A DNA stretch of 58,892 bases from the NCBI GenBank assembly GCA_900319645.1, contig ONPG01000014.1, forward strand, positions 1 to 58,892, given 5' to 3'. The position numbers were made by a program, and so were the translations under genes. The number at the start of each line of letters is the position of its first letter. Position 1 is the first letter of the stretch. The notes under the pieces are model-generated. The model worked only from the letters and a program-made list of their open reading frames with translations, ran no database searches and had not been told where the DNA came from. The DNA is from an uncultured Bacteroidales bacterium. GTDB lineage: Bacteria > Bacteroidota > Bacteroidia > Bacteroidales > Paludibacteraceae. Positions 1 through 58,892 of the stretch are shown here, piece by piece.

Positions 1-2004
1 TCCCTTCAGATCATGCGGAACGAACTCGTGCAAAGGCGGATCGAGCAGACGGATGTTCACAGGCAGTCCGTCCATAGCGTCCAAGATACCTTTGAAGTCG
101 GCTTTCTGGTACGGCAGCAGTTTAGCCAGTGCTTTCTCGCGGCCCTCGCTGTCCTTAGCGAGAATCATCTCACGCATCGCAAGAATCTTCTGGTCGTCGA
201 AGAACATGTGCTCGGTACGAGTCAGACCGATACCCTTTGCGCCGAATGCGCGTGCAACGGCTGCGTCGTGCGGGGTGTCTGCGTTGGTACGAACCTGGAG
301 GTGTGTATATTTGTCGCAGAGATCCATGAGCGCCTTGAAGTCACCGCTGAGCTCAGCAGCCTTGGTCGGAATCTCGCCTGCGTAAACCTGTCCAGTAGTA
401 CCGTTGAGAGAGATGTAATCGCCCTCTTTGTAGGTAACGTCTTCGATCTTAACGGTCTTAGCTTTGTAGTCCACGATGATAGCACCTGCGCCAGAAACGC
501 AGCATTTACCCATACCACGAGCCACTACGGCTGCGTGCGAGGTCATACCACCACGTGCGGTGAGGATACCTTCTGCAGCAGACATACCTGCGAGGTCTTC
601 CGGGCTGGTTTCAATACGAACCATGACAACTTTGTGACCGTTAGCGTGCCACTCCTGTGCGTCGTCAGCGTGGAAGACGATCTGACCGCAAGCAGCTCCC
701 GGAGAAGCAGGCAGACCTTGGGTGATCACTTTTGCTTTCTTCAAAGCGTCTTTATCGAAGACAGGGTGGAGCAGCTCGTCGAGTTTCTGCGGCTCACAGC
801 GCATAATCGCCTCTTTCTCGGTGATCTTGCCTTCACGAACCATATCCATAGCGATCTTCACCATCGCCGTTCCGGTACGTTTACCGTTACGAGTCTGGAG
901 GAACCAGAGTTTGCCTTCCTGTACTGTGAACTCCATATCCTGCATGTCGCGGTAGTGATCCTCGAGTTTCTGCTGGATAGCGTTCAACTCAGCGTACATC
1001 TCCGGCATAGCCTCTTCCATAGAAGGATACTTAGCCAGACGCTCTTCCTCGCTGATACCTGCGCGCTCAGCCCAACGCTGCGAACCGATCTTGGTGATCT
1101 GTTGCGGGGTACGGATACCTGCAACCACGTCCTCGCCTTGTGCGTTTACAAGGTACTCACCATTGAAGAGGTTTTCTCCGTTACCGGCATCACGGCTGAA
1201 GCAAACACCCGTTGCCGAGGTCTCGCCCATGTTACCGAACACCATCGCCATTACGGAAACAGCGGTTCCCCATTCGTCAGGAATTCCTTCCATCTTACGG
1301 TAGAGGATAGCACGCTCGTTCATCCAAGAACGGAATACCGCGCAGATAGCGCCCCAGAGTTGCTCCATCGGATCATCCGGGAAGTCCTTTCCGGTCTGTG
1401 CTTTGATAGCAGCTTTGAAACGCTTCACAAGCTCTTTGAGTTCCTCAACGTTAAGGTCTTTGTCGAGCTTCACGCCACGGATCTCTTTTACTTCGTCGAT
1501 GATCTTCTCGAACGGATCGATGTCGGTCTTGTTAACCGGCTTCATACCCAGCACGACGTCGCCGTACATCTGTACGAAACGGCGGTAGGAGTCGTAAACG
1601 AAATGCGGGTTGTTGGTCTTAGCTACCATACCCTCAGCCACTACGTCGTTCAAACCGAGGTTGAGGATGGTATCCATCATACCCGGCATAGATGCGCGCG
1701 CACCCGAGCGTACAGAAACAAGGAGAGGGTTCTTCGGATCGCCGAACTTGCAGTTCATGAGGCTCTCTACATGAGCGACCGCTGCGTTTACCTCTTCGGT
1801 CAACTCAGCCACGATCTTCTCCTGACCAACCTGGTAGTACTCGTTGCAGACTTCGGTGGTGATAGTGAATCCCGGAGGAACAGGCACACCGACCAAGTTC
1901 ATCTCAGCGCAGTTAGCACCCTTGCCACCAAGGAGCTCACGCATTTGCGCGTTACCTTCGGCCTTACCGTTACCGAAGGTGTAAACTCTTTTTTTCTTTT
2001 CCAT
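1..2004 (-). CDS. ppdK: Pyruvate, phosphate dikinase (3' end outside window)
   Basis: Interconverts PEP + AMP + PPi and pyruvate + ATP + Pi in the cytosol, a PPi-linked step common in Bacteroidales. The ATG at 2004 opens a frame that stays open to base 1, giving 668 of about 900 expected residues. The N-terminus (MEKKKRVYTFGNGKAEG) and the ATP-grasp region (LLGGKGANCAEM, VPVPPGFTI, SVRSGARASMPGMMDT) are typical. The phosphohistidine segment GGMTSHAAVVARGMG is present, followed by the start of the PEP/pyruvate barrel (GLTRTEHMFF). It is transcribed away from the LPP20 gene, from a promoter about 275 bp upstream, so the leader is long. The long open frame on the opposite strand is a shadow of its codon bias. 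Confidence 0.97.
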   Translation of the reverse strand, partial: MEKKKRVYTFGNGKAEGNAQMRELLGGKGANCAEMNLVGVPVPPGFTITTEVCNEYYQVGQEKIVAELTEEVNAAVAHVESLMNCKFGDPKNPLLVSVRSGARASMPGMMDTILNLGLNDVVAEGMVAKTNNPHFVYDSYRRFVQMYGDVVLGMKPVNKTDIDPFEKIIDEVKEIRGVKLDKDLNVEELKELVKRFKAAIKAQTGKDFPDDPMEQLWGAICAVFRSWMNERAILYRKMEGIPDEWGTAVSVMAMVFGNMGETSATGVCFSRDAGNGENLFNGEYLVNAQGEDVVAGIRTPQQITKIGSQRWAERAGISEEERLAKYPSMEEAMPEMYAELNAIQQKLEDHYRDMQDMEFTVQEGKLWFLQTRNGKRTGTAMVKIAMDMVREGKITEKEAIMRCEPQKLDELLHPVFDKDALKKAKVITQGLPASPGAACGQIVFHADDAQEWHANGHKVVMVRIETSPEDLAGMSAAEGILTARGGMTSHAAVVARGMGKCCVSGAGAIIVDYKAKTVKIEDVTYKEGDYISLNGTTGQVYAGEIPTKAAELSGDFKALMDLCDKYTHLQVRTNADTPHDAAVARAFGAKGIGLTRTEHMFFDDQKILAMREMILAKDSEGREKALAKLLPYQKADFKGILDAMDGLPVNIRLLDPPLHEFVPHDLKG

Positions 2005-2170
2005 TTGGTTAAAAAGTATTTAGTTGTGTTATACTATTAGACATTTTTCATGTTATTTCAAAATCAACGGGATATATATTATAAATAATATATATATGGT
2101 CGGACAGGATGCGATGCTGTCCCGATGGGTTCTCGATGCGCGGTCGAAAAATCGTCGTAAAGATCTCCAA

Positions 2171-2203
2171 GAGATACCGACGAGATACCGACGAGATACC
2201 GAG
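2171..2203. repeat. 11-bp tandem repeat (GAGATACCGAC x3)
   Basis: Three head-to-tail copies of GAGATACCGAC in the ppdK leader. The same word recurs in tandem at 18300-18326. Confidence 0.9.
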
Positions 2204-2279
2204 TTTAAGAACGCTTCTCCCAAACCGAGTTTTTCGTGATGTAAGCGCAAGGTCAGCGCTTCAATCACAAAATGCGCCG

Positions 2280-2310
2280 CAAAGTTAGTAAAAAAAAATG
2301 ATATGTGCAA
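2280..2310 (-). promoter_or_regulatory. ppdK promoter
   Basis: On the minus strand a TTG (-33 type) lies 20 bp before TAACTTTG (-7 type, 2280-2287), the Bacteroidetes primary sigma-factor pattern. Predicted transcription start is near 2273. Confidence 0.7.
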
Positions 2311-2391
2311 ACAATTTGTGATTTTTATAGAAAATAGTGCAATCTTTACTATTTTATGACCTAAAATTTTCAAAAAATGAAATTTTTTTAG

Positions 2392-2419
2392 TAACTTTGT
2401 CGCGTTTTTTATAAATTTG
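2392..2419 (+). promoter_or_regulatory. Promoter -7 elements for the LPP20 gene
   Basis: Two candidate -7 boxes, TAACTTTG (2392-2399) and TAAATTTG (2412-2419), precede the ATG at 2434. T-rich tracts occupy the -33 region but no clear TTG sits at ideal spacing, so which box is used is open. Confidence 0.5.
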
Positions 2420-2433
2420 CATACATTGAGCAT

Positions 2434-4260
2434 ATGAACACAAAATTTACATCTGTAAATCGTCGGTTCTGTCTCCTGCTTTTGGCGGGTGTTTTGAGCG
2501 TGCTGCCTCTTTTTGTACGCGCGCAAGACATTGAGACGATCAAGAGCGACCCATCGTATGTGTGGGGTCAGGGAACCGGCGAGACTTTGAAGGCCGCAGA
2601 TGACAACGCGGTAAAGGATCTGATTAGTCAGATCTCGGTGAACGTGGACAACCAAGTGGAGACCACAATCTCGAACACCCAGAGCGGCGATGAGGCCAAG
2701 TCTTCGGTTTCGTCAACCGGCAATCTGCGTGTGAGTTCGAACGTGTCTCTGTCGAACTGCAAGCGTATTGTGGTAGAGGAGGGTAGTTATTTCCTCGTGC
2801 TGCGCTATGTGGAGCGAGCAGAGATAGAGAAGATGTTTGACGCCCGCAAGACGAAAGTGGAGGACCTGATTCAAGCCGGCGAACGCGCAGAGGAGTTGTA
2901 CAAGATTGATGACGCTCTGCGTAATTTCTACTGGGCGTTGAAAATGGTGATTTCGATCCCGGAGGAGCACCGCAGCAATATGGTGAACGAGGACGGCGTG
3001 CTGCTGACCACGAGTCTGCGCGAACGGATCAACAATATCCTGGATAGCGTGAAGGTTGAGGTGGCGAAAGTGGAGAAAGAGGAAGAAGTGAACAACGTGG
3101 AGTTGTCGTTCGCGTATATGGGCCACACGATTACCAGCATCGACTACACGTTTTTTGACGGCTACGACTGGATAACCGCTTCGGCGAAGGACGGAATAGC
3201 CGTAGCGGAGTTGCCGGCAGACACGAAGAATATGTTGCTGCGTGTGGAGTACGAGTTCCGCAAGTTGTGGAAATCCGACCCGATGGTGAACGGCATCCTG
3301 GAGCAACTGCCCGCCAAACTGCCGTTTACGCACTCGGAGAAACGTGTGGACGTGACCAAAGTAAAGGCCGTGGCTCCGGCTCCCGTGCAGACCGCGAAGG
3401 CGATTGCGAAAGAGATGACGGTGGATAGCCTTTCGTCCGTGAACAAGCAGGAAGTCTTCAACCAGGCGGATGTGATTGCTCCGCTGATCAAAGCGATGGA
3501 GACGCGCAAGTATGACGACGTGAAGGAGTTGTGCTCGGAGAACGGCTGGAAATGGTTTGAGAAACTGATCAAATACGGCAACGCCAAGATCATCGAGCGC
3601 AAGGATTTGCAGGTGACGGCTTTTGCGAACGGCTATCTGGTACGCGGCATCAAAGCCAGTTTCTCGTTCAAGAAAAACAGCAAGACGTTTGTGGAAGACC
3701 TGGTGTTCTATATCAAAGACGAGAAAATAGAAGGCATCAATTTCGGTTTGGAACAAGGTGCGTTGGAGGATATCCTGCGTCACAGTATGTGGGACGCCTA
3801 TTCGCGTTTAGTGCTGATCAATTTCCTGGAGAACTACAAAACGGCTTACGCGCTGGAGCGTCTGGATTATCTGAACGCCGTGTTCTCGGAGGACGCTCTG
3901 ATCATCGTGGGCAACAAGATCCCGCAGACCAAAGCGTCGGAAGTGGCAGCAGCTGACGCAGAGAGCTACGAGCACAACAAACTGACCAAGAGCCAGTATA
4001 TGAAACAGCTTGAGCGTATTTTTGCGAAACAGGAATATGTGAATATCCAGTTTGAAGACGCGTCGGTAAAGAAAACCAACCGCACGTCGGAACGCTATGA
4101 AATCGTAATCAAGCAAAACTATTATTCCGCCACATACGCCGACAAAGGTTACCTGTATCTGTTGGCGGACATCTCGAATCCGGAGATGCCGATTATTCAC
4201 GTACGCGTTTGGGATGAGAACCGTAACAACTTAATGGATTATGGAGAGTGGATTTTCTAA
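2434..4260 (+). CDS. Secreted LPP20-like domain protein
   Basis: 608 residues. An N-terminal signal peptide (about residues 1-30, ending VLPLFVRAQD) has no lipobox cysteine at the cleavage site, so a periplasmic protein is likely. Residues 35-140 (YVWGQGTGETLKAADDNAV, then an alternating strand/helix stretch ending FLVLRYVERAEIEKMF) resemble the LPP20/FlgT-N fold. The middle has a charged helical hairpin (KVEKEEEVNN) and a segment rich in VAPAPV. The C-terminal third ends in a strand-rich region with MDYGEWIF. Function unknown. The next gene starts inside its last 20 bp, so the two are very likely co-translated and may act together at the envelope. Confidence 0.75.
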   Translation: MNTKFTSVNRRFCLLLLAGVLSVLPLFVRAQDIETIKSDPSYVWGQGTGETLKAADDNAVKDLISQISVNVDNQVETTISNTQSGDEAKSSVSSTGNLRVSSNVSLSNCKRIVVEEGSYFLVLRYVERAEIEKMFDARKTKVEDLIQAGERAEELYKIDDALRNFYWALKMVISIPEEHRSNMVNEDGVLLTTSLRERINNILDSVKVEVAKVEKEEEVNNVELSFAYMGHTITSIDYTFFDGYDWITASAKDGIAVAELPADTKNMLLRVEYEFRKLWKSDPMVNGILEQLPAKLPFTHSEKRVDVTKVKAVAPAPVQTAKAIAKEMTVDSLSSVNKQEVFNQADVIAPLIKAMETRKYDDVKELCSENGWKWFEKLIKYGNAKIIERKDLQVTAFANGYLVRGIKASFSFKKNSKTFVEDLVFYIKDEKIEGINFGLEQGALEDILRHSMWDAYSRLVLINFLENYKTAYALERLDYLNAVFSEDALIIVGNKIPQTKASEVAAADAESYEHNKLTKSQYMKQLERIFAKQEYVNIQFEDASVKKTNRTSERYEIVIKQNYYSATYADKGYLYLLADISNPEMPIIHVRVWDENRNNLMDYGEWIF

Positions 4261-6472
4261 ATGGCTTTTAGCCTTGATGATGGTTTGCGGTATCCTGAAT
4301 GCCGCTGCGCAAAACCAAGTGAAAGCAACCGCATTGACCCACGATGTGAAGGACTTGTCCCAACGTTCGTCTAAGATATACGACCAGAACGGCGAGCGCT
4401 GTGCGCTGATCCGTTTTGAGACGCCGATACCGTCGTTTTTCTCGTTCAACTTAGGCGCCCAGCAAATCGAGAAACGCGAGAACAAAGACGACGAGGTTTG
4501 GATATGGGTGAGTGCCGACGTCAAGAAAATGACCATCCGTTGCAGCGAGTGCAGTCCGCTCAAAGACTACCGCGTGTCGCTGAAGGCAGGAAATGTCTAT
4601 CGTGCCAAGCTGACAACAGGTCTGCCACAGGAAATAGCCACGACGCAGAAAGTGAATATCTACTGCGAACACGCTCCGTTCTATATCTCCATTGACGGCG
4701 CGGAACCTGTGCTTAACAACGGCAAGAACTACTATACCGAGTTGCCAATAGGCGCCCACACGATGATGGTTTCCGCCAAATTGCACAAGCCGCACAACTC
4801 CACTATCCGCGTCTATCGCAGTCGTCCGTATATGGACACCATCCAACTGGAAGACAACTACGGTCTGGTACGAATCCAGGCAACACAATCGGATTATCAG
4901 TTGTATGTAGATGACGAGTTGCAGGCAGAGAACCGCACAATACAACTGGAGCCCGGTCAGCACAAGATCGTAGTAAAAAAAGACCGTTATCAATCGTACG
5001 AGAAGATCCTGGATGTCGTGCTGGGCGGTCAACACCTGCTGAACGCATACCTCAAACCGGTGTTCTCGCAGTTCTCTATCTCCGCCGTGGAAGACGATAC
5101 GGAGATTTGGGTGGACGGCAAGTATATCGGAATCAACCGTGCGAACGTGGAATTGGTTTGGGGACAACATAACATCGAGGGAAGGCGGCAAGGGTACGAC
5201 ACATGGGAATATCCTGTCAAAGACTTCAACGAGAGTTCGGAGTTGAAGATCCGTATCCCGAAACTGAACAGACAGTACGGAGCTATCCGTTTGTCGGTTT
5301 ATCCTCCCGAGGCGATGGCTTATATAGACGGCAAGCAGGTGAACATCCAGAACGGCGTGTATATCGATCCGCGTATGACCACCGGTACGCACTATGTGCA
5401 GTTCCGTTTGACGGACTACCGCTCCGTGCGTGATTCCTTTGTGGTAGAATCGCGCAAGCAACTTGTGCGTGACTACGAATTAGAGGCCATCGCACTCGGC
5501 GTGGCATCTATCACCACGGACAGCGAGATAGGTATTTACCGCAAATCGGCGGACGACAACGAGATGATTTTCCTTGGTCACACGTCGTTCCAAGGCAAGA
5601 TTCCGGCAGGCGAGAACATTATCGAACTGAGAAATACAGCCGGCGTGGCATGCCAATACCATCTGTTTATCAACGAGAAACAGGAACACCAGGTTACTTT
5701 CCCGTTCACCCGCAAACTGATGATCCGCAAGAACGTGGTAGGCGGCGAAGTGCAACTCAAGAGCGGTCTTGCCAAGCCTTACCGCGTCAAAGCGAACAAG
5801 AAAATGAAGACTCCTCCGATGAAATACGAGGTGATTATCAACAAGCGCGGTTATCAACCTTTCCACGATTCCATCGATATGTCGGATCCGGCTTCTCAGT
5901 CGGTGATCTACCGAGCTCAGTTGTACCGCAACGGCGATACTATCCGACGCGAAGGATATAAGTCTCCGGCTTTCCTGCAACGTTTCTACGACACAGCGGG
6001 TACGTGGTATATAGGAATTATCGATTTCGGCTATACTTTTGATTTCAACGGCGGTCCGACGAACGGCTACAAACACATCGTAACAGCCGGTATCTTGCCG
6101 TTCCGCTACCGTATGTTAGGCGTTTCGCCGGCAGACTTCGAGCTGAGCGTGACGGATTCGGTAATCATGCAATCGCTGTGCTACAAGCCGAAGATCTCGC
6201 TAGTAGTGCCGTGCAGCAAGGGCTTTGCGTTTACGTTCTACGGCGGCGTTTCGGTTAACCTGCACGACGCTTTGATGAATCCGGACAAACCGGAAATACG
6301 TACGCATCTGATCGGCGGCGTCTCCATGCGATTCAACTATGTGGGTAAGTTCCCGATGGATATATTCGGAGAATACAAATGGCCGCTCAAGGGAGTGGAC
6401 ATGAGCACTATCGGCGCACGCGAACAACTGTTCCGCGTAGGCGTTTCGTTCTCCGTAGGCGTGGATCATTAA
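4241..6472 (+). CDS. Secreted multi-PEGA-domain protein
   Basis: 743 residues with a signal peptide (WLLALMMVCGILNAAAQ). It contains several tandem PEGA-like beta domains; examples are YQLYVDDELQAENRTIQLEPG, TEIWVDGKYIGINRANVELVWG and AMAYIDGKQVNIQNGVYID, each a short 'xxVDGxxxG...G.H.I' unit at roughly residues 200-450. The C-terminal ~150 residues look like a beta-rich outer-membrane-type region ending VGVSFSVGVDH. PEGA domains are generally surface or periplasmic binding modules. The start ATG lies 20 bp inside the upstream gene; the hydrophobic leader supports it. Substrate and partner unknown, but coupling to the LPP20-like protein suggests a shared envelope role. Confidence 0.78.
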   Translation: MESGFSKWLLALMMVCGILNAAAQNQVKATALTHDVKDLSQRSSKIYDQNGERCALIRFETPIPSFFSFNLGAQQIEKRENKDDEVWIWVSADVKKMTIRCSECSPLKDYRVSLKAGNVYRAKLTTGLPQEIATTQKVNIYCEHAPFYISIDGAEPVLNNGKNYYTELPIGAHTMMVSAKLHKPHNSTIRVYRSRPYMDTIQLEDNYGLVRIQATQSDYQLYVDDELQAENRTIQLEPGQHKIVVKKDRYQSYEKILDVVLGGQHLLNAYLKPVFSQFSISAVEDDTEIWVDGKYIGINRANVELVWGQHNIEGRRQGYDTWEYPVKDFNESSELKIRIPKLNRQYGAIRLSVYPPEAMAYIDGKQVNIQNGVYIDPRMTTGTHYVQFRLTDYRSVRDSFVVESRKQLVRDYELEAIALGVASITTDSEIGIYRKSADDNEMIFLGHTSFQGKIPAGENIIELRNTAGVACQYHLFINEKQEHQVTFPFTRKLMIRKNVVGGEVQLKSGLAKPYRVKANKKMKTPPMKYEVIINKRGYQPFHDSIDMSDPASQSVIYRAQLYRNGDTIRREGYKSPAFLQRFYDTAGTWYIGIIDFGYTFDFNGGPTNGYKHIVTAGILPFRYRMLGVSPADFELSVTDSVIMQSLCYKPKISLVVPCSKGFAFTFYGGVSVNLHDALMNPDKPEIRTHLIGGVSMRFNYVGKFPMDIFGEYKWPLKGVDMSTIGAREQLFRVGVSFSVGVDH

Positions 6473-6500
6473 CCGGAAACAACCATAAAAACACAACAAT

Positions 6501-8714
6501 ATGACAGATTTAACGACATTAATGTACATCGTATTGGCAGCCAGCGTGTTAGCGCTCGGATTTGCCTATTATTTCTACCGTTCGATGCTTCGCAAAGACG
6601 AAGGAACTGAGTTGATGAAGAAGATTGCTTCGCACGTCCGCAAAGGTGCGATGGCTTACCTCAAACAGCAGTACAAAGTGGTGACCATCGTGTTTGTCGT
6701 GCTGGCAATAGTATTCGCCGTGATGGCGTATTTCAACCTGCAGAACGGAATCGTGTGGTTTGCCTTCCTGACAGGCGGTTTCTTCTCCGGTCTGGCAGGA
6801 TTCTTCGGCATGAAAACCGCCACGTACGCTTCGGCTCGTACCGCCAATGCCGCCCGTCAGAGCCTGAACGCAGGCTTGCAAGTGGCATTCCGCAGCGGCG
6901 CTGTGATGGGATTGACGGTCGTTGGTCTTGCGTTGTTGGACGTAGCAGGCTGGTTCCTGGTTCTGCAGAAAACGGGATTGTTGGAGTTGGTAGGCGCTGA
7001 GGCTGACCTGATCACTATCACGACGACGATGCTGACATTCGGAATGGGTGCTTCGACCCAGGCGTTGTTTGCCCGCGTAGGCGGAGGTATCTACACCAAA
7101 GCAGCGGACGTAGGCGCTGACCTGGTAGGCAAAACCGAGTATAATATCCCGGAAGACGATCCGCGTAATCCTGCCACTATCGCCGATAACGTGGGCGATA
7201 ACGTAGGTGACGTAGCGGGAATGGGCGCAGACCTGTATGAGAGTTACGCCGGTTCGATTTTAGCGACGATGGCTTTGGGAGCATCAGCGTTCGCAGGTTC
7301 AGCCGTAGAAGGTTTGCAGATGAAAGCAGTACTGGCTCCTTCGCTGATAGCCGCATGCGGCGTACTGCTGAGTATTATCGGTATTTACCTGGTGAAGACC
7401 AAAGAGGACGCCGGGATGAAGGAACTGCTCCATTCGCTGGCAGTGGGAACGAACACAGCCGGATTCTTGATAGCCGGTGTGACCTTCGGTATTTTCGCGT
7501 GGCTGTTCGGAACAGAAACCGACCAGTGGTGGCAAGTGAGTTTGTCGGTAGTAGTGGGACTGATAGCCGGTATGATTATCGGTCAATCCACAGAGTATTA
7601 CACTTCGCAGAGTTATAAGCCCACACAGAAAGTAAGCGAGAGCAGTCAGACTGGTCCTGCTACCGTGATTATCAGCGGTTTGGGCTTAGGAATGCTCTCA
7701 ACGGCAATTCCTGTGGTGACGGTAGGTGTAGCGATTATCCTTGCGTATTTGTGCGCGAACGGATTCCACATTGAGTTCTGCGCCACGAATCTCTCTATGG
7801 GCTTGTACGGAATAGGCATCGCCGCTGTGGGAATGCTCTCGACGCTTGGAATCACGCTGGCAACGGACGCTTACGGTCCTATCGCCGACAACGCAGGCGG
7901 CAACGCGGAGATGTCGGGTCTGCCGGCAGAGGTTCGTCAGCGTACCGACGCGCTGGATGCGTTAGGCAACACTACTGCTGCGACGGGCAAAGGATTTGCC
8001 ATCGGCTCGGCTGCCTTGACAGCTTTGGCTTTGTTGGCTTCGTATGTAGAGGAGATCAAAATAGCCCTGATACGCACCGGCGAAGCGTTGCCGAACGGAG
8101 TAGAGGCAACGAAAGCAACGCTGGTGGATTTTATGGACGCGTATAACGTCAACCTGATGAACCCCGTGGTGTTAGTGGGTGTGTTTATCGGATCGATGAT
8201 GGCTTTCCTGTTCTGCGGTTTGACGATGAATGCTGTGGGACGTGCCGCCCAGAAGATGGTGGAGGAAGTGCGTCGCCAGTTCCAGACCATCAAAGGTATT
8301 CTGGAGGGCAAGGCAGATCCGGATTACGCACGTTGCGTAGCTATCTCGACCAAAGGCGCACAGCAGGAAATGCTGCTGCCATCCATCCTAGCGATAGTAG
8401 TGCCTATTATCACCGGTCTGGTGTTAGGCGTAGCGGGTGTGTTAGGTCTGCTGATAGGCGGTCTCGCCACGGGATTTGTGCTTGCGGTCTTTATGGCTAA
8501 CGCAGGTGGCGCGTGGGACAACGCGAAGAAATATGTGGAGGAAGGCCATTTCGGCGGCAAAGGCAGTGATTGCCACAAAGCAACCGTAGTGGGCGACACC
8601 GTAGGCGATCCGTTCAAGGACACCAGCGGACCTTCGCTGAACATTTTGATTAAACTGATGTCCATGGTCAGCATTGTGATGGCCGGCTTGACAGTAGCTT
8701 ATCACTTATTATAA
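6501..8714 (+). CDS. hppA: Membrane-bound ion-translocating pyrophosphatase (K+-dependent type)
   Basis: 737 residues, about 16 membrane segments; couples PPi hydrolysis to Na+ and/or H+ export. The signature DVGADLVGKTEYNIPEDD, the acidic loop DNVGDNVGDVAGMGADLYESY and the C-terminal GDTVGDPFKDTSGPSLN are intact. GNTTAATGKGFAIGSA carries Ala and Gly where K+-independent enzymes have Lys and Thr, so a K+-dependent enzyme is predicted (family knowledge). K+-dependent members are often Na+ pumps, but the ion cannot be read with certainty. It lies 28 bp after the PEGA gene and 6 bp before the phosphatase gene, so read-through is possible. PPi use fits with the nearby ppdK. Confidence 0.97.
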   Translation: MTDLTTLMYIVLAASVLALGFAYYFYRSMLRKDEGTELMKKIASHVRKGAMAYLKQQYKVVTIVFVVLAIVFAVMAYFNLQNGIVWFAFLTGGFFSGLAGFFGMKTATYASARTANAARQSLNAGLQVAFRSGAVMGLTVVGLALLDVAGWFLVLQKTGLLELVGAEADLITITTTMLTFGMGASTQALFARVGGGIYTKAADVGADLVGKTEYNIPEDDPRNPATIADNVGDNVGDVAGMGADLYESYAGSILATMALGASAFAGSAVEGLQMKAVLAPSLIAACGVLLSIIGIYLVKTKEDAGMKELLHSLAVGTNTAGFLIAGVTFGIFAWLFGTETDQWWQVSLSVVVGLIAGMIIGQSTEYYTSQSYKPTQKVSESSQTGPATVIISGLGLGMLSTAIPVVTVGVAIILAYLCANGFHIEFCATNLSMGLYGIGIAAVGMLSTLGITLATDAYGPIADNAGGNAEMSGLPAEVRQRTDALDALGNTTAATGKGFAIGSAALTALALLASYVEEIKIALIRTGEALPNGVEATKATLVDFMDAYNVNLMNPVVLVGVFIGSMMAFLFCGLTMNAVGRAAQKMVEEVRRQFQTIKGILEGKADPDYARCVAISTKGAQQEMLLPSILAIVVPIITGLVLGVAGVLGLLIGGLATGFVLAVFMANAGGAWDNAKKYVEEGHFGGKGSDCHKATVVGDTVGDPFKDTSGPSLNILIKLMSMVSIVMAGLTVAYHLL

Positions 8715-8720
8715 CAATAT

Positions 8721-10796
8721 ATGAAAAAGGAAAAGAAAAACAAACTGAAGGAACTTCGTTCCCGCTCGGGTTTCTGGATTCTGCTGGTGGCGGCAGTGGT
8801 GTTGGAAAGCACCGCCTGTATCCAATATTTCAGTAGCCAGCACGCGATTAAAGCTGCGGCAGAGAAACGCGCAGAGAACGAGTTGCGTAAGGCAGAGTTG
8901 AAGATCAATGTAGTGACCGCTCAGTTGGAAACGGCTGTGAAAATGATGGCCAAAATTGCGGAATTCTATATTGACAAACCAGACTCGATGTACAGCGTGA
9001 CGCGCGGCATCGTTCATCTGATGGGACCTAATCTCAATAGTGCGGGTATTGCCTTTATGGAGAACTACTATCCCAGCAAAGGAAAGTGGTTTGAGGTCTG
9101 TACGAGCCGCGAGCGAAATGAGAATGGCGAGGCGTATCTCTACACCCGTTCGATAGGCAGTGCGGATCACGATTATTTCCAATTGGAATGGTTTCACAAC
9201 GGTCTCACAATAGACAGTTGCTGGTGGAGCGAACCGTATTTTGACGATGCCGGAGCCCGTCAGGCAACTATCAGTTGCTCGTATCCTATCCACAACAAGA
9301 AAGGTGAAGTGGTAGGAGTAGCACTGGTGGATCTTCCGTTGGGATTCCTGAAAAAAGAAGCGGAACACCTGCAGATCTTCCAGGACAGTTATTACTCTAT
9401 CACCTCCAATGCCGGAAAAAATATTATTCCGGAGCCGGATACTATCCCCGGACGCAAGTATTATATAAGCGAACGCGAAGTGGCTTGTACGGGTTGGAGA
9501 ATGGCGATTATTATTCCGGACGATGTGCTGTATGCCGACCTCCGCAGGTTGGGATTGTTGGTTACGATACTGATGTTGGTAGGCTTGGCATTCCTTGCAT
9601 TTATCCTTTATTATGCTGGCAATATCGCTCACAAGTTGATCAAGTCGAACGCCGAGAACCAGCGGATGGAGAACGAACTGGAGGTGGCGCAGACCATCCA
9701 GATGGCTATGCTGCCGAAGGTGTTCCCGCCGTTTGCCGACCACCGGGATCTGAATGTCTATGGCCGGGTTACCCCCGCCAAAGAGGTGGGCGGAGACCTA
9801 TATGATTTCTACGTGCGCGAAGAACGGTTGTTCTTCTGCGTGGGAGACGTGAGCGGCAAGGGCGTACCGGCTTCGCTGGTGATGGCTACCACCCGTTCGC
9901 TGTTCCGCAGCGTGACAGCTCACCAGCACGATGCTGCGATGATTGCCACCGAGATGAACAACTCGCTCTCCGACACGAACGACCAGAATATGTTTATCAC
10001 CCTGTTTGTGGGTGTGCTTGAGTTGGAAAGCGGCAAACTGCAGTACTGCAACGCAGGTCACAATGCGCCGGTGATCCTTCGCCAGAAGGACAACACCACG
10101 AGCATCGAGATGCTGGATGTGCTGCCTAACCTGCCTGTCGGTATTATGGCAGATTTTCCGTATCAAGCTCAGGAGACGACCTTGGCTTACAACGATTTCA
10201 TCTTCCTCTATACCGACGGTCTGACCGAGGCGGAGAACAAAGATCACGCGCAGTTTGGCGACGAGCGGATGTTGGAATCGCTTCGCAAATACGCAGGGTT
10301 GCAGCCGCGTCAAGTGGTGGACGGTGTACAGGCGGATGTCGCGACTTTCGTCGGCGACAACGAGCAGAGCGACGACCTGACGATGCTCGCTATCCGTTAC
10401 CAGCAGGCTGCTATCGTGATGCGCAATGATATCCAGCAGATACCAACACTCGCCGAGTGGGTGGACTGGCTCAATCTGCCTATGGAGTTGAGTATGAGTA
10501 TCAACCTGGCGCTGGAGGAAGCCGTAGTCAATGTGATGGAATACGCTTATCCGAAAGACGAGCACGGCCAGGTAATGGTGGAGGCTTGGCGAAGCAACGG
10601 AAATATATGCTTTGCCATCTCGGACAGCGGAGTCGCTTTTGACCCGACCAAGCAAAAAGAAGCGGACACCACGCTTTCGGCGGAGGAAAGACCTATCGGC
10701 GGACTGGGAATCTTTTTGGTCAACCAGCTGATGGATTCTGTCACCTACGAGCGCAAGGACGACAAGAATATCCTGTTGCTCGTCAAGAAACTATAA
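8721..10796 (+). CDS. Sensor phosphatase: Cache-like domain + PP2C/SpoIIE + HATPase (RsbU/RsbW-type fusion)
   Basis: 691 residues. TM at about 17-37; a periplasmic Cache-like sensor about 40-270 (contains WWSEPYFDDAGARQATISCS); second TM about 273-297; a SpoIIE/PP2C phosphatase about 315-550 with GGDLYDFY, VGDVSGKGVPASLVM, CNAGHNAP, YTDGLTEAEN and the DD of SDDLTMLA; and a C-terminal GHKL ATPase about 570-691 (LEEAVVNVMEYAYP N-box, SDSGVAFDP, GGLGIFLVNQLMD). This is the RsbU phosphatase and RsbW-like anti-sigma kinase architecture in one chain. Its expected target is the STAS protein encoded 30 bp downstream. The external signal and any sigma-factor target are not visible in the window. Confidence 0.9.
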   Translation: MKKEKKNKLKELRSRSGFWILLVAAVVLESTACIQYFSSQHAIKAAAEKRAENELRKAELKINVVTAQLETAVKMMAKIAEFYIDKPDSMYSVTRGIVHLMGPNLNSAGIAFMENYYPSKGKWFEVCTSRERNENGEAYLYTRSIGSADHDYFQLEWFHNGLTIDSCWWSEPYFDDAGARQATISCSYPIHNKKGEVVGVALVDLPLGFLKKEAEHLQIFQDSYYSITSNAGKNIIPEPDTIPGRKYYISEREVACTGWRMAIIIPDDVLYADLRRLGLLVTILMLVGLAFLAFILYYAGNIAHKLIKSNAENQRMENELEVAQTIQMAMLPKVFPPFADHRDLNVYGRVTPAKEVGGDLYDFYVREERLFFCVGDVSGKGVPASLVMATTRSLFRSVTAHQHDAAMIATEMNNSLSDTNDQNMFITLFVGVLELESGKLQYCNAGHNAPVILRQKDNTTSIEMLDVLPNLPVGIMADFPYQAQETTLAYNDFIFLYTDGLTEAENKDHAQFGDERMLESLRKYAGLQPRQVVDGVQADVATFVGDNEQSDDLTMLAIRYQQAAIVMRNDIQQIPTLAEWVDWLNLPMELSMSINLALEEAVVNVMEYAYPKDEHGQVMVEAWRSNGNICFAISDSGVAFDPTKQKEADTTLSAEERPIGGLGIFLVNQLMDSVTYERKDDKNILLLVKKL

Positions 10797-10826
10797 TTTG
10801 TTAATTAATTAAAACTATATACCTTT

Positions 10827-11129
10827 ATGACAACAAACATTCAAGAAAACGGAAATCAGTTGATTGCCAGTTTCGTTGGACGCCTTGACACAGCGGCAGC
10901 CATTCCGACCGCAGAGGCAGTAAAACCACTCATGGAAGCGGAGAACAAGGAAATCATCCTGGAATGCTCGGAGCTGGAGTACATCTCTTCGTCCGGCTTG
11001 CGTATTTTCTTAGGTATCCGCAAAGAGGCTGCTACGCATGGTAGCAAAGTGATTGTCCGCAACATCAATTCCGACATCCGTCAGGTATTTGTGATGACCG
11101 GCTTCATCAGTTTATTTGAAATACAGTAA
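10827..11129 (+). CDS. STAS-domain anti-sigma factor antagonist (RsbV/SpoIIAA-like)
   Basis: 100 residues, a single STAS domain. The motif LECSELEYISSSGLRIFLGIR contains the Ser pair in the position of the phosphorylated serine of SpoIIAA/RsbV. In partner switching the unphosphorylated form binds the kinase and is reset by a PP2C phosphatase; both activities are predicted in the preceding gene. The stop TAA shares a base with the ATG of the next gene, so translation is probably coupled to the alarmone-synthetase-like protein. Confidence 0.92.
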   Translation: MTTNIQENGNQLIASFVGRLDTAAAIPTAEAVKPLMEAENKEIILECSELEYISSSGLRIFLGIRKEAATHGSKVIVRNINSDIRQVFVMTGFISLFEIQ

Positions 11130-12190
11130 TGGACGGACTGGATCTGCATTGCGAGTTGATACTGGAAGAGTATCGCACGAAACTGCCTGTTTTCCAGCAG
11201 GTTAAGGCGGAGGTGGAGCACACGTTGCGCGAAGCTCTGGACCGTAACGGTATTGTCGTTACGGCTGTGGAGACACGTGTCAAGACCGAGCAAAGTCTGG
11301 CAGGAAAGTTGGCGCTGAAAGGACAGAAATACCGTTCGCTGGACGATATCACCGATATTCTCGGCGCGCGCGTGATCACGTTTTATACCGATGATGTGGA
11401 CCGCATTGCGGCGATGGCGGAGCAACTCTTTGATATCGACTGGGAGAACTCGGTGGACAAACGCCGACTGCATCAGTTGGACAGTTTCGGCTACAACTCG
11501 CTGCACTATATCTGCCGTTACAACGGTATTCGTTTCGAGTTGCAGCTTCGTACTACGCTCCAGCACGCTTGGGCGGCTATCAACCACGACACCGGATACA
11601 AATCCGGCGTGGAGATCCCGCGCGAATATATGCGCCAGATGAACCGTCTGGCGGGAATGTTGGAACTGGCGGATGACGAGTTCAGCCGTATCCGTACGGA
11701 ACTGAACACCTATCGTCGCCGCGTGCAGCAACTCGTGCAGAACGGCAAACTGGATGAAGTGCAGTTGGACGGAGATACCTTCCGCAGTTATCTGGAAGCC
11801 AGACCGCTCGACCCGCTCAACAAACGTATTGCCGCTATCAATCAGGCGGAGATACAGGAGGTGTCGTTGTTGCGATACCTGCGTGTGCTCAAGTTTGTTG
11901 ATTGCAATACGCTCGGCGATGTGAGCCGGCTCATCAAGACGAACAGCGAGGACGCTTATCGTCTGGCAAGGCACCAGTTGGGCAACACCGATCTGGATAT
12001 TGTCTCGTCGGCTGTCGGGTTGCAGAACATCTGTGTCGTCAGCATTTTGAAACAAGGGTGGGGCAAAAACGGCCTGGTGAAGATGTTCGAGGCTTTGAAC
12101 GGATTTAACTCGCAAAACGAGATGCTTGCGGAGATGACTTACCAGCAGGCATCCAACCTGTCGTTTATGAAGCAATCATCCAATTTCTAA
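11129..12190 (+). CDS. RelA/SpoT-domain (p)ppGpp synthetase-like protein with unknown C-terminal domain
   Basis: 353 residues without an HD hydrolase or TGS domain. Residues 5-210 match the RelA/SpoT nucleotidyltransferase: TRVKTEQSLAGKLALKG (ATP-side basic motif), DDITDILGARVITFY (catalytic Asp region), SFGYNSLHYI, FELQLRTTLQHAWAAINHD (catalytic Glu in the E-Q-R-T motif). All key motifs seem intact, so transfer of pyrophosphate to a guanosine nucleotide is plausible. The last ~110 residues (from about RPLDPLNKRIAAINQ) are not recognised. It overlaps the STAS gene by 1 bp and stands two genes before an HD-type alarmone hydrolase. A toxSAS-type or other nucleotide pyrophosphokinase cannot be excluded. 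Confidence 0.88.
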   Translation: MDGLDLHCELILEEYRTKLPVFQQVKAEVEHTLREALDRNGIVVTAVETRVKTEQSLAGKLALKGQKYRSLDDITDILGARVITFYTDDVDRIAAMAEQLFDIDWENSVDKRRLHQLDSFGYNSLHYICRYNGIRFELQLRTTLQHAWAAINHDTGYKSGVEIPREYMRQMNRLAGMLELADDEFSRIRTELNTYRRRVQQLVQNGKLDEVQLDGDTFRSYLEARPLDPLNKRIAAINQAEIQEVSLLRYLRVLKFVDCNTLGDVSRLIKTNSEDAYRLARHQLGNTDLDIVSSAVGLQNICVVSILKQGWGKNGLVKMFEALNGFNSQNEMLAEMTYQQASNLSFMKQSSNF

Positions 12191-12220
12191 ATTGCAAACC
12201 ATTTAATCTTCAAATCAATA

Positions 12221-13114
12221 ATGACTCCTATTTTAATTGACCTGAATGACTACGTGCGCACGGGCGAAGGAGCAAACGGCGCAAGTTTCAACCATAAAAC
12301 GGACTCCAGCATCATGATGAAACTCTATTTCCGCAACTACGAGGCTGCGGAACTGGAGTTGGAGTTGGCACGCAAAGTATATGCGGCGGGTATCCCAACG
12401 CCTGAACCGGGTGATCTGGTAACGGACGGAGAGCGGATAGGTATTCGTTTCCGTCGGCTGATGGACAAGAAATCCTTCTCGCGTGCGTGTGGCGACAACC
12501 CCGAGAAAACAGAAGTTTACGCAAAGGAGTTTGCCCAAATGTGTCTCCAACTGCACAACACGCATGTTGACACGACTGTTTTTGAGAACGTCAAAGACCG
12601 TCTCTACGCGATGCTGGAGAAAAATCCCGATTTCACACCCTCTCAGAAGCAGAAGATCCACGATTATATTGCCGCTGCGCCCGATGCGGATACGGCTATC
12701 CACGGAGATCTGCAGTTCGGTAATGGTATTTTTGTGCCGTCCGGAGAGAAATACTTCATCGACCTGGGCGATTTCTGCTACGGTTATCCGATGTTCGACC
12801 TGGGAATGGTTTATCTGTGCTGCTGCCTGAATAGCGAGGAATGGACACAGGAAACCAACCATATGTCCAACGCCACGGCACGCCGATTCTGGGACGCTTT
12901 TGCGGCAGAGTATTTCCTTTCTCCGGAGTGCCCGTTGATTGCCTACGGATTCAAGGACGCGAATGGCAAGCCGCTCTTCGGACCCGGAGCGGACCTGGAG
13001 CAGATTGAGCCTCTGGTGAAGATCTACGCCGGCTTGAAAACGCTCATCGTGGAGCGTGATACCCATTGTGCCATGCCGCAGTTCCGCGCGATGCTCGAGG
13101 GTACCATCTATTGA
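12221..13114 (+). CDS. Aminoglycoside-phosphotransferase-fold kinase (TIGR02172-like)
   Basis: 297 residues with an APH/choline-kinase fold. The N-lobe begins with TGEGANGASFNHKT. The catalytic loop AIHGDLQFGNGIF and the metal-binding IDLGDFCYGYPMFDLGMVY are intact, so an active small-molecule kinase is likely. I recall the paralogous family TIGR02172, often found next to regulatory genes in Fibrobacter and Bacteroidetes, as the closest match. Substrate unknown; antibiotic resistance is not implied. It sits between the predicted alarmone synthetase and hydrolase, with 30-bp and 55-bp gaps, in the same direction. Confidence 0.82.
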   Translation: MTPILIDLNDYVRTGEGANGASFNHKTDSSIMMKLYFRNYEAAELELELARKVYAAGIPTPEPGDLVTDGERIGIRFRRLMDKKSFSRACGDNPEKTEVYAKEFAQMCLQLHNTHVDTTVFENVKDRLYAMLEKNPDFTPSQKQKIHDYIAAAPDADTAIHGDLQFGNGIFVPSGEKYFIDLGDFCYGYPMFDLGMVYLCCCLNSEEWTQETNHMSNATARRFWDAFAAEYFLSPECPLIAYGFKDANGKPLFGPGADLEQIEPLVKIYAGLKTLIVERDTHCAMPQFRAMLEGTIY

Positions 13115-13169
13115 TGGAAAGACAAGCTTATTTGTTGGTTAATAACATAACATCAGGCTACTCTCAAGC

Positions 13170-13745
13170 ATGGCAAACAAATATTTGGATACAGATTTAT
13201 TGGACCGCGCGATTATCTTTGCGGTCAAAGCACATCACAACACCGAGCGGCGAGGCAAGGGCTTCCCGTATATTGTTCATCCGATGGAGGCAGTAGAGAT
13301 AGTAGCCACTATCACGCCTGACCAGGAACTGCTGGCAGCAGCGGCGTTGCACGACACGGTGGAAGATACCGACGTGACGGTGGAGCAACTGCGCGCCGAG
13401 TTCGGCGAACGTATCGCTTCGCTGGTGGCAAGCGAGAGCGACGAGATGCCGGAAGGCGTCAGCGAGGAGGACAGCTGGCACGACCGCAAGCAGGCAGCAA
13501 TCAACAGGTTGGCTGCGGCTTCACACGACGCCAAGATCGTGGCGTTGGGCGACAAACTGAGCAACATGCGCGCGATCGCGCGTGATTATAAGGTAAAGGG
13601 CGACGCCTTGTGGTCGATTTTCCACGTCAAGGACAAAGCTTCGCACGAATGGCACTACCGCGGTCTGGCGTCCTCGCTGAGCGAACTGAGCGACACGTTT
13701 GCTTACCAGGAACTCGTCCGGCTTATCGACGAAGTGTTTGCCTGA
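13170..13745 (+). CDS. HD-domain alarmone hydrolase (MESH1/SpoT-HD-like)
   Basis: 191 residues, a single HD domain. Motifs: AHHNTERRGKGFPYIVHPMEAV, AAALHDTVEDTDVTVEQL (the HD pair and the ED pair) and ALGDKLSNMRAIARDYK. These match the (p)ppGpp 3'-pyrophosphohydrolase half of SpoT and small alarmone hydrolases of about 180-200 residues. It would remove the alarmone made by the synthetase-like protein two genes upstream, giving a local synthesis/degradation pair. The ATG at 13170 directly precedes the first conserved helix. Activity on other nucleotides remains possible. Confidence 0.9.
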   Translation: MANKYLDTDLLDRAIIFAVKAHHNTERRGKGFPYIVHPMEAVEIVATITPDQELLAAAALHDTVEDTDVTVEQLRAEFGERIASLVASESDEMPEGVSEEDSWHDRKQAAINRLAAASHDAKIVALGDKLSNMRAIARDYKVKGDALWSIFHVKDKASHEWHYRGLASSLSELSDTFAYQELVRLIDEVFA

Positions 13746-13789
13746 AGTGAATGTGTGAATGTGTGAAAATGTGAAAATAAAAATGAGTA

Positions 13790-14593
13790 ATGAATGTTCT
13801 CTTTGATAATATAGTGAATGCCCGTGACTTGGGCGGAATGGTGGGCGCCGGAGGCAAAACCGTGCAACCACACCGTTTGTTGCGCACAGCCCATTTGCAC
13901 GACGCTTCGCAAACGGATCTGAGGCGTTTGCACGAGGAGTACAAACTCGCTAAGATCTTTGATTTCCGTTCGTTTGGCGAAGCGGACGCCTTGCCCGATC
14001 AGGAGGTGGAGGGAGCAGAACACCATCTGCTGCCTACCATTGACCTTAGTGCGGAGAAACTGACCGAACAGCCTATTCCGCAGGAAGCGTTTCTGGATTT
14101 GGAGAAGCATATTGTCAACTACTCTTTCTTTCCGGAAGTGCAGAAGATGGCGGCGCGTATGTATCCGTCGTTGATACGTAGCGAATTCTCTCAACTGCAA
14201 TACGCTACGTTCCTGCGGCTGATTGTGGAAGCACCGGAAGACGGAGGTATTCTCTGGCATTGTTTCCAAGGCAAGGACCGAACCGGTTGGGGCGCTGCGT
14301 ATATCCTCTTTGCGCTGGGTGTGGACCGTGAGGCGATTATCGCCGATTTTGACCTGAGCAACAACGCTTATCGCAATTTGGTTAACAAACTGAATGCGGA
14401 TATTGACGCCCGCGGAGGTGGTGAGGCAGAGAAAGAGGTGATCTTGGCTTTTATGGGTGTGAGTACACCTAATTTCATCCGCACGCTGGATCTTATTGAC
14501 CGTGAGTACGGCGGAATGATGAACTATCTGCATGAGCAACTCCTGCTCACGCACGATGATATCCAAATCCTCCGTCACCGTTTCTTGCAGTAA
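13790..14593 (+). CDS. Tyrosine-protein phosphatase (Y_phosphatase3 family)
   Basis: 267 residues. The N-terminus NVLFDNIVNARDLGGM and the strand IFDFRSFGEAD are typical of LipA/PTP-like phosphatases. The P-loop HCFQGKDRTGWGAAYIL supplies the Cys nucleophile and Arg of the CX5R motif, and an Asp-rich region precedes it. It could dephosphorylate proteins or phospholipids. It is the last gene of the signalling cluster, separated from the HD gene by 44 bp holding GTGTGAAAA-like short repeats. It converges with the methyltransferase gene, 42 bp away. Confidence 0.88.
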   Translation: MNVLFDNIVNARDLGGMVGAGGKTVQPHRLLRTAHLHDASQTDLRRLHEEYKLAKIFDFRSFGEADALPDQEVEGAEHHLLPTIDLSAEKLTEQPIPQEAFLDLEKHIVNYSFFPEVQKMAARMYPSLIRSEFSQLQYATFLRLIVEAPEDGGILWHCFQGKDRTGWGAAYILFALGVDREAIIADFDLSNNAYRNLVNKLNADIDARGGGEAEKEVILAFMGVSTPNFIRTLDLIDREYGGMMNYLHEQLLLTHDDIQILRHRFLQ

Positions 14594-14635
14594 ATGTGGC
14601 TTTTGGATTTCTGCAGTCGGCTTTTAGCTTTTAGC

Positions 14636-15802
14636 CTAAAGTCGTTCGGCAAAAAGAAGAGTTGGTTTTCCGGCAATGCGGCAACCAATAATGAAGGCTG
14701 TGCCTCCGTCACGGAGGTGCAGTTTCTTTTTCAATTGGTCGGGCGTCAAGGGATAGTTGCGAACAAGGATGTTCGCGTTAGTGAGTGGGATTTGATGGTA
14801 GGTGAGTGGCCGGACAATTTTCCATACGCGGCCGGGGAAAGAGGAAATGAGCGTGTCGGAAACGTACAGATGTGTGTTGGGATCGAGTTTTTGCAGACCA
14901 AAACGTTGCGCTACGAGTTTGTAGGCTCCGGCTTTGAGAATCGCAGCGGAAGGCTCGTAGAGGTAGTAGCAGTCGGCCGTTGATAGTTGGCTGTTGAACA
15001 TCTCCGCTTGGGCGGATTGTTCTTCTTCGCGGGTGAAAACGAAGGGCGGAACATTCTGGGATAGATCCACTGCTGTAATCTGTCCTGTACCGCCACTCAA
15101 GAGGAGAACTTCCTTGACTTCGTTCTTGATCGCAACGATGTGAATATCCCATGTTAAGGGTGATTGATAATTTGGGATAGAAGAGAGTTCTTTGATGGCT
15201 TGGGTGATGTCCAGCATCGGCGAGAGTTTGAGGAGAAGGCGTCCGCCGGGTGCGAGGTGGCTCAGTAGAGTAGGGAGCAAAACGGTCACATCGGGCGTGC
15301 AATCCTGCAAACGGAAGACTTTGCCTCCGTGGCTGTCCCGGCGTGCAGGGTCGAGGAAAATCAAGTGGTATTGTCCTGCAATCTTCAGGAAATCCTCAGC
15401 GGCTGAATTATGGACGGCAATACTACCGTTGATGTTGCCCTGCAGATTGAAATTGTGCCCGGCGATACGGCAGAGTTCAGGGTTTTGCTCCACGTAATCG
15501 GTGTGAGCAAAGTGTTGGCTGAGAAAGAAGGTGTCCACTCCGTATCCGCCCGTCAGGTCAAGGCATTGACGATTGGACGATTGAGGATTGACGAGTTGTG
15601 CTTTGTAGCGTGCGGTGAGTTCGGAGGAACATTGCTCGCAGGAGAGCCGGACGGGATACCACCAATCGGGTATCGCCGCAAATGTCGGCAGTTTGTCTGC
15701 GGTACGCTGACGTCCTTCTTCCTGCTGCAAGAACCACCGCCACTCATCGTCGGTGAGGTGTTTGTATTTATTGCGCTGCAACGCTAAGTCGGCTATTTGC
15801 AT
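14636..15802 (-). CDS. Class I SAM-dependent methyltransferase, THUMP-like family
   Basis: 388 residues from the ATG at 15802, chosen because [20 protein letters not shown] matches how this Bacteroidetes family usually begins; a longer frame exists. The SAM-binding motif CLDLTGGYGVDTFFLS and the active-site-like FLDPARRD are present. The C-terminus (LRDGGTAFIIGCRIAGKPTLLF) is the family's THUMP-like end. Likely an RNA methyltransferase, target unknown. The start overlaps the SpoIID gene by 35 bp. Odd: the segment LVNPQSSNRQCL (15564-15598) is encoded by a degenerate 7-bp tandem repeat, and other repeat-like stretches occur near 14985 and 15165. Confidence 0.82.
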   Translation of the reverse strand: MQIADLALQRNKYKHLTDDEWRWFLQQEEGRQRTADKLPTFAAIPDWWYPVRLSCEQCSSELTARYKAQLVNPQSSNRQCLDLTGGYGVDTFFLSQHFAHTDYVEQNPELCRIAGHNFNLQGNINGSIAVHNSAAEDFLKIAGQYHLIFLDPARRDSHGGKVFRLQDCTPDVTVLLPTLLSHLAPGGRLLLKLSPMLDITQAIKELSSIPNYQSPLTWDIHIVAIKNEVKEVLLLSGGTGQITAVDLSQNVPPFVFTREEEQSAQAEMFNSQLSTADCYYLYEPSAAILKAGAYKLVAQRFGLQKLDPNTHLYVSDTLISSFPGRVWKIVRPLTYHQIPLTNANILVRNYPLTPDQLKKKLHLRDGGTAFIIGCRIAGKPTLLFAERL

Positions 15803-16847
15803 AGTAGTGTGCCAAAATATCCTGATACGAATGTCCTTCCGCCGCCATAACAGCTGCACCTATCTGGCACAAGCCTGCGCCGTGACCCCAGCCGTGACCA
15901 ACTAATTGATAATTGACAATTGACAATTGAGAATTGAGGGTTTTCTTGACCTCAAACCACGAACTATAGAGACACGTGCGGCTGAGCCAGAGGCGGATTT
16001 TGAGTTCTTTGCCAATTACTTCGGTGTGTTTGGTTCCCACGATGCGTAGGCTGTCAATACGACCAGAGGGACCGCGGTGGAGCGGAACGAGGTCGATGAT
16101 CTCTCCGAAGTCGATGCCGGATTTGGCGCGAATGATCTGTGCCAACTCTTCGGCGGTATAGGTGACCTTCCAGTCGTGGAAATCGGTGGTCTCTTGGTCG
16201 TAGTCGTTAAGACATGTATGAAGGAGCGATGTATGATGTAGCAAGGATTTCTCTATGTACGAAGGATTGCAGTATTTGCATTCTACAGACCGGATGTACG
16301 GGACATCGATGTCCTCCCAGCAGGTGCGCCAGATCTCCGTGCGTCCTCCACAACATTTATGGTAGCGGCAATCACATATCTCATCGCCATAGAGTAAGAC
16401 TTGCCCTGTAGTAGCGCGAACGGCTTCCACGGCTCGTTGGTTCATCCTGCGGATCCCTTCATAGCGCTGGCAGTGGTCGTCGGCACACACATGAAAAAAC
16501 TGGTGATTGCTTGTTGGTGAGTTGTAATTCTCTATTGCGCGTATCGCCCAAGAGCGGCTGATGACAGCGTGTGCTTTGAGGAGTTCCATCGGGCTGTCAG
16601 CGTTCATCTCGGAGGATATAACAGAGCAGAGGTAATCCTCCAGATCCAGCGTGTTGATGGCCGTCTGGGTGCCATCCGGGTTGTTGCGGATGGTGAGTGT
16701 GCCCTGGAACTCCTGGTCTTCGTGGCGGTCCCAATGGAAACCGATACCAATACGCACACGTTTGAGCACGAAAGTATTTTCGCGCTGTTCCCACTCGATA
16801 TGCGGGGCGGTGAGTATTCCTACTTTAATCTGGCGAGAAGTTCCCAT
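15768..16847 (-). CDS. SpoIID/LytB-domain protein
   Basis: 359 residues from the ATG at 16847 ([19 protein letters not shown]); a longer frame reaches 16925 but runs into the upstream gene without added conservation. SpoIID motifs: [33 protein letters not shown], and the C-terminal [16 protein letters not shown]. SpoIID proteins are peptidoglycan lytic enzymes or their regulators, but no secretion signal is visible here. The gene overlaps the glycosyltransferase end by 28 bp and the methyltransferase start by 35 bp. Just before VGHGWGHG the residues [13 protein letters not shown] are encoded by AATTG-type heptamer repeats (15903-15940), an in-frame repeat within the gene. Confidence 0.85.
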
Positions 16848-18226
16848 GTGCGCAGGCGGTCTTTGTACCAGTTGTTGCGGTTCATAGCGGGAATGTCGCA
16901 GTTTGCGTCGGAGTTGTCGCTCCACCGGCGGCAGTTATAGACCACATCGTAGATGCGTCCGATACGCCAGTTACGGCTGATACGCAGCCCGACCGCATAA
17001 TCCTCTCCGTATTTGGTGGTGGGGAAATTGATCTGACGCAGAAGCGGTACGTAGAAAGCTCTCGGTGCACCTAATCCGTTGATACGCAGTGCGTTGTTTC
17101 GCCCATTATTGTCTGTCCATTCGCGGTGGTCGATTACTCCCGGAGGCAGGATATTGCCGTCAATATCGGTCATCTGGTAGGTGCCGATAACCATGCCCGG
17201 CTTCGAGCCGGAGCAATTTTCGCCATTCGGATCTGTTGCTTCAAAGGCATCGATGAAGCGTTGGACGGTGGTGGTGTCGTGATAGGTGTCGTCACTATCC
17301 AGTTGGATGGCGTATTTGCCGCAACGCGGGTCGTGGAAAGCCATATTCCAGTTACCACCTATCCCGTGCCATGTCTTGTCCTGGGCAATATAAATAAGGC
17401 GATTAGGGGCTTTAGGGTCCTTAAGGAATTCTTCGATGATCTGTTTGGTGCCATCTGTGGAGTTGTCGTCCACGACAAACACATTGAACGAATAGGGAGC
17501 GCGTACTTGCTGTGCGAGAGCCGAACGTATGGCATCGCCTATCGTGCGCGCGCGGTTCTTACAAGGAATAATAACACTAGCAGTTACCGGGAACTCTCCG
17601 GCTTCCGGGAGCGGGAGGTAGTCTCCCGGTTGGAGATAGGCTCCGATGCGTTTGAGATACGCCGTGACACAGGCTTCCATTTCTATCTGCACGGCACGGT
17701 TGCGCGGATCCACGTAATCGAACAGTTTCTCGCCGGATTTGCGGGTGTCGGTCTCCACCTCGTAGTAGAGATACTCAGGGATGTGCACCAATGCCCCTCC
17801 CCAGCCCTCCCCCGTAGGGAGGGAGTTGCTTCCATCAGTAGCACGGAGACGCAGGTCGTAGAGCCCGGCGAACTGGTAATCGGTGTCCATCTGAGCGACC
17901 AGTGCTTTGAGTTTGGCCGTATCCCAAAGGAGGACAGCGCCGAAATCGAAATCGTCACGGAGTGCGCCGAGCTGGTAGTCGATGACGGGCGCCTCTATAT
18001 TGGTGATTTGTGATTGCTCGTCGGTCATTTTCTGGAAATGGTCGGCGTACACCATTGTGGCACCGGTTTGCTCCAAGAGTTGGATCATTCGTTCCTGTCC
18101 CAGATAGACCCATTCTATTTCGGGTTTGAGACAGATGAACGTGTAAGGAGTGTTAGCCTGTGCGGCTATATCACGGATGGCTTGTGTGCTGCACACACGG
18201 CCGGGGAGGAAAAACGTGTTGGACAT
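16820..18226 (-). CDS. Glycosyltransferase family 2, two-part protein
   Basis: 468 residues. The C-terminal half (from about 215) is a GT-A domain: [34 protein letters not shown], and the DxD-like [10 protein letters not shown]. The N-terminal ~200 residues also look glycosyltransferase-like (YADHF...LYDLRLRA) but lack a clear second active site. The sugar and acceptor are unknown. It follows the GlcNAc-kinase-like gene after a repeat-filled 103-bp gap and overlaps the SpoIID gene. Two inserts look repeat-derived: [10 protein letters not shown], encoded by a C/G-rich near-palindrome at 17793-17828, and [10 protein letters not shown], encoded by CCTTAA/CCCTAA-like words at 17401-17432. Confidence 0.85.
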
Positions 18227-18329
18227 TGGAATTTGTAATTGTTAATTTGTAATTGGTAATTTTCTCGGTGGTGTCCCGACGAGGTCTCGAGATATAATAT
18301 ACCGACGAGATACCGACGAGATACCGTGA
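18227..18329. repeat. Spacer with heptamer (TAATTKG-type) and 11-bp tandem repeats
   Basis: 18229-18262 holds five TAATTKG/TAATTTT-type heptamers in tandem. 18300-18326 holds TACCGACGAGA x2 plus a partial copy, the same 11-mer seen at 2171-2203. No gene is visible. Confidence 0.85.
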
Positions 18330-19235
18330 TTAGACAGTAGTAGGAACTATCGCATCTTTGTGGTACTCCTTGAGGCCCTCTATCGGGTCCTGCATAATCC
18401 GGCTGATACAGAGACCTTCTGCCTTCATCGCTTTCTCCAGGACAGGGCGGTAGTAATAGGCAATAGAGCCCGTGAAACCCACACTATTTACCATTTTGTC
18501 ATTTACCATTTTGTCATTTGGCATTTGACCGTTTTGGAAGTACTGATGGAGGTTGCGACGGATGAAGTGGATGAAATGGTCGTACACCAGATTGTAGATA
18601 CGCTCGTCGTCCAGATGGTCGGCGCAGAACTTGGAAAGCCCCGCCAGATAGCGGTTCGGGAATGGCTGGCGATAGACGTGCTCGATGATATCAGCCATGG
18701 AGGTGTTGTATTCGCTGAAGAAGAGTTGCTTGAGGTCGTCTCCCAATTGGTTCTTCAAGAGGTCCCCCACCAGTTTCTTTCCCAGAACAGCCGCCGAACC
18801 TTCGTCGCCGAGGATATATCCGAGCGAAGGCACACACCATTCGATGTTCTCACCGTTGTAGAAGCAGGAGCCTGATCCGGTGCCCAAGATACACGCCACT
18901 CCGGCGTTATGACCGAGCAGACCTCTGGCAGCTCCCAGCATATCGGATTCGACGGTTATCTCCGCCTTTTTGAACACCATAGAGAGGGCTTTCTGGACAA
19001 ACACCTTTTTCTCGGGCGTACAACCGGCTCCGTAGAAAAAGATGTGGGTGAGTGTGCCCGCCCACAAAAGCGGTGCTATTTGCGGGAGAAGTTGGTTACT
19101 GACACTGTTGCGCATCGCGTCGCTTGTTTGGAAGAGCGGGTTGATGCCGTCAGTGCGTACATCGGTGGTCTGGCCACTCGCGGTAACAAGGCTCCAATGG
19201 ATCTTGGTACTACCGCCATCTGCGATTAAAATCAT
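18330..19235 (-). CDS. N-acetylglucosamine kinase-like protein (BadF/BadG ATPase family)
   Basis: 301 residues. ASKHA-fold ATPase with the phosphate-1 motif ILIADGGSTKIHWSLV at the N-terminus and a later phosphate-2-like loop GTGSGSCFYNGENIEW; GSAAVLGKKLVGDLL and VGFTGSIAYYY complete the fold. Family members phosphorylate GlcNAc or related sugars in cell-wall recycling. Start at ATG 19235, just upstream of the conserved strand and just downstream of a promoter. Odd: QMPNDKMVNDKMVNSV is encoded by a 15-bp unit present twice (18489-18529, CATTTTGTCATTTAC words), an in-frame repeat expansion in a loop. Confidence 0.85.
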   Translation of the reverse strand: MILIADGGSTKIHWSLVTASGQTTDVRTDGINPLFQTSDAMRNSVSNQLLPQIAPLLWAGTLTHIFFYGAGCTPEKKVFVQKALSMVFKKAEITVESDMLGAARGLLGHNAGVACILGTGSGSCFYNGENIEWCVPSLGYILGDEGSAAVLGKKLVGDLLKNQLGDDLKQLFFSEYNTSMADIIEHVYRQPFPNRYLAGLSKFCADHLDDERIYNLVYDHFIHFIRRNLHQYFQNGQMPNDKMVNDKMVNSVGFTGSIAYYYRPVLEKAMKAEGLCISRIMQDPIEGLKEYHKDAIVPTTV

Positions 19236-19256
19236 AGTTGTAAGTGTTTGCGGGTG

Positions 19257-19304
19257 CAAAATTACGAAAAAATTTTGATATATCAAAAAAAAGTTGTAAA
19301 TTTG
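19257..19304. promoter_or_regulatory. Divergent promoter pair sharing a 16-bp palindrome
   Basis: TAAATTTG (19297-19304, plus) and TAATTTTG (19257-19264, minus) face away from the perfect palindrome TTTTGATATATCAAAA at 19273-19288, whose two arms supply the -33 TTG of each promoter (19-bp spacing each way). Confidence 0.7.
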
Positions 19305-19329
19305 CACGCTAAAACTAATCACAGCAGAA

Positions 19330-20520
19330 ATGATAGGTATCTTCAACGATAATTTTCCGCCTATTTTGGACGGAGTTGGCATGACCGCGCAGAACTATGC
19401 GTACTGGTTGCACAAGAAAGGTCATGAGGTGAGTGTAATTACTCCCTATGCGCCTAATTCGCGTGAGGTAATAGAGGCTGCTGAGTATCCCATCTATCGT
19501 TACACATCCATTCCTATTCCTTTCCGCCATCCTTATCGTTACGGTCTGCCGTACGTGGATGCGCCTTTCTGGCGTCACTGGAAGAAATTGGAGTTTGAGT
19601 TGGTACACACCCATTGTCCGTTCACGTCGGGCAGGTTAGCTTACAGCGCATCGCAGCAACAACATATTCCGATGGTGGCTACGTTTCACAGCAAATACCG
19701 TCAGGATTTTGAGCACAACGTGCCCAACAAACGTGTGGTGGACTGGATGGTGAAGCAGATTATCACTTTTTTTGAGAAAGCCGACGAAGTGTGGATTCCG
19801 CAAGCAGCCGTTGAGCCGACTTTGCGTGAATACGGATACAAGGGTCACGTGGAGGTAGTGGAAAACGGCAACGATTTCTACACACCTGTGCCGCAGATAG
19901 AAATCATGCGCGAGGAAATGCGTACGGAGTTGGGTCTGATGCCGAACGAGACGATGCTGCTCTTTGTTGGACAACACATCTGGGAGAAAAACATCGGGTT
20001 TATTCTCGATTCGCTGGCGTTGATCAAGGACAAACCTTTCCAACTATATATGGTGGGAACGGGTTACGCGGTACGTGATATCCGCCACAAGATCCATGAG
20101 TTAGGTCTCTCGCACAACGTGACGATGTTAGGAAACATCCACGACCGCGAGCGTTTGAAACGAATCGACGCAGCGGCAGATCTGTTCCTGTTCCCGTCGT
20201 TGTATGACAATGCCCCTCTGGTGGTACGCGAGGCGGCGGCGATGCACACACCGGCTGTGATGTTGCAGGAGAGTACAGCGGCAGAGGTGATCAGACCGGA
20301 CGTCAACGGATTCCTCACTGCCAACGATATTCACGTCTATGCCGACAAGATCGTTTGGCTGATGGAGCACCCGGATGTTATCAAACGGGTGGGCGACAAA
20401 GCTTCCGTCACTATCTCGCGTTCGTGGGAGAACGTCATCGAGGAAGTGGTTCTCCGATATCGTGACATCCAGGAATCGTATCGAATCAAGCACGGCTTTG
20501 CCGGCGCAGCAGAAAAATGA
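19330..20520 (+). CDS. Glycosyltransferase family 4
   Basis: 396 residues, GT-B fold. N-terminal domain with IGIFNDNFPPILDGVGMTAQNY and ELVHTHCPFTSG; C-terminal donor-binding domain with LLFVGQHIWEKNIG, DLFLFPSLYDNAPLVVREAAAMH and the EX7E-like acidic pair. Resembles glycolipid mannosyl/glucosyl transferases, acting at the inner face of the membrane. Its stop overlaps the next ATG by 4 bp (ATGA), and an LTA-synthase-like sulfatase follows, so a lipid-linked glycan or phospholipid modification path is likely. Transcribed from the promoter at 19275-19304. Confidence 0.88.
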   Translation: MIGIFNDNFPPILDGVGMTAQNYAYWLHKKGHEVSVITPYAPNSREVIEAAEYPIYRYTSIPIPFRHPYRYGLPYVDAPFWRHWKKLEFELVHTHCPFTSGRLAYSASQQQHIPMVATFHSKYRQDFEHNVPNKRVVDWMVKQIITFFEKADEVWIPQAAVEPTLREYGYKGHVEVVENGNDFYTPVPQIEIMREEMRTELGLMPNETMLLFVGQHIWEKNIGFILDSLALIKDKPFQLYMVGTGYAVRDIRHKIHELGLSHNVTMLGNIHDRERLKRIDAAADLFLFPSLYDNAPLVVREAAAMHTPAVMLQESTAAEVIRPDVNGFLTANDIHVYADKIVWLMEHPDVIKRVGDKASVTISRSWENVIEEVVLRYRDIQESYRIKHGFAGAAEK

Positions 20521-20885
20521 GTAGTATGGTAACCATGATTTTACTGATGTTGCTCCAGACGGCGATGCTGGTGTTGGGGCAAGTAGCTCTCAAGCTTGGA
20601 ATGGCAGATATGCCAGCCTGGCAGTGGAAATGGAGTTATATCTGGCACGAAGTGATACTGAACGCGTGGCTGATGTTAGCGGTTTTGCTGCTGATAGCCG
20701 CCAACCTGTTCTGGATGTGGTTGTTGGATAAATATCCGTTCTCGCAGATCTATCCTCTCACCAGCCTCGGGTTTGTGTTCGGGATGCTGTCCGGCATGTT
20801 CATTTTCCACGAGAGTGTGGGTTATATGCAGTGGATAGGGGTTGTGATGGTCATGATGGGCTGCTATTTTATTGCGAAAGTTTGA
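20517..20885 (+). CDS. Small EamA/SMR-type four-helix transporter
   Basis: 122 residues, four predicted membrane helices (about 5-25, 45-70, 77-95, 100-120), as in ArnE/ArnF or SMR subunits. The stretch YPFSQIYPLTSLGFVFGMLSG is typical of the DMT superfamily. Such half-size proteins act as dimers; in lipid A paths they flip undecaprenyl-linked sugars. It overlaps the glycosyltransferase gene by 4 bp and precedes the sulfatase by 20 bp, suggesting it moves the product of the former. A small-drug exporter is the alternative. Confidence 0.75.
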   Translation: MSSMVTMILLMLLQTAMLVLGQVALKLGMADMPAWQWKWSYIWHEVILNAWLMLAVLLLIAANLFWMWLLDKYPFSQIYPLTSLGFVFGMLSGMFIFHESVGYMQWIGVVMVMMGCYFIAKV

Positions 20886-20905
20886 CAATTGATTGCTAAA
20901 AAAAT

Positions 20906-22645
20906 ATGAAGAATAACGAAGGAGCCAAATTGGAACGCGATTATTTCCGCGCGTGGCTCGCACAAGGTAAACATGCGTCGTGGGTTGTATTCAGCCTGTT
21001 CACGTTGCTGATTTTCTCTCAGACTTTGCTGTTCGACCATTTCGCTTTCCGCGAACTGGCGTTGCAGCCGAGTACGTTGGGCTACGTGGCGAAGCTGTTC
21101 AGCAAGTTAGGCGCAGCGATGATTATTGCCGCTGTCACGTTTCTGATGAAGGACAAACGGTGGCTTATTTTCCTCTCAGTGGTGATAGACACATGGTTTG
21201 TAGCGAACCTCATTTACATGCGCAACAACCATATTCTGCTGGATGCCGAGGCGTTTAATATGTCCGGCAACTTGCACGGCTATTTCTGGTCGGTGTTGAT
21301 CTACATAGAGTGGGGGATAGACCTCTCGTTTTATGCACTGACATTGTTGTTCTGCGTCATTTTTGCCTTCACGACGACGAGCGAACGCAGTTTTATATCG
21401 TGGCTGTGTATGACCGTTTTGTCGGTCGGGCTGAGGCTTTCCGGAGAGGCGATTTATATTCACGATATCAACCGTGCGATGGAGGAGCAGTATATCAAAT
21501 ACGATGCTGTTCCGTTTATCAGGGAGCACCGTGAGCCTGTCTATGGCACGGATTTCCCGACCACGGTGGCGAACACCAGCGTGCTCTATTCGCCTTTGTA
21601 TATCGGTTCGGATTACTATCTGATGGTCAAGGATATCCAGCCTGACCGTCCTCTGACCGCCTGCGATATGCAAATGATGAAAGTGCTGGACAGCGGATCT
21701 GATACGGCTTGTTTGCAATCTCCGCTCATTATTATTCTGTTAGAGAGCCTTGAGAACTGGGTATTGACGCCGCAGATTATGCCGAACCTCTACCGTCTGG
21801 CGCAAAACGATCATGTGTTCTACGCCAACCGTATCCACACGCAGATCGTGGGTGCGCCTTCCGCGGACGGACAGATGATCGTCAACACGGGATTGCTGCC
21901 TATCAACGCCGGCGGGACGTGTCTGCACTACGACAAGAACACCTATCCTGCCATTATGCACCTGGCACCAGACAGCGCGGTGTGCCTGCTTCCGCACGAC
22001 ACCTGCGTTTGGAACCAGACGCATATGTCGCCAGCGTATGGCTACGACACCACAATCATCTACAGCGATATAGACACGCTTCTTTTCCAGAAACTGGACA
22101 CGCTGGTTGATCAGGGTTGGCAGTATATCCAGTGTATCACGCAATCTACTCACGCTCCGTTTGTGAACGAGAAATACTCGTCGCTCGATTTGCCGAAAGA
22201 GATGCCTTGGGTGATGCGCAATTTCATCCGCGGATTCAATGCGCTGGATGACGGTTTGGGTTATTTCATCCGCAAGCTGGAGACGGACAGCGTGCTACAG
22301 CAATACACGGTGGTAATCACCGGTGACCACCGAATCCTGCACTACGAGAAACGCCGTCAGATGCAGCGCTACGCCGACAAGCACGGGATGGATCTGCGTC
22401 CCTCGGATGATTGTCTGCCGCTCATCATCTATTCGCCGAAAATCAGCGGGAACCCGCGTTATACGCAGGATTGCTACCAGATGGATATCTATCCCACCTA
22501 TCAATCGCTGTTAGGCGTGGAGGAGTACCGTTGGCACGGGTTCGGCATCAACCTACTGGACAGCACACAAAAACGCCTCATCTATGAAGATGAAGCGTTC
22601 CCCTTGTCCGACCGGTTGATCCGGAACAATTATTTCGCCAAATAG
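20906..22645 (+). CDS. LTA-synthase-like sulfatase-fold membrane protein
   Basis: 579 residues. About five N-terminal membrane helices (to about residue 170), then an extracytoplasmic alkaline-phosphatase/sulfatase domain. Motifs: IIILLESLENW (metal site and nucleophile region; no Thr is evident exactly at the usual position), GAPSADGQMIVNTGLLP, the late metal-binding ITGDHRI and DIYPTYQSLLG. The family transfers phosphoglycerol or phosphoethanolamine to glycans or lipids. It ends the GT4-EamA operon, which points to surface glycolipid decoration. The acceptor is unknown. Confidence 0.8.
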   Translation: MKNNEGAKLERDYFRAWLAQGKHASWVVFSLFTLLIFSQTLLFDHFAFRELALQPSTLGYVAKLFSKLGAAMIIAAVTFLMKDKRWLIFLSVVIDTWFVANLIYMRNNHILLDAEAFNMSGNLHGYFWSVLIYIEWGIDLSFYALTLLFCVIFAFTTTSERSFISWLCMTVLSVGLRLSGEAIYIHDINRAMEEQYIKYDAVPFIREHREPVYGTDFPTTVANTSVLYSPLYIGSDYYLMVKDIQPDRPLTACDMQMMKVLDSGSDTACLQSPLIIILLESLENWVLTPQIMPNLYRLAQNDHVFYANRIHTQIVGAPSADGQMIVNTGLLPINAGGTCLHYDKNTYPAIMHLAPDSAVCLLPHDTCVWNQTHMSPAYGYDTTIIYSDIDTLLFQKLDTLVDQGWQYIQCITQSTHAPFVNEKYSSLDLPKEMPWVMRNFIRGFNALDDGLGYFIRKLETDSVLQQYTVVITGDHRILHYEKRRQMQRYADKHGMDLRPSDDCLPLIIYSPKISGNPRYTQDCYQMDIYPTYQSLLGVEEYRWHGFGINLLDSTQKRLIYEDEAFPLSDRLIRNNYFAK

Positions 22646-22668
22646 TTTTCCTTGAAAATAGCGTCGGC

Positions 22669-23487
22669 TCACTTCCATCTGTAGCCGATTCCTAAAGAGA
22701 TTGCTTGCGGGTAAATGAGCGCGTTGGCAATCTCTTTTCCTTTCATTTCGCTGTAGAATCCCGCGATGTCCGAGAGGCTGACTTTGTATTGGAAATTGAT
22801 CTGGATACCAATAGGGAACTCGTAGCCAGCCGTCACGCACACGCCGAAATGGTTATTATGCAGGGTGTATAAGCGGCTGTAGTCGTTATTGTCCTCTGCG
22901 TAACGTGCCGGGAGAGAGTTGGTCGTGGTGGTCTGCGGCTGGGATGCTTCATCCGAGTTCTTATATCGCGATATGTTGCTGGCAAAGGTGAAATGGGTAA
23001 ATATACCACCGCCAATCTGTGCGTAACCTTTCTGCATGTTACCGAAGCGACCTAAGAAATAGACAGGTATATCCACGCCAAACGACCACATTCCGTTATA
23101 CTTGAACACATCCGGCCCTTCCTTCACGGCAAAATAGTTCTGCTGGGCTGTGAAAATGACCTGCGGTTGGATAGCAAAGTGCTTGCTAATAAAGAAATCC
23201 AGGAATCCGCCTAACTCTCCGCCGATACGCATATACGAACTCATCGCGTTGTGGTCACGTGTGATGATGAAATTGCTCATATTGGCACCTCCCAGCAGAC
23301 CGCCGGAAACCAGTTTCGGCAGTTTCTCCTGGTCGAGCGAGTCGATGAGGGTTTCTGTATCCCATTGTTCCAGTTTCTCCTTGGCCTCGACAAAATCCTG
23401 TTTGATTTTTGCGCCTGTTTTGGTCTCTTGAGCCATCATGCCGAGTGTTATGTTGAGTAGGAGTGTTAATGTTAGTGTTCTGTTCAT
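22669..23487 (-). CDS. Outer-membrane beta-barrel protein (PorT-like fold)
   Basis: 272 residues with a signal peptide (to about GMMAQ). After a helical linker (about 20-60) come alternating strands: LGGANMSNFII, RIGGELGGFLDFFISKHFAIQPQ, FNMQKGYAQIGGGIF-like segments, ending with the aromatic-rich strand ISLGIGYRWK typical of a barrel C-terminus. Function unknown. It is the last gene after the DUF5686 gene, 24 bp downstream. The loop near QTTTTNSLPARYAEDNND is low-complexity. Confidence 0.72.
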   Translation of the reverse strand: MNRTLTLTLLLNITLGMMAQETKTGAKIKQDFVEAKEKLEQWDTETLIDSLDQEKLPKLVSGGLLGGANMSNFIITRDHNAMSSYMRIGGELGGFLDFFISKHFAIQPQVIFTAQQNYFAVKEGPDVFKYNGMWSFGVDIPVYFLGRFGNMQKGYAQIGGGIFTHFTFASNISRYKNSDEASQPQTTTTNSLPARYAEDNNDYSRLYTLHNNHFGVCVTAGYEFPIGIQINFQYKVSLSDIAGFYSEMKGKEIANALIYPQAISLGIGYRWK

Positions 23488-23511
23488 ATTTGTATGGATT
23501 AGAAGGTTCTG

Positions 23512-26328
23512 TTACAATGCGAAACGGAAGGTGATCTTGACGCCGTTGCGTCCCCAGGCCGGTATTCTGCGGCGGGCGTTCACCATAATCGGTTCGCCGT
23601 TTTCGTCGAGCATCGGATTGCCGGCTCCGTCCATTTTCTGCACTTTGAACGGAAGTTCGTAATCGTTGTAGGTCAATCGGCGGATGTAGTCGATACGGAT
23701 GAACTTGAGAATATTCTCAAATCCCGCGGTTATCTCCATGTACGGCAGTTTGCCGATAGGGGAGGATGTGCGTCCGCTCTCGTACAGGCCATTTGCATCA
23801 AACGTGGCGTTCTGGGGGAAGTCGTACAAACCATTGTTGGATTCGAGGAAGGGGTTGTTTTTCTTGGTCAGACCGCCGTATATACCCGAGAAACTGACCA
23901 CTCCGCGGAGTTTGAGTTTGTTGATACCGGGGATGCGGTTGAGAATCCAACCTTTGAAATAATAGGTGGCGTACAGCGCTACATATTCGTCCATCAGAAA
24001 CTCCATCGGTTTCATTTGGTTGAACGAACGTTGTGCCAGGAAAATACTGGTACTGGTCTGCGGAATATAGAGTTTTGTGAACGGCACTTTCTGCCAGATC
24101 ATTCCCGTTTGCACGCGGAGGTCGAGGTGTCCGAACGCCGAGAACCAGAAGCGTTTGTCGAACATAACTTCCGTGCGATTATAGATAAATCCGTCGCCTC
24201 CGTTGTGGCGGTCGTCGAGGAATCCCACATAGTGGGTCAGGCGTATAGTAGGAGCGTCTTTCTCGATGGCAAACGGGCTGCGGATACCCATTCGGTCGAT
24301 ATACACGCGGCTGCCTGGCGAATACTCCAGTTCCACCATTCCCTCGTAGTTGCGGTAGGAACCGATATTGGTCAACGAGCGGCTGAAAGTGGTGTCGGTG
24401 GGAGTGTAGTTCGGCGTCCAATCAACACGTTGGTATTGCAATGCACCTGCCGCTTGGTTGTTGGTGAAATCAAACGATGTGCGGATAGACAGCTTGTTGT
24501 GCCACTCTTTCATGTATTCCACTTTTGCGTGGAAGACATACTGATAGAAGCCCATCGTGGGTTTGCTCGTCGGAATGGACGCCAGTATATGGTCACGCCG
24601 GATGATGTCGGTGTTCTGTCCCGGCTCCTCCACGTCGTATTGTGCGCTCAACTGAATATGATGCCGGATCCCGTCGTAGGGCTGGCTTTTGTGTTTGTCG
24701 AACGTATAGACGAAGGTGGCGTTGTATTTCGGCCGCAGGTCTTTGGTTCCGAAGGCGACATAGCCTCGGAAGAAGAACTGGTCGTGCAGTTGGGCGGTGG
24801 AGGTACCACCCACGCGGATACGGACACCCTCCAGCATGTTCCAGCTGACGAAGTTGTATATCGGTCCGAAATCGAACTTGCTCTCGTCCAGGTCGCGTGC
24901 CGGAGTGGTGGCTACGTATTCCGAGGTGATGGCGTTCACGGCGGCAATCATGCTGGCGAGTGCGGGTTGGCTTGTTGTCTCTTTGACGAGGTCGTACACC
25001 GAGTTCTCGTATCGTGTGAGGGGTTCGGGGCGCAGGGTGTCCCAGGCTGCGGCTCCCAGACGGAGAGCGGTGGAATCGTTGGTCTCCAGTTCGTCGGACG
25101 TCAGGCTGGAGAAGGTCTCCTTGGGGATAGGCGTCTCCAAGTCCCAGTTGGTGTAAATCTTGGTCTGACGGGCAAGCATACCGCGTTTGTTGTTCAGGAC
25201 GTAGAACTTCGCGTAGGTGGTTGTACGGTCGGGCGCCCAAAGTCCGTTCGGCAACTGGCGGTAACTATGCTCGACCGAGTAGTTGCTCACGAAGTTGAGG
25301 TTGATGTCGGGCGGCACGTTAATTGCGTATTTCTTGAGGCGGTACGTGCTGTCGTTCACGATATAGAGGTGTCCCGTGAAACCGTAACTCTCGGAGTTAA
25401 CCGGCACAAAAGCCAGGTCGATACACGGATAACCGTCCACCATAATCGTGTCCATAATGTAGTATTGGTAGAAGGTCACGGCGAGGGTAGAACTCAGCGG
25501 CGAGACGAAGCGGTTGAACAGCAGGTTCATGCTGTTGTCGTTGATCTCGACGTCCTTGAAAATGGCGTTGATGTTCTCCTGGAACGAGCCTTGCGACACC
25601 AGATCCTCCACACCGAAGATACGTTTTTTCTCCAGAATCTTCTTCTCGCGGTGAGGTTTGCGCTGGTAGTATTCCGCGTTGATATGTTCGCGGATACTGA
25701 CGGTGATGTTGGGATAAACGCCCGTTGTATCGATATATTTCTTGATATACGTGAAGTTTTTCCAGAAGGGTTTCTCCCAGTTGACTTTGATGTTATCCAG
25801 GGCAAAGGACATACGCGAATAGGTCTTCGCGGTGTATTGGTCGGCACTATGCACGTTGAATGAATCCTTGTGCGCGATGACGTTCTTGATCAGTTCCACA
25901 GCCGGGTTTCCTTTGCGTTTGTAATCGCGTTTGCGGTGTTTGGGCGTAACGACAATATCCTGCAAGCCATAGACATCCGGTTTCATCTTCACTTTCACCT
26001 CCTTTCGGTTCTGTCCTTTGCGGAGCGTCAGCATCTCTGTCTTGTAGCCCATCATCTGGAAATGCAGGGTGGTATAGCCTTCCGTATTGCTGATACTGAA
26101 GTGTCCGTCGAGGTCGGAGGTCGTACCGACCGCCGAAGGAACCATACCCCGGTCGGTGGTTGATTTCAGGAAGTATATCTGCACAAAGGGCAGTGTCTCG
26201 CCGGTGTCGGCATCCACGACAGTGCCGCTGATGCCTGTCTGTGGCGGAGCGTCCTGTGCGGACATAGTTGCCGGCATCCACAGACAGCCTAACAAAATGA
26301 GTAATATGTTCTTTTTCAAATTCTTCAC
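23512..26328 (-). CDS. DUF5686 outer-membrane protein with carboxypeptidase-regulatory domain
   Basis: 938 residues from the GTG at 26328, which gives a clean signal peptide (KNLKKNILLILLGCLW ... SAQD); a TTG at 26346 is the longer option. Residues about 30-110 form the CarboxypepD_reg-like beta sandwich (GISGTVVDADTGETLPFVQI, YTTLHFQMMGYKTE). The rest matches the long DUF5686 family: DIVVTPKHRKRDYKRKGNPA, then a large beta-rich region ending RIPAWGRNGVKITFRFAL, like a 16-strand barrel. The family is common in Bacteroidetes; role unproven, probably envelope transport. Start codon and AATTG words overlap just upstream. Confidence 0.85.
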   Translation of the reverse strand: MKNLKKNILLILLGCLWMPATMSAQDAPPQTGISGTVVDADTGETLPFVQIYFLKSTTDRGMVPSAVGTTSDLDGHFSISNTEGYTTLHFQMMGYKTEMLTLRKGQNRKEVKVKMKPDVYGLQDIVVTPKHRKRDYKRKGNPAVELIKNVIAHKDSFNVHSADQYTAKTYSRMSFALDNIKVNWEKPFWKNFTYIKKYIDTTGVYPNITVSIREHINAEYYQRKPHREKKILEKKRIFGVEDLVSQGSFQENINAIFKDVEINDNSMNLLFNRFVSPLSSTLAVTFYQYYIMDTIMVDGYPCIDLAFVPVNSESYGFTGHLYIVNDSTYRLKKYAINVPPDINLNFVSNYSVEHSYRQLPNGLWAPDRTTTYAKFYVLNNKRGMLARQTKIYTNWDLETPIPKETFSSLTSDELETNDSTALRLGAAAWDTLRPEPLTRYENSVYDLVKETTSQPALASMIAAVNAITSEYVATTPARDLDESKFDFGPIYNFVSWNMLEGVRIRVGGTSTAQLHDQFFFRGYVAFGTKDLRPKYNATFVYTFDKHKSQPYDGIRHHIQLSAQYDVEEPGQNTDIIRRDHILASIPTSKPTMGFYQYVFHAKVEYMKEWHNKLSIRTSFDFTNNQAAGALQYQRVDWTPNYTPTDTTFSRSLTNIGSYRNYEGMVELEYSPGSRVYIDRMGIRSPFAIEKDAPTIRLTHYVGFLDDRHNGGDGFIYNRTEVMFDKRFWFSAFGHLDLRVQTGMIWQKVPFTKLYIPQTSTSIFLAQRSFNQMKPMEFLMDEYVALYATYYFKGWILNRIPGINKLKLRGVVSFSGIYGGLTKKNNPFLESNNGLYDFPQNATFDANGLYESGRTSSPIGKLPYMEITAGFENILKFIRIDYIRRLTYNDYELPFKVQKMDGAGNPMLDENGEPIMVNARRRIPAWGRNGVKITFRFAL

Positions 26329-26367
26329 AATTGTACCAATTATCAATAAGCAATAACTAATTCCTTT

Positions 26368-27357
26368 TCACTCTTGCCTTTTCACACTTTCGGCATGAAT
26401 GGTGTCAAACAGTTCTTTTGCGAACTCGCGGCTCAGACCGTGTTGGTCAGCCCATTGTTCTCGCAGGGAGAGTATCTCCTGGTAACGTTGTGGTTGGAGC
26501 GGCGCCATGCCTCGTGTTTTTTTCCATTCTCCGATGCGTCGGCTGACGTCCATTCGAGCGGCGATAGTGTCCCAGAGACGGTCGTCGAGTTCGTCTATCT
26601 CTGCGCGGAGCCACCTCAGTTCTCTCTCGGAGATATCTCGAGTATTGTCTAGGATTGACTGCATGATAGCCCTATATTGAGCCGGTGTGAGCTGCTGTTT
26701 GGCGTCGGAGAGAGCGGAAGATGGATTGCAATGTATCTCTATCATGGAACCATCGTAGCCCAGTTCAGCGGCTTTGGATAGGAGCGCTGCGATTTTATCG
26801 GCATTGCCGCTCATGTGGCTCGGGTCGATGAGGAGCGGCAGCTCGGGCTTTGCTATTCGTAGAGCGTGCGCCATCGACCAGCAGGGCTGGTGGTTGCATC
26901 CTCGATGCACGGCGATAACCGGCACACCCGTCTGCTCAATTCGTTCGATGTTGCCCAACCATAAGGCTGCGTCCTCGCTCACGGGGTTCTTCACCAGGAC
27001 ACCTTTGGGATGCCGTTTGGTCTTACGGATCGTGTCTGCGATCGTTTGTACGGTAATAGGGTTGGCACTGGTACGTGCGCCTATCCACAGATAATCAATC
27101 CCTGCGAACAGGGCCGTACGCACATGGTCGGGTGTTGCCACTTCGGTAGCGACCGGTATGCCGTAGGTCTCTCTGACCTCCATCAGCCAGCCCAGCGCCT
27201 CTTCGCCTGCGCCCTGGAAGGTGTCCGGGCTCGTGCGCGGTTTCCACACGCCCGCGCGATAAATAAAAGGAATAGTGCCGCACTCCTCTTTGAGCAGGCG
27301 TGCGGTTTCCAACACTTGTTCGCGCGTCTCGGCGCTACAAGGTCCGAATATATACAC
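26368..27357 (-). CDS. Bifunctional DAHP synthase / chorismate mutase
   Basis: 329 residues. The N-terminal ~245 residues are the KDOPS-like type I DAHP synthase: YIFGPCSAETREQ, FIYRAGVWKPRTSP, LWIGARTSANP, VLVKNPVSEDAALW, AVHRGCNH, LLIDPSHMSGN. The C-terminal ~80 residues are an AroQ chorismate mutase (ISERELRWLRAEIDELDDRLWDTIAARMDVSRRIGEWK). It joins the first and the Phe/Tyr-branch steps of aromatic amino acid synthesis in one chain. GTG start at 27357, 11 nt after the upstream stop; it is slightly short at the N-terminus because the usual leader before the GPCSAE strand is missing. Confidence 0.92.
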   Translation of the reverse strand: MYIFGPCSAETREQVLETARLLKEECGTIPFIYRAGVWKPRTSPDTFQGAGEEALGWLMEVRETYGIPVATEVATPDHVRTALFAGIDYLWIGARTSANPITVQTIADTIRKTKRHPKGVLVKNPVSEDAALWLGNIERIEQTGVPVIAVHRGCNHQPCWSMAHALRIAKPELPLLIDPSHMSGNADKIAALLSKAAELGYDGSMIEIHCNPSSALSDAKQQLTPAQYRAIMQSILDNTRDISERELRWLRAEIDELDDRLWDTIAARMDVSRRIGEWKKTRGMAPLQPQRYQEILSLREQWADQHGLSREFAKELFDTIHAESVKRQE

Positions 27358-27368
27358 AGGGCGTTCTA

Positions 27369-27818
27369 TCAGTAGGTAATTTGCATGTGGAAATACATCT
27401 CATCCGGCGTCCATCCGTCGGGGTAGATGTAGTCCGAGTTAGTGAGGTAAACCCGCACATATCCGACGCCCACCTCGTAGTCGATTCGCTGGGTGTAGAA
27501 ATACGAAGTATTCTCGTCGATGGGCAACTCATAGAATTGGAACTCCGGCAACTGTATCAGATACGCATTTTCCGTCCGCGGGTTGTACTCGTGGCTCATG
27601 GTCCAAGTACCGTAATCGTAAACGGAAGCGGTAATAACCGGAGTATGGTAGTAATAACTGAACCATTTATTCTCTGTATCATAAGCCCAACCGCCTTTCG
27701 GCACGCTGAAATCCACATTTACCTTGTTGAAACGGCAAGGCTCCTGGGTTCTGGATTCACAGCCCGCAAAAACCATCACAAGGCACACCAGCAGACTAAT
27801 AAATAAACCTTTTTTCAT
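27369..27818 (-). CDS. Small lipoprotein, unknown function
   Basis: 149 residues. Lipoprotein signal (MKKGLFISLLVCLVMVFAGC, cleavage before Cys20). The mature part is rich in Tyr/Trp/Phe, with strands such as WFSYYYHTPVI and YFYTQRIDYEVGVGYVRVYL, suggesting a small beta-sandwich. I thought of GldH-like gliding lipoproteins because of size and composition but cannot support it. First gene of an operon with the DAHP synthase/chorismate mutase, with its own promoter (TAATTTTG at 27840-27847). Confidence 0.7.
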   Translation of the reverse strand: MKKGLFISLLVCLVMVFAGCESRTQEPCRFNKVNVDFSVPKGGWAYDTENKWFSYYYHTPVITASVYDYGTWTMSHEYNPRTENAYLIQLPEFQFYELPIDENTSYFYTQRIDYEVGVGYVRVYLTNSDYIYPDGWTPDEMYFHMQITY

Positions 27819-27839
27819 AAAAACATCAAAATTTCGCTA

Positions 27840-27887
27840 CAAAATTACTGCTTTTTTTGCATATATGCAAATAATTTTGTACTTTTG
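27840..27887. promoter_or_regulatory. Divergent promoter pair sharing a 16-bp palindrome
   Basis: TACTTTTG (27880-27887, plus) and TAATTTTG (27840-27847, minus) flank the perfect palindrome TTTGCATATATGCAAA (27856-27871), whose arms are the -33 elements of both promoters with 20-bp spacing. Confidence 0.75.
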
Positions 27888-27910
27888 CACAATAATTCTT
27901 ACAAACGAAT

Positions 27911-28978
27911 ATGAAAAAGTGTTTTTTGACGGTAATGATGAGCTTAGCGGCCATCATTCTGCAGGCGCAGATGCCGAATCCCAAGTATCTCGCCTATATC
28001 GAAGAGTGGAAAGATGTGGCGATCCAGAACCAGATCTATTTCGGTATACCTGCTCCGATTATCATGGCACAAGCGTTGCTTGAATCAGGAGCCGGTCAGA
28101 GCGAGTTGGCGGTAAAGGCGAACAACCATTTCGGAATCAAGTGTACGAGCGAATGGCTTGGAGGGTCGTATTACCACGACGATGACCGTAAGAACGAGTG
28201 CTTCCGTCAGTACGGCGATGCCGCCGAGTCGTTCAAAGACCATTCGCTCTTCTTGCAGCGTCCCCGTTACTCCACCTGCTTTGAGATAGCCGTGGAGGAC
28301 TACGAGGGCTGGGCTTACCGCTTACGCGAATGTGGTTATGCAACCGACAAGAACTACGCTCCCAAACTTATCAAACTCATCGAGGATTACCATTTGGATA
28401 CACTCGGCCGCCATGCGCCAGCCGGCAAGTATGATCCGAACAAGCAGTATGTGATCACCCACAAATCCAAACAACCCGAGCGTCCCAAGACCGTCGTTTC
28501 CGAGAAGACAGAGAAGAAAGCGGCTGTGGTACGCCAGAGTGACCCTATCCGCACGGTTCAGCATGATCCCGAACCGCCTTACGTACCGGCTCTCTCGGCG
28601 CGCGAAGAGAAGGAGCATTTCTTTATCATGCACCCCAAGAAAAAATGCAACGGCGTGGCGTATGTGGATGCCCGCGAAGGAGATACCTATTCCAATGTGG
28701 CTTTCCGTCTGAATGTACGCGAGCGCGATTTGCGTGAGGACAACGATGCGCTCGGACGCGAATTGAAACCCGGCGACCGCATCTATCTGGCACCCAAGAA
28801 AACTTCTGCTCCTCCGGAGAAAGCCATTATGTGGGTTCATCCGGGTGAGACGCTTTGGGATATTTGCCAGCGCGAAGGATTGCAGATGCAAGCCATACAG
28901 AAACTCAACGAACTGGATCCTGCCGTACGTGTTTTTAGGACAAGGCAGCAGATCTATCTCCGCAAAGTGAAAGAATAA
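27911..28978 (+). CDS. Secreted glucosaminidase (GH73-like) with LysM-type C-terminus
   Basis: 355 residues with a signal peptide (to about LQAQ). Residues 25-165 form a mannosyl-glycoprotein endo-beta-N-acetylglucosaminidase domain: IPAPIIMAQALLESGAGQSE (catalytic Glu in LLES), NHFGIKCTSEW and YGDAAESFKDHSLFL. A basic, proline-rich linker follows. The C-terminus has two LysM-like units (GDTYSNVAFRLNVRERDLRE and HPGETLWDICQREGLQMQAI). It would cut glycan strands of peptidoglycan in the periplasm. The ATG of the DUF721 gene lies 1 bp after its stop. Confidence 0.9.
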   Translation: MKKCFLTVMMSLAAIILQAQMPNPKYLAYIEEWKDVAIQNQIYFGIPAPIIMAQALLESGAGQSELAVKANNHFGIKCTSEWLGGSYYHDDDRKNECFRQYGDAAESFKDHSLFLQRPRYSTCFEIAVEDYEGWAYRLRECGYATDKNYAPKLIKLIEDYHLDTLGRHAPAGKYDPNKQYVITHKSKQPERPKTVVSEKTEKKAAVVRQSDPIRTVQHDPEPPYVPALSAREEKEHFFIMHPKKKCNGVAYVDAREGDTYSNVAFRLNVRERDLREDNDALGRELKPGDRIYLAPKKTSAPPEKAIMWVHPGETLWDICQREGLQMQAIQKLNELDPAVRVFRTRQQIYLRKVKE

Positions 28979-28979
28979 G

Positions 28980-29270
28980 ATGGCAAGCAGCGCCCTGTCG
29001 ATAAGCGAAGCCTTGGTGGATTTCTTGCGCGAAAGCGGCTTGGAGAAACCTGTACTGGAAGTGCAGGTGGAAGAGGCGTGGCCGAAAGTAATGGGGAAAG
29101 TGGTGACCGACCTCACCCGTTCGGTGGAGGTCAAGGATGGCACATTATATGTGCGCGTCTCGAGTGCCGCCCTTAAGGCGCAACTCTTTGAGAACCGCTT
29201 TGAACTCGTTCGCCGGCTGAATGAAGCCGTCAACGCCCCTGTGCTCAAAGATTGCCGTATATTAGGTTAA
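28980..29270 (+). CDS. DUF721/DciA-like small protein
   Basis: 96 residues, basic alpha/beta protein with the family pattern VEEAWPKVMGKVVTDLT ... LYVRVSSAALKAQLFENRFELVRRLNEA. DUF721 includes the helicase-loading protein DciA, but the Bacteroidetes members are not characterised to my knowledge. It stands between the glucosaminidase and mutS2 genes, tightly packed. Confidence 0.82.
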   Translation: MASSALSISEALVDFLRESGLEKPVLEVQVEEAWPKVMGKVVTDLTRSVEVKDGTLYVRVSSAALKAQLFENRFELVRRLNEAVNAPVLKDCRILG

Positions 29271-29305
29271 TACTTTATTTTTTATTTTCCATTTTTTCAT
29301 TTCCT

Positions 29306-31660
29306 TTGAACTATCCTGTAAATATAGAAGAGAAAATTGATTTCACGGTGTTGCGTGAAGAGTTGCGGCGTCGTTGTTCTTCGTCCTTGGGGCGCGAGCA
29401 GGTAGATGAGATGCAGATGCAGACCGATTATGAGACCGTTTGTCGTCTTTTAGCCACTACCGATCAGATGCGTCAGGTCCGTTCGGACGCTTCGCTCACT
29501 TTTCCGCGAGGTGATATCCATGATATCCGTGAGGCAGTATCGCGTATCCGCATAGAGGGTCTGTTTCTCGATGAGGCGGAGCTGGATGCGCTCCGCCATT
29601 CGCTTGCCTATGCCGCCGAGTTGGAGAATTTCTTCCACTCGCTTGACGCAGAGCGATATCCACTTTTGCGCGAATTGGCAGACCGGACGGATGATACCGA
29701 GCGAGATGTTCACTCGCAATTATCCACGCTCAACACAATCGTTCGTGCGATAGACAATATACTCGACCGTTATGGTCGTCTGGCAGACAGCGCTTCGCCG
29801 GAATTAGGTCGTATCCGTCGCGAGATTAGCAACCTGCAGGGAAGCGTCGGACGTACCCTCGCGGCTATTCTCCGTCAGGCTAAGACAGACGGTCTGGTGG
29901 ACGGCGATGCCACTCCCACGCTCCGCGAGGGCAGGCTCGTTATACCTGTTCCTCCTGCGTACAAACGCAAGATAGGCGGTATCGTGCATGACGAATCTGC
30001 GACCGGAAAGACCGTCTATATCGAACCTCAACAGGTGGTGGATGCCAACAACCATATCCGTGAACTGGAAGGAGCCGAGCGTCGTGAGCGTATCCGAATC
30101 CTGCAAGCTGTGACCGACATGCTACGTCCTCAGACACAGCTGATTATGCTAAGTCAAGTTATGTTGGCAGAAGTAGATTTTTTGTGTGCGAAGGTTTCCC
30201 TGGCGGAAGCGCTGTGCGCCATTCGCCCTGAGATTGTGCGTCAACCGATGCTCGAATGGGTGGGAGCACGCCATCCGGTTTTGCTGCTCCATTATGCTCC
30301 GCAGGGGAAGACGGTTGTGCCGCTTGACATCCGTCTGAAGGAGGAGGAGAACCGCGTGCTGGTCATCTCCGGTCCAAACGCAGGAGGTAAGTCGGTCTGC
30401 CTCAAAACCGTCGCTCTGCTGCAATATATGACTCAATGCGGTCTGTTGGTGCCAGTAGGCGAAGCCAGCAGGGTGGGGATTTTCTCGCAACTGATGATAG
30501 ATATCGGCGACGAGCAATCAATACAGGACGAGTTGTCCACCTATTCGTCCCACCTGCGCAATATGAAGACTTTCCTTCGCCAGGCAGACCGGGAGACGCT
30601 TTTCCTCATCGATGAGATGGGAACCGGAACCGAACCGCTTATCGGCGGCGCGATTGCCGAGGCCGTTCTCCGGGAGTTGGTCAACAAAGGGTCGTTCGGT
30701 ATTGTCACGACCCACTATACCAACCTCAAGCACTTCGCAGAGCAGACATCCGGCGTGGTGAACGGCGCAATGCTCTACGACCGGGGCGCTATGCGTCCGC
30801 TGTTCCAGTTGTCAATAGGGCAAGCCGGCAGTAGTTTTGCCATCGAGATAGCCCGCCAGATAGGTCTGAGCGAACCGCTGATCAAATACGCCACACACTT
30901 GGTGGGCGAAGAACATATTGACTACGACAAACAGTTGCAGGACATTGCCCGTGACAAACGGTATTGGGAGAACAAACGCCAGCAGATCCGGCAGAAAGAG
31001 AAGACCTTAGAGGAGCGTATTGCCCAGTATGAAGAGCAGATGAGCGGCATCAAACAGAAGAAGCGCGAGATGCTCGATGAGGCACGTCAGCAGGCAGCGG
31101 ATCTGTTGCAGCAGTCGAACGCTACGATAGAGCGTACTATCCGTGAGATCAAAGAAGCCAAGGCCGACAAGGAGCGCACGAAAGCCGCGCGGAAGAAAGT
31201 GGAGGCGATGAAAGAGAAAGTGCAGCAACCAACTCCCAAGAACGCCCAAACGCCGAGTGTCTCTTCCGGTGCGAAGAATCCGAAGGTCCTGAAAGATTTC
31301 CGGGATTTGCGTGTGCTAAAGGGCACGGTGGAGACCGTTTCTTCTACGCCGAGCAATACTGCCGTTCGCTCTACGGTCCGCCAACGAACCCTCTCTTTTG
31401 AGCGTACGCTCGATATACGCGGAATGCGTGTGGATGAGGCGACGGAGAAACTCATCGCCTATATGGATGACGCGCTTATGGTGGGAGCCGGCGAAGTGAC
31501 CATTCTGCACGGAACAGGAACAGGAGCGTTGAAGCAACTGACACGCGATTACCTCAACGACCTCAACCGCCAGCGACGCAAACGCGGACAAGTGCCGCTC
31601 GATTTCGGCGACGGAGATGTCAACCACGGCGGAGCAGGGTTGACCGTAGTGCAACTATAA
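29306..31660 (+). CDS. mutS2: MutS2 family protein (endonuclease MutS2 / ribosome-splitting factor)
   Basis: 784 residues. MutS core and clamp helices, then the ABC-type ATPase with Walker A GPNAGGKSVCLKTV, signature ELSTYSSHLRNMK and Walker B LFLIDEMGTGTEP; a long coiled coil (about 520-640); and a C-terminal Smr domain (LDIRGMRVDEATEKL, ILHGTGTGALK). No in-frame ATG exists near the N-terminus; TTG at 29306 aligns with the usual start (x-YPxNxExKIxF). MutS2 suppresses recombination and in Bacillus splits collided ribosomes. Odd: the linker before Smr (PKVLKDFRDLRVLKG, near 31279-31328) looks derived from short repeated words. Confidence 0.92.
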   Translation: MNYPVNIEEKIDFTVLREELRRRCSSSLGREQVDEMQMQTDYETVCRLLATTDQMRQVRSDASLTFPRGDIHDIREAVSRIRIEGLFLDEAELDALRHSLAYAAELENFFHSLDAERYPLLRELADRTDDTERDVHSQLSTLNTIVRAIDNILDRYGRLADSASPELGRIRREISNLQGSVGRTLAAILRQAKTDGLVDGDATPTLREGRLVIPVPPAYKRKIGGIVHDESATGKTVYIEPQQVVDANNHIRELEGAERRERIRILQAVTDMLRPQTQLIMLSQVMLAEVDFLCAKVSLAEALCAIRPEIVRQPMLEWVGARHPVLLLHYAPQGKTVVPLDIRLKEEENRVLVISGPNAGGKSVCLKTVALLQYMTQCGLLVPVGEASRVGIFSQLMIDIGDEQSIQDELSTYSSHLRNMKTFLRQADRETLFLIDEMGTGTEPLIGGAIAEAVLRELVNKGSFGIVTTHYTNLKHFAEQTSGVVNGAMLYDRGAMRPLFQLSIGQAGSSFAIEIARQIGLSEPLIKYATHLVGEEHIDYDKQLQDIARDKRYWENKRQQIRQKEKTLEERIAQYEEQMSGIKQKKREMLDEARQQAADLLQQSNATIERTIREIKEAKADKERTKAARKKVEAMKEKVQQPTPKNAQTPSVSSGAKNPKVLKDFRDLRVLKGTVETVSSTPSNTAVRSTVRQRTLSFERTLDIRGMRVDEATEKLIAYMDDALMVGAGEVTILHGTGTGALKQLTRDYLNDLNRQRRKRGQVPLDFGDGDVNHGGAGLTVVQL

Positions 31661-31696
31661 AGATTCAATAACCCAGAATATAGAAAAATCATTCAT

Positions 31697-32413
31697 ATGA
31701 AGAAACCGTTTATTCTATTGTTGTTGCTGGCTGTGGGGATGACCGTATCGGCAGCCAAGCGTCCGGGTTTCGGCGAACGCCGTTACACGATTACCGGCAT
31801 GGCGGAGTATAGTTACAACACAACATGGGGACACCATGGTAATTTCGATGTACAATCGTTGATGCCGATTAACAAACATTTTGAGTTGGAGGCCAAACTG
31901 CAGTTCTCTACGGCAAACGTTTATACGGAAGTCGTGCAGTTGCGTCCTAAGTTTGAGTTACCTGTCGGCGAACTGTTTATTGAGACGGATGTGATGCTCC
32001 GTACGATCGCCCGCAACCGTATGAATGACTTTACCGCAGCTCTCGGTGTGGGTTACCGCATGGATCACGTGTCGGTCACATTGGGATTGTACGCGCGAGT
32101 GCTGGACAACTGGGACAGAAGCGTGCATAATGACGAGACCTATATGGTAGAGCCTTTCAACTTTCTCTATCGTGTCGAGGCTTTCTGCCGTCCGCAGGAC
32201 AACCCGTGGAACCTCTCGTTTATGATCAGCAATGTGGATGATTACCAGATGGAGCGTACGTGGCAACCGCTTTTCATGGTGGGCGCATGGTATGATGTCA
32301 CCAACAACTGGCGGCTCAATTTTGGCGTACAATGCAAACCGACAGGTATGTTCCATTTGGATGCCACTTTCTACGGCGCAACGGCCCGTGCCGGATTTAC
32401 GTACCGTTTCTAA
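31697..32413 (+). CDS. Predicted outer-membrane protein
   Basis: 238 residues with a signal peptide (to about VSAAKR). Amphipathic strands throughout (YTITGMAEYSYNTTW, FELEAKLQFSTANVYTEVVQL, HVSVTLGLYARVLDNW) and an aromatic final strand (ATARAGFTYRF) suggest a 10- to 12-strand barrel. I do not recognise the family. It lies between mutS2 and a lipoprotein phosphoesterase, with 36-bp and 38-bp gaps. Confidence 0.68.
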   Translation: MKKPFILLLLLAVGMTVSAAKRPGFGERRYTITGMAEYSYNTTWGHHGNFDVQSLMPINKHFELEAKLQFSTANVYTEVVQLRPKFELPVGELFIETDVMLRTIARNRMNDFTAALGVGYRMDHVSVTLGLYARVLDNWDRSVHNDETYMVEPFNFLYRVEAFCRPQDNPWNLSFMISNVDDYQMERTWQPLFMVGAWYDVTNNWRLNFGVQCKPTGMFHLDATFYGATARAGFTYRF

Positions 32414-32451
32414 AGAAAAGGAATACAGGAACTTAGTAAAACAACAGAGTT

Positions 32452-33351
32452 ATGAAGAAGATCATTTACCTTTTACCCCTTCTGCTGCTCGTGTCTTGCA
32501 GCAAGGATTTTACATTGGATATAGCCGGTATGTTCTCTCCGCAGGGACCTGTGGTAAATACCCGTTTCGAGCAATCTATAGCCTATAACGATTCCGTGGG
32601 TGAGATTCACCTGGATATGGGAAGTGATACGTATTCGATATATGTCTGCACGGATAGCCATATCACCAAAAAGACCCATAAGAACCTTGATTATTTCATG
32701 GCGCAATACAATGCCGCCGCGCAGCCTAAGTTAGCGTTGCACTTAGGAGATCTGATTGACGCGCAGGAGAATATGCCGTGTGCCGACAGCGTGCTGAGTA
32801 TAGGAGGCGTTGTAGTTAACAAGCAGCCTGCTCCTTCGCAACCGGCACTCTTTACAACCACCGGCAACCATGATATCTATTTCTATCAATGGAAAGAGTG
32901 GCGCTCGTACTTCCATACGTCCACCTATTGGTTTGACACCCGTAACGGCTCCAAGAAACTGGATCTGTTCATTTGCCTGGATTCCGCGGAGGGCGAGATA
33001 GGCACCAAACAGATGAAGTGGCTTAAGAATCTCTTGGAGGAAAAATCCAAAGAGGGTTACCGTCGCATCATCGTGTTCACTCATACGCATCTGTGGAAAC
33101 TGGACAGTTCACAGGGACACACCAGCAATATGGCACTCGAAGCCACGTATGAACTGAGTTATCTGCTCGCCCAAAATCACGTGGAGAGTGTGTGGAGCGG
33201 ACATCAGCATGCACGCCAGCTGGTGAACTACAAAGGAGTGGAGTACCGCGTGCTGAATGCCACCAAGGATCAGGAACAAGGACAATCGTATATGATAGCC
33301 GATATGGGCGAGACGATTGAGTACCGTTATATCAACTATCCTAAAAAGTAA
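32452..33351 (+). CDS. Calcineurin-like metallophosphoesterase lipoprotein
   Basis: 299 residues. Lipobox LLLLVSCS (Cys16). Metal-binding motifs in order: YVCTDSHI (replaces the more usual D-x-H), ALHLGDLID, TTGNHD, a late FTHTHLW and WSGHQHAR. These make a two-metal phosphoesterase site likely, facing the periplasm or cell surface. Substrate unknown. It converges with the LRR gene, 20 bp apart, with no clear terminator hairpin. Confidence 0.85.
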   Translation: MKKIIYLLPLLLLVSCSKDFTLDIAGMFSPQGPVVNTRFEQSIAYNDSVGEIHLDMGSDTYSIYVCTDSHITKKTHKNLDYFMAQYNAAAQPKLALHLGDLIDAQENMPCADSVLSIGGVVVNKQPAPSQPALFTTTGNHDIYFYQWKEWRSYFHTSTYWFDTRNGSKKLDLFICLDSAEGEIGTKQMKWLKNLLEEKSKEGYRRIIVFTHTHLWKLDSSQGHTSNMALEATYELSYLLAQNHVESVWSGHQHARQLVNYKGVEYRVLNATKDQEQGQSYMIADMGETIEYRYINYPKK

Positions 33352-33371
33352 GCCGTAATAGGGAAGAACGG

Positions 33372-35177
33372 TTATTTCTTAGTGCCTTTGTAGGCATTCT
33401 TTCCCACCGAAACATGGGGCGCGAACATCGGTTGCCGCAAGTTGGCACAATCGCGAAACGCACCCGCCCCGATTTGTTTGAGAGCCTCCGGATAAGTGAT
33501 TTTCCGGAGGTTTCTACATTCTGCGAACGCCTCGTCTCCGATGATTTGCAGGGCAGGGTTGAAGGTTATCTCGCGTAGTGCGACACAGTGGAAGAACGCG
33601 TTGGGTTCGATGGTTTTGAGTGCGCCGTTCGTACCGCTGAACGTCACTTCGTACAGGTTGAGACAATTGGCAAAGGCTTCTTTCTCGATGACCTCCAGTT
33701 GTTCCGGGATCGTTACCTGTTCGAGCAATTTGCAGCCAGAGAAGGCTCCTTGCTCCAGTTTATGGATATGCGGCACGAGGTTGATCCGGCGCATTTGCGT
33801 ACAGTTGGAGAACGCGTATTCGCCGATACGATAGGTGGTCTTTGGGATGTTGACTTTCTCCAGTTCTATACAATCCTTGAACGCTTCGTTTCCGACCGCA
33901 TAGAGCCCTTCGGGGAGCACGACACGATTGAGATGGGTGCAACCGATACAGAGCTGTTTGCTAACCGAACCGACCTTAGCGGGAATAATCAAATCGCGAA
34001 GCGTAATACAACCGGCGAAGGCAGTTTCTCCGAGGGATTCCAAGGTCTCGGGCAAGTGAATCTCTTCCAGCGAAGCACAGCCGGCGAAGACTCCGTTTTC
34101 TATCTTGCGCAGGTGTGCGGGAAGCGGCATTTTCTTGAGTGAGCGGCACATATAGAACGTGGCTTGCTCCAGTATCTCGATTTGCTCGCCCAGCACTTGT
34201 TCGCGCAGGTTGATGCAACCGTAGAACGCACCCATTCCCAGGTGTTGAAGTCCTTTGGGCAGCAATGCGTTTTTGAGCAAAGCACAATCGTAGAAGGCGA
34301 AATTATCCACCTCGGTTACCTCGGCAGGAATGGTGACATCCGTGAGGTTCTCACAATGGAAGAACGCCGCGGTGGGGATGCGGGTGATGGTGGAGGGGAT
34401 AATAACCGTTTTGAGTTGTTTGCGTTCGGAAAAGGCCCGTTCGGCGATTAAGCGGATAGGCGTGCTGTTCTTGAAGATATATTTGGCAGGCAGGTCGTTG
34501 TTGGTGGCCACCAGACAATCGTCGATGATCAGAGCGCCTTTCTTCCATTTGTTTTCGTTGAGATAGATCCCGCTTCCTGTGAACGCCTCTTCGCCGATAG
34601 AGGTGACGGAAGCGGGTATAATGACTTTGGTCAGATTCTTACAGTTGCGGAAAGTCTCGTGGTCGATACGCTTGAGCGTGGCAGGCAGTTCGACGCGTGT
34701 GACGGCTTTGTTTCCTGCGAAAGCCCCTGCTGCTATGATGCGAGTGTTAGCAGGGAGTATGAAACGCGGTTTGATGTTCTTGTCGGTTGCGATAAGGACG
34801 GAATCGATCCATAGACATCCTTCCTGCCAGTTGTTCTTGTCGAGCATGAAACCTGTTCCCTCAAAGGCGGAGCGATAGACGCGCTGGAGCGTAGCCGGGA
34901 GAACGACGGACGTGAGGTTTTTGCAGCCTTTGAACGCTTTGTCGCCAATAGAGGTTACGGTATAAGTGTTTTGCCCGACGCGTATCTCGGCAGGTATGAC
35001 AATCTCTCCGGATACTTTCGGGTTGGATGCCACTTCGGCTGTCAGTCTGTTTTCGTTGATCGCGTAGCGGAGCTCGTTATAAGTAGCCTCTTCGGCATGG
35101 AGCCAGGCGGAGTTAACGGACAATACGGCCAGTAACATCCATAACATGCCCGTTCGTTTGAATATATAGTTTGCCAT
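33372..35177 (-). CDS. BspA-type leucine-rich-repeat surface protein
   Basis: 601 residues. Signal peptide MANYIFKRTGMLWMLLAVLS... ending near LHAEE. From about residue 60 to the end it is built of LRR_5 units of about 23 residues with the pattern 'xLxxIxIPxxVxxIGxxAFxxCxx' (for example VTSIGDKAFKGCKNLTSVVLP, LESLGETAFAGCITLRDLIIP). BspA-like proteins mediate adhesion or bind host and polysaccharide ligands. No T9SS tail is evident at the end (VGKNAYKGTKK). The start overlaps the lyase gene by 65 bp, so expression is coupled. Confidence 0.85.
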   Translation of the reverse strand: MANYIFKRTGMLWMLLAVLSVNSAWLHAEEATYNELRYAINENRLTAEVASNPKVSGEIVIPAEIRVGQNTYTVTSIGDKAFKGCKNLTSVVLPATLQRVYRSAFEGTGFMLDKNNWQEGCLWIDSVLIATDKNIKPRFILPANTRIIAAGAFAGNKAVTRVELPATLKRIDHETFRNCKNLTKVIIPASVTSIGEEAFTGSGIYLNENKWKKGALIIDDCLVATNNDLPAKYIFKNSTPIRLIAERAFSERKQLKTVIIPSTITRIPTAAFFHCENLTDVTIPAEVTEVDNFAFYDCALLKNALLPKGLQHLGMGAFYGCINLREQVLGEQIEILEQATFYMCRSLKKMPLPAHLRKIENGVFAGCASLEEIHLPETLESLGETAFAGCITLRDLIIPAKVGSVSKQLCIGCTHLNRVVLPEGLYAVGNEAFKDCIELEKVNIPKTTYRIGEYAFSNCTQMRRINLVPHIHKLEQGAFSGCKLLEQVTIPEQLEVIEKEAFANCLNLYEVTFSGTNGALKTIEPNAFFHCVALREITFNPALQIIGDEAFAECRNLRKITYPEALKQIGAGAFRDCANLRQPMFAPHVSVGKNAYKGTKK

Positions 35178-37257
35178 TTTTTATGAATTTTATTGCTTTT
35201 TTGGTTATGTTTTGTGCGGCATCGGGTGTCGTGATCGCTTCCGGGTCGGGAATGTGTGTGTTGGGGATGCCGAGCAGATAGCATATTGCGTTCTCTATCA
35301 GATGTTTGCCATCCGTAGTGAGAAGCGCCGTGGAGTATTCGGACACGCCGATCATGAGCATTGTTTTGGGCAGGATCGTGCCGTTGCAGTTGGTTCCTGC
35401 GGGCAGTTCGGCGATGGCGGTGTATGTCGGTTGGGAAACCGGCGAGGCGATGCGTTCAGCCCCTTGGGTATTGGTCCATTCGCTGATGGCGGTTACGGCG
35501 TTGGTGTTGCATTCGGAGAAGAGTTGCAGCTGGTTGCCTGTAACGGTCAGGTTTTGGAACAGCGGGTGGGAAGCGTTGTGAATCTCGATACTCAGATCCT
35601 GGGTATTGACCGCCACGCCCCACGACCAGACGTTGGGTTTGAGCAGGAACGGTTTGAGCAGGAGCATGGGCTTGTCGTAGCCTTTGAGTGCAGCGAATCC
35701 CACCGCTGCACTATTGGGTTTTCCGCCGAGGACGATGAGTTCATAGCCGCTGTAGTCGGTCTCGGGATTGGTAGCGTCGGTCTCGACAATCCATAGGCTG
35801 TCATTCTGACGCAGGTAATGGAGGAGGGCTTTGTCCTCTGCACATTTGGGAATCGTGACAAACGCCACGGCGTGTGTTCCTTCGGGTTGCACGGTGGGAA
35901 TAGTGTCCTCGTCGGGTATCGGGTCATGGCGTTCTCCGTCGGTCTCGTAGCATCCGAGGTCGGGCGCGGAGCCGTTGTAGCCGATGTTGACATCTATACC
36001 GGCGTTGATCAGTTTGGAGCCTTGTGCCAGCCGCATGAAAGTGCCTTGTGCGAACGAGCCTGCGTCGGTACGCGGAGCGAGAATCTCGGTGGTGTCAAGC
36101 GAGAGAAAGTCCGCGGCTGAGCAGTTGAGTCCGTTGTTCCAGGTGTTGTGGTCGTTAGCCGCCACGGTCTGCGATTTAGGCTGGTCTCCCGTGCGTCCGC
36201 TGAGGCTGACGTTGTTCTGGATATAGTTGGTACCATAGGCAGTTGTGAAGCCGAAATTGACACCGTTGTCATAGGCGGAGTTGTTATAAACCCACATCGT
36301 TCCGCCGTTGTTGTTCTGGTCGAATCCGCGTGCGTTGTTTGCCACGGCGAGGGAGTGGTGGATGAGTATCTTGTGGTCGGTGTATTGTCCGCCCATTTTG
36401 AATCCGTTGCCGTTTCCCTGACACGGGTATTTCTCAAGGGTGACGGTAATGGTTTGTCCGTAACGGTCGGTCATCTGTGTGCCGACTTTGCTGTCAAACC
36501 ATGATTTGTCGGTCTCGTAACGAGGGTGGTTCTTCATGTTGTAGAAAGCAGGTCCGTTCTGGTAGCAGACGCAGTACTCGATGATGGTCTGTGAGTTGCT
36601 GACACGCTGGAAGAAATCCCATCCATCGTCCGAGTTGTTCCATGCGCGGCATCCGATATAGTGGTTGCCGGCTCCTGTGAACTGTTTGTCAGCAAAACCG
36701 TCGGCGTTACCTCCGAAATTGGCTTGCGAGCCGGACATGGTTTTGTAGTCGAAGTTGTCGTGCGAATCGACGTTGAGGATGGTGTTGTTGCCTCCTTTCT
36801 TCATCTGGCATCCGGTGTCGGCAGAGCCGTAGATGTCGAGGTTCTCGAAGAGACAATAGGATCCTTCGTTATAGAGGTTGTTCTTGCCGGAATAGGCGAT
36901 CGCCAGGTCTTTGATATGCACGTAGAGCGAGTTTGCATGAATGGTGATGCCTCGTGTGCCATACGGCACTTTGTGGAAATCGAGCACGACACGGTCGCCG
37001 GGATAGCCGGCTATGACAATCCGCTTGGAGGCGGAACCCTGTTTGTTGATGCTGAATTTGTCGGTGAAGAGATAGGTTCCTTCCTTGAGATAGAGCGTGT
37101 CGCCTGGGTTGTTGAGTTTGCTGACGCCTGCTGCAAACGTAGTGGGCGAGAAATAGGAACTGCCGTCGCCTTTTCCGTCGGGCGAGGCATAATAGGTCGC
37201 GGCACGCAAGGTGCACAGGGACAGCGTACAAAGTACCAGAGTAACTAATTTTTTCAT
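35113..37257 (-). CDS. Pectate-lyase-like (PL9) right-handed beta-helix protein with T9SS tail
   Basis: 714 residues from the ATG at 37257, which begins a signal peptide ([18 protein letters not shown]). The start YYASPDGKGDGSSY, the beta-helix, and the motifs NADGFADKQ and NNSDDGWDFF match polysaccharide lyase family 9, where the Lys and clustered Asp residues form the Ca2+-dependent site. From about 500 there is a flavodoxin/glutamine-amidotransferase-like domain (LIVLGGKPNSAAVGFAAL). The C-terminus KFIKNGKLYIQTNGHVMDVTGR resembles a T9SS type A sorting signal, so outer-membrane export is expected. Start overlaps the glycosyltransferase stop by 4 bp; the final ~21 codons overlap the LRR gene. 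Confidence 0.85.
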   Translation of the reverse strand: MKKLVTLVLCTLSLCTLRAATYYASPDGKGDGSSYFSPTTFAAGVSKLNNPGDTLYLKEGTYLFTDKFSINKQGSASKRIVIAGYPGDRVVLDFHKVPYGTRGITIHANSLYVHIKDLAIAYSGKNNLYNEGSYCLFENLDIYGSADTGCQMKKGGNNTILNVDSHDNFDYKTMSGSQANFGGNADGFADKQFTGAGNHYIGCRAWNNSDDGWDFFQRVSNSQTIIEYCVCYQNGPAFYNMKNHPRYETDKSWFDSKVGTQMTDRYGQTITVTLEKYPCQGNGNGFKMGGQYTDHKILIHHSLAVANNARGFDQNNNGGTMWVYNNSAYDNGVNFGFTTAYGTNYIQNNVSLSGRTGDQPKSQTVAANDHNTWNNGLNCSAADFLSLDTTEILAPRTDAGSFAQGTFMRLAQGSKLINAGIDVNIGYNGSAPDLGCYETDGERHDPIPDEDTIPTVQPEGTHAVAFVTIPKCAEDKALLHYLRQNDSLWIVETDATNPETDYSGYELIVLGGKPNSAAVGFAALKGYDKPMLLLKPFLLKPNVWSWGVAVNTQDLSIEIHNASHPLFQNLTVTGNQLQLFSECNTNAVTAISEWTNTQGAERIASPVSQPTYTAIAELPAGTNCNGTILPKTMLMIGVSEYSTALLTTDGKHLIENAICYLLGIPNTHIPDPEAITTPDAAQNITKKAIKFIKNGKLYIQTNGHVMDVTGRIVR

Positions 37258-37967
37258 GAGCGTAGGAAATGAAGTTTCAAACGTTTTATGGTGTACCAGA
37301 CAATCAGTTTCTGTGGGATTGTCTTGTGTTTTGCTTTTTCGTGGAGGGCATTGTAGAGCCGTTTTTCGTCCTCGGGATGTCGTTTGGCGGTCGTGCTCAA
37401 AGGGTTGAGTGTGTAGAGGTATCCTGCGTATCGGATCATCCGGCATCTGGGGTGGGTGAGCCAGAAGTCGGTAGAGAAGAGCACGTCCTCATAGATAAAA
37501 CCTTCTGCAAACCGCAGGTTCTCAATGGCTTGTCTGCGATAGAGGCGCATACAGGGCGAGGTGAACCGGTATTGGTGGCGTGGCATTTGCGGCGTTTGCG
37601 GTACACCGTTCTGCACGCGTTGGTAACCCGATTGTACGTAATCAACTCCGTGTATGGCGTCCAAGTGTGTCTGACACCAATCGGGTTCGAGTGCGTCATC
37701 GGCATCGAGGAAAGCGATATATTCTCCTTTCGCATGGCAGATGGCGAGGTTGCGCGCCGCTGATTGCCCTTGGTGAGGCTGTGAGAGCAGGATAAACCGC
37801 TTGTCGCGAGCTGCATAGGCTTTCGCTATAGGCAGGCTGTTATCCGTACTACTGTCGTCCACCAACAGGAACTCCAAAGGCTCGCCGGTTCTCTGCGCAA
37901 GCAGGGAATCGAGACAGGAAGCCAGGTATGTTTCCGTGTTATATATAGGGACAATAATACTGATCAC
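37254..37967 (-). CDS. Glycosyltransferase family 2
   Basis: 237 residues from a GTG at 37967. This start gives the standard N-terminus VISIIVPIYNTETYLASCLDS and lies about 18 nt after the predicted transcription start. Longer frames would begin upstream of the promoter. GT-A motifs: LLVDDSSTDNS, AKGEYIAFLDADDALEPDW (DxD), EDVLFSTDFWL. It adds a sugar from a nucleotide donor; acceptor unknown. First gene of the GT2-lyase-LRR operon. Confidence 0.88.
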   Translation of the reverse strand: MISIIVPIYNTETYLASCLDSLLAQRTGEPLEFLLVDDSSTDNSLPIAKAYAARDKRFILLSQPHQGQSAARNLAICHAKGEYIAFLDADDALEPDWCQTHLDAIHGVDYVQSGYQRVQNGVPQTPQMPRHQYRFTSPCMRLYRRQAIENLRFAEGFIYEDVLFSTDFWLTHPRCRMIRYAGYLYTLNPLSTTAKRHPEDEKRLYNALHEKAKHKTIPQKLIVWYTIKRLKLHFLRS

Positions 37968-37991
37968 GATTATGGTACATAAAATGCGATG

Positions 37992-38022
37992 CAAAGGTAC
38001 AACTTTTTTTTGAATTATGCAA
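37992..38022 (-). promoter_or_regulatory. Promoter of GT2-PL9-LRR operon
   Basis: On the minus strand TTTGC (-33, TTG at 38020-38022) is followed after 20 bp by TACCTTTG (37992-37999). Predicted start near 37985, which fixes the GTG at 37967 as the first usable codon. Confidence 0.75.
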
Positions 38023-38100
38023 ATAAATATGATGTTTTGCACGCAAAAGGGGTTTATGAGGTTGTTATTATCCTTGTATCCAGTCGGTAGTAAGCCGCGA

Positions 38101-38142
38101 ATCACGCTATAATCACGCTATAATCACGCTATAATCACGCTA
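38101..38142. repeat. 11-bp tandem repeat (ATCACGCTATA x4)
   Basis: Unit starts at 38101, 38112, 38123 and 38134; four near-perfect copies. Confidence 0.95.
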
Positions 38143-38275
38143 TTTTTACAAACTGAAAAGTGAAAACTGAAAGGAGGAAGGAGGAAACTGAAAACTGATA
38201 ATTGAAAACTGAAAGGAGAAAAGTGAAAGAAAAGTTGACAAAATACATTTTTTACCATAAAATATGCGTGCGCGC

Positions 38276-38306
38276 TTGCATATGTCAAAAAAAAGCAGTA
38301 ACTTTG
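38276..38306 (+). promoter_or_regulatory. dxs promoter
   Basis: TTG (38276-38278) and TAACTTTG (38299-38306) with 20-bp spacing. Predicted start near 38313 leaves a leader of about 125 nt that contains the palindromic array. Confidence 0.7.
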
Positions 38307-38325
38307 TGCGCTAAATTGGAAAAAT

Positions 38326-38406
38326 GTGCGCATGAGCGCACGGAAAAGTGCACATGGGTGCATGGAAAAATGCGCATGAGCGCTTGAAAAAGTGCGCATG
38401 AGCGCA
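38326..38406 (+). repeat. Four palindromes at 22-bp spacing in the dxs leader
   Basis: Palindromes with 4-nt loops (ATGA or ATGG): GTGCGC/GCGCAC (38326-38341), TGCAC/GTGCA (38349-38362), GCGC/GCGC (38372-38383), TGCGC/GCGCA (38393-38406). The TGC of each unit is exactly 22 bp from the next (38327, 38349, 38371, 38393). Unit 2 exchanges a G-C pair for A-T on both arms. They could be RNA hairpins or operator sites one every two helical turns. Confidence 0.9.
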
Positions 38407-38438
38407 TAAACGGACGGAAAAGAAATTATTTAGTACAA

Positions 38439-40367
38439 ATGGAGTACAAGTATATCAATCATATAGATTCGCCGGCAGACTTGAAAAAAGTGGCGATAGA
38501 GGACTTGCCGAAAGTGTGTGCAGAGTTGCGGCAGTTTATCATCGAAGCGCTGAGCAAAAACCCGGGTCATCTGGGTTCATCGCTCGGAACGGTGGAGTTG
38601 ACCGTCGCTCTCCACTATGTGTTCGACACGCCGGAAGACAAACTTGTCTGGGATGTGGGTCATCAGGCTTATGCGCATAAGATCCTCACGGGTCGGCGTG
38701 ACCGCTTCCATACGAACAGGCAGTTCAAAGGTCTGAGCCCGTTCACTAATCCTGCTGAGAGCGAATACGACGCTTTCATAGCCGGCCACGCCAGCAACAG
38801 TATCTCTGCGGCGTTGGGCATGGATATTGCCAACTCGAAGCTACAAGCCCTTCCGTCGGGCGAGAAACTGCACAACACGGTTGCCATCATCGGTGACGGC
38901 GCGATGACCGGAGGTCTGGCGTTCGAGGGTCTGAACAACACCTCGATGGACAAGAACAACCTGTTGATTGTGCTGAACGACAATCACATGGCGATCGACC
39001 CGCTCAAAGGCGGTTTCACCCAGTATCTGGTGGACATCACAACAAGCGCAGGGTACAACAAACTGCGTTGGAAACTATACCGTCTGGCGGTCAAGCTGCA
39101 TCTGGTGGACGAGGCGAAGAAACTGCGTATCCTGCGCAGGAGCAACAACCTCAAAGCCGCTCTGAGCAAACAAAGAAGCAATATCTTCACGGGTCTGAAC
39201 ATCCGTTATTTCGGTCCAACGGACGGACATGACGTGGTGAGCCTGGTGAGAATCCTGACCGAGATCAAGAATCACCGCGGTCCGAAAGTGCTGCATATCA
39301 TCACCAAGAAAGGCAAAGGCTATGCACCGGCGGAGAACGACCAGACCGTATGGCATGCTCCGGGTGAGTTTGACGTGGTCACCGGGCAACGTGCAGACTG
39401 TTCCCAGACACCCATGAAGGAAGCTCCGTTGTGGCAGGAAGTGTTCGGCGAGACCTTGCTGGAACTGGCGAAAGCGAACCCGCGGATAGTGGGAGTAACT
39501 CCCGCTATGCCGAGTGGCTGCTCGATGAGTATCATGCAGAAAGAGTTGCCGGAGCGTGTGTTCGACGTGGGAATAGCGGAAGGACACGCCGTGACGTTCA
39601 GCGCAGGTCTGGCGAAGGAAGGACTACTGCCGTATTGCAATATCTACTCCACGTTCATGCAACGTGCGTACGACAATATCGTGCATGACGTGGCTCTGCA
39701 GAACCTGCATGTTGTGTTGTGTATCGACCGCGCAGGAATCGTGGGCAACGACGGCGCCACTCACCACGGGTTGCTGGATTTGGCATACTTGCGACCGATA
39801 CCGAACATGCAGATATGCGCTCCGCGAACCGGCGAAGACCTGCGTGAGATGATGCATCTGGCGGCGGGCTTGAACGGTCCTGTTGCCATACGGTATCCGA
39901 GAGGACGGGCGAATATGGAAAAGGATGAGGAACGAAGGACAAAGGTGGAGTACGGCAAGGGCGTGAAACTCAGGGAAGGAAACGAAGTGGCCGTACTGAC
40001 CATCGGAAGCATCGGCAACACCATGAGCGAAGCCATAGAGGAAGTAACAAAGGGACAAAGTACAAAGGACAAAGGTGTTTTTGCCCATTACGACATGCGT
40101 TGGCTCAAACCGCTGGACGAGGAGTTGCTGCACGAGGTGGGAAAGAAATACAAGACCATCGTAACCGCCGAAGACGGCATGATAGCCGGAGGATTAGGAA
40201 GCGCCGTGCTGGAATGGATGGCGGATCACGGCTACTCGCCACGCGTGGTGCGTCTGGGCGTGAAGGACCAGTTCGTAGAACATGGTTCGACCAAAGAACT
40301 ATATCATTTATTGAAATTAGACAAGGAGGGCTTATGCGAATCGTTATTGCAGGCGCAGGCGAAGTAG
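38439..40367 (+). CDS. dxs: 1-deoxy-D-xylulose-5-phosphate synthase
   Basis: 642 residues; thiamine-diphosphate enzyme joining pyruvate and glyceraldehyde-3-phosphate, first step of the MEP isoprenoid path. Motifs: [49 protein letters not shown] (TPP/Mg site), [45 protein letters not shown]. Two stretches look repeat-derived: [10 protein letters not shown] (near 39930) and [14 protein letters not shown] (40046-40075, GGACAAA/GTACAAA heptamers), both in frame and in surface-type regions. Its end overlaps trkA by 34 bp. Confidence 0.97.
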
Positions 40368-41668
40368 GCACACACTTGGCCAAACTGCTGAGCCGCGAGG
40401 ATATGGAAATCAGTTTGCTCGACGAGAGCAACGACCGCTTGGGTGACCTGAGCGCCAACTATGACATGCTGACCAAAGTGGGTAATCCCACGTCTATCCA
40501 CGACCAACGCGAGATAGGCGTCAAGGATTGCGACCTGTTTATCTCGGTTACTCCCTCGGAGACAGAGAACATGACCGCCTGTCTGATCGCCAATTCGTTA
40601 GGCGCCAAACGTACGTTGGCACGAATAGACAACTACGAGTACCTGCTTCCCGAGAACCGCAAGTTCTTTGAGAATATGGGTCTCAACCACCTGATTTATC
40701 CGGAAGTGCTGGCTGCGAACGAGATCGAAGCGAGCCTCCGTACCAACTGGATGCGTTACCATCTGGAGCTTTGCCAGGGCGCGTTGGATCTATGCGTGAT
40801 CAAGATCCGCTCTTCGGCGAAGATCATCGGCCAGACTTTCGCTTCGGGCGTGTATAACCACGGCAGATACCGCATAGTGGCTATCAAACGCGACCAGGAG
40901 ACGATCATTCCCCGCGGAAACGACATGGTTCTCGAGGGCGATATGGTGTATTGCGTGTGCACGAAAGACGACATGGAATACCTGCGCGAAGAACTCGGCA
41001 AGTCGAAACGCGAGATCAAGAACGTCATTTTCTTCGGCGGCGGACGTATAGCCCGCAAAGCGGCAACGGAACTGATCAACGAGATGAACGTCAAGATCAT
41101 CGAGAACGACCGGGCATTGTGCAACGTGCTGAGCGAGAAAGTGCCCAAGGCGTTGATTATCAATGCGGACGGAACCGATATGGAGGTACTCAAAGAGGAA
41201 GGTATTCAGGACGCGGACGCTTTTGTGGCCGTGACGGATATCAGCGAGGCGAATATCTTCGCCTGCCTGGCAGCCAAACGGTTCGGCGTGAGGAAAACAA
41301 TCGCCGAGGTGGAGAACCTCGATTATATCCCGATGTCCGAAGGTCTGGATATAGGAACCGTGCTCAACAAAAAGACCATTACCGCGAGCTACATCTATCA
41401 GATGCTTCTGGATACGAACGTGCGCGGCGTGCACAACCTGACAAGTGCCGATGCCGAGATCGTGGAGTTCGTAGCCAACGAGGGAAGCCTGATCACCCGC
41501 CGCAAAGTGCGCGAACTGAATTTGCCGGACGAAGCCAATATTGGCGGTATTGTTCGTGCGGGAGAAGGTATTTTGGTGAATGGTGAGTCGCAGATTATTG
41601 CCGGCGATCTGGTAGTCGTATTCTGTAAGAACCATGTAATCCGTAACTTAGAGCGATTCTTCAAATGA
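40334..41668 (+). CDS. trkA: Trk potassium uptake regulatory subunit TrkA
   Basis: 444 residues from ATG 40334, 34 bp inside dxs and preceded by AAGGAGG, one of the few Shine-Dalgarno-like sites here. Two repeats of NAD-binding Rossmann (RCK-N) plus [24 protein letters not shown] and later [18 protein letters not shown], with LDESNDRL and IENDRALC nucleotide-binding acids. It gates the TrkH channel at the inner face of the membrane. The stop overlaps trkH by 4 bp (ATGA), the usual pairing. Confidence 0.96.
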
Positions 41669-43152
41669 CACGTACGTTCAATTGGCGAATAGTATTCAAG
41701 ACGATGGGTGTGCTGACCACACTCGAGGCGTTGTTTATGCTTGTTCCCACCGTGACCGCATCGTGGTACAACGAACCGGATTTAGGCGCATGGCTCATCT
41801 CGTCGATTATTACATGGCTCAGCAGTTGGTGGATGCTGCTTGCCGGACGTCACGCGGAGAAGAGGGTGGGCGAGCGCGAAGGATATATTATCGTGGCGCT
41901 CGTATGGGTCGTCTATTCGCTGTTCGGGTTGTTGCCCTATTGGTTAAGCGGCGCTCTGCCGTCTATCACCGATGCCTGGTACGAGACGATGGCAGGATTC
42001 ACCACCACGGGTTCGACCGTCATACGCGACGTAGAGGCGATGACCCATTCGATTCTGTTGTGGCGTGCACTATCCCAGTGGATAGGCGGTATGGGTATCA
42101 TCGTGCTGAGTGTGGCTATTCTGCCTATGTTCGGCCTGGGCGGCATGCAGCTCTATAGTGCCGAGGTCACAGGCGTGAGTTACGACAAACTCAGCCCGCG
42201 CATAGCCGACACCGCCAAGCATATGTGGATCACTTATATCGGTCTGACACTGGTGGAAGGTGTTCTGCTCTGGGTGTTCGGAATGGGTAAGTTTGACGCG
42301 TTGTGCCACTCGTTGACAACTATCTCCACCGGCGGATTTTCCACCCGCAACACCAGTGTTATGTTCGACGGACCTGCTATCCAATGGACAATCCTTGTGT
42401 TCATGCTCTTGTCGGGTATCAATTTCACGCAACTGATCTATCTCTTCCGGGGCAAGCCGGATCGTCTGGTTCGCGATGAAGAGACACGGTGGTTCGTGTC
42501 TGCCTGTCTGGTGGTGGGGCTTATTTTGGGAACAGGTCTGTTCTTCTATTATACCGACATACACGGATCGCGTTTCATGGACCTACTTCATTCGGCGGGT
42601 GATTCGCTTCGTGTAGGTCTGTTCACCTCGATCGCATCGATTACCAGCACGGGTTTTGCGGCGGCGGATTTCATGCTTTGGCCTCCGTTGCTGTGGATGA
42701 TCGTGTTCTTTATGATGGTTCCGGGCGGTGCGAGTGGTTCAACGGCCGGAGGTGCCAAATGGGTGCGAATAGGAATTTTCGCCAAGTCCGCCCTGGCGGA
42801 GATCAAACGCCGTGTTCATCCCAATGCTGTTATTCCTGTGCGGTTCAACGACCGGACGGTCAGCGAAGTGACCACCAGTAACGTCATGGCGTTCATGTTC
42901 TTCTATATGTCTATTATCGGCTTGGCGGCTCTCTGTTTCTGTGCTTGCGACATCGGTTTTGATGAGGCGTTGGGCGTTGCGGTCTCGATGATCGGCAATG
43001 TGGGCGTTTCTATCGGTCAATACGGTCCCAGCGGTTGCTATGCGGATTTCCCCACCGTGGCGAAATGGATTGCCACGTTTGTGATGCTCATCGGTCGTCT
43101 GGAGATCTTCACTGTGTTATTGTTGTTCAGCCGTTCGCTGTGGAAGAAATAA
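41665..43152 (+). CDS. trkH: Trk potassium uptake channel TrkH
   Basis: 495 residues, about ten membrane helices with four pore-loop repeats. Visible selectivity-type loops include MAGFTTTGSTV, TTISTGGFSTRN, ITSTGFAAADF and IGNVGVSIGQYGPS. WIGGMGIIVLSVAILPMFGLGG is characteristic. Takes up K+ together with TrkA, encoded just upstream with a 4-bp overlap. K+ import is of interest because the hppA product is predicted to need K+. Confidence 0.96.
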   Translation: MTRTFNWRIVFKTMGVLTTLEALFMLVPTVTASWYNEPDLGAWLISSIITWLSSWWMLLAGRHAEKRVGEREGYIIVALVWVVYSLFGLLPYWLSGALPSITDAWYETMAGFTTTGSTVIRDVEAMTHSILLWRALSQWIGGMGIIVLSVAILPMFGLGGMQLYSAEVTGVSYDKLSPRIADTAKHMWITYIGLTLVEGVLLWVFGMGKFDALCHSLTTISTGGFSTRNTSVMFDGPAIQWTILVFMLLSGINFTQLIYLFRGKPDRLVRDEETRWFVSACLVVGLILGTGLFFYYTDIHGSRFMDLLHSAGDSLRVGLFTSIASITSTGFAAADFMLWPPLLWMIVFFMMVPGGASGSTAGGAKWVRIGIFAKSALAEIKRRVHPNAVIPVRFNDRTVSEVTTSNVMAFMFFYMSIIGLAALCFCACDIGFDEALGVAVSMIGNVGVSIGQYGPSGCYADFPTVAKWIATFVMLIGRLEIFTVLLLFSRSLWKK

Positions 43153-43155
43153 GCC

Positions 43156-44502
43156 ATGAAACCCTACCAGGTACTCCTGTTCATAGTATGTTGCATGGCC
43201 GTTCTGGCAGTGATGTCGTCCGCGTATGTTACGCGTATGTTGCGCGATGATTGTGATCTCCGCTGGCCCACGCTGGCTGAGGTCTTCGATTACGCCGAGC
43301 CGGCAGAGACCACCGAGCAGGCTGAGGCTGCAGAGCCAGCCGAAGAGACCGGGGAGAGTGAGCCGGCTGAGACAGCGGAGTTTCTGGCGATGACCGACAC
43401 CCTGGCGGCGGACACGATGATAGTGGAACCTCAGCCCGTCCGGGTCGCTGTTCCGTTGGTTCAGGTGGATTCCACCACGGACAGCCGTATGTTTCTTGCG
43501 GCCTTCTATCGCTCGCTTACCGAGGCAGGAGAGCGACGTGTGCGTGTGATGCACTACGGTGACAGCCAGATAGAGGAGGACCGTATGTCGCAGCAGATCC
43601 GCCAGGCATTGCAGACCCGTTACGGAGGCGCCGGAGCGGGACTGGTGCCCTTAGCGCAGACGATCCCCAGCCGTTCAGTTCACCAGGAACTGCATATGAA
43701 CGGACGTCCGATTACGCCCCAACAGGGTCCGAGACGCTATATGGTCTATGGTCCCAAGCGTACGCAACGTACCGACGGGCTCTACGGACCGATGGGACAG
43801 ATGGCGGTTATGGCAGACAGCCTGGTACGCGGAAGCGAACAACTGATGGCGCTTATCGAGCCTTTGGACGGAGGACCGCGTTACAGCCGTATGAGGGTTT
43901 TTGCGGATTCGACCATTCAATATACTGCCGACGGAGACACCCTTTGGTTGGAGGGAAAAGGAAACGTCTATGGCATTTCCCAGGAGAGCGATACGGGCGT
44001 GATAGTAGATAATATCCCGATGCGCGGATGTCTCGGTCTGGTGTTCAACAAAATCGATTCGGCGCAACTGAAGCGTTTCTATGCCGAAGAGAACGTGACG
44101 TTGCTCATCCTGCAGTTCGGCGGCAATGCCATCCCGTTCAACGAGACGCCGGCTACCATCGGTTCTATCGTACGGGGTTTGCGACGTCAGGTGCGTTTCC
44201 TGCGCGAGTGTGCGCCTCAGGCAAGTATCCTTTTTATCGGACCGAGCGACATGCTCACGATGGTGGACGGAGTGCCACAGACTTATCCGATGGTTCCGTA
44301 TATGGATCGTCTGCTGCGAAAGATGGCATTGGAGGAGAATATCGCCTATTTCAGCCTGTATCAATGGATGGGCGGAAGCGGAAGCATGGCGCACTGGCAG
44401 GAAATCGGTCTGGCGGGAGCGGACGGTATTCACTTCACGCGGGCAGGTGCCCGTAAGGCGGGAAACGCGGTGGCGAAATGGATGATGGAAATGGATAATT
44501 GA
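43156..44502 (+). CDS. Membrane-anchored SGNH/GDSL hydrolase
   Basis: 448 residues. One N-terminal membrane helix (about 5-25) followed by an Ala/Glu/Pro-rich low-complexity linker (about 45-75, AEPAETTEQAEAAEPAEE). The hydrolase starts at MHYGDSQIEEDRM (nucleophile Ser of GDS), has LILQFGGNAIPFN (oxyanion Gly/Asn) and ends DGIHFTRAGARKAGNAV (catalytic Asp-His). With the MBOAT gene 18 bp downstream it forms the usual pair for O-acetylating a surface or periplasmic polysaccharide. Could be an esterase or the acetyl-transfer partner. Confidence 0.85.
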   Translation: MKPYQVLLFIVCCMAVLAVMSSAYVTRMLRDDCDLRWPTLAEVFDYAEPAETTEQAEAAEPAEETGESEPAETAEFLAMTDTLAADTMIVEPQPVRVAVPLVQVDSTTDSRMFLAAFYRSLTEAGERRVRVMHYGDSQIEEDRMSQQIRQALQTRYGGAGAGLVPLAQTIPSRSVHQELHMNGRPITPQQGPRRYMVYGPKRTQRTDGLYGPMGQMAVMADSLVRGSEQLMALIEPLDGGPRYSRMRVFADSTIQYTADGDTLWLEGKGNVYGISQESDTGVIVDNIPMRGCLGLVFNKIDSAQLKRFYAEENVTLLILQFGGNAIPFNETPATIGSIVRGLRRQVRFLRECAPQASILFIGPSDMLTMVDGVPQTYPMVPYMDRLLRKMALEENIAYFSLYQWMGGSGSMAHWQEIGLAGADGIHFTRAGARKAGNAVAKWMMEMDN

Positions 44503-44519
44503 TAATTTACAATTGATAA

Positions 44520-46418
44520 TTGACATTTTTTGAGCACATATTGGCTTTTAATCCGGATTCTCCGTTGCTGTTCACCCAGTTCTATTTCTGGGCGTTCTTT
44601 GCGTTGGTGTATGCGCTCTTTGCACTCATCATGGCCAATGTCCGGGGCCAACGCCAAGGTCTGCATCTACGCAACGTTTATCTGCTGTTTGTCAGTTGGT
44701 TCTTCTACTACAAAACGAGCGGACTTTTCCTGCTTATCCTGGCGTTTGTCACGCTCTCCGATTGGGTGATTGCCGGGCGGATCAAATCAGCCATCACTCA
44801 CAACAAACCCTCCTTGGCCAAGTTCCTTCTGGCGCTCTCAGTGACCATCGACCTGGGGCTGCTTGCCTATTTCAAGTACGCCTATTTCTTCACGAACATG
44901 CTCAACGACCTGTTCGGAACAGGTTTTCGGGTGTTTGATATCTTCGCGTATATCGGCAACGGTTTCAGCGAAGCCGGGCGTTTCTCGGTGGACACGATTG
45001 TCCTGCCGGTGGGTATCTCGTTCTTTATTTTCCAGGTCATCTCCTATACGGCGGATGTCTATCGCGGACGTATTCAACCGGTGAGGAATATCCTCGATTT
45101 CGGCTTCTATGTCTCGTTCTTTCCGCAGTTGGTGGCGGGACCTATTGTCCGTGCGGAGGAGTTCATTCCGCAGCTCTACAAGCCTTTCCGGCTCAGCCGC
45201 AGAGTGTTTGGCGTGGCGGTCTTTTGGATACTCAACGGCTTGGCGAAGAAGATTATCATGTCAGATTTTCTGGCGGTGAACCTCATCGACCGTGTGTTTG
45301 ACAATCCTCTGCTTTTCTCGGGTTTTGAGAACCTCTTTGCGCTCTTTGCCTATTCGCTCCAGGTCTATGCGGATTTCTCCGGTTATACCGACATTGCCAT
45401 CGGTGTGGCGATGCTCTTGGGGTTCTATCTGCCCAAGAACTTCGATTCGCCCTATAAGTCCCAAAACCCGCAGGAGTTCTGGCGGAGGTGGCACATGTCG
45501 TTGGGAAGATGGCTGAAGACGTACCTCTATATCCCGCTCGGCGGCAACCATTCCATCGGTTTCGGTACGTATTTCTGGTGGTCGCTCATTGCCGTTGTCT
45601 CTGCAGCACTGACGGGATGGTGGTGGATCATCTTGGCGGTCGGTTGCTGGTTGGCGATTATTGGTGTGATGGACCATACGCTGAAAACACGGAGCCCTGA
45701 ACTGACGCCCAAACGCAAGCTGCTCTACGCCAACCTCAACTCGTTCATCACGCAGGTCCTCGGCGGTCTGTGGCATGGAGCCAGTTGGAATTTCATCATC
45801 TGGGGCGGAATCAACGGAATAGGAATGATTATCAACAAGATCTGGCGTGAGATGAGCTGGCATATACGTTTCCTGGCGATGACCGTACTTACGTTCGGGT
45901 TGGTGACGATCGATTATATGCTCAATCTTCCTGTCTGGCATCTGTTCAGTTTCTGGTCGGCGGTTGTATGGGTAGGAACGGCTATACGTTATGTCTATTG
46001 GCTTTGCGAAGGACGCGACACCAAGCTAACCGCTGCTTTTGCGCAGGCTTGGGCGGTGTTGCAGACCTTCACTTTCATCACGTTCACGCGTCTGTTCTTC
46101 CGCTCGTCCAGCAATCTGGATCCTGCCACGGCGAACGAGGTGGCGTGGGCGACGGCGAAGAACATGGTCAACCAGATAGGAGGGGCATGGAACAACGAGA
46201 TCATTCCTGAGTTTGTCTATGAATACCGGTGGGTAGTGCTGATGTTTGTTGCAGGAATGGTTCTTCATTGGCTTCCTGCGAACTGGAAACGCCGTTACCG
46301 CCTATGGTTCTCCGCCATGCCGTTATGGCTCATGGTCTTCGCGGTGGCCATCGCCATTCTGGTGATTTATCAGTTTGTCACAGCGGATGTGCAGCCCTTT
46401 ATCTATTTCCAGTTCTAA
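44520..46418 (+). CDS. MBOAT family O-acyltransferase (AlgI/DltB-like)
   Basis: 632 residues, about 13 membrane helices. Motifs: VLPVGISFFIFQVISYTADVYRG, FFPQLVAGPIVRAEEFIPQL, FWRRWHMSLGRWLKTYLYIPLGGN and the active-site His in GGLWHGASWNFIIWGGING. No ATG is near the N-terminus; TTG at 44520 gives the expected start (TFFEHILAFNPDSPL). That TTG lies inside a run of TAATTGA-type heptamers (44500-44528). Presumably passes acyl groups across the membrane to the SGNH protein. Confidence 0.9.
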   Translation: MTFFEHILAFNPDSPLLFTQFYFWAFFALVYALFALIMANVRGQRQGLHLRNVYLLFVSWFFYYKTSGLFLLILAFVTLSDWVIAGRIKSAITHNKPSLAKFLLALSVTIDLGLLAYFKYAYFFTNMLNDLFGTGFRVFDIFAYIGNGFSEAGRFSVDTIVLPVGISFFIFQVISYTADVYRGRIQPVRNILDFGFYVSFFPQLVAGPIVRAEEFIPQLYKPFRLSRRVFGVAVFWILNGLAKKIIMSDFLAVNLIDRVFDNPLLFSGFENLFALFAYSLQVYADFSGYTDIAIGVAMLLGFYLPKNFDSPYKSQNPQEFWRRWHMSLGRWLKTYLYIPLGGNHSIGFGTYFWWSLIAVVSAALTGWWWIILAVGCWLAIIGVMDHTLKTRSPELTPKRKLLYANLNSFITQVLGGLWHGASWNFIIWGGINGIGMIINKIWREMSWHIRFLAMTVLTFGLVTIDYMLNLPVWHLFSFWSAVVWVGTAIRYVYWLCEGRDTKLTAAFAQAWAVLQTFTFITFTRLFFRSSSNLDPATANEVAWATAKNMVNQIGGAWNNEIIPEFVYEYRWVVLMFVAGMVLHWLPANWKRRYRLWFSAMPLWLMVFAVAIAILVIYQFVTADVQPFIYFQF

Positions 46419-46426
46419 AAAAATAA

Positions 46427-46497
46427 CATTTTAACCCTTTAACGTTTGCGTAGCAAACCATTTTAACCCTTTAACGTCGCGCAGCGACCATTTTAAC
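46427..46497. repeat. CATTTTAACCCTTTAAC repeats alternating with variable hairpins
   Basis: Between the MBOAT gene and coaE: CCATTTTAAC-type unit (46427), hairpin GTTTGC-gta-GCAAAC (46444-46458), second unit (46459), hairpin GTCGC-gca-GCGAC (46476-46488), and a third partial unit running into the coaE ATG. Hairpin sequences differ but both stems stay perfect. Confidence 0.88.
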
Positions 46498-47079
46498 ATG
46501 ATAATAGGCATCACCGGAGGCATAGGAAGTGGCAAGTCCACGGTAGCACGCGAACTCGCGCGCAGAGGTTTTCCTGTCTATGATTGTGACCGCGAAGCCA
46601 AGCGGATTATAGCCGAGGATAGGGAAGTGCAGCAACAGATCAGGGATCTTCTGGGTCCGGAGTCTTTCGTGCAGGGGCGTTATAACACCGCTTATGTGGC
46701 GAAACGGGTTTTTGCCGAGCCCGCGCTGCTGACGCAACTCAATCTTATCGTTCATCCTGCGGTCAAAGCGGACATCCGGCAATTCACTGCTCTCCATGCT
46801 GTGTCTTCCTTTGTTTTCGTTGAATCGGCTATTCTTTTCGAGTCGGGTTTTGACCGTCTGTGCGACCGTGTCGTCTATGTCGATGCGCCGGAAGACATCC
46901 GTTTGGAGCGTACTATCGCCCGTGATTACCACGGCGAATCCACACCGGAGAATATCCATAAAGTCCGTGCGCGCATGTGTTCGCAGAACCCTCATAAAAC
47001 AAACGATACCATCATCCTCAACAATGATGGTACCGCTTCTGTCTCTTCTTTGGTAGATGGGTTGCTGGCTAAGCTCTAA
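46498..47079 (+). CDS. coaE: Dephospho-CoA kinase
   Basis: 193 residues. Phosphorylates dephospho-CoA, the last step of coenzyme A synthesis. P-loop IIGITGGIGSGKSTVA, substrate strand FPVYDCDREAKRII, the motif LNLIVHPAVKADI, and the nucleotide-binding VVYVDAPEDIRLERTIARD are all present. The length is normal. ATG 46498 directly follows the repeat/hairpin block. Its stop overlaps that of nadC by 4 bp (47076-47079) from the other strand. Confidence 0.96.
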   Translation: MIIGITGGIGSGKSTVARELARRGFPVYDCDREAKRIIAEDREVQQQIRDLLGPESFVQGRYNTAYVAKRVFAEPALLTQLNLIVHPAVKADIRQFTALHAVSSFVFVESAILFESGFDRLCDRVVYVDAPEDIRLERTIARDYHGESTPENIHKVRARMCSQNPHKTNDTIILNNDGTASVSSLVDGLLAKL

Positions 47080-47945
47080 GCTTTCACCGCTTTGAAACTC
47101 ATGTCGAGGCTCTTGACAGAGTGGGTGAGTGCGCCTACAGACACAAAATCCACACCGCATACAGCGTAGTCGCGGATGGTGTCGATTGTAATACCGCCGG
47201 ACGATTCTATCTCGATGTGACGGCCGTACTCCGGTTCCGCACTGCGGATCAGTTCCACGGCTTTCTTGGTGCGCTCAGGCGTGAAATTATCCAGCATGAT
47301 CCGGTCGGGAATACCGGTAGAGATAGCTTCGCGTATCTCGTCCTCGTTGCGCACTTCTATCTCAATGCGCAGGTCTTTGCCTTTCTCCTTGCAGTAATCG
47401 CGTGCGCGGGTCAGTGCGTTGGTGATGCCGCCTGCAAAATCCACATGATTGTCTTTGAGCAGGATCATATCAAACAGACCGATACGGTGGTTCATGCCGC
47501 CGCCTATTTTCACGGCTTCTTTCTCCAGGTAACGCAGTCCCGGAGTGGTCTTGCGGGTGTCTAACACATGGCAACCGGTGTCCTCGATGAGGCTTTGGTA
47601 TCTATGTGCCGTAGTGGCTACGCCGGACATGCGCTGCATGATATTGAGCATGGTGCGTTCGATCTGCAGCAGGCTCAGTTCCTTGCCGTACACACGGAAT
47701 GCGATATCGCCGGGTTTCACCAGAGCACCGTCCTCGAGCAGCTGCTCCATGCGGCATTCCGGGTCGAAATAGTTAATGATTTCTTTGGCTACTTCCACGC
47801 CTGCGAGCACGCCGGTGTCTTTGATGATCAACTGCTGGCAACCCATTTGGGTGGCGGGGATGCAACTGAGCGAGGTGTGATCACCGTCGCGGATATCTTC
47901 CTCAAACCAGATTGCAATAAGCTTGCGAAGTTCTTGTTTTTCCAT
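47076..47945 (-). CDS. nadC: Nicotinate-nucleotide pyrophosphorylase (carboxylating)
   Basis: 289 residues from ATG 47945, about 11 nt after the predicted transcription start. Converts quinolinate + PRPP to nicotinate mononucleotide in NAD synthesis. Motifs: DIRDGDHTSLSCIP, ERTMLNIMQRMSGVATTAHRY, HVLDTRKTTPGLRYLEKEAVKIGGG (PRPP/quinolinate binding), MILLKDNH, IEIEVRN, IMLDNF and IEIESSGGITIDTI. Intact. A longer in-frame extension would begin upstream of the promoter and is rejected. Confidence 0.97.
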   Translation of the reverse strand: MEKQELRKLIAIWFEEDIRDGDHTSLSCIPATQMGCQQLIIKDTGVLAGVEVAKEIINYFDPECRMEQLLEDGALVKPGDIAFRVYGKELSLLQIERTMLNIMQRMSGVATTAHRYQSLIEDTGCHVLDTRKTTPGLRYLEKEAVKIGGGMNHRIGLFDMILLKDNHVDFAGGITNALTRARDYCKEKGKDLRIEIEVRNEDEIREAISTGIPDRIMLDNFTPERTKKAVELIRSAEPEYGRHIEIESSGGITIDTIRDYAVCGVDFVSVGALTHSVKSLDMSFKAVKA

Positions 47946-47962
47946 AGTTCCTGAATTTTCTG

Positions 47963-47993
47963 CAAAGGTACAACAAAAATTTGATATATGCAA
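47963..47993 (-). promoter_or_regulatory. nadC promoter
   Basis: Minus strand TTG (47991-47993), 20-bp spacer containing CATATATCAAA, then TACCTTTG (47963-47970). Confidence 0.78.
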
Positions 47994-48108
47994 CCAATTT
48001 GCATTTTTTTATCATTTTTTTTGTTTCGCTCCCGCGTTTGGGGAGTTTGTTGTTGTACTTTTGCAGCAGATTTCAGTATTGCTGTGTGTCACGGATATAC
48101 AATAAATA
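47994..48108. other. Intergenic gap between nadC promoter and terminator
   Basis: A plus-strand TACTTTTG (48056-48063) is visible but lacks a well-spaced TTG and has no gene after it, so I do not call it a promoter. Confidence 0.4.
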
Positions 48109-48142
48109 AAAGAACGCGCGTACACACGTACGCGCGTTCTTT
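48109..48142 (-). terminator. Terminator hairpin after the nqrF remnant (copy A)
   Basis: Perfect 15-bp stem (AAAGAACGCGCGTAC and its complement) with an ACAC loop, T-run on the exit side. A diverged copy follows nqrF at 54530-54553. Confidence 0.85.
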
Positions 48143-48199
48143 AGTTCCGAATGGCTATCTGCCTCCAAATAACCGGTGTGCTCGAAAGCACCTCTCCGG

Positions 48200-48286
48200 T
48201 TATCCGCCGAAGTTATCGAAGCGGATGTCTGCGTCATCAACGCCCAGCGAGTGGAGCAGGTCGAGGACGGTCTTCGCCATCATCGG
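48200..48286 (-). pseudogene. nqrF: Orphan 3' end of nqrF (copy A)
   Basis: Encodes the last 27 residues of NqrF (MMAKTVLDLLHSLGVDDADI ... FDNFGG), identical in protein to the end of the nqrF at 54608 but different in many synonymous positions after the first 39 bp, which are identical. Upstream homology stops at the preceding Pro codon. It has its own downstream terminator hairpin (48109-48142). An 84-residue open frame runs through it, but the part upstream of the nqrF match (to about 48451) is not recognised. Reading: the displaced end of an nqrF gene left by an insertion, or a relic of a second nqr operon. Confidence 0.85.
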
Positions 48287-48462
48287 TGTCATCCAAGACT
48301 CATAGAGACGGCGCTTAATAGTAGCGGCGATGTGTTCTTTACGGCTACTGCCGAGGAGTTCGATCGGAAGAAAAAGGGAGAATAGGAAGATAGAGACATC
48401 CGCGAGGGTGCCTCTATTTCTTTGGTGAGACATATATGAGCCTTCTTGCAAATAGTAAGTAC

Positions 48463-49233
48463 TCAGAGTCTATATCCAATTTCTCGCGTCACCAACTCTT
48501 TTATGCCGTCATATTGAATTAGATATATTCGTTTATAGCCATTATTTTGCGGAAGTTCATAGGGTACAGTCCAAAACTCATATGGTTCATTATAATGAAT
48601 AGCTATAACCAACCAGTATTCTTGTACACTCTCATTCTCCTTTAATAGTTTGTATCAAAACAATTTTTCAAGTTTGCCACGTATATATTGATCAAAGTCG
48701 TCTTGAGTTATTTTGTTAAGGTATTCTAAAGATGGAGAAATAACATGTGGCTCTGGAGTATTGTCTTATACCACTTGTATAGATTCTACAAATTTTATAT
48801 TTTGATCTTGCTCGCTTGATATTACTTCACCTGCGAAAAAACTATCTTTATATACATTACGTAGATACTCGATTTCATCGACCACTTGCTTAACAAAGAT
48901 ATGCTTTCTTTCGGTGTTCCAAAAGGCAACTCGTTTAAATTGAACATCAATTAATATATTTTCATTTCTGTCAGCGAGTATCTTCTCGTAATATTTTAGT
49001 GCGTACATCCTTTTTTGTTTACTAATCACCGAAAGGCTCCGCCCTTTTGAATCAAACTTGCAACTAGGACAAATGGTCACAAGTTCTATCCCAACTTTCT
49101 GACCGTTATATGATATAATGAAATCAGGGCTTTCAGTTTCTATGATAGAACCTTCATTTATTTTCAAATAGTCAAAGAGTGGTTGAATATAGCTCCTCTC
49201 TGTATTTGTCTTTTTTTGATCAATTGAATTCAT
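48463..49233 (-). pseudogene. Broken gene, possible restriction-nuclease-like protein
   Basis: A frame of 256 codons interrupted by two in-frame stops: TAA at 48766-48768 and TGA at 48655-48657. Protein-like sequence continues in the same frame after both (EPHVISPSLEYLNKITQDDF, then VQEYWLVIAIHYNEPYEFW) to TGA at 48463, so this looks like recent point-mutation decay. The N-terminal part (155 residues) has ESPDFIISYNGQKVGIELVT, which resembles the D...ExK-type core of PD-(D/E)XK nucleases, though the Lys is replaced. Strongly AT-rich, own promoter at 49263-49293. Function not established. Confidence 0.7.
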
Positions 49234-49262
49234 CTTCTCAATACCTAATTTAAAATTTGCTG

Positions 49263-49293
49263 CAAAGGTACTGCATTTTTTTGATTAGAGCAA
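49263..49293 (-). promoter_or_regulatory. Promoter of the broken nuclease-like gene
   Basis: Minus strand TTG (49291-49293), 20 bp, TACCTTTG (49263-49270). Confidence 0.75.
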
Positions 49294-49332
49294 ATTTATA
49301 TGCTAAAAGTTTTAGTACATTTATTGTCCTAT

Positions 49333-49370
49333 AAAACAAACAACCACTTAATTTTGTGGCTGTTTGTTTT
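49333..49370. terminator. Terminator hairpin after lipoprotein gene
   Basis: AAAACAAACAACCAC pairs with GTGGCTGTTTGTTTT with one mismatch; T-rich on both exits, so it may work in both directions. Confidence 0.65.
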
Positions 49371-49468
49371 TATAACTGATTCCTCTATAAAGAATCATAC
49401 CAAACATGTGTCTACATAAAGCATATACTTATTTTTAAGTTATATATTGTATAAGTTATGTGATTTTA

Positions 49469-49924
49469 TTATTTATTTCTGTATATTCTTAAATATCTAG
49501 CAGAACCGTCCATAATTAAAAATTCTTCACTTACAAATTCTCCATCCCAATAGTTTTTATCCTCCATATTTCCTTTTAAATCCGGTGATGTTTCGTATGT
49601 CGAGATTTTAGGGTAATTAAATGATCTCACATGAATAGTACCGCAGCCATCTTTATATACACTCCCATATTTCATTGGATCATCACCATGTCCAATATCT
49701 ACTTTTGTATATCCTGTGTTATATTGAGTCAATTCAGCTTCTTTTTCACTAACAAAATGCCATACATCATAAAAATATAGTCTATTATCTGTTTTATATC
49801 CAGGAAGAGAACTTTCATTTGCCCAATAAGTCCCAGCTAACTTGAAAGGTCCATCTACTTCTTTTTTACTACAGGAAACACATAAACCAGCGCAAACTAC
49901 AATCAATAAGATTAGTTTTTTCAT
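49469..49924 (-). CDS. Small lipoprotein in island
   Basis: 151 residues. Lipobox LCVSCS (Cys18 after MKKLILLIVVCAGLCVS). The mature part has a lipocalin-like look: AGTYWANESSLPGY near the N-terminus, WHFVSEKEAELTQY, and a strand-rich end FLIMDGSARYLRIYRNK. Such small beta-barrel lipoproteins are common in Bacteroidetes; the function is unknown. It is AT-rich like its neighbours and stands alone, with no clear promoter match upstream and a terminator at 49333-49370. Confidence 0.7.
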   Translation of the reverse strand: MKKLILLIVVCAGLCVSCSKKEVDGPFKLAGTYWANESSLPGYKTDNRLYFYDVWHFVSEKEAELTQYNTGYTKVDIGHGDDPMKYGSVYKDGCGTIHVRSFNYPKISTYETSPDLKGNMEDKNYWDGEFVSEEFLIMDGSARYLRIYRNK

Positions 49925-50235
49925 TTTGTTTGTTGGCAGTTATATCCCATCGCCTCGTCGGTTTTAATTATTTGATATTGTTGTTTTATTTATGAACATA
50001 CAAAACGTGAGCTAACTGTTATTGGTTCATTCGGGTCTCGACTCCCACCATATCCAATGCAGAAAGCCCACGCATTCACGTGAGCGTTTCGCATTATCTT
50101 CGGAATATGGTTATTCAAATTGTCGAGAAATGAATGAATCCTCAAATAAAGCAAACGCTTAATAATATTCTGGTAGCGCAACGCTTTGCGCTTGTCCTTG
50201 CTATTTAACGTCGTGCAATAGACGGTTATTTATAT
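49925..50235. other. Island gap with a degenerate tmRNA-3'-end-like segment
   Basis: 311 bp. 50032-50056 reads like the tmRNA T-arm and tail (CGGGT..TCGACTCCCACCAT.TCCA) with small changes, followed by AAAGCCCACG...CGTGAGCGTTT, a damaged terminator stem. A 63-residue minus-strand frame crosses this segment and is probably not a gene. Near 50195 TTTAACGTC...GACGG resembles the coaE-upstream repeat. Confidence 0.35.
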
Positions 50236-51117
50236 TCACTTTTTAGTTTGCAACTGTGAAATAGCAGCTTTTAATACTTGGTAGCAAATAGAGACCGTAT
50301 GTTCTGTGGGGTTAAAGCGTTCTGCCATTTGCTGGTATGGATGGATATAATTGCGAAATTCACGTAATATGTGGCTAAATTTCTTAACATCTAATTGTAT
50401 GAAATTAACTTCACATGCTACATCAATATAATTACTTAATGTCCACCTATTAAATGGAAAAACTTTGTTGGTATCTTTTTCTTTAGGTGCAGCTTCTGCT
50501 CTATTGAATATTGCTGCATTGGCTGAGGCTATTCCTAATAATATTCCCTCCAACGTGCTACCCATTAATATAATTGCAGCTAAATTTGCTTTTCTCTCGA
50601 TACATAAAGCTATCTCTGACATTCGATTTCCTAATATGGGTTTAAGAGAATTATCAATAGGCAATTTTTCTATGCTTATTTCTCCAAAATCTTTGCTAAT
50701 AAACGCATTTTCTTCTGTTATGCGACTGTTATTCTCCTTTGCCTTTTCGATGTCAATATTTATTTCAGTTGCACGTGTTATTATAATTTCAGTATTACTA
50801 CGTACTACTTTCCACTTATCAAATATTAAGTACTGATTAAAATCAGCTATAAATTGGTCTAGTTCCTGGTACTTTCCTATATAATTAATAGGAGCAAACA
50901 AAATTTTTATACATTTATCAATTTCAGGAGTGCCATTTATTGAAGCAAGTTTATCATCAGTATATTTCCATCTTGAAGGAAAACTCCCGTGATAATCATA
51001 TGTTTCCGTGAAACCAAGTTGATTGAAGAAATCGACTAATTTAGGTCCAGAACGATATTCTGTCTCTTCATTAATGAGATTTCTTAATTTCTCTAATGTT
51101 TTAGAAGATAACACCAT
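50236..51117 (-). CDS. Uncharacterised island protein with HEPN-like C-terminus
   Basis: 293 residues. N-terminal ~120: RSGPKLVDFFNQLGF, FPSRWKYTDDKLASINGTPE, then FNQYLIFDKWKVV, a pattern I have seen in uncharacterised phage-defence or mobile-element proteins but cannot name. C-terminal ~130 residues are helical: LAAIILMGSTLEGILLGIA, then SHILREFRNYIHPYQQM, where R-EFRNYI-H fits the R-x(4-6)-H motif of HEPN nucleases. AT-rich; 52 bp after the preceding gene of the darTG operon and probably co-transcribed. A role in abortive infection is a guess. Confidence 0.6.
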   Translation of the reverse strand: MVLSSKTLEKLRNLINEETEYRSGPKLVDFFNQLGFTETYDYHGSFPSRWKYTDDKLASINGTPEIDKCIKILFAPINYIGKYQELDQFIADFNQYLIFDKWKVVRSNTEIIITRATEINIDIEKAKENNSRITEENAFISKDFGEISIEKLPIDNSLKPILGNRMSEIALCIERKANLAAIILMGSTLEGILLGIASANAAIFNRAEAAPKEKDTNKVFPFNRWTLSNYIDVACEVNFIQLDVKKFSHILREFRNYIHPYQQMAERFNPTEHTVSICYQVLKAAISQLQTKK

Positions 51118-51169
51118 CTGTCATTAGTTGAGATCAATAAATATACTTTTCAAGTTTGTCTTTTTTTGT

Positions 51170-51919
51170 TTAACGCATAGTATTACGCATACAATATTGC
51201 TTCTCGTATTCATTATTTTGTTGAATACTCTCATCAATTATCCCTATTGTTGCAAATGTACCATGTGCGAACAAACCTATTCCTTTTTTGATTTTAGAAT
51301 CGCGTGCTGAATCTCTTTCCTCTCTTGCCCAACTAAGTAGTCGATTTTTGTAAGGTGTCAACTGTCTGTGCAAGATTCTCTGTTCGCTTTCAAACTTCGC
51401 AACTATTTCGTCGTAGAAATTATATGTGTATTGCGCATATAAGAACATCCCCGTATGTAACATAGCCGATGCCGCATGGTAAATGATCCTATCTTCTTTA
51501 TCCGTTTGTTTCTGCTCTGCATTGTTCACCTGTGGAGTTGGAACAGAGACCTCATGACGGCATGTCGGCAACGCATTGAAAGGTATAATGTTTCCCCGTA
51601 TTAATAGATCCTTGACTTGATATAGTACATTACTTGCTTCTGTTTGCGTCCCACTATAACCTAAGATTACATTTTCTGATTGTAGGCTTTTAAGTATTTT
51701 CTCTTTCCACGTTTCAACATGGTAAAGTTCTTTTGTGAATGCAGTATCTAAAAAGTTAAGTACATCATTGATAAATTGCAATCGCCTTTGAGAATCCAAT
51801 GTAGTATTACCATAATACATAGAAACTCCGGATTCTATCTTTTGAATGTCTGACAGAATCTCTAGTTTATCCATTGTGGTAACAAATATTCCTGATATGC
51901 TCTTTATCAAATAATACAT
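51170..51919 (-). CDS. Uncharacterised protein in darTG operon
   Basis: 249 residues from ATG 51919 (4 nt after the darG stop); ATG 51874 (234 residues, MDKLEILSDIQKIESG) is equally plausible. Mostly helical; residues about 150-200 contain HAASAMLHTGMFLYAQYTYNFYDEI, followed by a basic stretch (RHQLTPYKNRLLSWAREER-like) and an end with GIGLFAHGTFATIGIIDES. No family recognised and no signal peptide. Its tight spacing after darG suggests it belongs to the same transcription unit and may act with DarTG. Confidence 0.6.
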   Translation of the reverse strand: MYYLIKSISGIFVTTMDKLEILSDIQKIESGVSMYYGNTTLDSQRRLQFINDVLNFLDTAFTKELYHVETWKEKILKSLQSENVILGYSGTQTEASNVLYQVKDLLIRGNIIPFNALPTCRHEVSVPTPQVNNAEQKQTDKEDRIIYHAASAMLHTGMFLYAQYTYNFYDEIVAKFESEQRILHRQLTPYKNRLLSWAREERDSARDSKIKKGIGLFAHGTFATIGIIDESIQQNNEYEKQYCMRNTMR

Positions 51920-51923
51920 TATC

Positions 51924-52958
51924 TTATTTCGCGTAAATCAGATTTGAGGTAAGGTGTGCTTTTGCAGATTCGATGTATTTGGGATTGCTGAAAAGAACAC
52001 TCTTACGATGGTTCCATTCCGACAAATATGTATAAATATCCTCGGATGAGAGTTCTCCATGCTGGTTCATTATATAATCAACGGACGACAACAATTCCAA
52101 TGCAAAATCAGAATAATAGCCATTCAAGAATTCCGTTGTTTTTTTTGCAATAGTTTTTAGTTCTTCATCTCCCTCCACTATATCCTTGACATTTTGGTAT
52201 GCATCAGCGACAAGAGATAAAGCCTCAAACGGTTTCTTGTCCATAGCACTATAGCCCATAATATAACTGCCGTTCATCGCATATAGGACATAACGCACTT
52301 TGCCGGAGTACGGGCCGTAATACTGCGGTGTATATTTCAAGTTAAATAGATTTTGTGCTCCAAATCGCTGGAGAAAATAGCACACTTTCTCACTTGAAAA
52401 CTCAGAAACGAACTCTCCGTGTCGAACCAAATCATATAACACATAAAGTAACAAAGCACGAGCTTTTGTCAATGGAATGCGCTCTGTTTTCATCTTTTCA
52501 ACTATAACAGCATTCGGCTCATAAACGGTAATATCCACATCAATATTTGCCAATGCTTGTTCTATCATTTCTCGTACTCTTACCCAATTAAGTCCGCCAT
52601 TGCCAGCTCCAAGAGGTGGGATAGCAATACTTGTAATGTGATATTGCTCTATTACCCGAATTAGGTCTTGAAGTCCTGCTTGTATATATGCATATTCCGA
52701 AGGTTTGCGCCAATCATTTTTAGTGGGAAAGTTGATAATTAACTTTTCGCCAAAAATTGTGCTCTGCGTAGTTACGAACAATTTACCGATAGCAATTTCG
52801 CCTGTCTTGCAAGCTTTCTGATACAATTTATCGTTGTCCGGAAAATGCGTTTTAAATTGCAACGCTATCCCTTTACCCATCACACCAACAAGATTGACGG
52901 TGTTAACCAACGCCATTGCTGGAGATTCCAAAATATTTCCTTTTGTGTAATGTATCAT
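51924..52958 (-). CDS. darG: DarG-like antitoxin: macrodomain DNA-ADP-ribose hydrolase
   Basis: 344 residues. Residues 1-155 are the macrodomain: IHYTKGNILESPAMALVNTVNLVGVMGKGIALQF (the ADP-ribose-binding NTVN..G.MGKG loop) and AIPPLGAGNGGLNW. DarG removes ADP-ribose from thymidines in DNA, undoing the toxin's work. The C-terminal ~180 residues (LLLYVLYDLVRHGE, KYTPQYYGPYSGKVRYVLYAM, ALELLSSVDYIMNQHG) match the usual DarG C-terminal domain that binds the toxin. It begins 1 nt after the darT stop, so the pair is co-translated. AT-rich compared with the chromosome around it. Confidence 0.92.
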   Translation of the reverse strand: MIHYTKGNILESPAMALVNTVNLVGVMGKGIALQFKTHFPDNDKLYQKACKTGEIAIGKLFVTTQSTIFGEKLIINFPTKNDWRKPSEYAYIQAGLQDLIRVIEQYHITSIAIPPLGAGNGGLNWVRVREMIEQALANIDVDITVYEPNAVIVEKMKTERIPLTKARALLLYVLYDLVRHGEFVSEFSSEKVCYFLQRFGAQNLFNLKYTPQYYGPYSGKVRYVLYAMNGSYIMGYSAMDKKPFEALSLVADAYQNVKDIVEGDEELKTIAKKTTEFLNGYYSDFALELLSSVDYIMNQHGELSSEDIYTYLSEWNHRKSVLFSNPKYIESAKAHLTSNLIYAK

Positions 52959-52959
52959 A

Positions 52960-53601
52960 TCAATAATAAGCTTGAGGGGCGATTTTAATAATCTCGGGAT
53001 TTACGCCCATGTTAATTAATTGTTGTTTTGCTTCCGTATTATAACATACATAGCCTGCGATGTTTTGCGGAGCGACATCTTCTTTTATCAAGAATTCTGC
53101 TTGTTTGCGGCGCTTTAAATCATTGTCATCTTCTCTGCTCCAATACTTTTCTATTACTGCATCCCAATCTATCAGCGTAGGAAGCGAATTTATATTTTGG
53201 GCAGAATAGAACTCTGTTAGGGAATCCGTTGCATGTCCGTCAGAGAAAAAGTACGTATAATTTTCTTGGAGAATCTTTTGTAAAGATACAACTACATATA
53301 CTATTTCGTGCGGATGTCGAGCTTGTGCAACAAAATTGCCTCCTTGTTGAATCACATATAACATCGGCATTCGTACACCGAAATAAAATGGAATATAATC
53401 GCCAAGGATGATGTATTGATTATCTACGTAGATCGTTTTATGGCTGCGACAATCGATCAAACTTTGATCGCCAATTGATATGTAATTAGGGTCTGCTAAA
53501 GGAGATGTCTTATGAACAATACCATTAGACAAAATATGCGGGATGTTCCCTATATGGGTCATCCTGTACAGATAAATATTTTCTATTGTCCTTGGCATCA
53601 T
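52960..53601 (-). CDS. darT: DarT-like toxin: DNA thymidine ADP-ribosyltransferase
   Basis: 213 residues from ATG 53601 (a second ATG follows at 53598); the longer frame to 53658 would start within the promoter. Motifs of the DarT (DUF4433) fold: IYLYRMTHIGNIPHILSNGI, GDYIPFYFGVRMPMLYVI, FFSDGHATDSLTEFY, and LKRRKQAEFLI, where the Glu of AEFL fits the catalytic glutamate. DarT attaches ADP-ribose to thymidine bases in single-stranded DNA; such pairs act as toxin-antitoxin and phage-defence systems. Followed immediately by darG. Confidence 0.92.
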   Translation of the reverse strand: MMPRTIENIYLYRMTHIGNIPHILSNGIVHKTSPLADPNYISIGDQSLIDCRSHKTIYVDNQYIILGDYIPFYFGVRMPMLYVIQQGGNFVAQARHPHEIVYVVVSLQKILQENYTYFFSDGHATDSLTEFYSAQNINSLPTLIDWDAVIEKYWSREDDNDLKRRKQAEFLIKEDVAPQNIAGYVCYNTEAKQQLINMGVNPEIIKIAPQAYY

Positions 53602-53607
53602 TTTGTA

Positions 53608-53658
53608 ACCTTTGCAACTTTTAGCTGCAAAGGTACTAAAAAAAAATGATATGTGCAA
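53608..53658 (-). promoter_or_regulatory. darT promoter with overlapping inverted repeat
   Basis: Minus strand TTG (53656-53658), 20 bp, TACCTTTG (53628-53635). A perfect 9-bp inverted repeat (ACCTTTGCA at 53608-53616; TGCAAAGGT at 53626-53634) straddles the -7 box and start point, a candidate autoregulatory operator. Confidence 0.65.
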
Positions 53659-53706
53659 GAAAAATGTGAAGAAATATCATTTTTTTCGTAAAACGGAGAG
53701 GGAAAC

Positions 53707-53737
53707 TTGCGTATATAAAAAAGTTTTTGTATCTTTG
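53707..53737 (+). promoter_or_regulatory. Promoter of the broken gene at 53767
   Basis: TTG (53707-53709), 20 bp, TATCTTTG (53730-53737). Confidence 0.7.
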
Positions 53738-53766
53738 CGATCGATTTGGAAAAGAATTGCGGAACT

Positions 53767-54123
53767 ATGAAGGCGAAGTGGGCAAGTATAATAGAAGATT
53801 TGCAGGGAAATGTGGATCAAAGGCACTATGCACGGCATATCCCCGGAAACGGAGAATGGGCGGCTGTGTGCCAAAAGCCGGAGTTGAGCAAGAAGACAAA
53901 ACAAAAGAAAGCAAGTCTGCCGCATGTGAAGGAGTTTGGCGTGCTGATTGCGACATGCAAGGAGATACTCCATGATTCGGAGCGCAGGGCGGCATGACAA
54001 GCGAAGTACGATGAGGCTATGCGGAAAGCACGGAAGTACGGGAAGCCTATTCAAGGGCGGCTGTGCGATTATGTGCGGCACGAGGTGAGCGTAGCACTCA
54101 AAAAGGGCGAAGAAATCGCTTAA
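53767..54123 (+). pseudogene. Broken small gene with in-frame TGA
   Basis: From ATG 53767 (MKAKWASIIEDLQGNVDQRH) the frame reads 76 codons to TGA at 53995-53997, then continues as protein-like sequence (QAKYDEAMRKARKYGKPIQG ... VSVALKKGEEIA) to TAA at 54121-54123. A single TGG-to-TGA change would explain it (AAW-QAKYDEA). The 117-codon product would be basic and helical; I recall similar small proteins carried on Bacteroidetes mobile elements but cannot name a family. It retains a good promoter. Confidence 0.65.
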
Positions 54124-54168
54124 ATCTCAGGTTATTCTTATGGTTTGGTTAGGGTGATGTCGGGTAAA

Positions 54169-54212
54169 GCATATATTCGGAATATATTCGGCATATATTT
54201 AGCATATATTGC
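54169..54212. repeat. 11-bp tandem repeat (GCATATATTCG-type x4)
   Basis: Unit starts at 54169, 54180, 54191 and 54202, with few changes between units. Confidence 0.9.
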
Positions 54213-54529
54213 GATCAGGTGGAAAGCAGGTGGAAGGGAGGTTGCGCTCCCTTTCTATATGCCGATTACTAATCGGCGTAAATGCCAAGAATCTTTCTTC
54301 GGACGTTTGTCCGAAGCAGGGGACGAAAGCGGATCCGACGTTAATTATAACGCCGAAAACGACAACCGGCATGCAATGCTGGGAAAATGGACGGAGAAAT
54401 GACCCAGGATACAATCTCTGGAAACGGACGAAGGTGGGAGGAGGATAGAAACGGTATCCCGGAATAGCGGGATCGCGGAATACCGACAGGAGAAATCCGC
54501 CAAGATTGAGCGGATACATTATATAAAGA

Positions 54530-54553
54530 ACGCGCGTACACACGTACGCGCGT
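54530..54553 (-). terminator. Terminator hairpin after nqrF (copy B)
   Basis: ACGCGCGTAC / GTACGCGCGT stem with ACAC loop, then CCCTTTA. Same core as the hairpin at 48109-48142 but with a shorter stem. Confidence 0.8.
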
Positions 54554-54607
54554 CCCTTTAATATAATCGTGATCTCGTGATCACGAGATTTCGTCATTGC
54601 GAGGCGT

Positions 54608-55821
54608 TTATCCGCCGAAGTTATCGAAGCGGATGTCTGCGTCATCGACTCCGAGGGAGTGCAGGAGATCCAATACCGTCTTTGCCATCATAGGAGGACC
54701 GCAGAGGTAGTACTCGATGTCCTCGGGTGCGTCATGCTGCTTGAGGTAGGTGTCGCCCATAACCGGAGCGATGAAGCCCGGGGTGTACTTGATACCCAGT
54801 TGGTCTGCCTTTGGGTCCGGACGGTCGAGCGCCAAGTGGAAATGGAAGTTCGGGAACTCCTTCTCCAAAGCGAGGAAATCGTCGAGGAAGAAGACTTCGT
54901 CGATAGCACGTGCGCCGTAGAAATAGTGCATCTGACGGTCGCGGCAGTTGCGGGTCTTCAACATATGCATGATCTGCGCACGCAACGGAGCCATACCGGC
55001 ACCACCACCGACCCAGATCATCTCCTTCTGGCTGTCGTAAACAGGTCTGAACTCGCCGTAAGGACCGCTCATGCGCACTTTGTCGCCCGGTTTGAGCGAG
55101 AAGATATACGTGGAAGCGATACCACACGGTACGTCCATGAACTCCGGTCCGTTGGGGCACTGCTCTTTCGGTTTGAAAGGCGGTGTAGCGATACGGACGG
55201 TAAGGGTGATGATGTCGCCCTCGTCGGGGTAGTTAGCCATCGAATAAGCACGTACGGTAGCCTGGGTGTTCTTCTGTTTGAGTTTGAAGAGCCCGAACTT
55301 CTGCCATGCCGGCAGGTAGAGGTCACCGATGAGCGATTTATCCATGTCGCGGTCGTAATCAATGTCATACTCAGGGATGATGATCTGTGCGTACGAACCC
55401 GGCTCGAAGTGCATGTGCTCGCCCGGAGGCAGCTGCACTTTGAACTCTTTGATGAAGGTAGCGACGTGTCTTCTTTCACTTTGACTTGGCAACCCAGACG
55501 CCAGCCTTCTTTCTGCTGCTTGCGGGAGAAATGTACGGTCTCGGTGGGCAGGATCTCGCCGCCTCCGGAGAGGACTTGGCACTTACACTGTCCGCACGAG
55601 CCCTTACCGCCGCAAGCCGAAGGCAAATGCACCCCGGCTTCGCCGAGGTTGGCAAGGAGCGAGCCACCTGCGGCTACGTCATAGACCTTGTCGCCGTTGA
55701 TGGTCACTTTGACGTTACCGGACGAAACGAGGTAGCGTTTGGCGATGAGCAGGATAGCCACTAACAGGAGTATTACTACTAAGAATACTGCAACTGCATA
55801 AATAATAGCTGTTATATTCAT
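54608..55821 (-). pseudogene. nqrF: Na+-translocating NADH:quinone reductase subunit F, frameshifted
   Basis: NADH-oxidising subunit of Nqr. The 5' frame from ATG 55821 gives the membrane anchor and the [2Fe-2S] ferredoxin domain (SACGGKGSCGQCKCQV, RLGCQVKVKED). After about 55468 the sequence shifts frame and resumes as VATFIKEFKVQLPPGEHM, the FAD domain (RAYSMANYPDE) and NADH domain (MIWVGGGAGMAPLRAQI, YYLCGPPMMAK), ending DNFGG. Compared with the family from memory, some 20-25 codons between KED and VATF are missing, so an out-of-frame deletion is inferred. As read, no full NqrF can be made. Confidence 0.88.
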
Positions 55822-55836
55822 ATTGCGTTCCTCCTA

Positions 55837-56445
55837 TTAGAACTCGATGCCGCTGAAGCACATGAACGCCATCGCCATGAGGCCGACGGTGATGAATGTG
55901 ATGCCAAGGCCCTGCAGCGGCTTCGGTACGTCGTTATACTCCATTTTCTCACGAATACCTGCGAGGCAGACAATCGCCAGGAACCATCCGAGACCCGAAC
56001 CGAAGGCGTACATAAACGCGTCTCCGAGGGAAGTGATGGCCTTGGGATCCACTGCGGGCAGGCCGATACGCTGCTGCATGAAGAGCGAACCACCCATGAT
56101 GGCGCAGTTCACCGCAATCAGCGGCAGGAAGATACCGAGGCTCGCGTAGAGCGACGGGCTGTATTTCTCCACAATCATCTCCACCAACTGCACGATAGCG
56201 GCAATGACGGCGATGAAGAGGATGAAACTGAGGTACTCCAAGTGCAGCGGCTCGAGAACGAGGGTCTGCAGCAGGTAGTTAACCGGCAGGGTAACGATGA
56301 GCACGAAAGTAACGGCTACACCCAGACCGGCTGAGGTCTTCACGTTCTTCGAAACGGCGAGGTATGAGCACATTCCCAAGAAGTACGCGAAAATCATGTT
56401 ATCCGCAAAAATCGAGCGGACAAATAAACTTAAAGCGTGTTCCAT
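55837..56445 (-). CDS. nqrE: Na+-translocating NADH:quinone reductase subunit E
   Basis: 202 residues, six membrane helices. [40 protein letters not shown] (with the conserved Cys) and [22 protein letters not shown] are standard. It is the only complete nqr frame here. The loop [14 protein letters not shown] is shorter than I recall for relatives, so a small in-frame deletion is possible. ATG overlaps the nqrD stop by 1 bp. Confidence 0.9.
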
Positions 56446-56997
56446 TACTTAGCCTCCTTATCGTTAAGGGATCTATGAACCCAGATTACACATCCTACCA
56501 GAATGAGCGCCATGGCGGGCATGAGCATCATACCGCAGTTCTCGTAGCCGTGGTCATAGCACCACTGCGGGATCACTTGGAAACCAAGCAGTTGACCCGA
56601 GCCGAGGAGCTCGCGCACGAATTGCCCAGACCATCCAGCAGGGAATCCCATGCGTTGTTGGTCATGGCGAACGCCTCGAGGCGACCCATCAGAATACAGT
56701 TGGTGATGATCAGACCGAGGTAAACGCTCAGCTGCATTGCTACGTCGTAAGCAAACGCTTTGAGCACCTCGCTGACGAGTGTCACGAGCGCCGCTACTAC
56801 CACGAGTTGCACGATGATACGTACACGCATCGGGATAGTGTTACGGATGAGCGACACGATCACGTTCGACATCGCCACGATGATGGTCACGGCGATACCC
56901 ATGACGAGGCCGAACAGATACCCAGGATCTGCACTACGACAGGGTTATTGGCGTTAAGAGGACCGAGTAATGTGTCCTTTGTTTTTTGACTTAACAT
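56445..56997 (-). pseudogene. nqrD: Na+-translocating NADH:quinone reductase subunit D, two frameshifts
   Basis: Starts at ATG 56997 (LSQKTKDTLLGPLNANNP ... LGICSA). The frame breaks near 56910 and resumes as VMGIAVTIIVAMSNVIVSLI ... EVLKAFAYD ... NCILMGRLEAFAMTNNAW. It breaks again near 56620 (DGLGN | FVRELLGSGQL) and ends with the final helix to 56445. Family comparison from memory suggests roughly 10 residues missing at each break. Membrane subunit; not translatable as one product. Confidence 0.85.
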
Positions 56998-57000
56998 ACC

Positions 57001-57635
57001 TTATTCCTCCTTTCCTTCATTTAAAAATTCTTTGTATTCCTCGAGGTTCACTTCGAGCATCGTGCTGACGCCGGACGAGGTGATGGTAGCACCGGAGATG
57101 GCGTCCACCTGCTCTTGTCCTTCGGCGTGCTTGCCGGCTTTGAGAACCGCTACAGAAACGACAGCACCTTCGGCATTGCGGATGTGCTTGCCTTCAAACT
57201 GGCTGCGGAACTCCGGTTCAACTATCTTTGCACCCAGACCCGGTGTCTCGGACTCGTGGTTGAAGTTGACACCATAAATGGTGTTCTTGTCCTCATCGAG
57301 TGCGAGGTAACCGCCGATGCCGCCCCAGAGACCCTTACCGGAAAGCGGCAGGATGTACTTGGTAGCACCTTTGAGGTTAGCTACGTAAACCTCTTGCTCG
57401 CCGTAAGTGAGGGTGTCCTGTACGAGCGTGTAATAGACCTCTGCAGGGTCAGCCTGCGAGAAATCGACTTTCAGCGCACCGAGGATCTGTTTCTGCTTGT
57501 CGAGCAGGATATTCGCCTGCTGCTTCGGAGCGAGTGCCTGGCTGACAACCGCCAGCAGCACAGCTACGATGATCACTACCACCGTCATATAGACGAATGT
57601 GTAGATATTACTGTTTGTATTCTATTCAGTTTCAT
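57001..57635 (-). pseudogene. nqrC: Na+-translocating NADH:quinone reductase subunit C, 5-bp duplication near start
   Basis: ATG 57635 overlaps the nqrB stop by 4 bp (ATGA). Codons 1-4 (MKLN) are followed by a duplicated GAATA (TATTC TATTC at 57618-57627, plus strand). Removing one copy restores MKLNTNSNIYTFVYMTVVVI and the full frame. The FMN-binding motif SGATITSSG is intact near the C-terminus. An internal ATG at 57588 would still give 195 residues with the membrane helix, so some function could survive. Confidence 0.85.
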
Positions 57636-58848
57636 AGCGTGCCTCCTTTCTGGCTTTCTACTTTCGACTTTTGACTTTCGACTGCGCGCCGTTCGCGTTT
57701 ACGAATATTTGCTTGAACCACACACCAGTCGATGAGCGGCGCAAAGGCGTTCATGAGCAGGATAGCGAGCATCATTCCCTCAGGATAACCCGGGTTGAGC
57801 ACGCGCACGAGCACTGCTACGAGACCGATGAGGAAGCCGTAGATCCACTTACCGCACTCGGTACGAGCGCTGGTCACAGGGTCAGTAGCCATGAAGACTG
57901 CACCGAAAGCGAAACCGCCGCTTACGAGGTGCATGTACCACGGGTACTGCGCTGCGAGGTTAGCCTCAGAGCCGCCGATGTTAAAGAGCCAAGCGGTCAG
58001 ACCGCCGCCGATGAACGTAGCGAGCATGGTCTTCCACGAAGCTACGCCGGTAGTGATCAACAGACATGCGCCGAGCAGGATAGCCCAGATACAGGTCTCA
58101 CCCACCGAACCCGGTACCAGTCCGTTCACCATGTCCCAGAAGCTCTGCGACACCGGTGTGCCGGTAGCCATCTGCGTCAGAGGCGTTGCACCCGAGAAAC
58201 CGTCCACGAGCGCGTGACCGCCGTCCCAGCCCCATGTGGCACCCGTGCGGATGAACGGTTCGTCACCGGTCATGTGGCTCGGGTATGCGAAGAACAGGAA
58301 CGCACGCGTGATGAGCGCTACGTTGAAGATGTTATAACCTGTGCCGCCGAACACTTCTTTCGCGAAGATGACCGCAAAAGCGACCGCGATAGCCACCTGC
58401 CACAGCGGGGTGTTAATAGGCACGATGAGCGGGATGATGAATCCCGTTACGAGGCATGCTTGATCTGCGCTACGATGAACTCGATGCCCAGACCGACAGC
58501 ATAGCTGACGATGATAAACGGCAGTACAGCTAAGAAGCCGAAGCCGAACGCTTTCCACCAGAGAGCAGCGGTCATGCCTGCTGCCAGTTGTCCGGTAGCC
58601 AGCAAGTGCTGATAGCCGACATTGAACATACCGAAGAGCAGTGCCGGGATAAGCGCAATGACCACAAGGATCATCGTACGTTTGCTGTCCGAACCGTCGT
58701 GGATATGCGTGCCGTTGCGTTTAGCGGTCGTCTGAGGGGTGAAGAGGAACGTGTCGAAGGCATCATAGAACGAACTGAGCCAAGTCAGTTTGCCGCCTTC
58801 CTCGAAGTTCTTGCCGAACTTCTTCCAGTTTTTATAAAGCCATTCCAT
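57632..58848 (-). pseudogene. nqrB: Na+-translocating NADH:quinone reductase subunit B, frameshifted
   Basis: First part from ATG 58848: MEWLYKNWKKFGKNFEEGGK, helices, ending GIEFIVAQIK. After about 58458 the frame changes and resumes as LVTGFIIPLIVPINTPLW, then GFSGATPLTQM (FMN-binding Thr) and the remaining helices. Roughly seven residues appear to be missing at the break. The C-terminus VESQKSKVESQKGGTL is encoded by GTCGAAA-type heptamer repeats (57648-57683). ATG overlaps the nqrA stop by 1 bp. Confidence 0.87.
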
Positions 58849-58892
58849 TACTCAATCTCCTTTCTTAAATAATCCAACGCTTCGCGCACGAT
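58848..58892 (-). CDS. nqrA: Na+-translocating NADH:quinone reductase subunit A, last 14 codons
   Basis: IVREALDYLRKEIE then TAA, matching the helical NqrA C-terminus; the gene runs out of the window. AAAGGAGA before the nqrB ATG is a Shine-Dalgarno-like site. Confidence 0.75.
   Translation of the reverse strand: MVREALDYLRKEIE

Follow-up and report, generated by a model that had tools for sequence, protein, structure and literature searches.

The 3' end of the respiratory gene nqrF is, on balance, probably a genus-wide hotspot at which DNA is inserted with replacement of the gene's end, in the manner of e14 in icd, and a putative recombinase would act there in trans. The window, a 58,892-nt stretch of contig ONPG01000014.1 from an uncultured Bacteroidales bacterium (Paludibacteraceae), contains an island carrying a DarTG pair between two copies of the nqrF end. 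A preliminary description of this DNA had suggested that an element inserted into the 3' end of the gene and supplied a replacement end, and this suggestion is supported by the boundaries of displaced ends in relatives, a step in nqrF diversity, the genes that lie beyond displaced ends, and, less clearly, the comparison of locus L153 with genome G078.

The island and its two nqrF ends

Features of the window (coordinates, strand where assigned):
47076..47945, minus: nadC, located beyond the displaced end; some relatives have it near nqrF, in the other orientation
48109..48142: hairpin 3' of copy A; its core matches that of the copy B hairpin
48200..48286, minus: copy A, the displaced nqrF 3' end, from sequence comparison with copy B
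48278..48302: junction at which the sstT remnant and the displaced nqrF end meet head-to-head, around CACCGATGATGG
48302..48387, plus: what remains of the 3' end of an SstT-like symporter gene (its last ~24 codons), forming the distal end of the element family
48766..49233, minus: cargo ORF; weak matches only (PADLOC PD-T7-1, E 0.0022; Pfam, E at least 0.024)
49469..49924, minus: cargo gene, putative small lipoprotein (signal read by eye); no Pfam or PADLOC match
50236..51117, minus: cargo gene; N-terminal part resembles PADLOC Stk2 (E 1.6e-11)
51170..51919, minus: cargo gene, function not assigned; a counterpart (84% amino-acid identity) lies in the island that follows nqrF in G015
51924..52958, minus: DarG, macro-domain antitoxin (PF01661, E 2e-18; PADLOC DarG, E 2.3e-115)
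52960..53598, minus: DarT, DNA ADP-ribosyltransferase toxin (PF14487, E 2.1e-47; PADLOC DarT, E 7.5e-57)
53610..54281, plus: nqrF-proximal conserved end of the element family, from blastn matches in relatives
53767-54120: small ORF in the proximal end (family ~118 aa), with one in-frame TGA in the window copy
54525..54558: terminator-like hairpin 3' of copy B; hairpins of this type are common after nqrF in the genus
54608..54694, minus: copy B, the 3' end now joined to nqrF, from sequence comparison and the diversity step
54608..55821, minus: nqrF, the target gene; sole copy found in the window's genome (G000)

The gene names nadC, coaE, queF and its operon, SstT, HlyIII, ValS and NUDIX are used here as we presume them from the sequences alone.

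Copies A and B lie where they were first placed, and both encode P-MMAKTVLDLLHSLGVDDADIRFDNFGG, 28 identical residues rather than the 27 originally counted. Their last 39 nt, stop codon included, are indeed identical, while the preceding 48 nt have 13 differences, spread over 12 codons and all synonymous, a slight correction of the earlier "about 12, mostly synonymous". To judge from this comparison and from the diversity step described below, copy B would have come with the island. The hairpins that follow the two copies share a 24-nt core, as described, which occurs exactly twice in the 2.64-Mb genome (at up to 2 mismatches). This shared hairpin was rejected as a mark of element origin, since 30 of 78 main nqrF ends, as compared with 1 of 234 shuffles, have a hairpin with a CGCG/GCGC core no more than 250 nt from the stop. 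The genome contains two NqrF matches only, both on the window's contig. The frame of nqrF is broken near 55459-55471: in a tblastn alignment with an intact relative, residues 1-121 fall in one frame and residues 141-427 in another, and ~19 residues present in relatives are missing.

The interval between the copies had been described as AT-rich. This holds for 48.5-53.7 kb, where G+C in 500-base windows is 0.29-0.39; the left flank (44-47.7 kb) has values of 0.49-0.55 and the right flank (from 54.5 kb) values of 0.52-0.61. With G+C close to 0.49 at 53.75-54.5 kb, the AT-rich part does not fill the interval.

The identification of DarTG stands: DarT and DarG adjoin as in the known system, and both genes are recognised by curated Pfam and PADLOC models. 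The pair itself shows nothing unusual, and its activity is a prediction. The two ends of the island are common to other genomes and its cargo is not; cargo shares 93% DNA identity with another species, and the product of 50236..51117 is 99.7% identical in amino acids to that of a gene in the nqrF island of G015. Matches to the proximal end (blastn, 74-88% identity, varying length) lie near nqrF ends in 11 loci (L033, L042, L044, L055, L097, L100, L102, L117, L124, L126 and L129). An intact homologue of its small ORF in G032 (L033:5749-6105) gave no match in Pfam or PDB and a weak one in PHROG (E 0.051). At the distal end, the SstT-like remnant is 95.8% identical over 24 aa to the intact gene in G170 (tblastn, E 5.6e-8), and the composite 48200-48384 matches G078 at 90.3% identity across 186 bp. 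The fusion of copy A to the inverse-oriented 3' remnant of a second gene is absent from the preliminary description.

Displaced ends and the diversity step

A set of 17 short displaced nqrF ends, found in 14 genomes, starts 74-100 nt before the stop, that is, within a 26-nt stretch of the 1.28-kb gene; these junctions were hand-picked as short remnants, and the extraction could return 60-150 nt only. Fourteen of the 17 share contig and strand with another nqrF end, the G178 end and the distal G194 copy lie on other contigs, and the displaced copy of G101 is inverted relative to the main nqrF. Two further displaced ends start 89 and 67 nt before the stop (the latter in L215). Outside the 17 are longer remnants of ~49-123 codons in L034, L105 and L110, the ends at L111, L114, L116 to L119, L121 and L122 (several cut by a contig end), and inverted nqrF pieces in L098 and L107. 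The longer remnants and the inverted G101 copy count against fixed-site insertion. Sequences to the left of the boundaries do not form one conserved attP arm, which, together with the variation of the boundaries (74-100 and 67 nt), is unlike the action of a single integrase. In 80 named loci (959 ORFs, 1.26 Mb), not selected by nqrF copy number, the displaced gene ends were nqrF in 10 of 10 cases. Head-to-head fused remnants and inverted nqrF pieces were seen at several loci, and CACCGATGATG is common to sstT and some nqrF alleles at the junction. Many nqrF contigs are short.

The alignment of nqrF ends with those of relatives, proposed in the preliminary description, yields a common boundary of the displaced ends and a diversity step near codon -25. 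Among 38 nqrF tails, synonymous diversity rises from 0.13 to 0.48 at codon -25, which was the change point in 60 of 60 subsamples (24 of the 38 tails each), and the step was matched by none of 2000 permutations of codon order. In 47 tail pairs whose upstream 327 nt differ by no more than 3%, the last 75 nt show a mean difference of 18%, and one of more than 10% in 41 pairs, the pairs not being independent. The step is weak in 31 more divergent tails (0.415 vs 0.517); a third group consisted of 3 sequences. The nqrE control (17 sequences, codons 106-202) was not flat, with values of 0.14-0.20 to codon 135 and 0.25-0.39 thereafter. Synonymous diversity in nqrF is 0.3-0.5 toward the 5' end and falls toward the island; the rise toward the 5' end suggests that homologous exchange acts here too.

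Genes beyond the displaced ends

ORFs beyond displaced ends match genes found downstream of intact nqrF elsewhere in 11 of 28 cases, compared with 0 of 29 control ORFs, taken from the window. Eight of 11 displaced ends have such a neighbour match, six of them in the same orientation; a twelfth, in G178, has no neighbour to examine and lies outside the 11. G151 and G194, which have a common junction type and a common neighbour, are not independent, and the 62% neighbour match for G014d is in the opposite orientation. In a second control, whose loci had been fetched by the small-ORF and queuosine-operon families, 16 of 61 ORFs matched, all 16 belonging to those same families, and none of the other 45 did. 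The queuosine operon as ancestral content is weakened by the occurrence of queF elsewhere in the window's genome and in four others (8 searched). The two genes that follow intact nqrF in L153, a candidate counterpart lacking the insert, are the same two that follow the displaced end in G078, where they are preceded by ~0.6 kb of extra DNA. The tails most like a displaced end often come from a genome other than the one that shares its neighbour.

For the window itself, the preliminary description looked to nqrF-nadC junctions in relatives for an empty site, and none was found in the window's own orientation: several relatives have nadC close to nqrF, but there the two are convergent, whereas in the window they run in the same direction. 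Among the 80 named loci, nadC is within 10 kb in four. In 8 of 11 close pairs, colinearity is lost no more than 200 nt past the nqrF stop, if not at the stop itself, so that the same core gene does not flank both sides in most genomes, although a common gene may lie farther out; L197/L164, L220/L225 and L228/L224 keep some colinearity for 1.7-3 kb beyond nqrF.

Searches for mobility functions

The preliminary description saw no recombinase gene in the island, and this was confirmed, with no match to PF00589, PF00239 or PF01548 in the interval or on its contig. Contigs with placed nqrF ends lack a tyrosine recombinase (PF00589) in 39 of 39 genomes. Exactly two PF00589 matches occur in 14 of the 39; these are presumably XerC and XerD. 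By eye we take the nqrF site to be unlike the dif consensus.

Insertion guided by a bridge RNA or other RNA was considered because several loci have, beside the junction, a structured repeat along with an inverted piece of nqrF. It was dropped: the ten loci searched with Rfam (gathering scores) contained a single match, to a DUF805b RNA within the G151 island (L100:4118-4153), with no match at the junctions, and IS110 transposases, present in 2 of 20 genomes, are absent from nqrF contigs. The structured repeat (GGGGTCCCC ... GGGGAGAG) occurs in 11 scanned loci, mostly away from these junctions; it probably represents a dispersed repeat of its own. The nqrF-end pattern was not found in viral contigs; two phage records gave weak matches of 46-56% identity. 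Matches were found in 63 plasmid records, and among 10 listed, 8 were annotated as nqrF.

A model for end replacement at nqrF

We propose that DNA segments, probably circles, would recombine at an almost constant position, ~25-27 codons upstream of the nqrF stop (around CCTCCTATGATGGC). Every segment would bring its own last ~26 codons and terminator, nqrF would be re-completed upon arrival, and the old end would be pushed to the far side along with whatever lay beyond. The window island would represent one segment family with two conserved ends, the small ORF beside nqrF and the sstT 3' remnant head-to-head with the displaced nqrF end, and with exchangeable cargo, here DarTG and others. Since no known recombinase was found with the segments, the enzyme would act in trans. 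We infer a circular intermediate, a site-specific enzyme, current mobility and a defence function for the cargo.

The serious rival is integrase-free homologous import, in which donor DNA delivered by transformation, transduction or conjugation would cross over in nqrF on one side and at short homology on the other, leaving behind part of the recipient's nqrF end; the repeated position would derive from a small number of ancestral composite ends, later spread through homologous recombination. The finding of no recombinase agrees with this, as do the fall of nqrF diversity toward the island, expected of a flanking homology arm, the common junction type and neighbour of G151 and G194, and the sharing of CACCGATGATG, a short homology that can explain the sstT/nqrF junction. 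In the excerpts consulted, many integrase-less hotspots elsewhere recombine at flanking core genes (PMC5635113), and nqrF crossovers in Chlamydia suis accompany import of a neighbouring cassette (PMC5293829, PMC8278220). However, spread-out crossovers would not be expected to give an abrupt step and clustered junctions of several kinds, and the second homologous flank is often missing from the DNA compared, as the 8 of 11 close pairs indicate. Given an nqrE control that is not flat and partial colinearity in three of 11 pairs, we hold the trans-acting insertion model to be no better than probable and leave homologous import a real, if lesser, possibility.

It is improbable that these are decayed e14-like elements whose site was set by an integrase since lost. 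The anatomy matches that of e14 in icd, as far as the consulted parts of the sources describe it (PMC11148124, PMC6379469), and the small ORF is interrupted in the window copy; yet none of the 39 genomes has a tyrosine recombinase on its nqrF-end contigs while the cargo is recent by its 93% DNA identity, which makes decay in every case unlikely. Local duplication, template switching or gene conversion could have made the second end beside an unrelated island, and the head-to-head remnants and inverted pieces would suit such events. We consider this very unlikely, given that the copies are synonymously diverged, that genes beyond displaced ends are found downstream of intact nqrF elsewhere, and that both island ends are common to genomes with different cargo. 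Misassembly of metagenome contigs is scarcely credible: although the named relatives are metagenome-assembled or uncultured according to their record titles, the same kind of junction recurs across several projects and hosts, with matching neighbours.

Taken further, and rather doubtfully, recombinase-less segments sharing one codon-level site in nqrF, a synonymously recoded end and either an undescribed enzyme or a host recombinase might amount to a gene-exchange system, often for defence genes, seated on a respiratory gene. The nqrF site bears on the general question of how integrase-less gene-exchange hotspots turn over; Oliveira et al. 2017, in the portion of their text consulted, judged that many radically novel elements lacking integrases would be "very surprising" (PMC5635113). 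Its signature is sharp, a one-codon diversity step combined with displaced ends, and can be scored in any genome set. The nqrF 3' end is also a place to seek defence genes in rumen and gut Bacteroidales.

Comparison with known systems

Like e14, the window island appears to be inserted in the 3' part of a metabolic gene, with an element-supplied end and a truncated old end on the far side; here the far-side truncated 3' end is present and the differences are all synonymous. Phage 21 uses the same icd site as e14. In Escherichia coli, according to the part of the source consulted, the icd end of e14 comprises 165 bp with 12 nucleotide exchanges and two amino-acid replacements, and e14 is a prophage that encodes a putative integrase, intE, of its own (PMC11148124). 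In contrast, the window island has no integrase match (PF00589, PF00239, PF01548), its target is nqrF, its cargo is variable, and islands are apparently stacked here.

The two core defence hotspots of Pseudomonas aeruginosa have no mobility gene at 29% and 47% of their sites (PMC10250203, in part). Integrase-less hotspots, as far as the consulted sections describe them, likewise combine a fixed place, fast turnover, frequent defence cargo and recombination at flanking core genes; they are bounded by conserved flanking genes, and those sections describe no replacement of a target end (PMC5635113, PMC10250203). At nqrF, the boundary is set at codon level and is accompanied by a displaced end.

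A variable rrn-nqrF region of Chlamydiaceae was reportedly described by Liu et al. in 2007. In C. suis, the consulted text places a resistance cassette between an rrn operon and nqrF (PMC5293829), and the open-licence PubMed Central text of the Chlamydia cassette papers, seen in part, describes no replacement of the nqrF end. Chlamydiaceae belong to another phylum, and by these partial accounts their cassette lies in an invasin-like gene and was moved by homologous recombination; the likeness is that there, too, variable DNA lies beside nqrF.

Two nqrF 3' ends flank the DarTG island

The 3' end of nqrF is present twice in the window, in copies 6.4 kb apart that are each followed by a hairpin whose core occurs twice in the 2.64 Mb genome. 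The preliminary description had both copies encoding one peptide of 27 residues with mostly synonymous divergence before an identical final 39 nt; 28 residues are in fact alike, the final 39 nt are indeed identical, and each of the 12 codons that differ before them does so synonymously. The DNA between the copies, described as a DarTG island richer in AT, does encode both DarT and DarG, and is AT-rich for most of its length but not for its last 0.9 kb. The only copy of nqrF found in the genome carries a frameshift at 55459-55471, where about 19 residues of its relatives are missing, which may be a real loss or an assembly error.

Displaced nqrF ends in relatives

The comparison covered 178 genomes of the window's genus (G numbers), along with named relatives found with NqrF; the latter are Paludibacteraceae or Bacteroidales, many from herbivore gut according to record titles. 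A 30-residue nqrF-end query matched in 127 of the 178 genomes and at least twice in 23 of those 127, some second matches being contig-end fragments of the main nqrF. Among 17 displaced copies from 14 genomes, picked for being short remnants, the start of nqrF homology lies 74-100 nt ahead of the stop codon. Loci, stretches of relatives' DNA, carry L numbers; in the named ones two further displaced ends start at 89 nt (L213) and at 67 nt (L215), and longer remnants of about 49-123 codons occur in L034, L105 and L110. An extra nqrF end was seen in 9 of the 80 named loci, within stretches that are often short.

These 80 loci were chosen for nqrF, irrespective of its copy number; their 1.26 Mb, with 959 ORFs that reach 150 aa or more, yielded ten displaced 3' ends, every one from nqrF. 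A larger collection of 149 loci, overlapping the first, in which the window went unscored because its nqrF frame is broken, gave 25 displaced ends (24 of nqrF and one of a partial paralogue).

Other arrangements of nqrF ends were also observed. In G163 two ends of different allele types are fused head-to-head (L098:1378-1510). Compact units of about 360 bp lie between two nqrF ends at L097:8683-9058, L098:13903-14264, L099:1648-2014, L107:1287-1648 and L108:322-679, in the order terminator, degenerate inverted nqrF piece, structured stretch, second nqrF end.

A diversity step at codon -25

Of 61 nqrF tails, 38 formed a set of distinct, close sequences (the window and 37 relatives); in this set, synonymous difference per codon averages 0.12 at codons -137 to -31, counted back from the stop, and 0.41-0.54 in the blocks between codon -23 and the stop. 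Codon -25 came out as the best change point, on which 60 of 60 subsamples agree and which was matched by none of 2000 permutations. A second, overlapping set of 32 tails gave 0.137 versus 0.496; the contrast is weak in 31 more divergent tails (0.415 versus 0.517), and a third tail group has three members only. Divergence over the last 75 nt exceeds 10% in 41 of 47 pairs that are near-identical upstream; between the tails of G101 and G102, 327 nt without a difference give way to 17% divergence. Along the whole of nqrF, diversity declines from 0.3-0.5 at the 5' end toward the island and then jumps. The nqrE control (17 sequences, codons 106-202 only) is uneven, at 0.14-0.20 to codon 135 and 0.25-0.39 beyond. 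Since nqrE is not flat and nqrF is diverse at its 5' end, the argument lies in the abruptness of the step and not in its height alone.

Genes beyond the displaced ends

For 11 of 28 ORFs beyond displaced ends, another genome has a homologue in the 10 kb that follow an intact nqrF; these ORFs cover 8 of 11 displaced ends, with orientation kept in 6 of the 8. Window ORFs from elsewhere gave 0 of 29. A second control drew 61 ORFs from relatives' loci that had been selected on other grounds; 16 of them matched, all belonging to the small ORF family or the queuosine genes for which those loci had been chosen (other ORFs, 0 of 45). The clearest case is that of HlyIII- and ValS-like genes, which lie beyond the G078 displaced end, preceded by about 0.6 kb extra, and also after the intact nqrF of L153.

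No empty site of the window's own was found in relatives' loci. nadC is found 2.2 kb from nqrF, on the far side of queF and other queuosine genes, in L152, L168 and L169, and at a distance of 8.3 kb in L153; the two genes converge in all four but are co-directional in the window, whose own empty site is therefore not established. A putative queuosine operon stands directly 3' of nqrF in three genomes (L125:960-3170, L127:1070-3230, L118:8400-10580); queF is located elsewhere in 5 of 8 genomes searched.

Element family and cargo

Two stretches of the window recur together in G078, G151 and G194:
53610-54281, holding a small ORF
48198-48387, a composite of an sstT 3' remnant fused head-to-head to the displaced nqrF end (the composites of the three genomes match it at 83-90%)

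In G170 an intact SstT-like gene is convergent to nqrF and 4 kb off, an arrangement of the kind from which the composite may have arisen. Genomes differ in the cargo carried between their nqrF ends.

Cargo between nqrF ends in five relatives
G078: DUF3990 and leucine-rich-repeat protein
G163: PstI-like restriction-modification set, SNF2 helicase, WYL regulator
G014: AAA ATPase, AbiEii group
G101: RelA/SpoT and RhuM domains
G032: 38.6-kb stretch, ORFs read by eye only

G015 shares 1.77 kb of cargo with the window at 93.4% DNA identity, against 88.4% for most of nqrF, a sign of recent exchange. In G190 a tandem pair of sstT 3' remnants beyond nqrF (L129:4530-4628 and 6902-6994) was observed, suggesting stacked cargo units. 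In three islands a conserved 336-aa gene of unassigned function adjoins the small ORF, at L124:1942-2952, L033:4573-5577 and L129:11437-12444; a PHROG search with it gave a weak match only (E 0.097). A dispersed structured repeat beginning GGGGTCCCC occurs in varied contexts in L034, L036, L046, L101, L106, L109, L112 and L115.

Mechanism and known systems

The preliminary description saw no recombinase gene in the island. PF00589 matches, located in 39 genomes, are absent from the contigs with placed nqrF ends, a result that covers ends with a listed place (a few 30-residue-query matches had none) on contigs that are incomplete. Among 20 genomes, PF01548 was never on a contig with an nqrF end, and PF00239 was so in two, G172 (about 38 kb away) and G121 (about 14 kb away); five of the 20, including the window's, had no PF00239 match at all.

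We lean, with modest confidence, toward site-specific insertion into nqrF by a recombinase acting in trans, because the marks of such insertion are present and the integrase is missing. Exchange would occur at a near-fixed point in nqrF, the incoming DNA bringing a replacement end and displacing the old one, and insertions would stack there. Homologous import with short-homology joining is a serious rival, which we consider less likely: variable junctions, the short homology between sstT and nqrF, and the uneven nqrE control all speak for it, whereas the abruptness of the diversity step and the way in which dissimilar junctions cluster speak against it. Such movement has a precedent in Chlamydia, where two reports describe a cassette adjoining nqrF and moved by homologous recombination (PMC5293829, PMC8278220); the portions of open-licence PubMed Central text retrieved on nqrF held nothing else relevant.

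The near-fixed exchange point, replacement end, displaced old end and stacking that we propose for trans-acting insertion are the marks of site-specific insertion described for e14 in icd, in the excerpts of PMC11148124 and PMC6379469; unlike e14, the nqrF islands were found without an integrase. We place the window's island with the known gene-end-replacing insertions.
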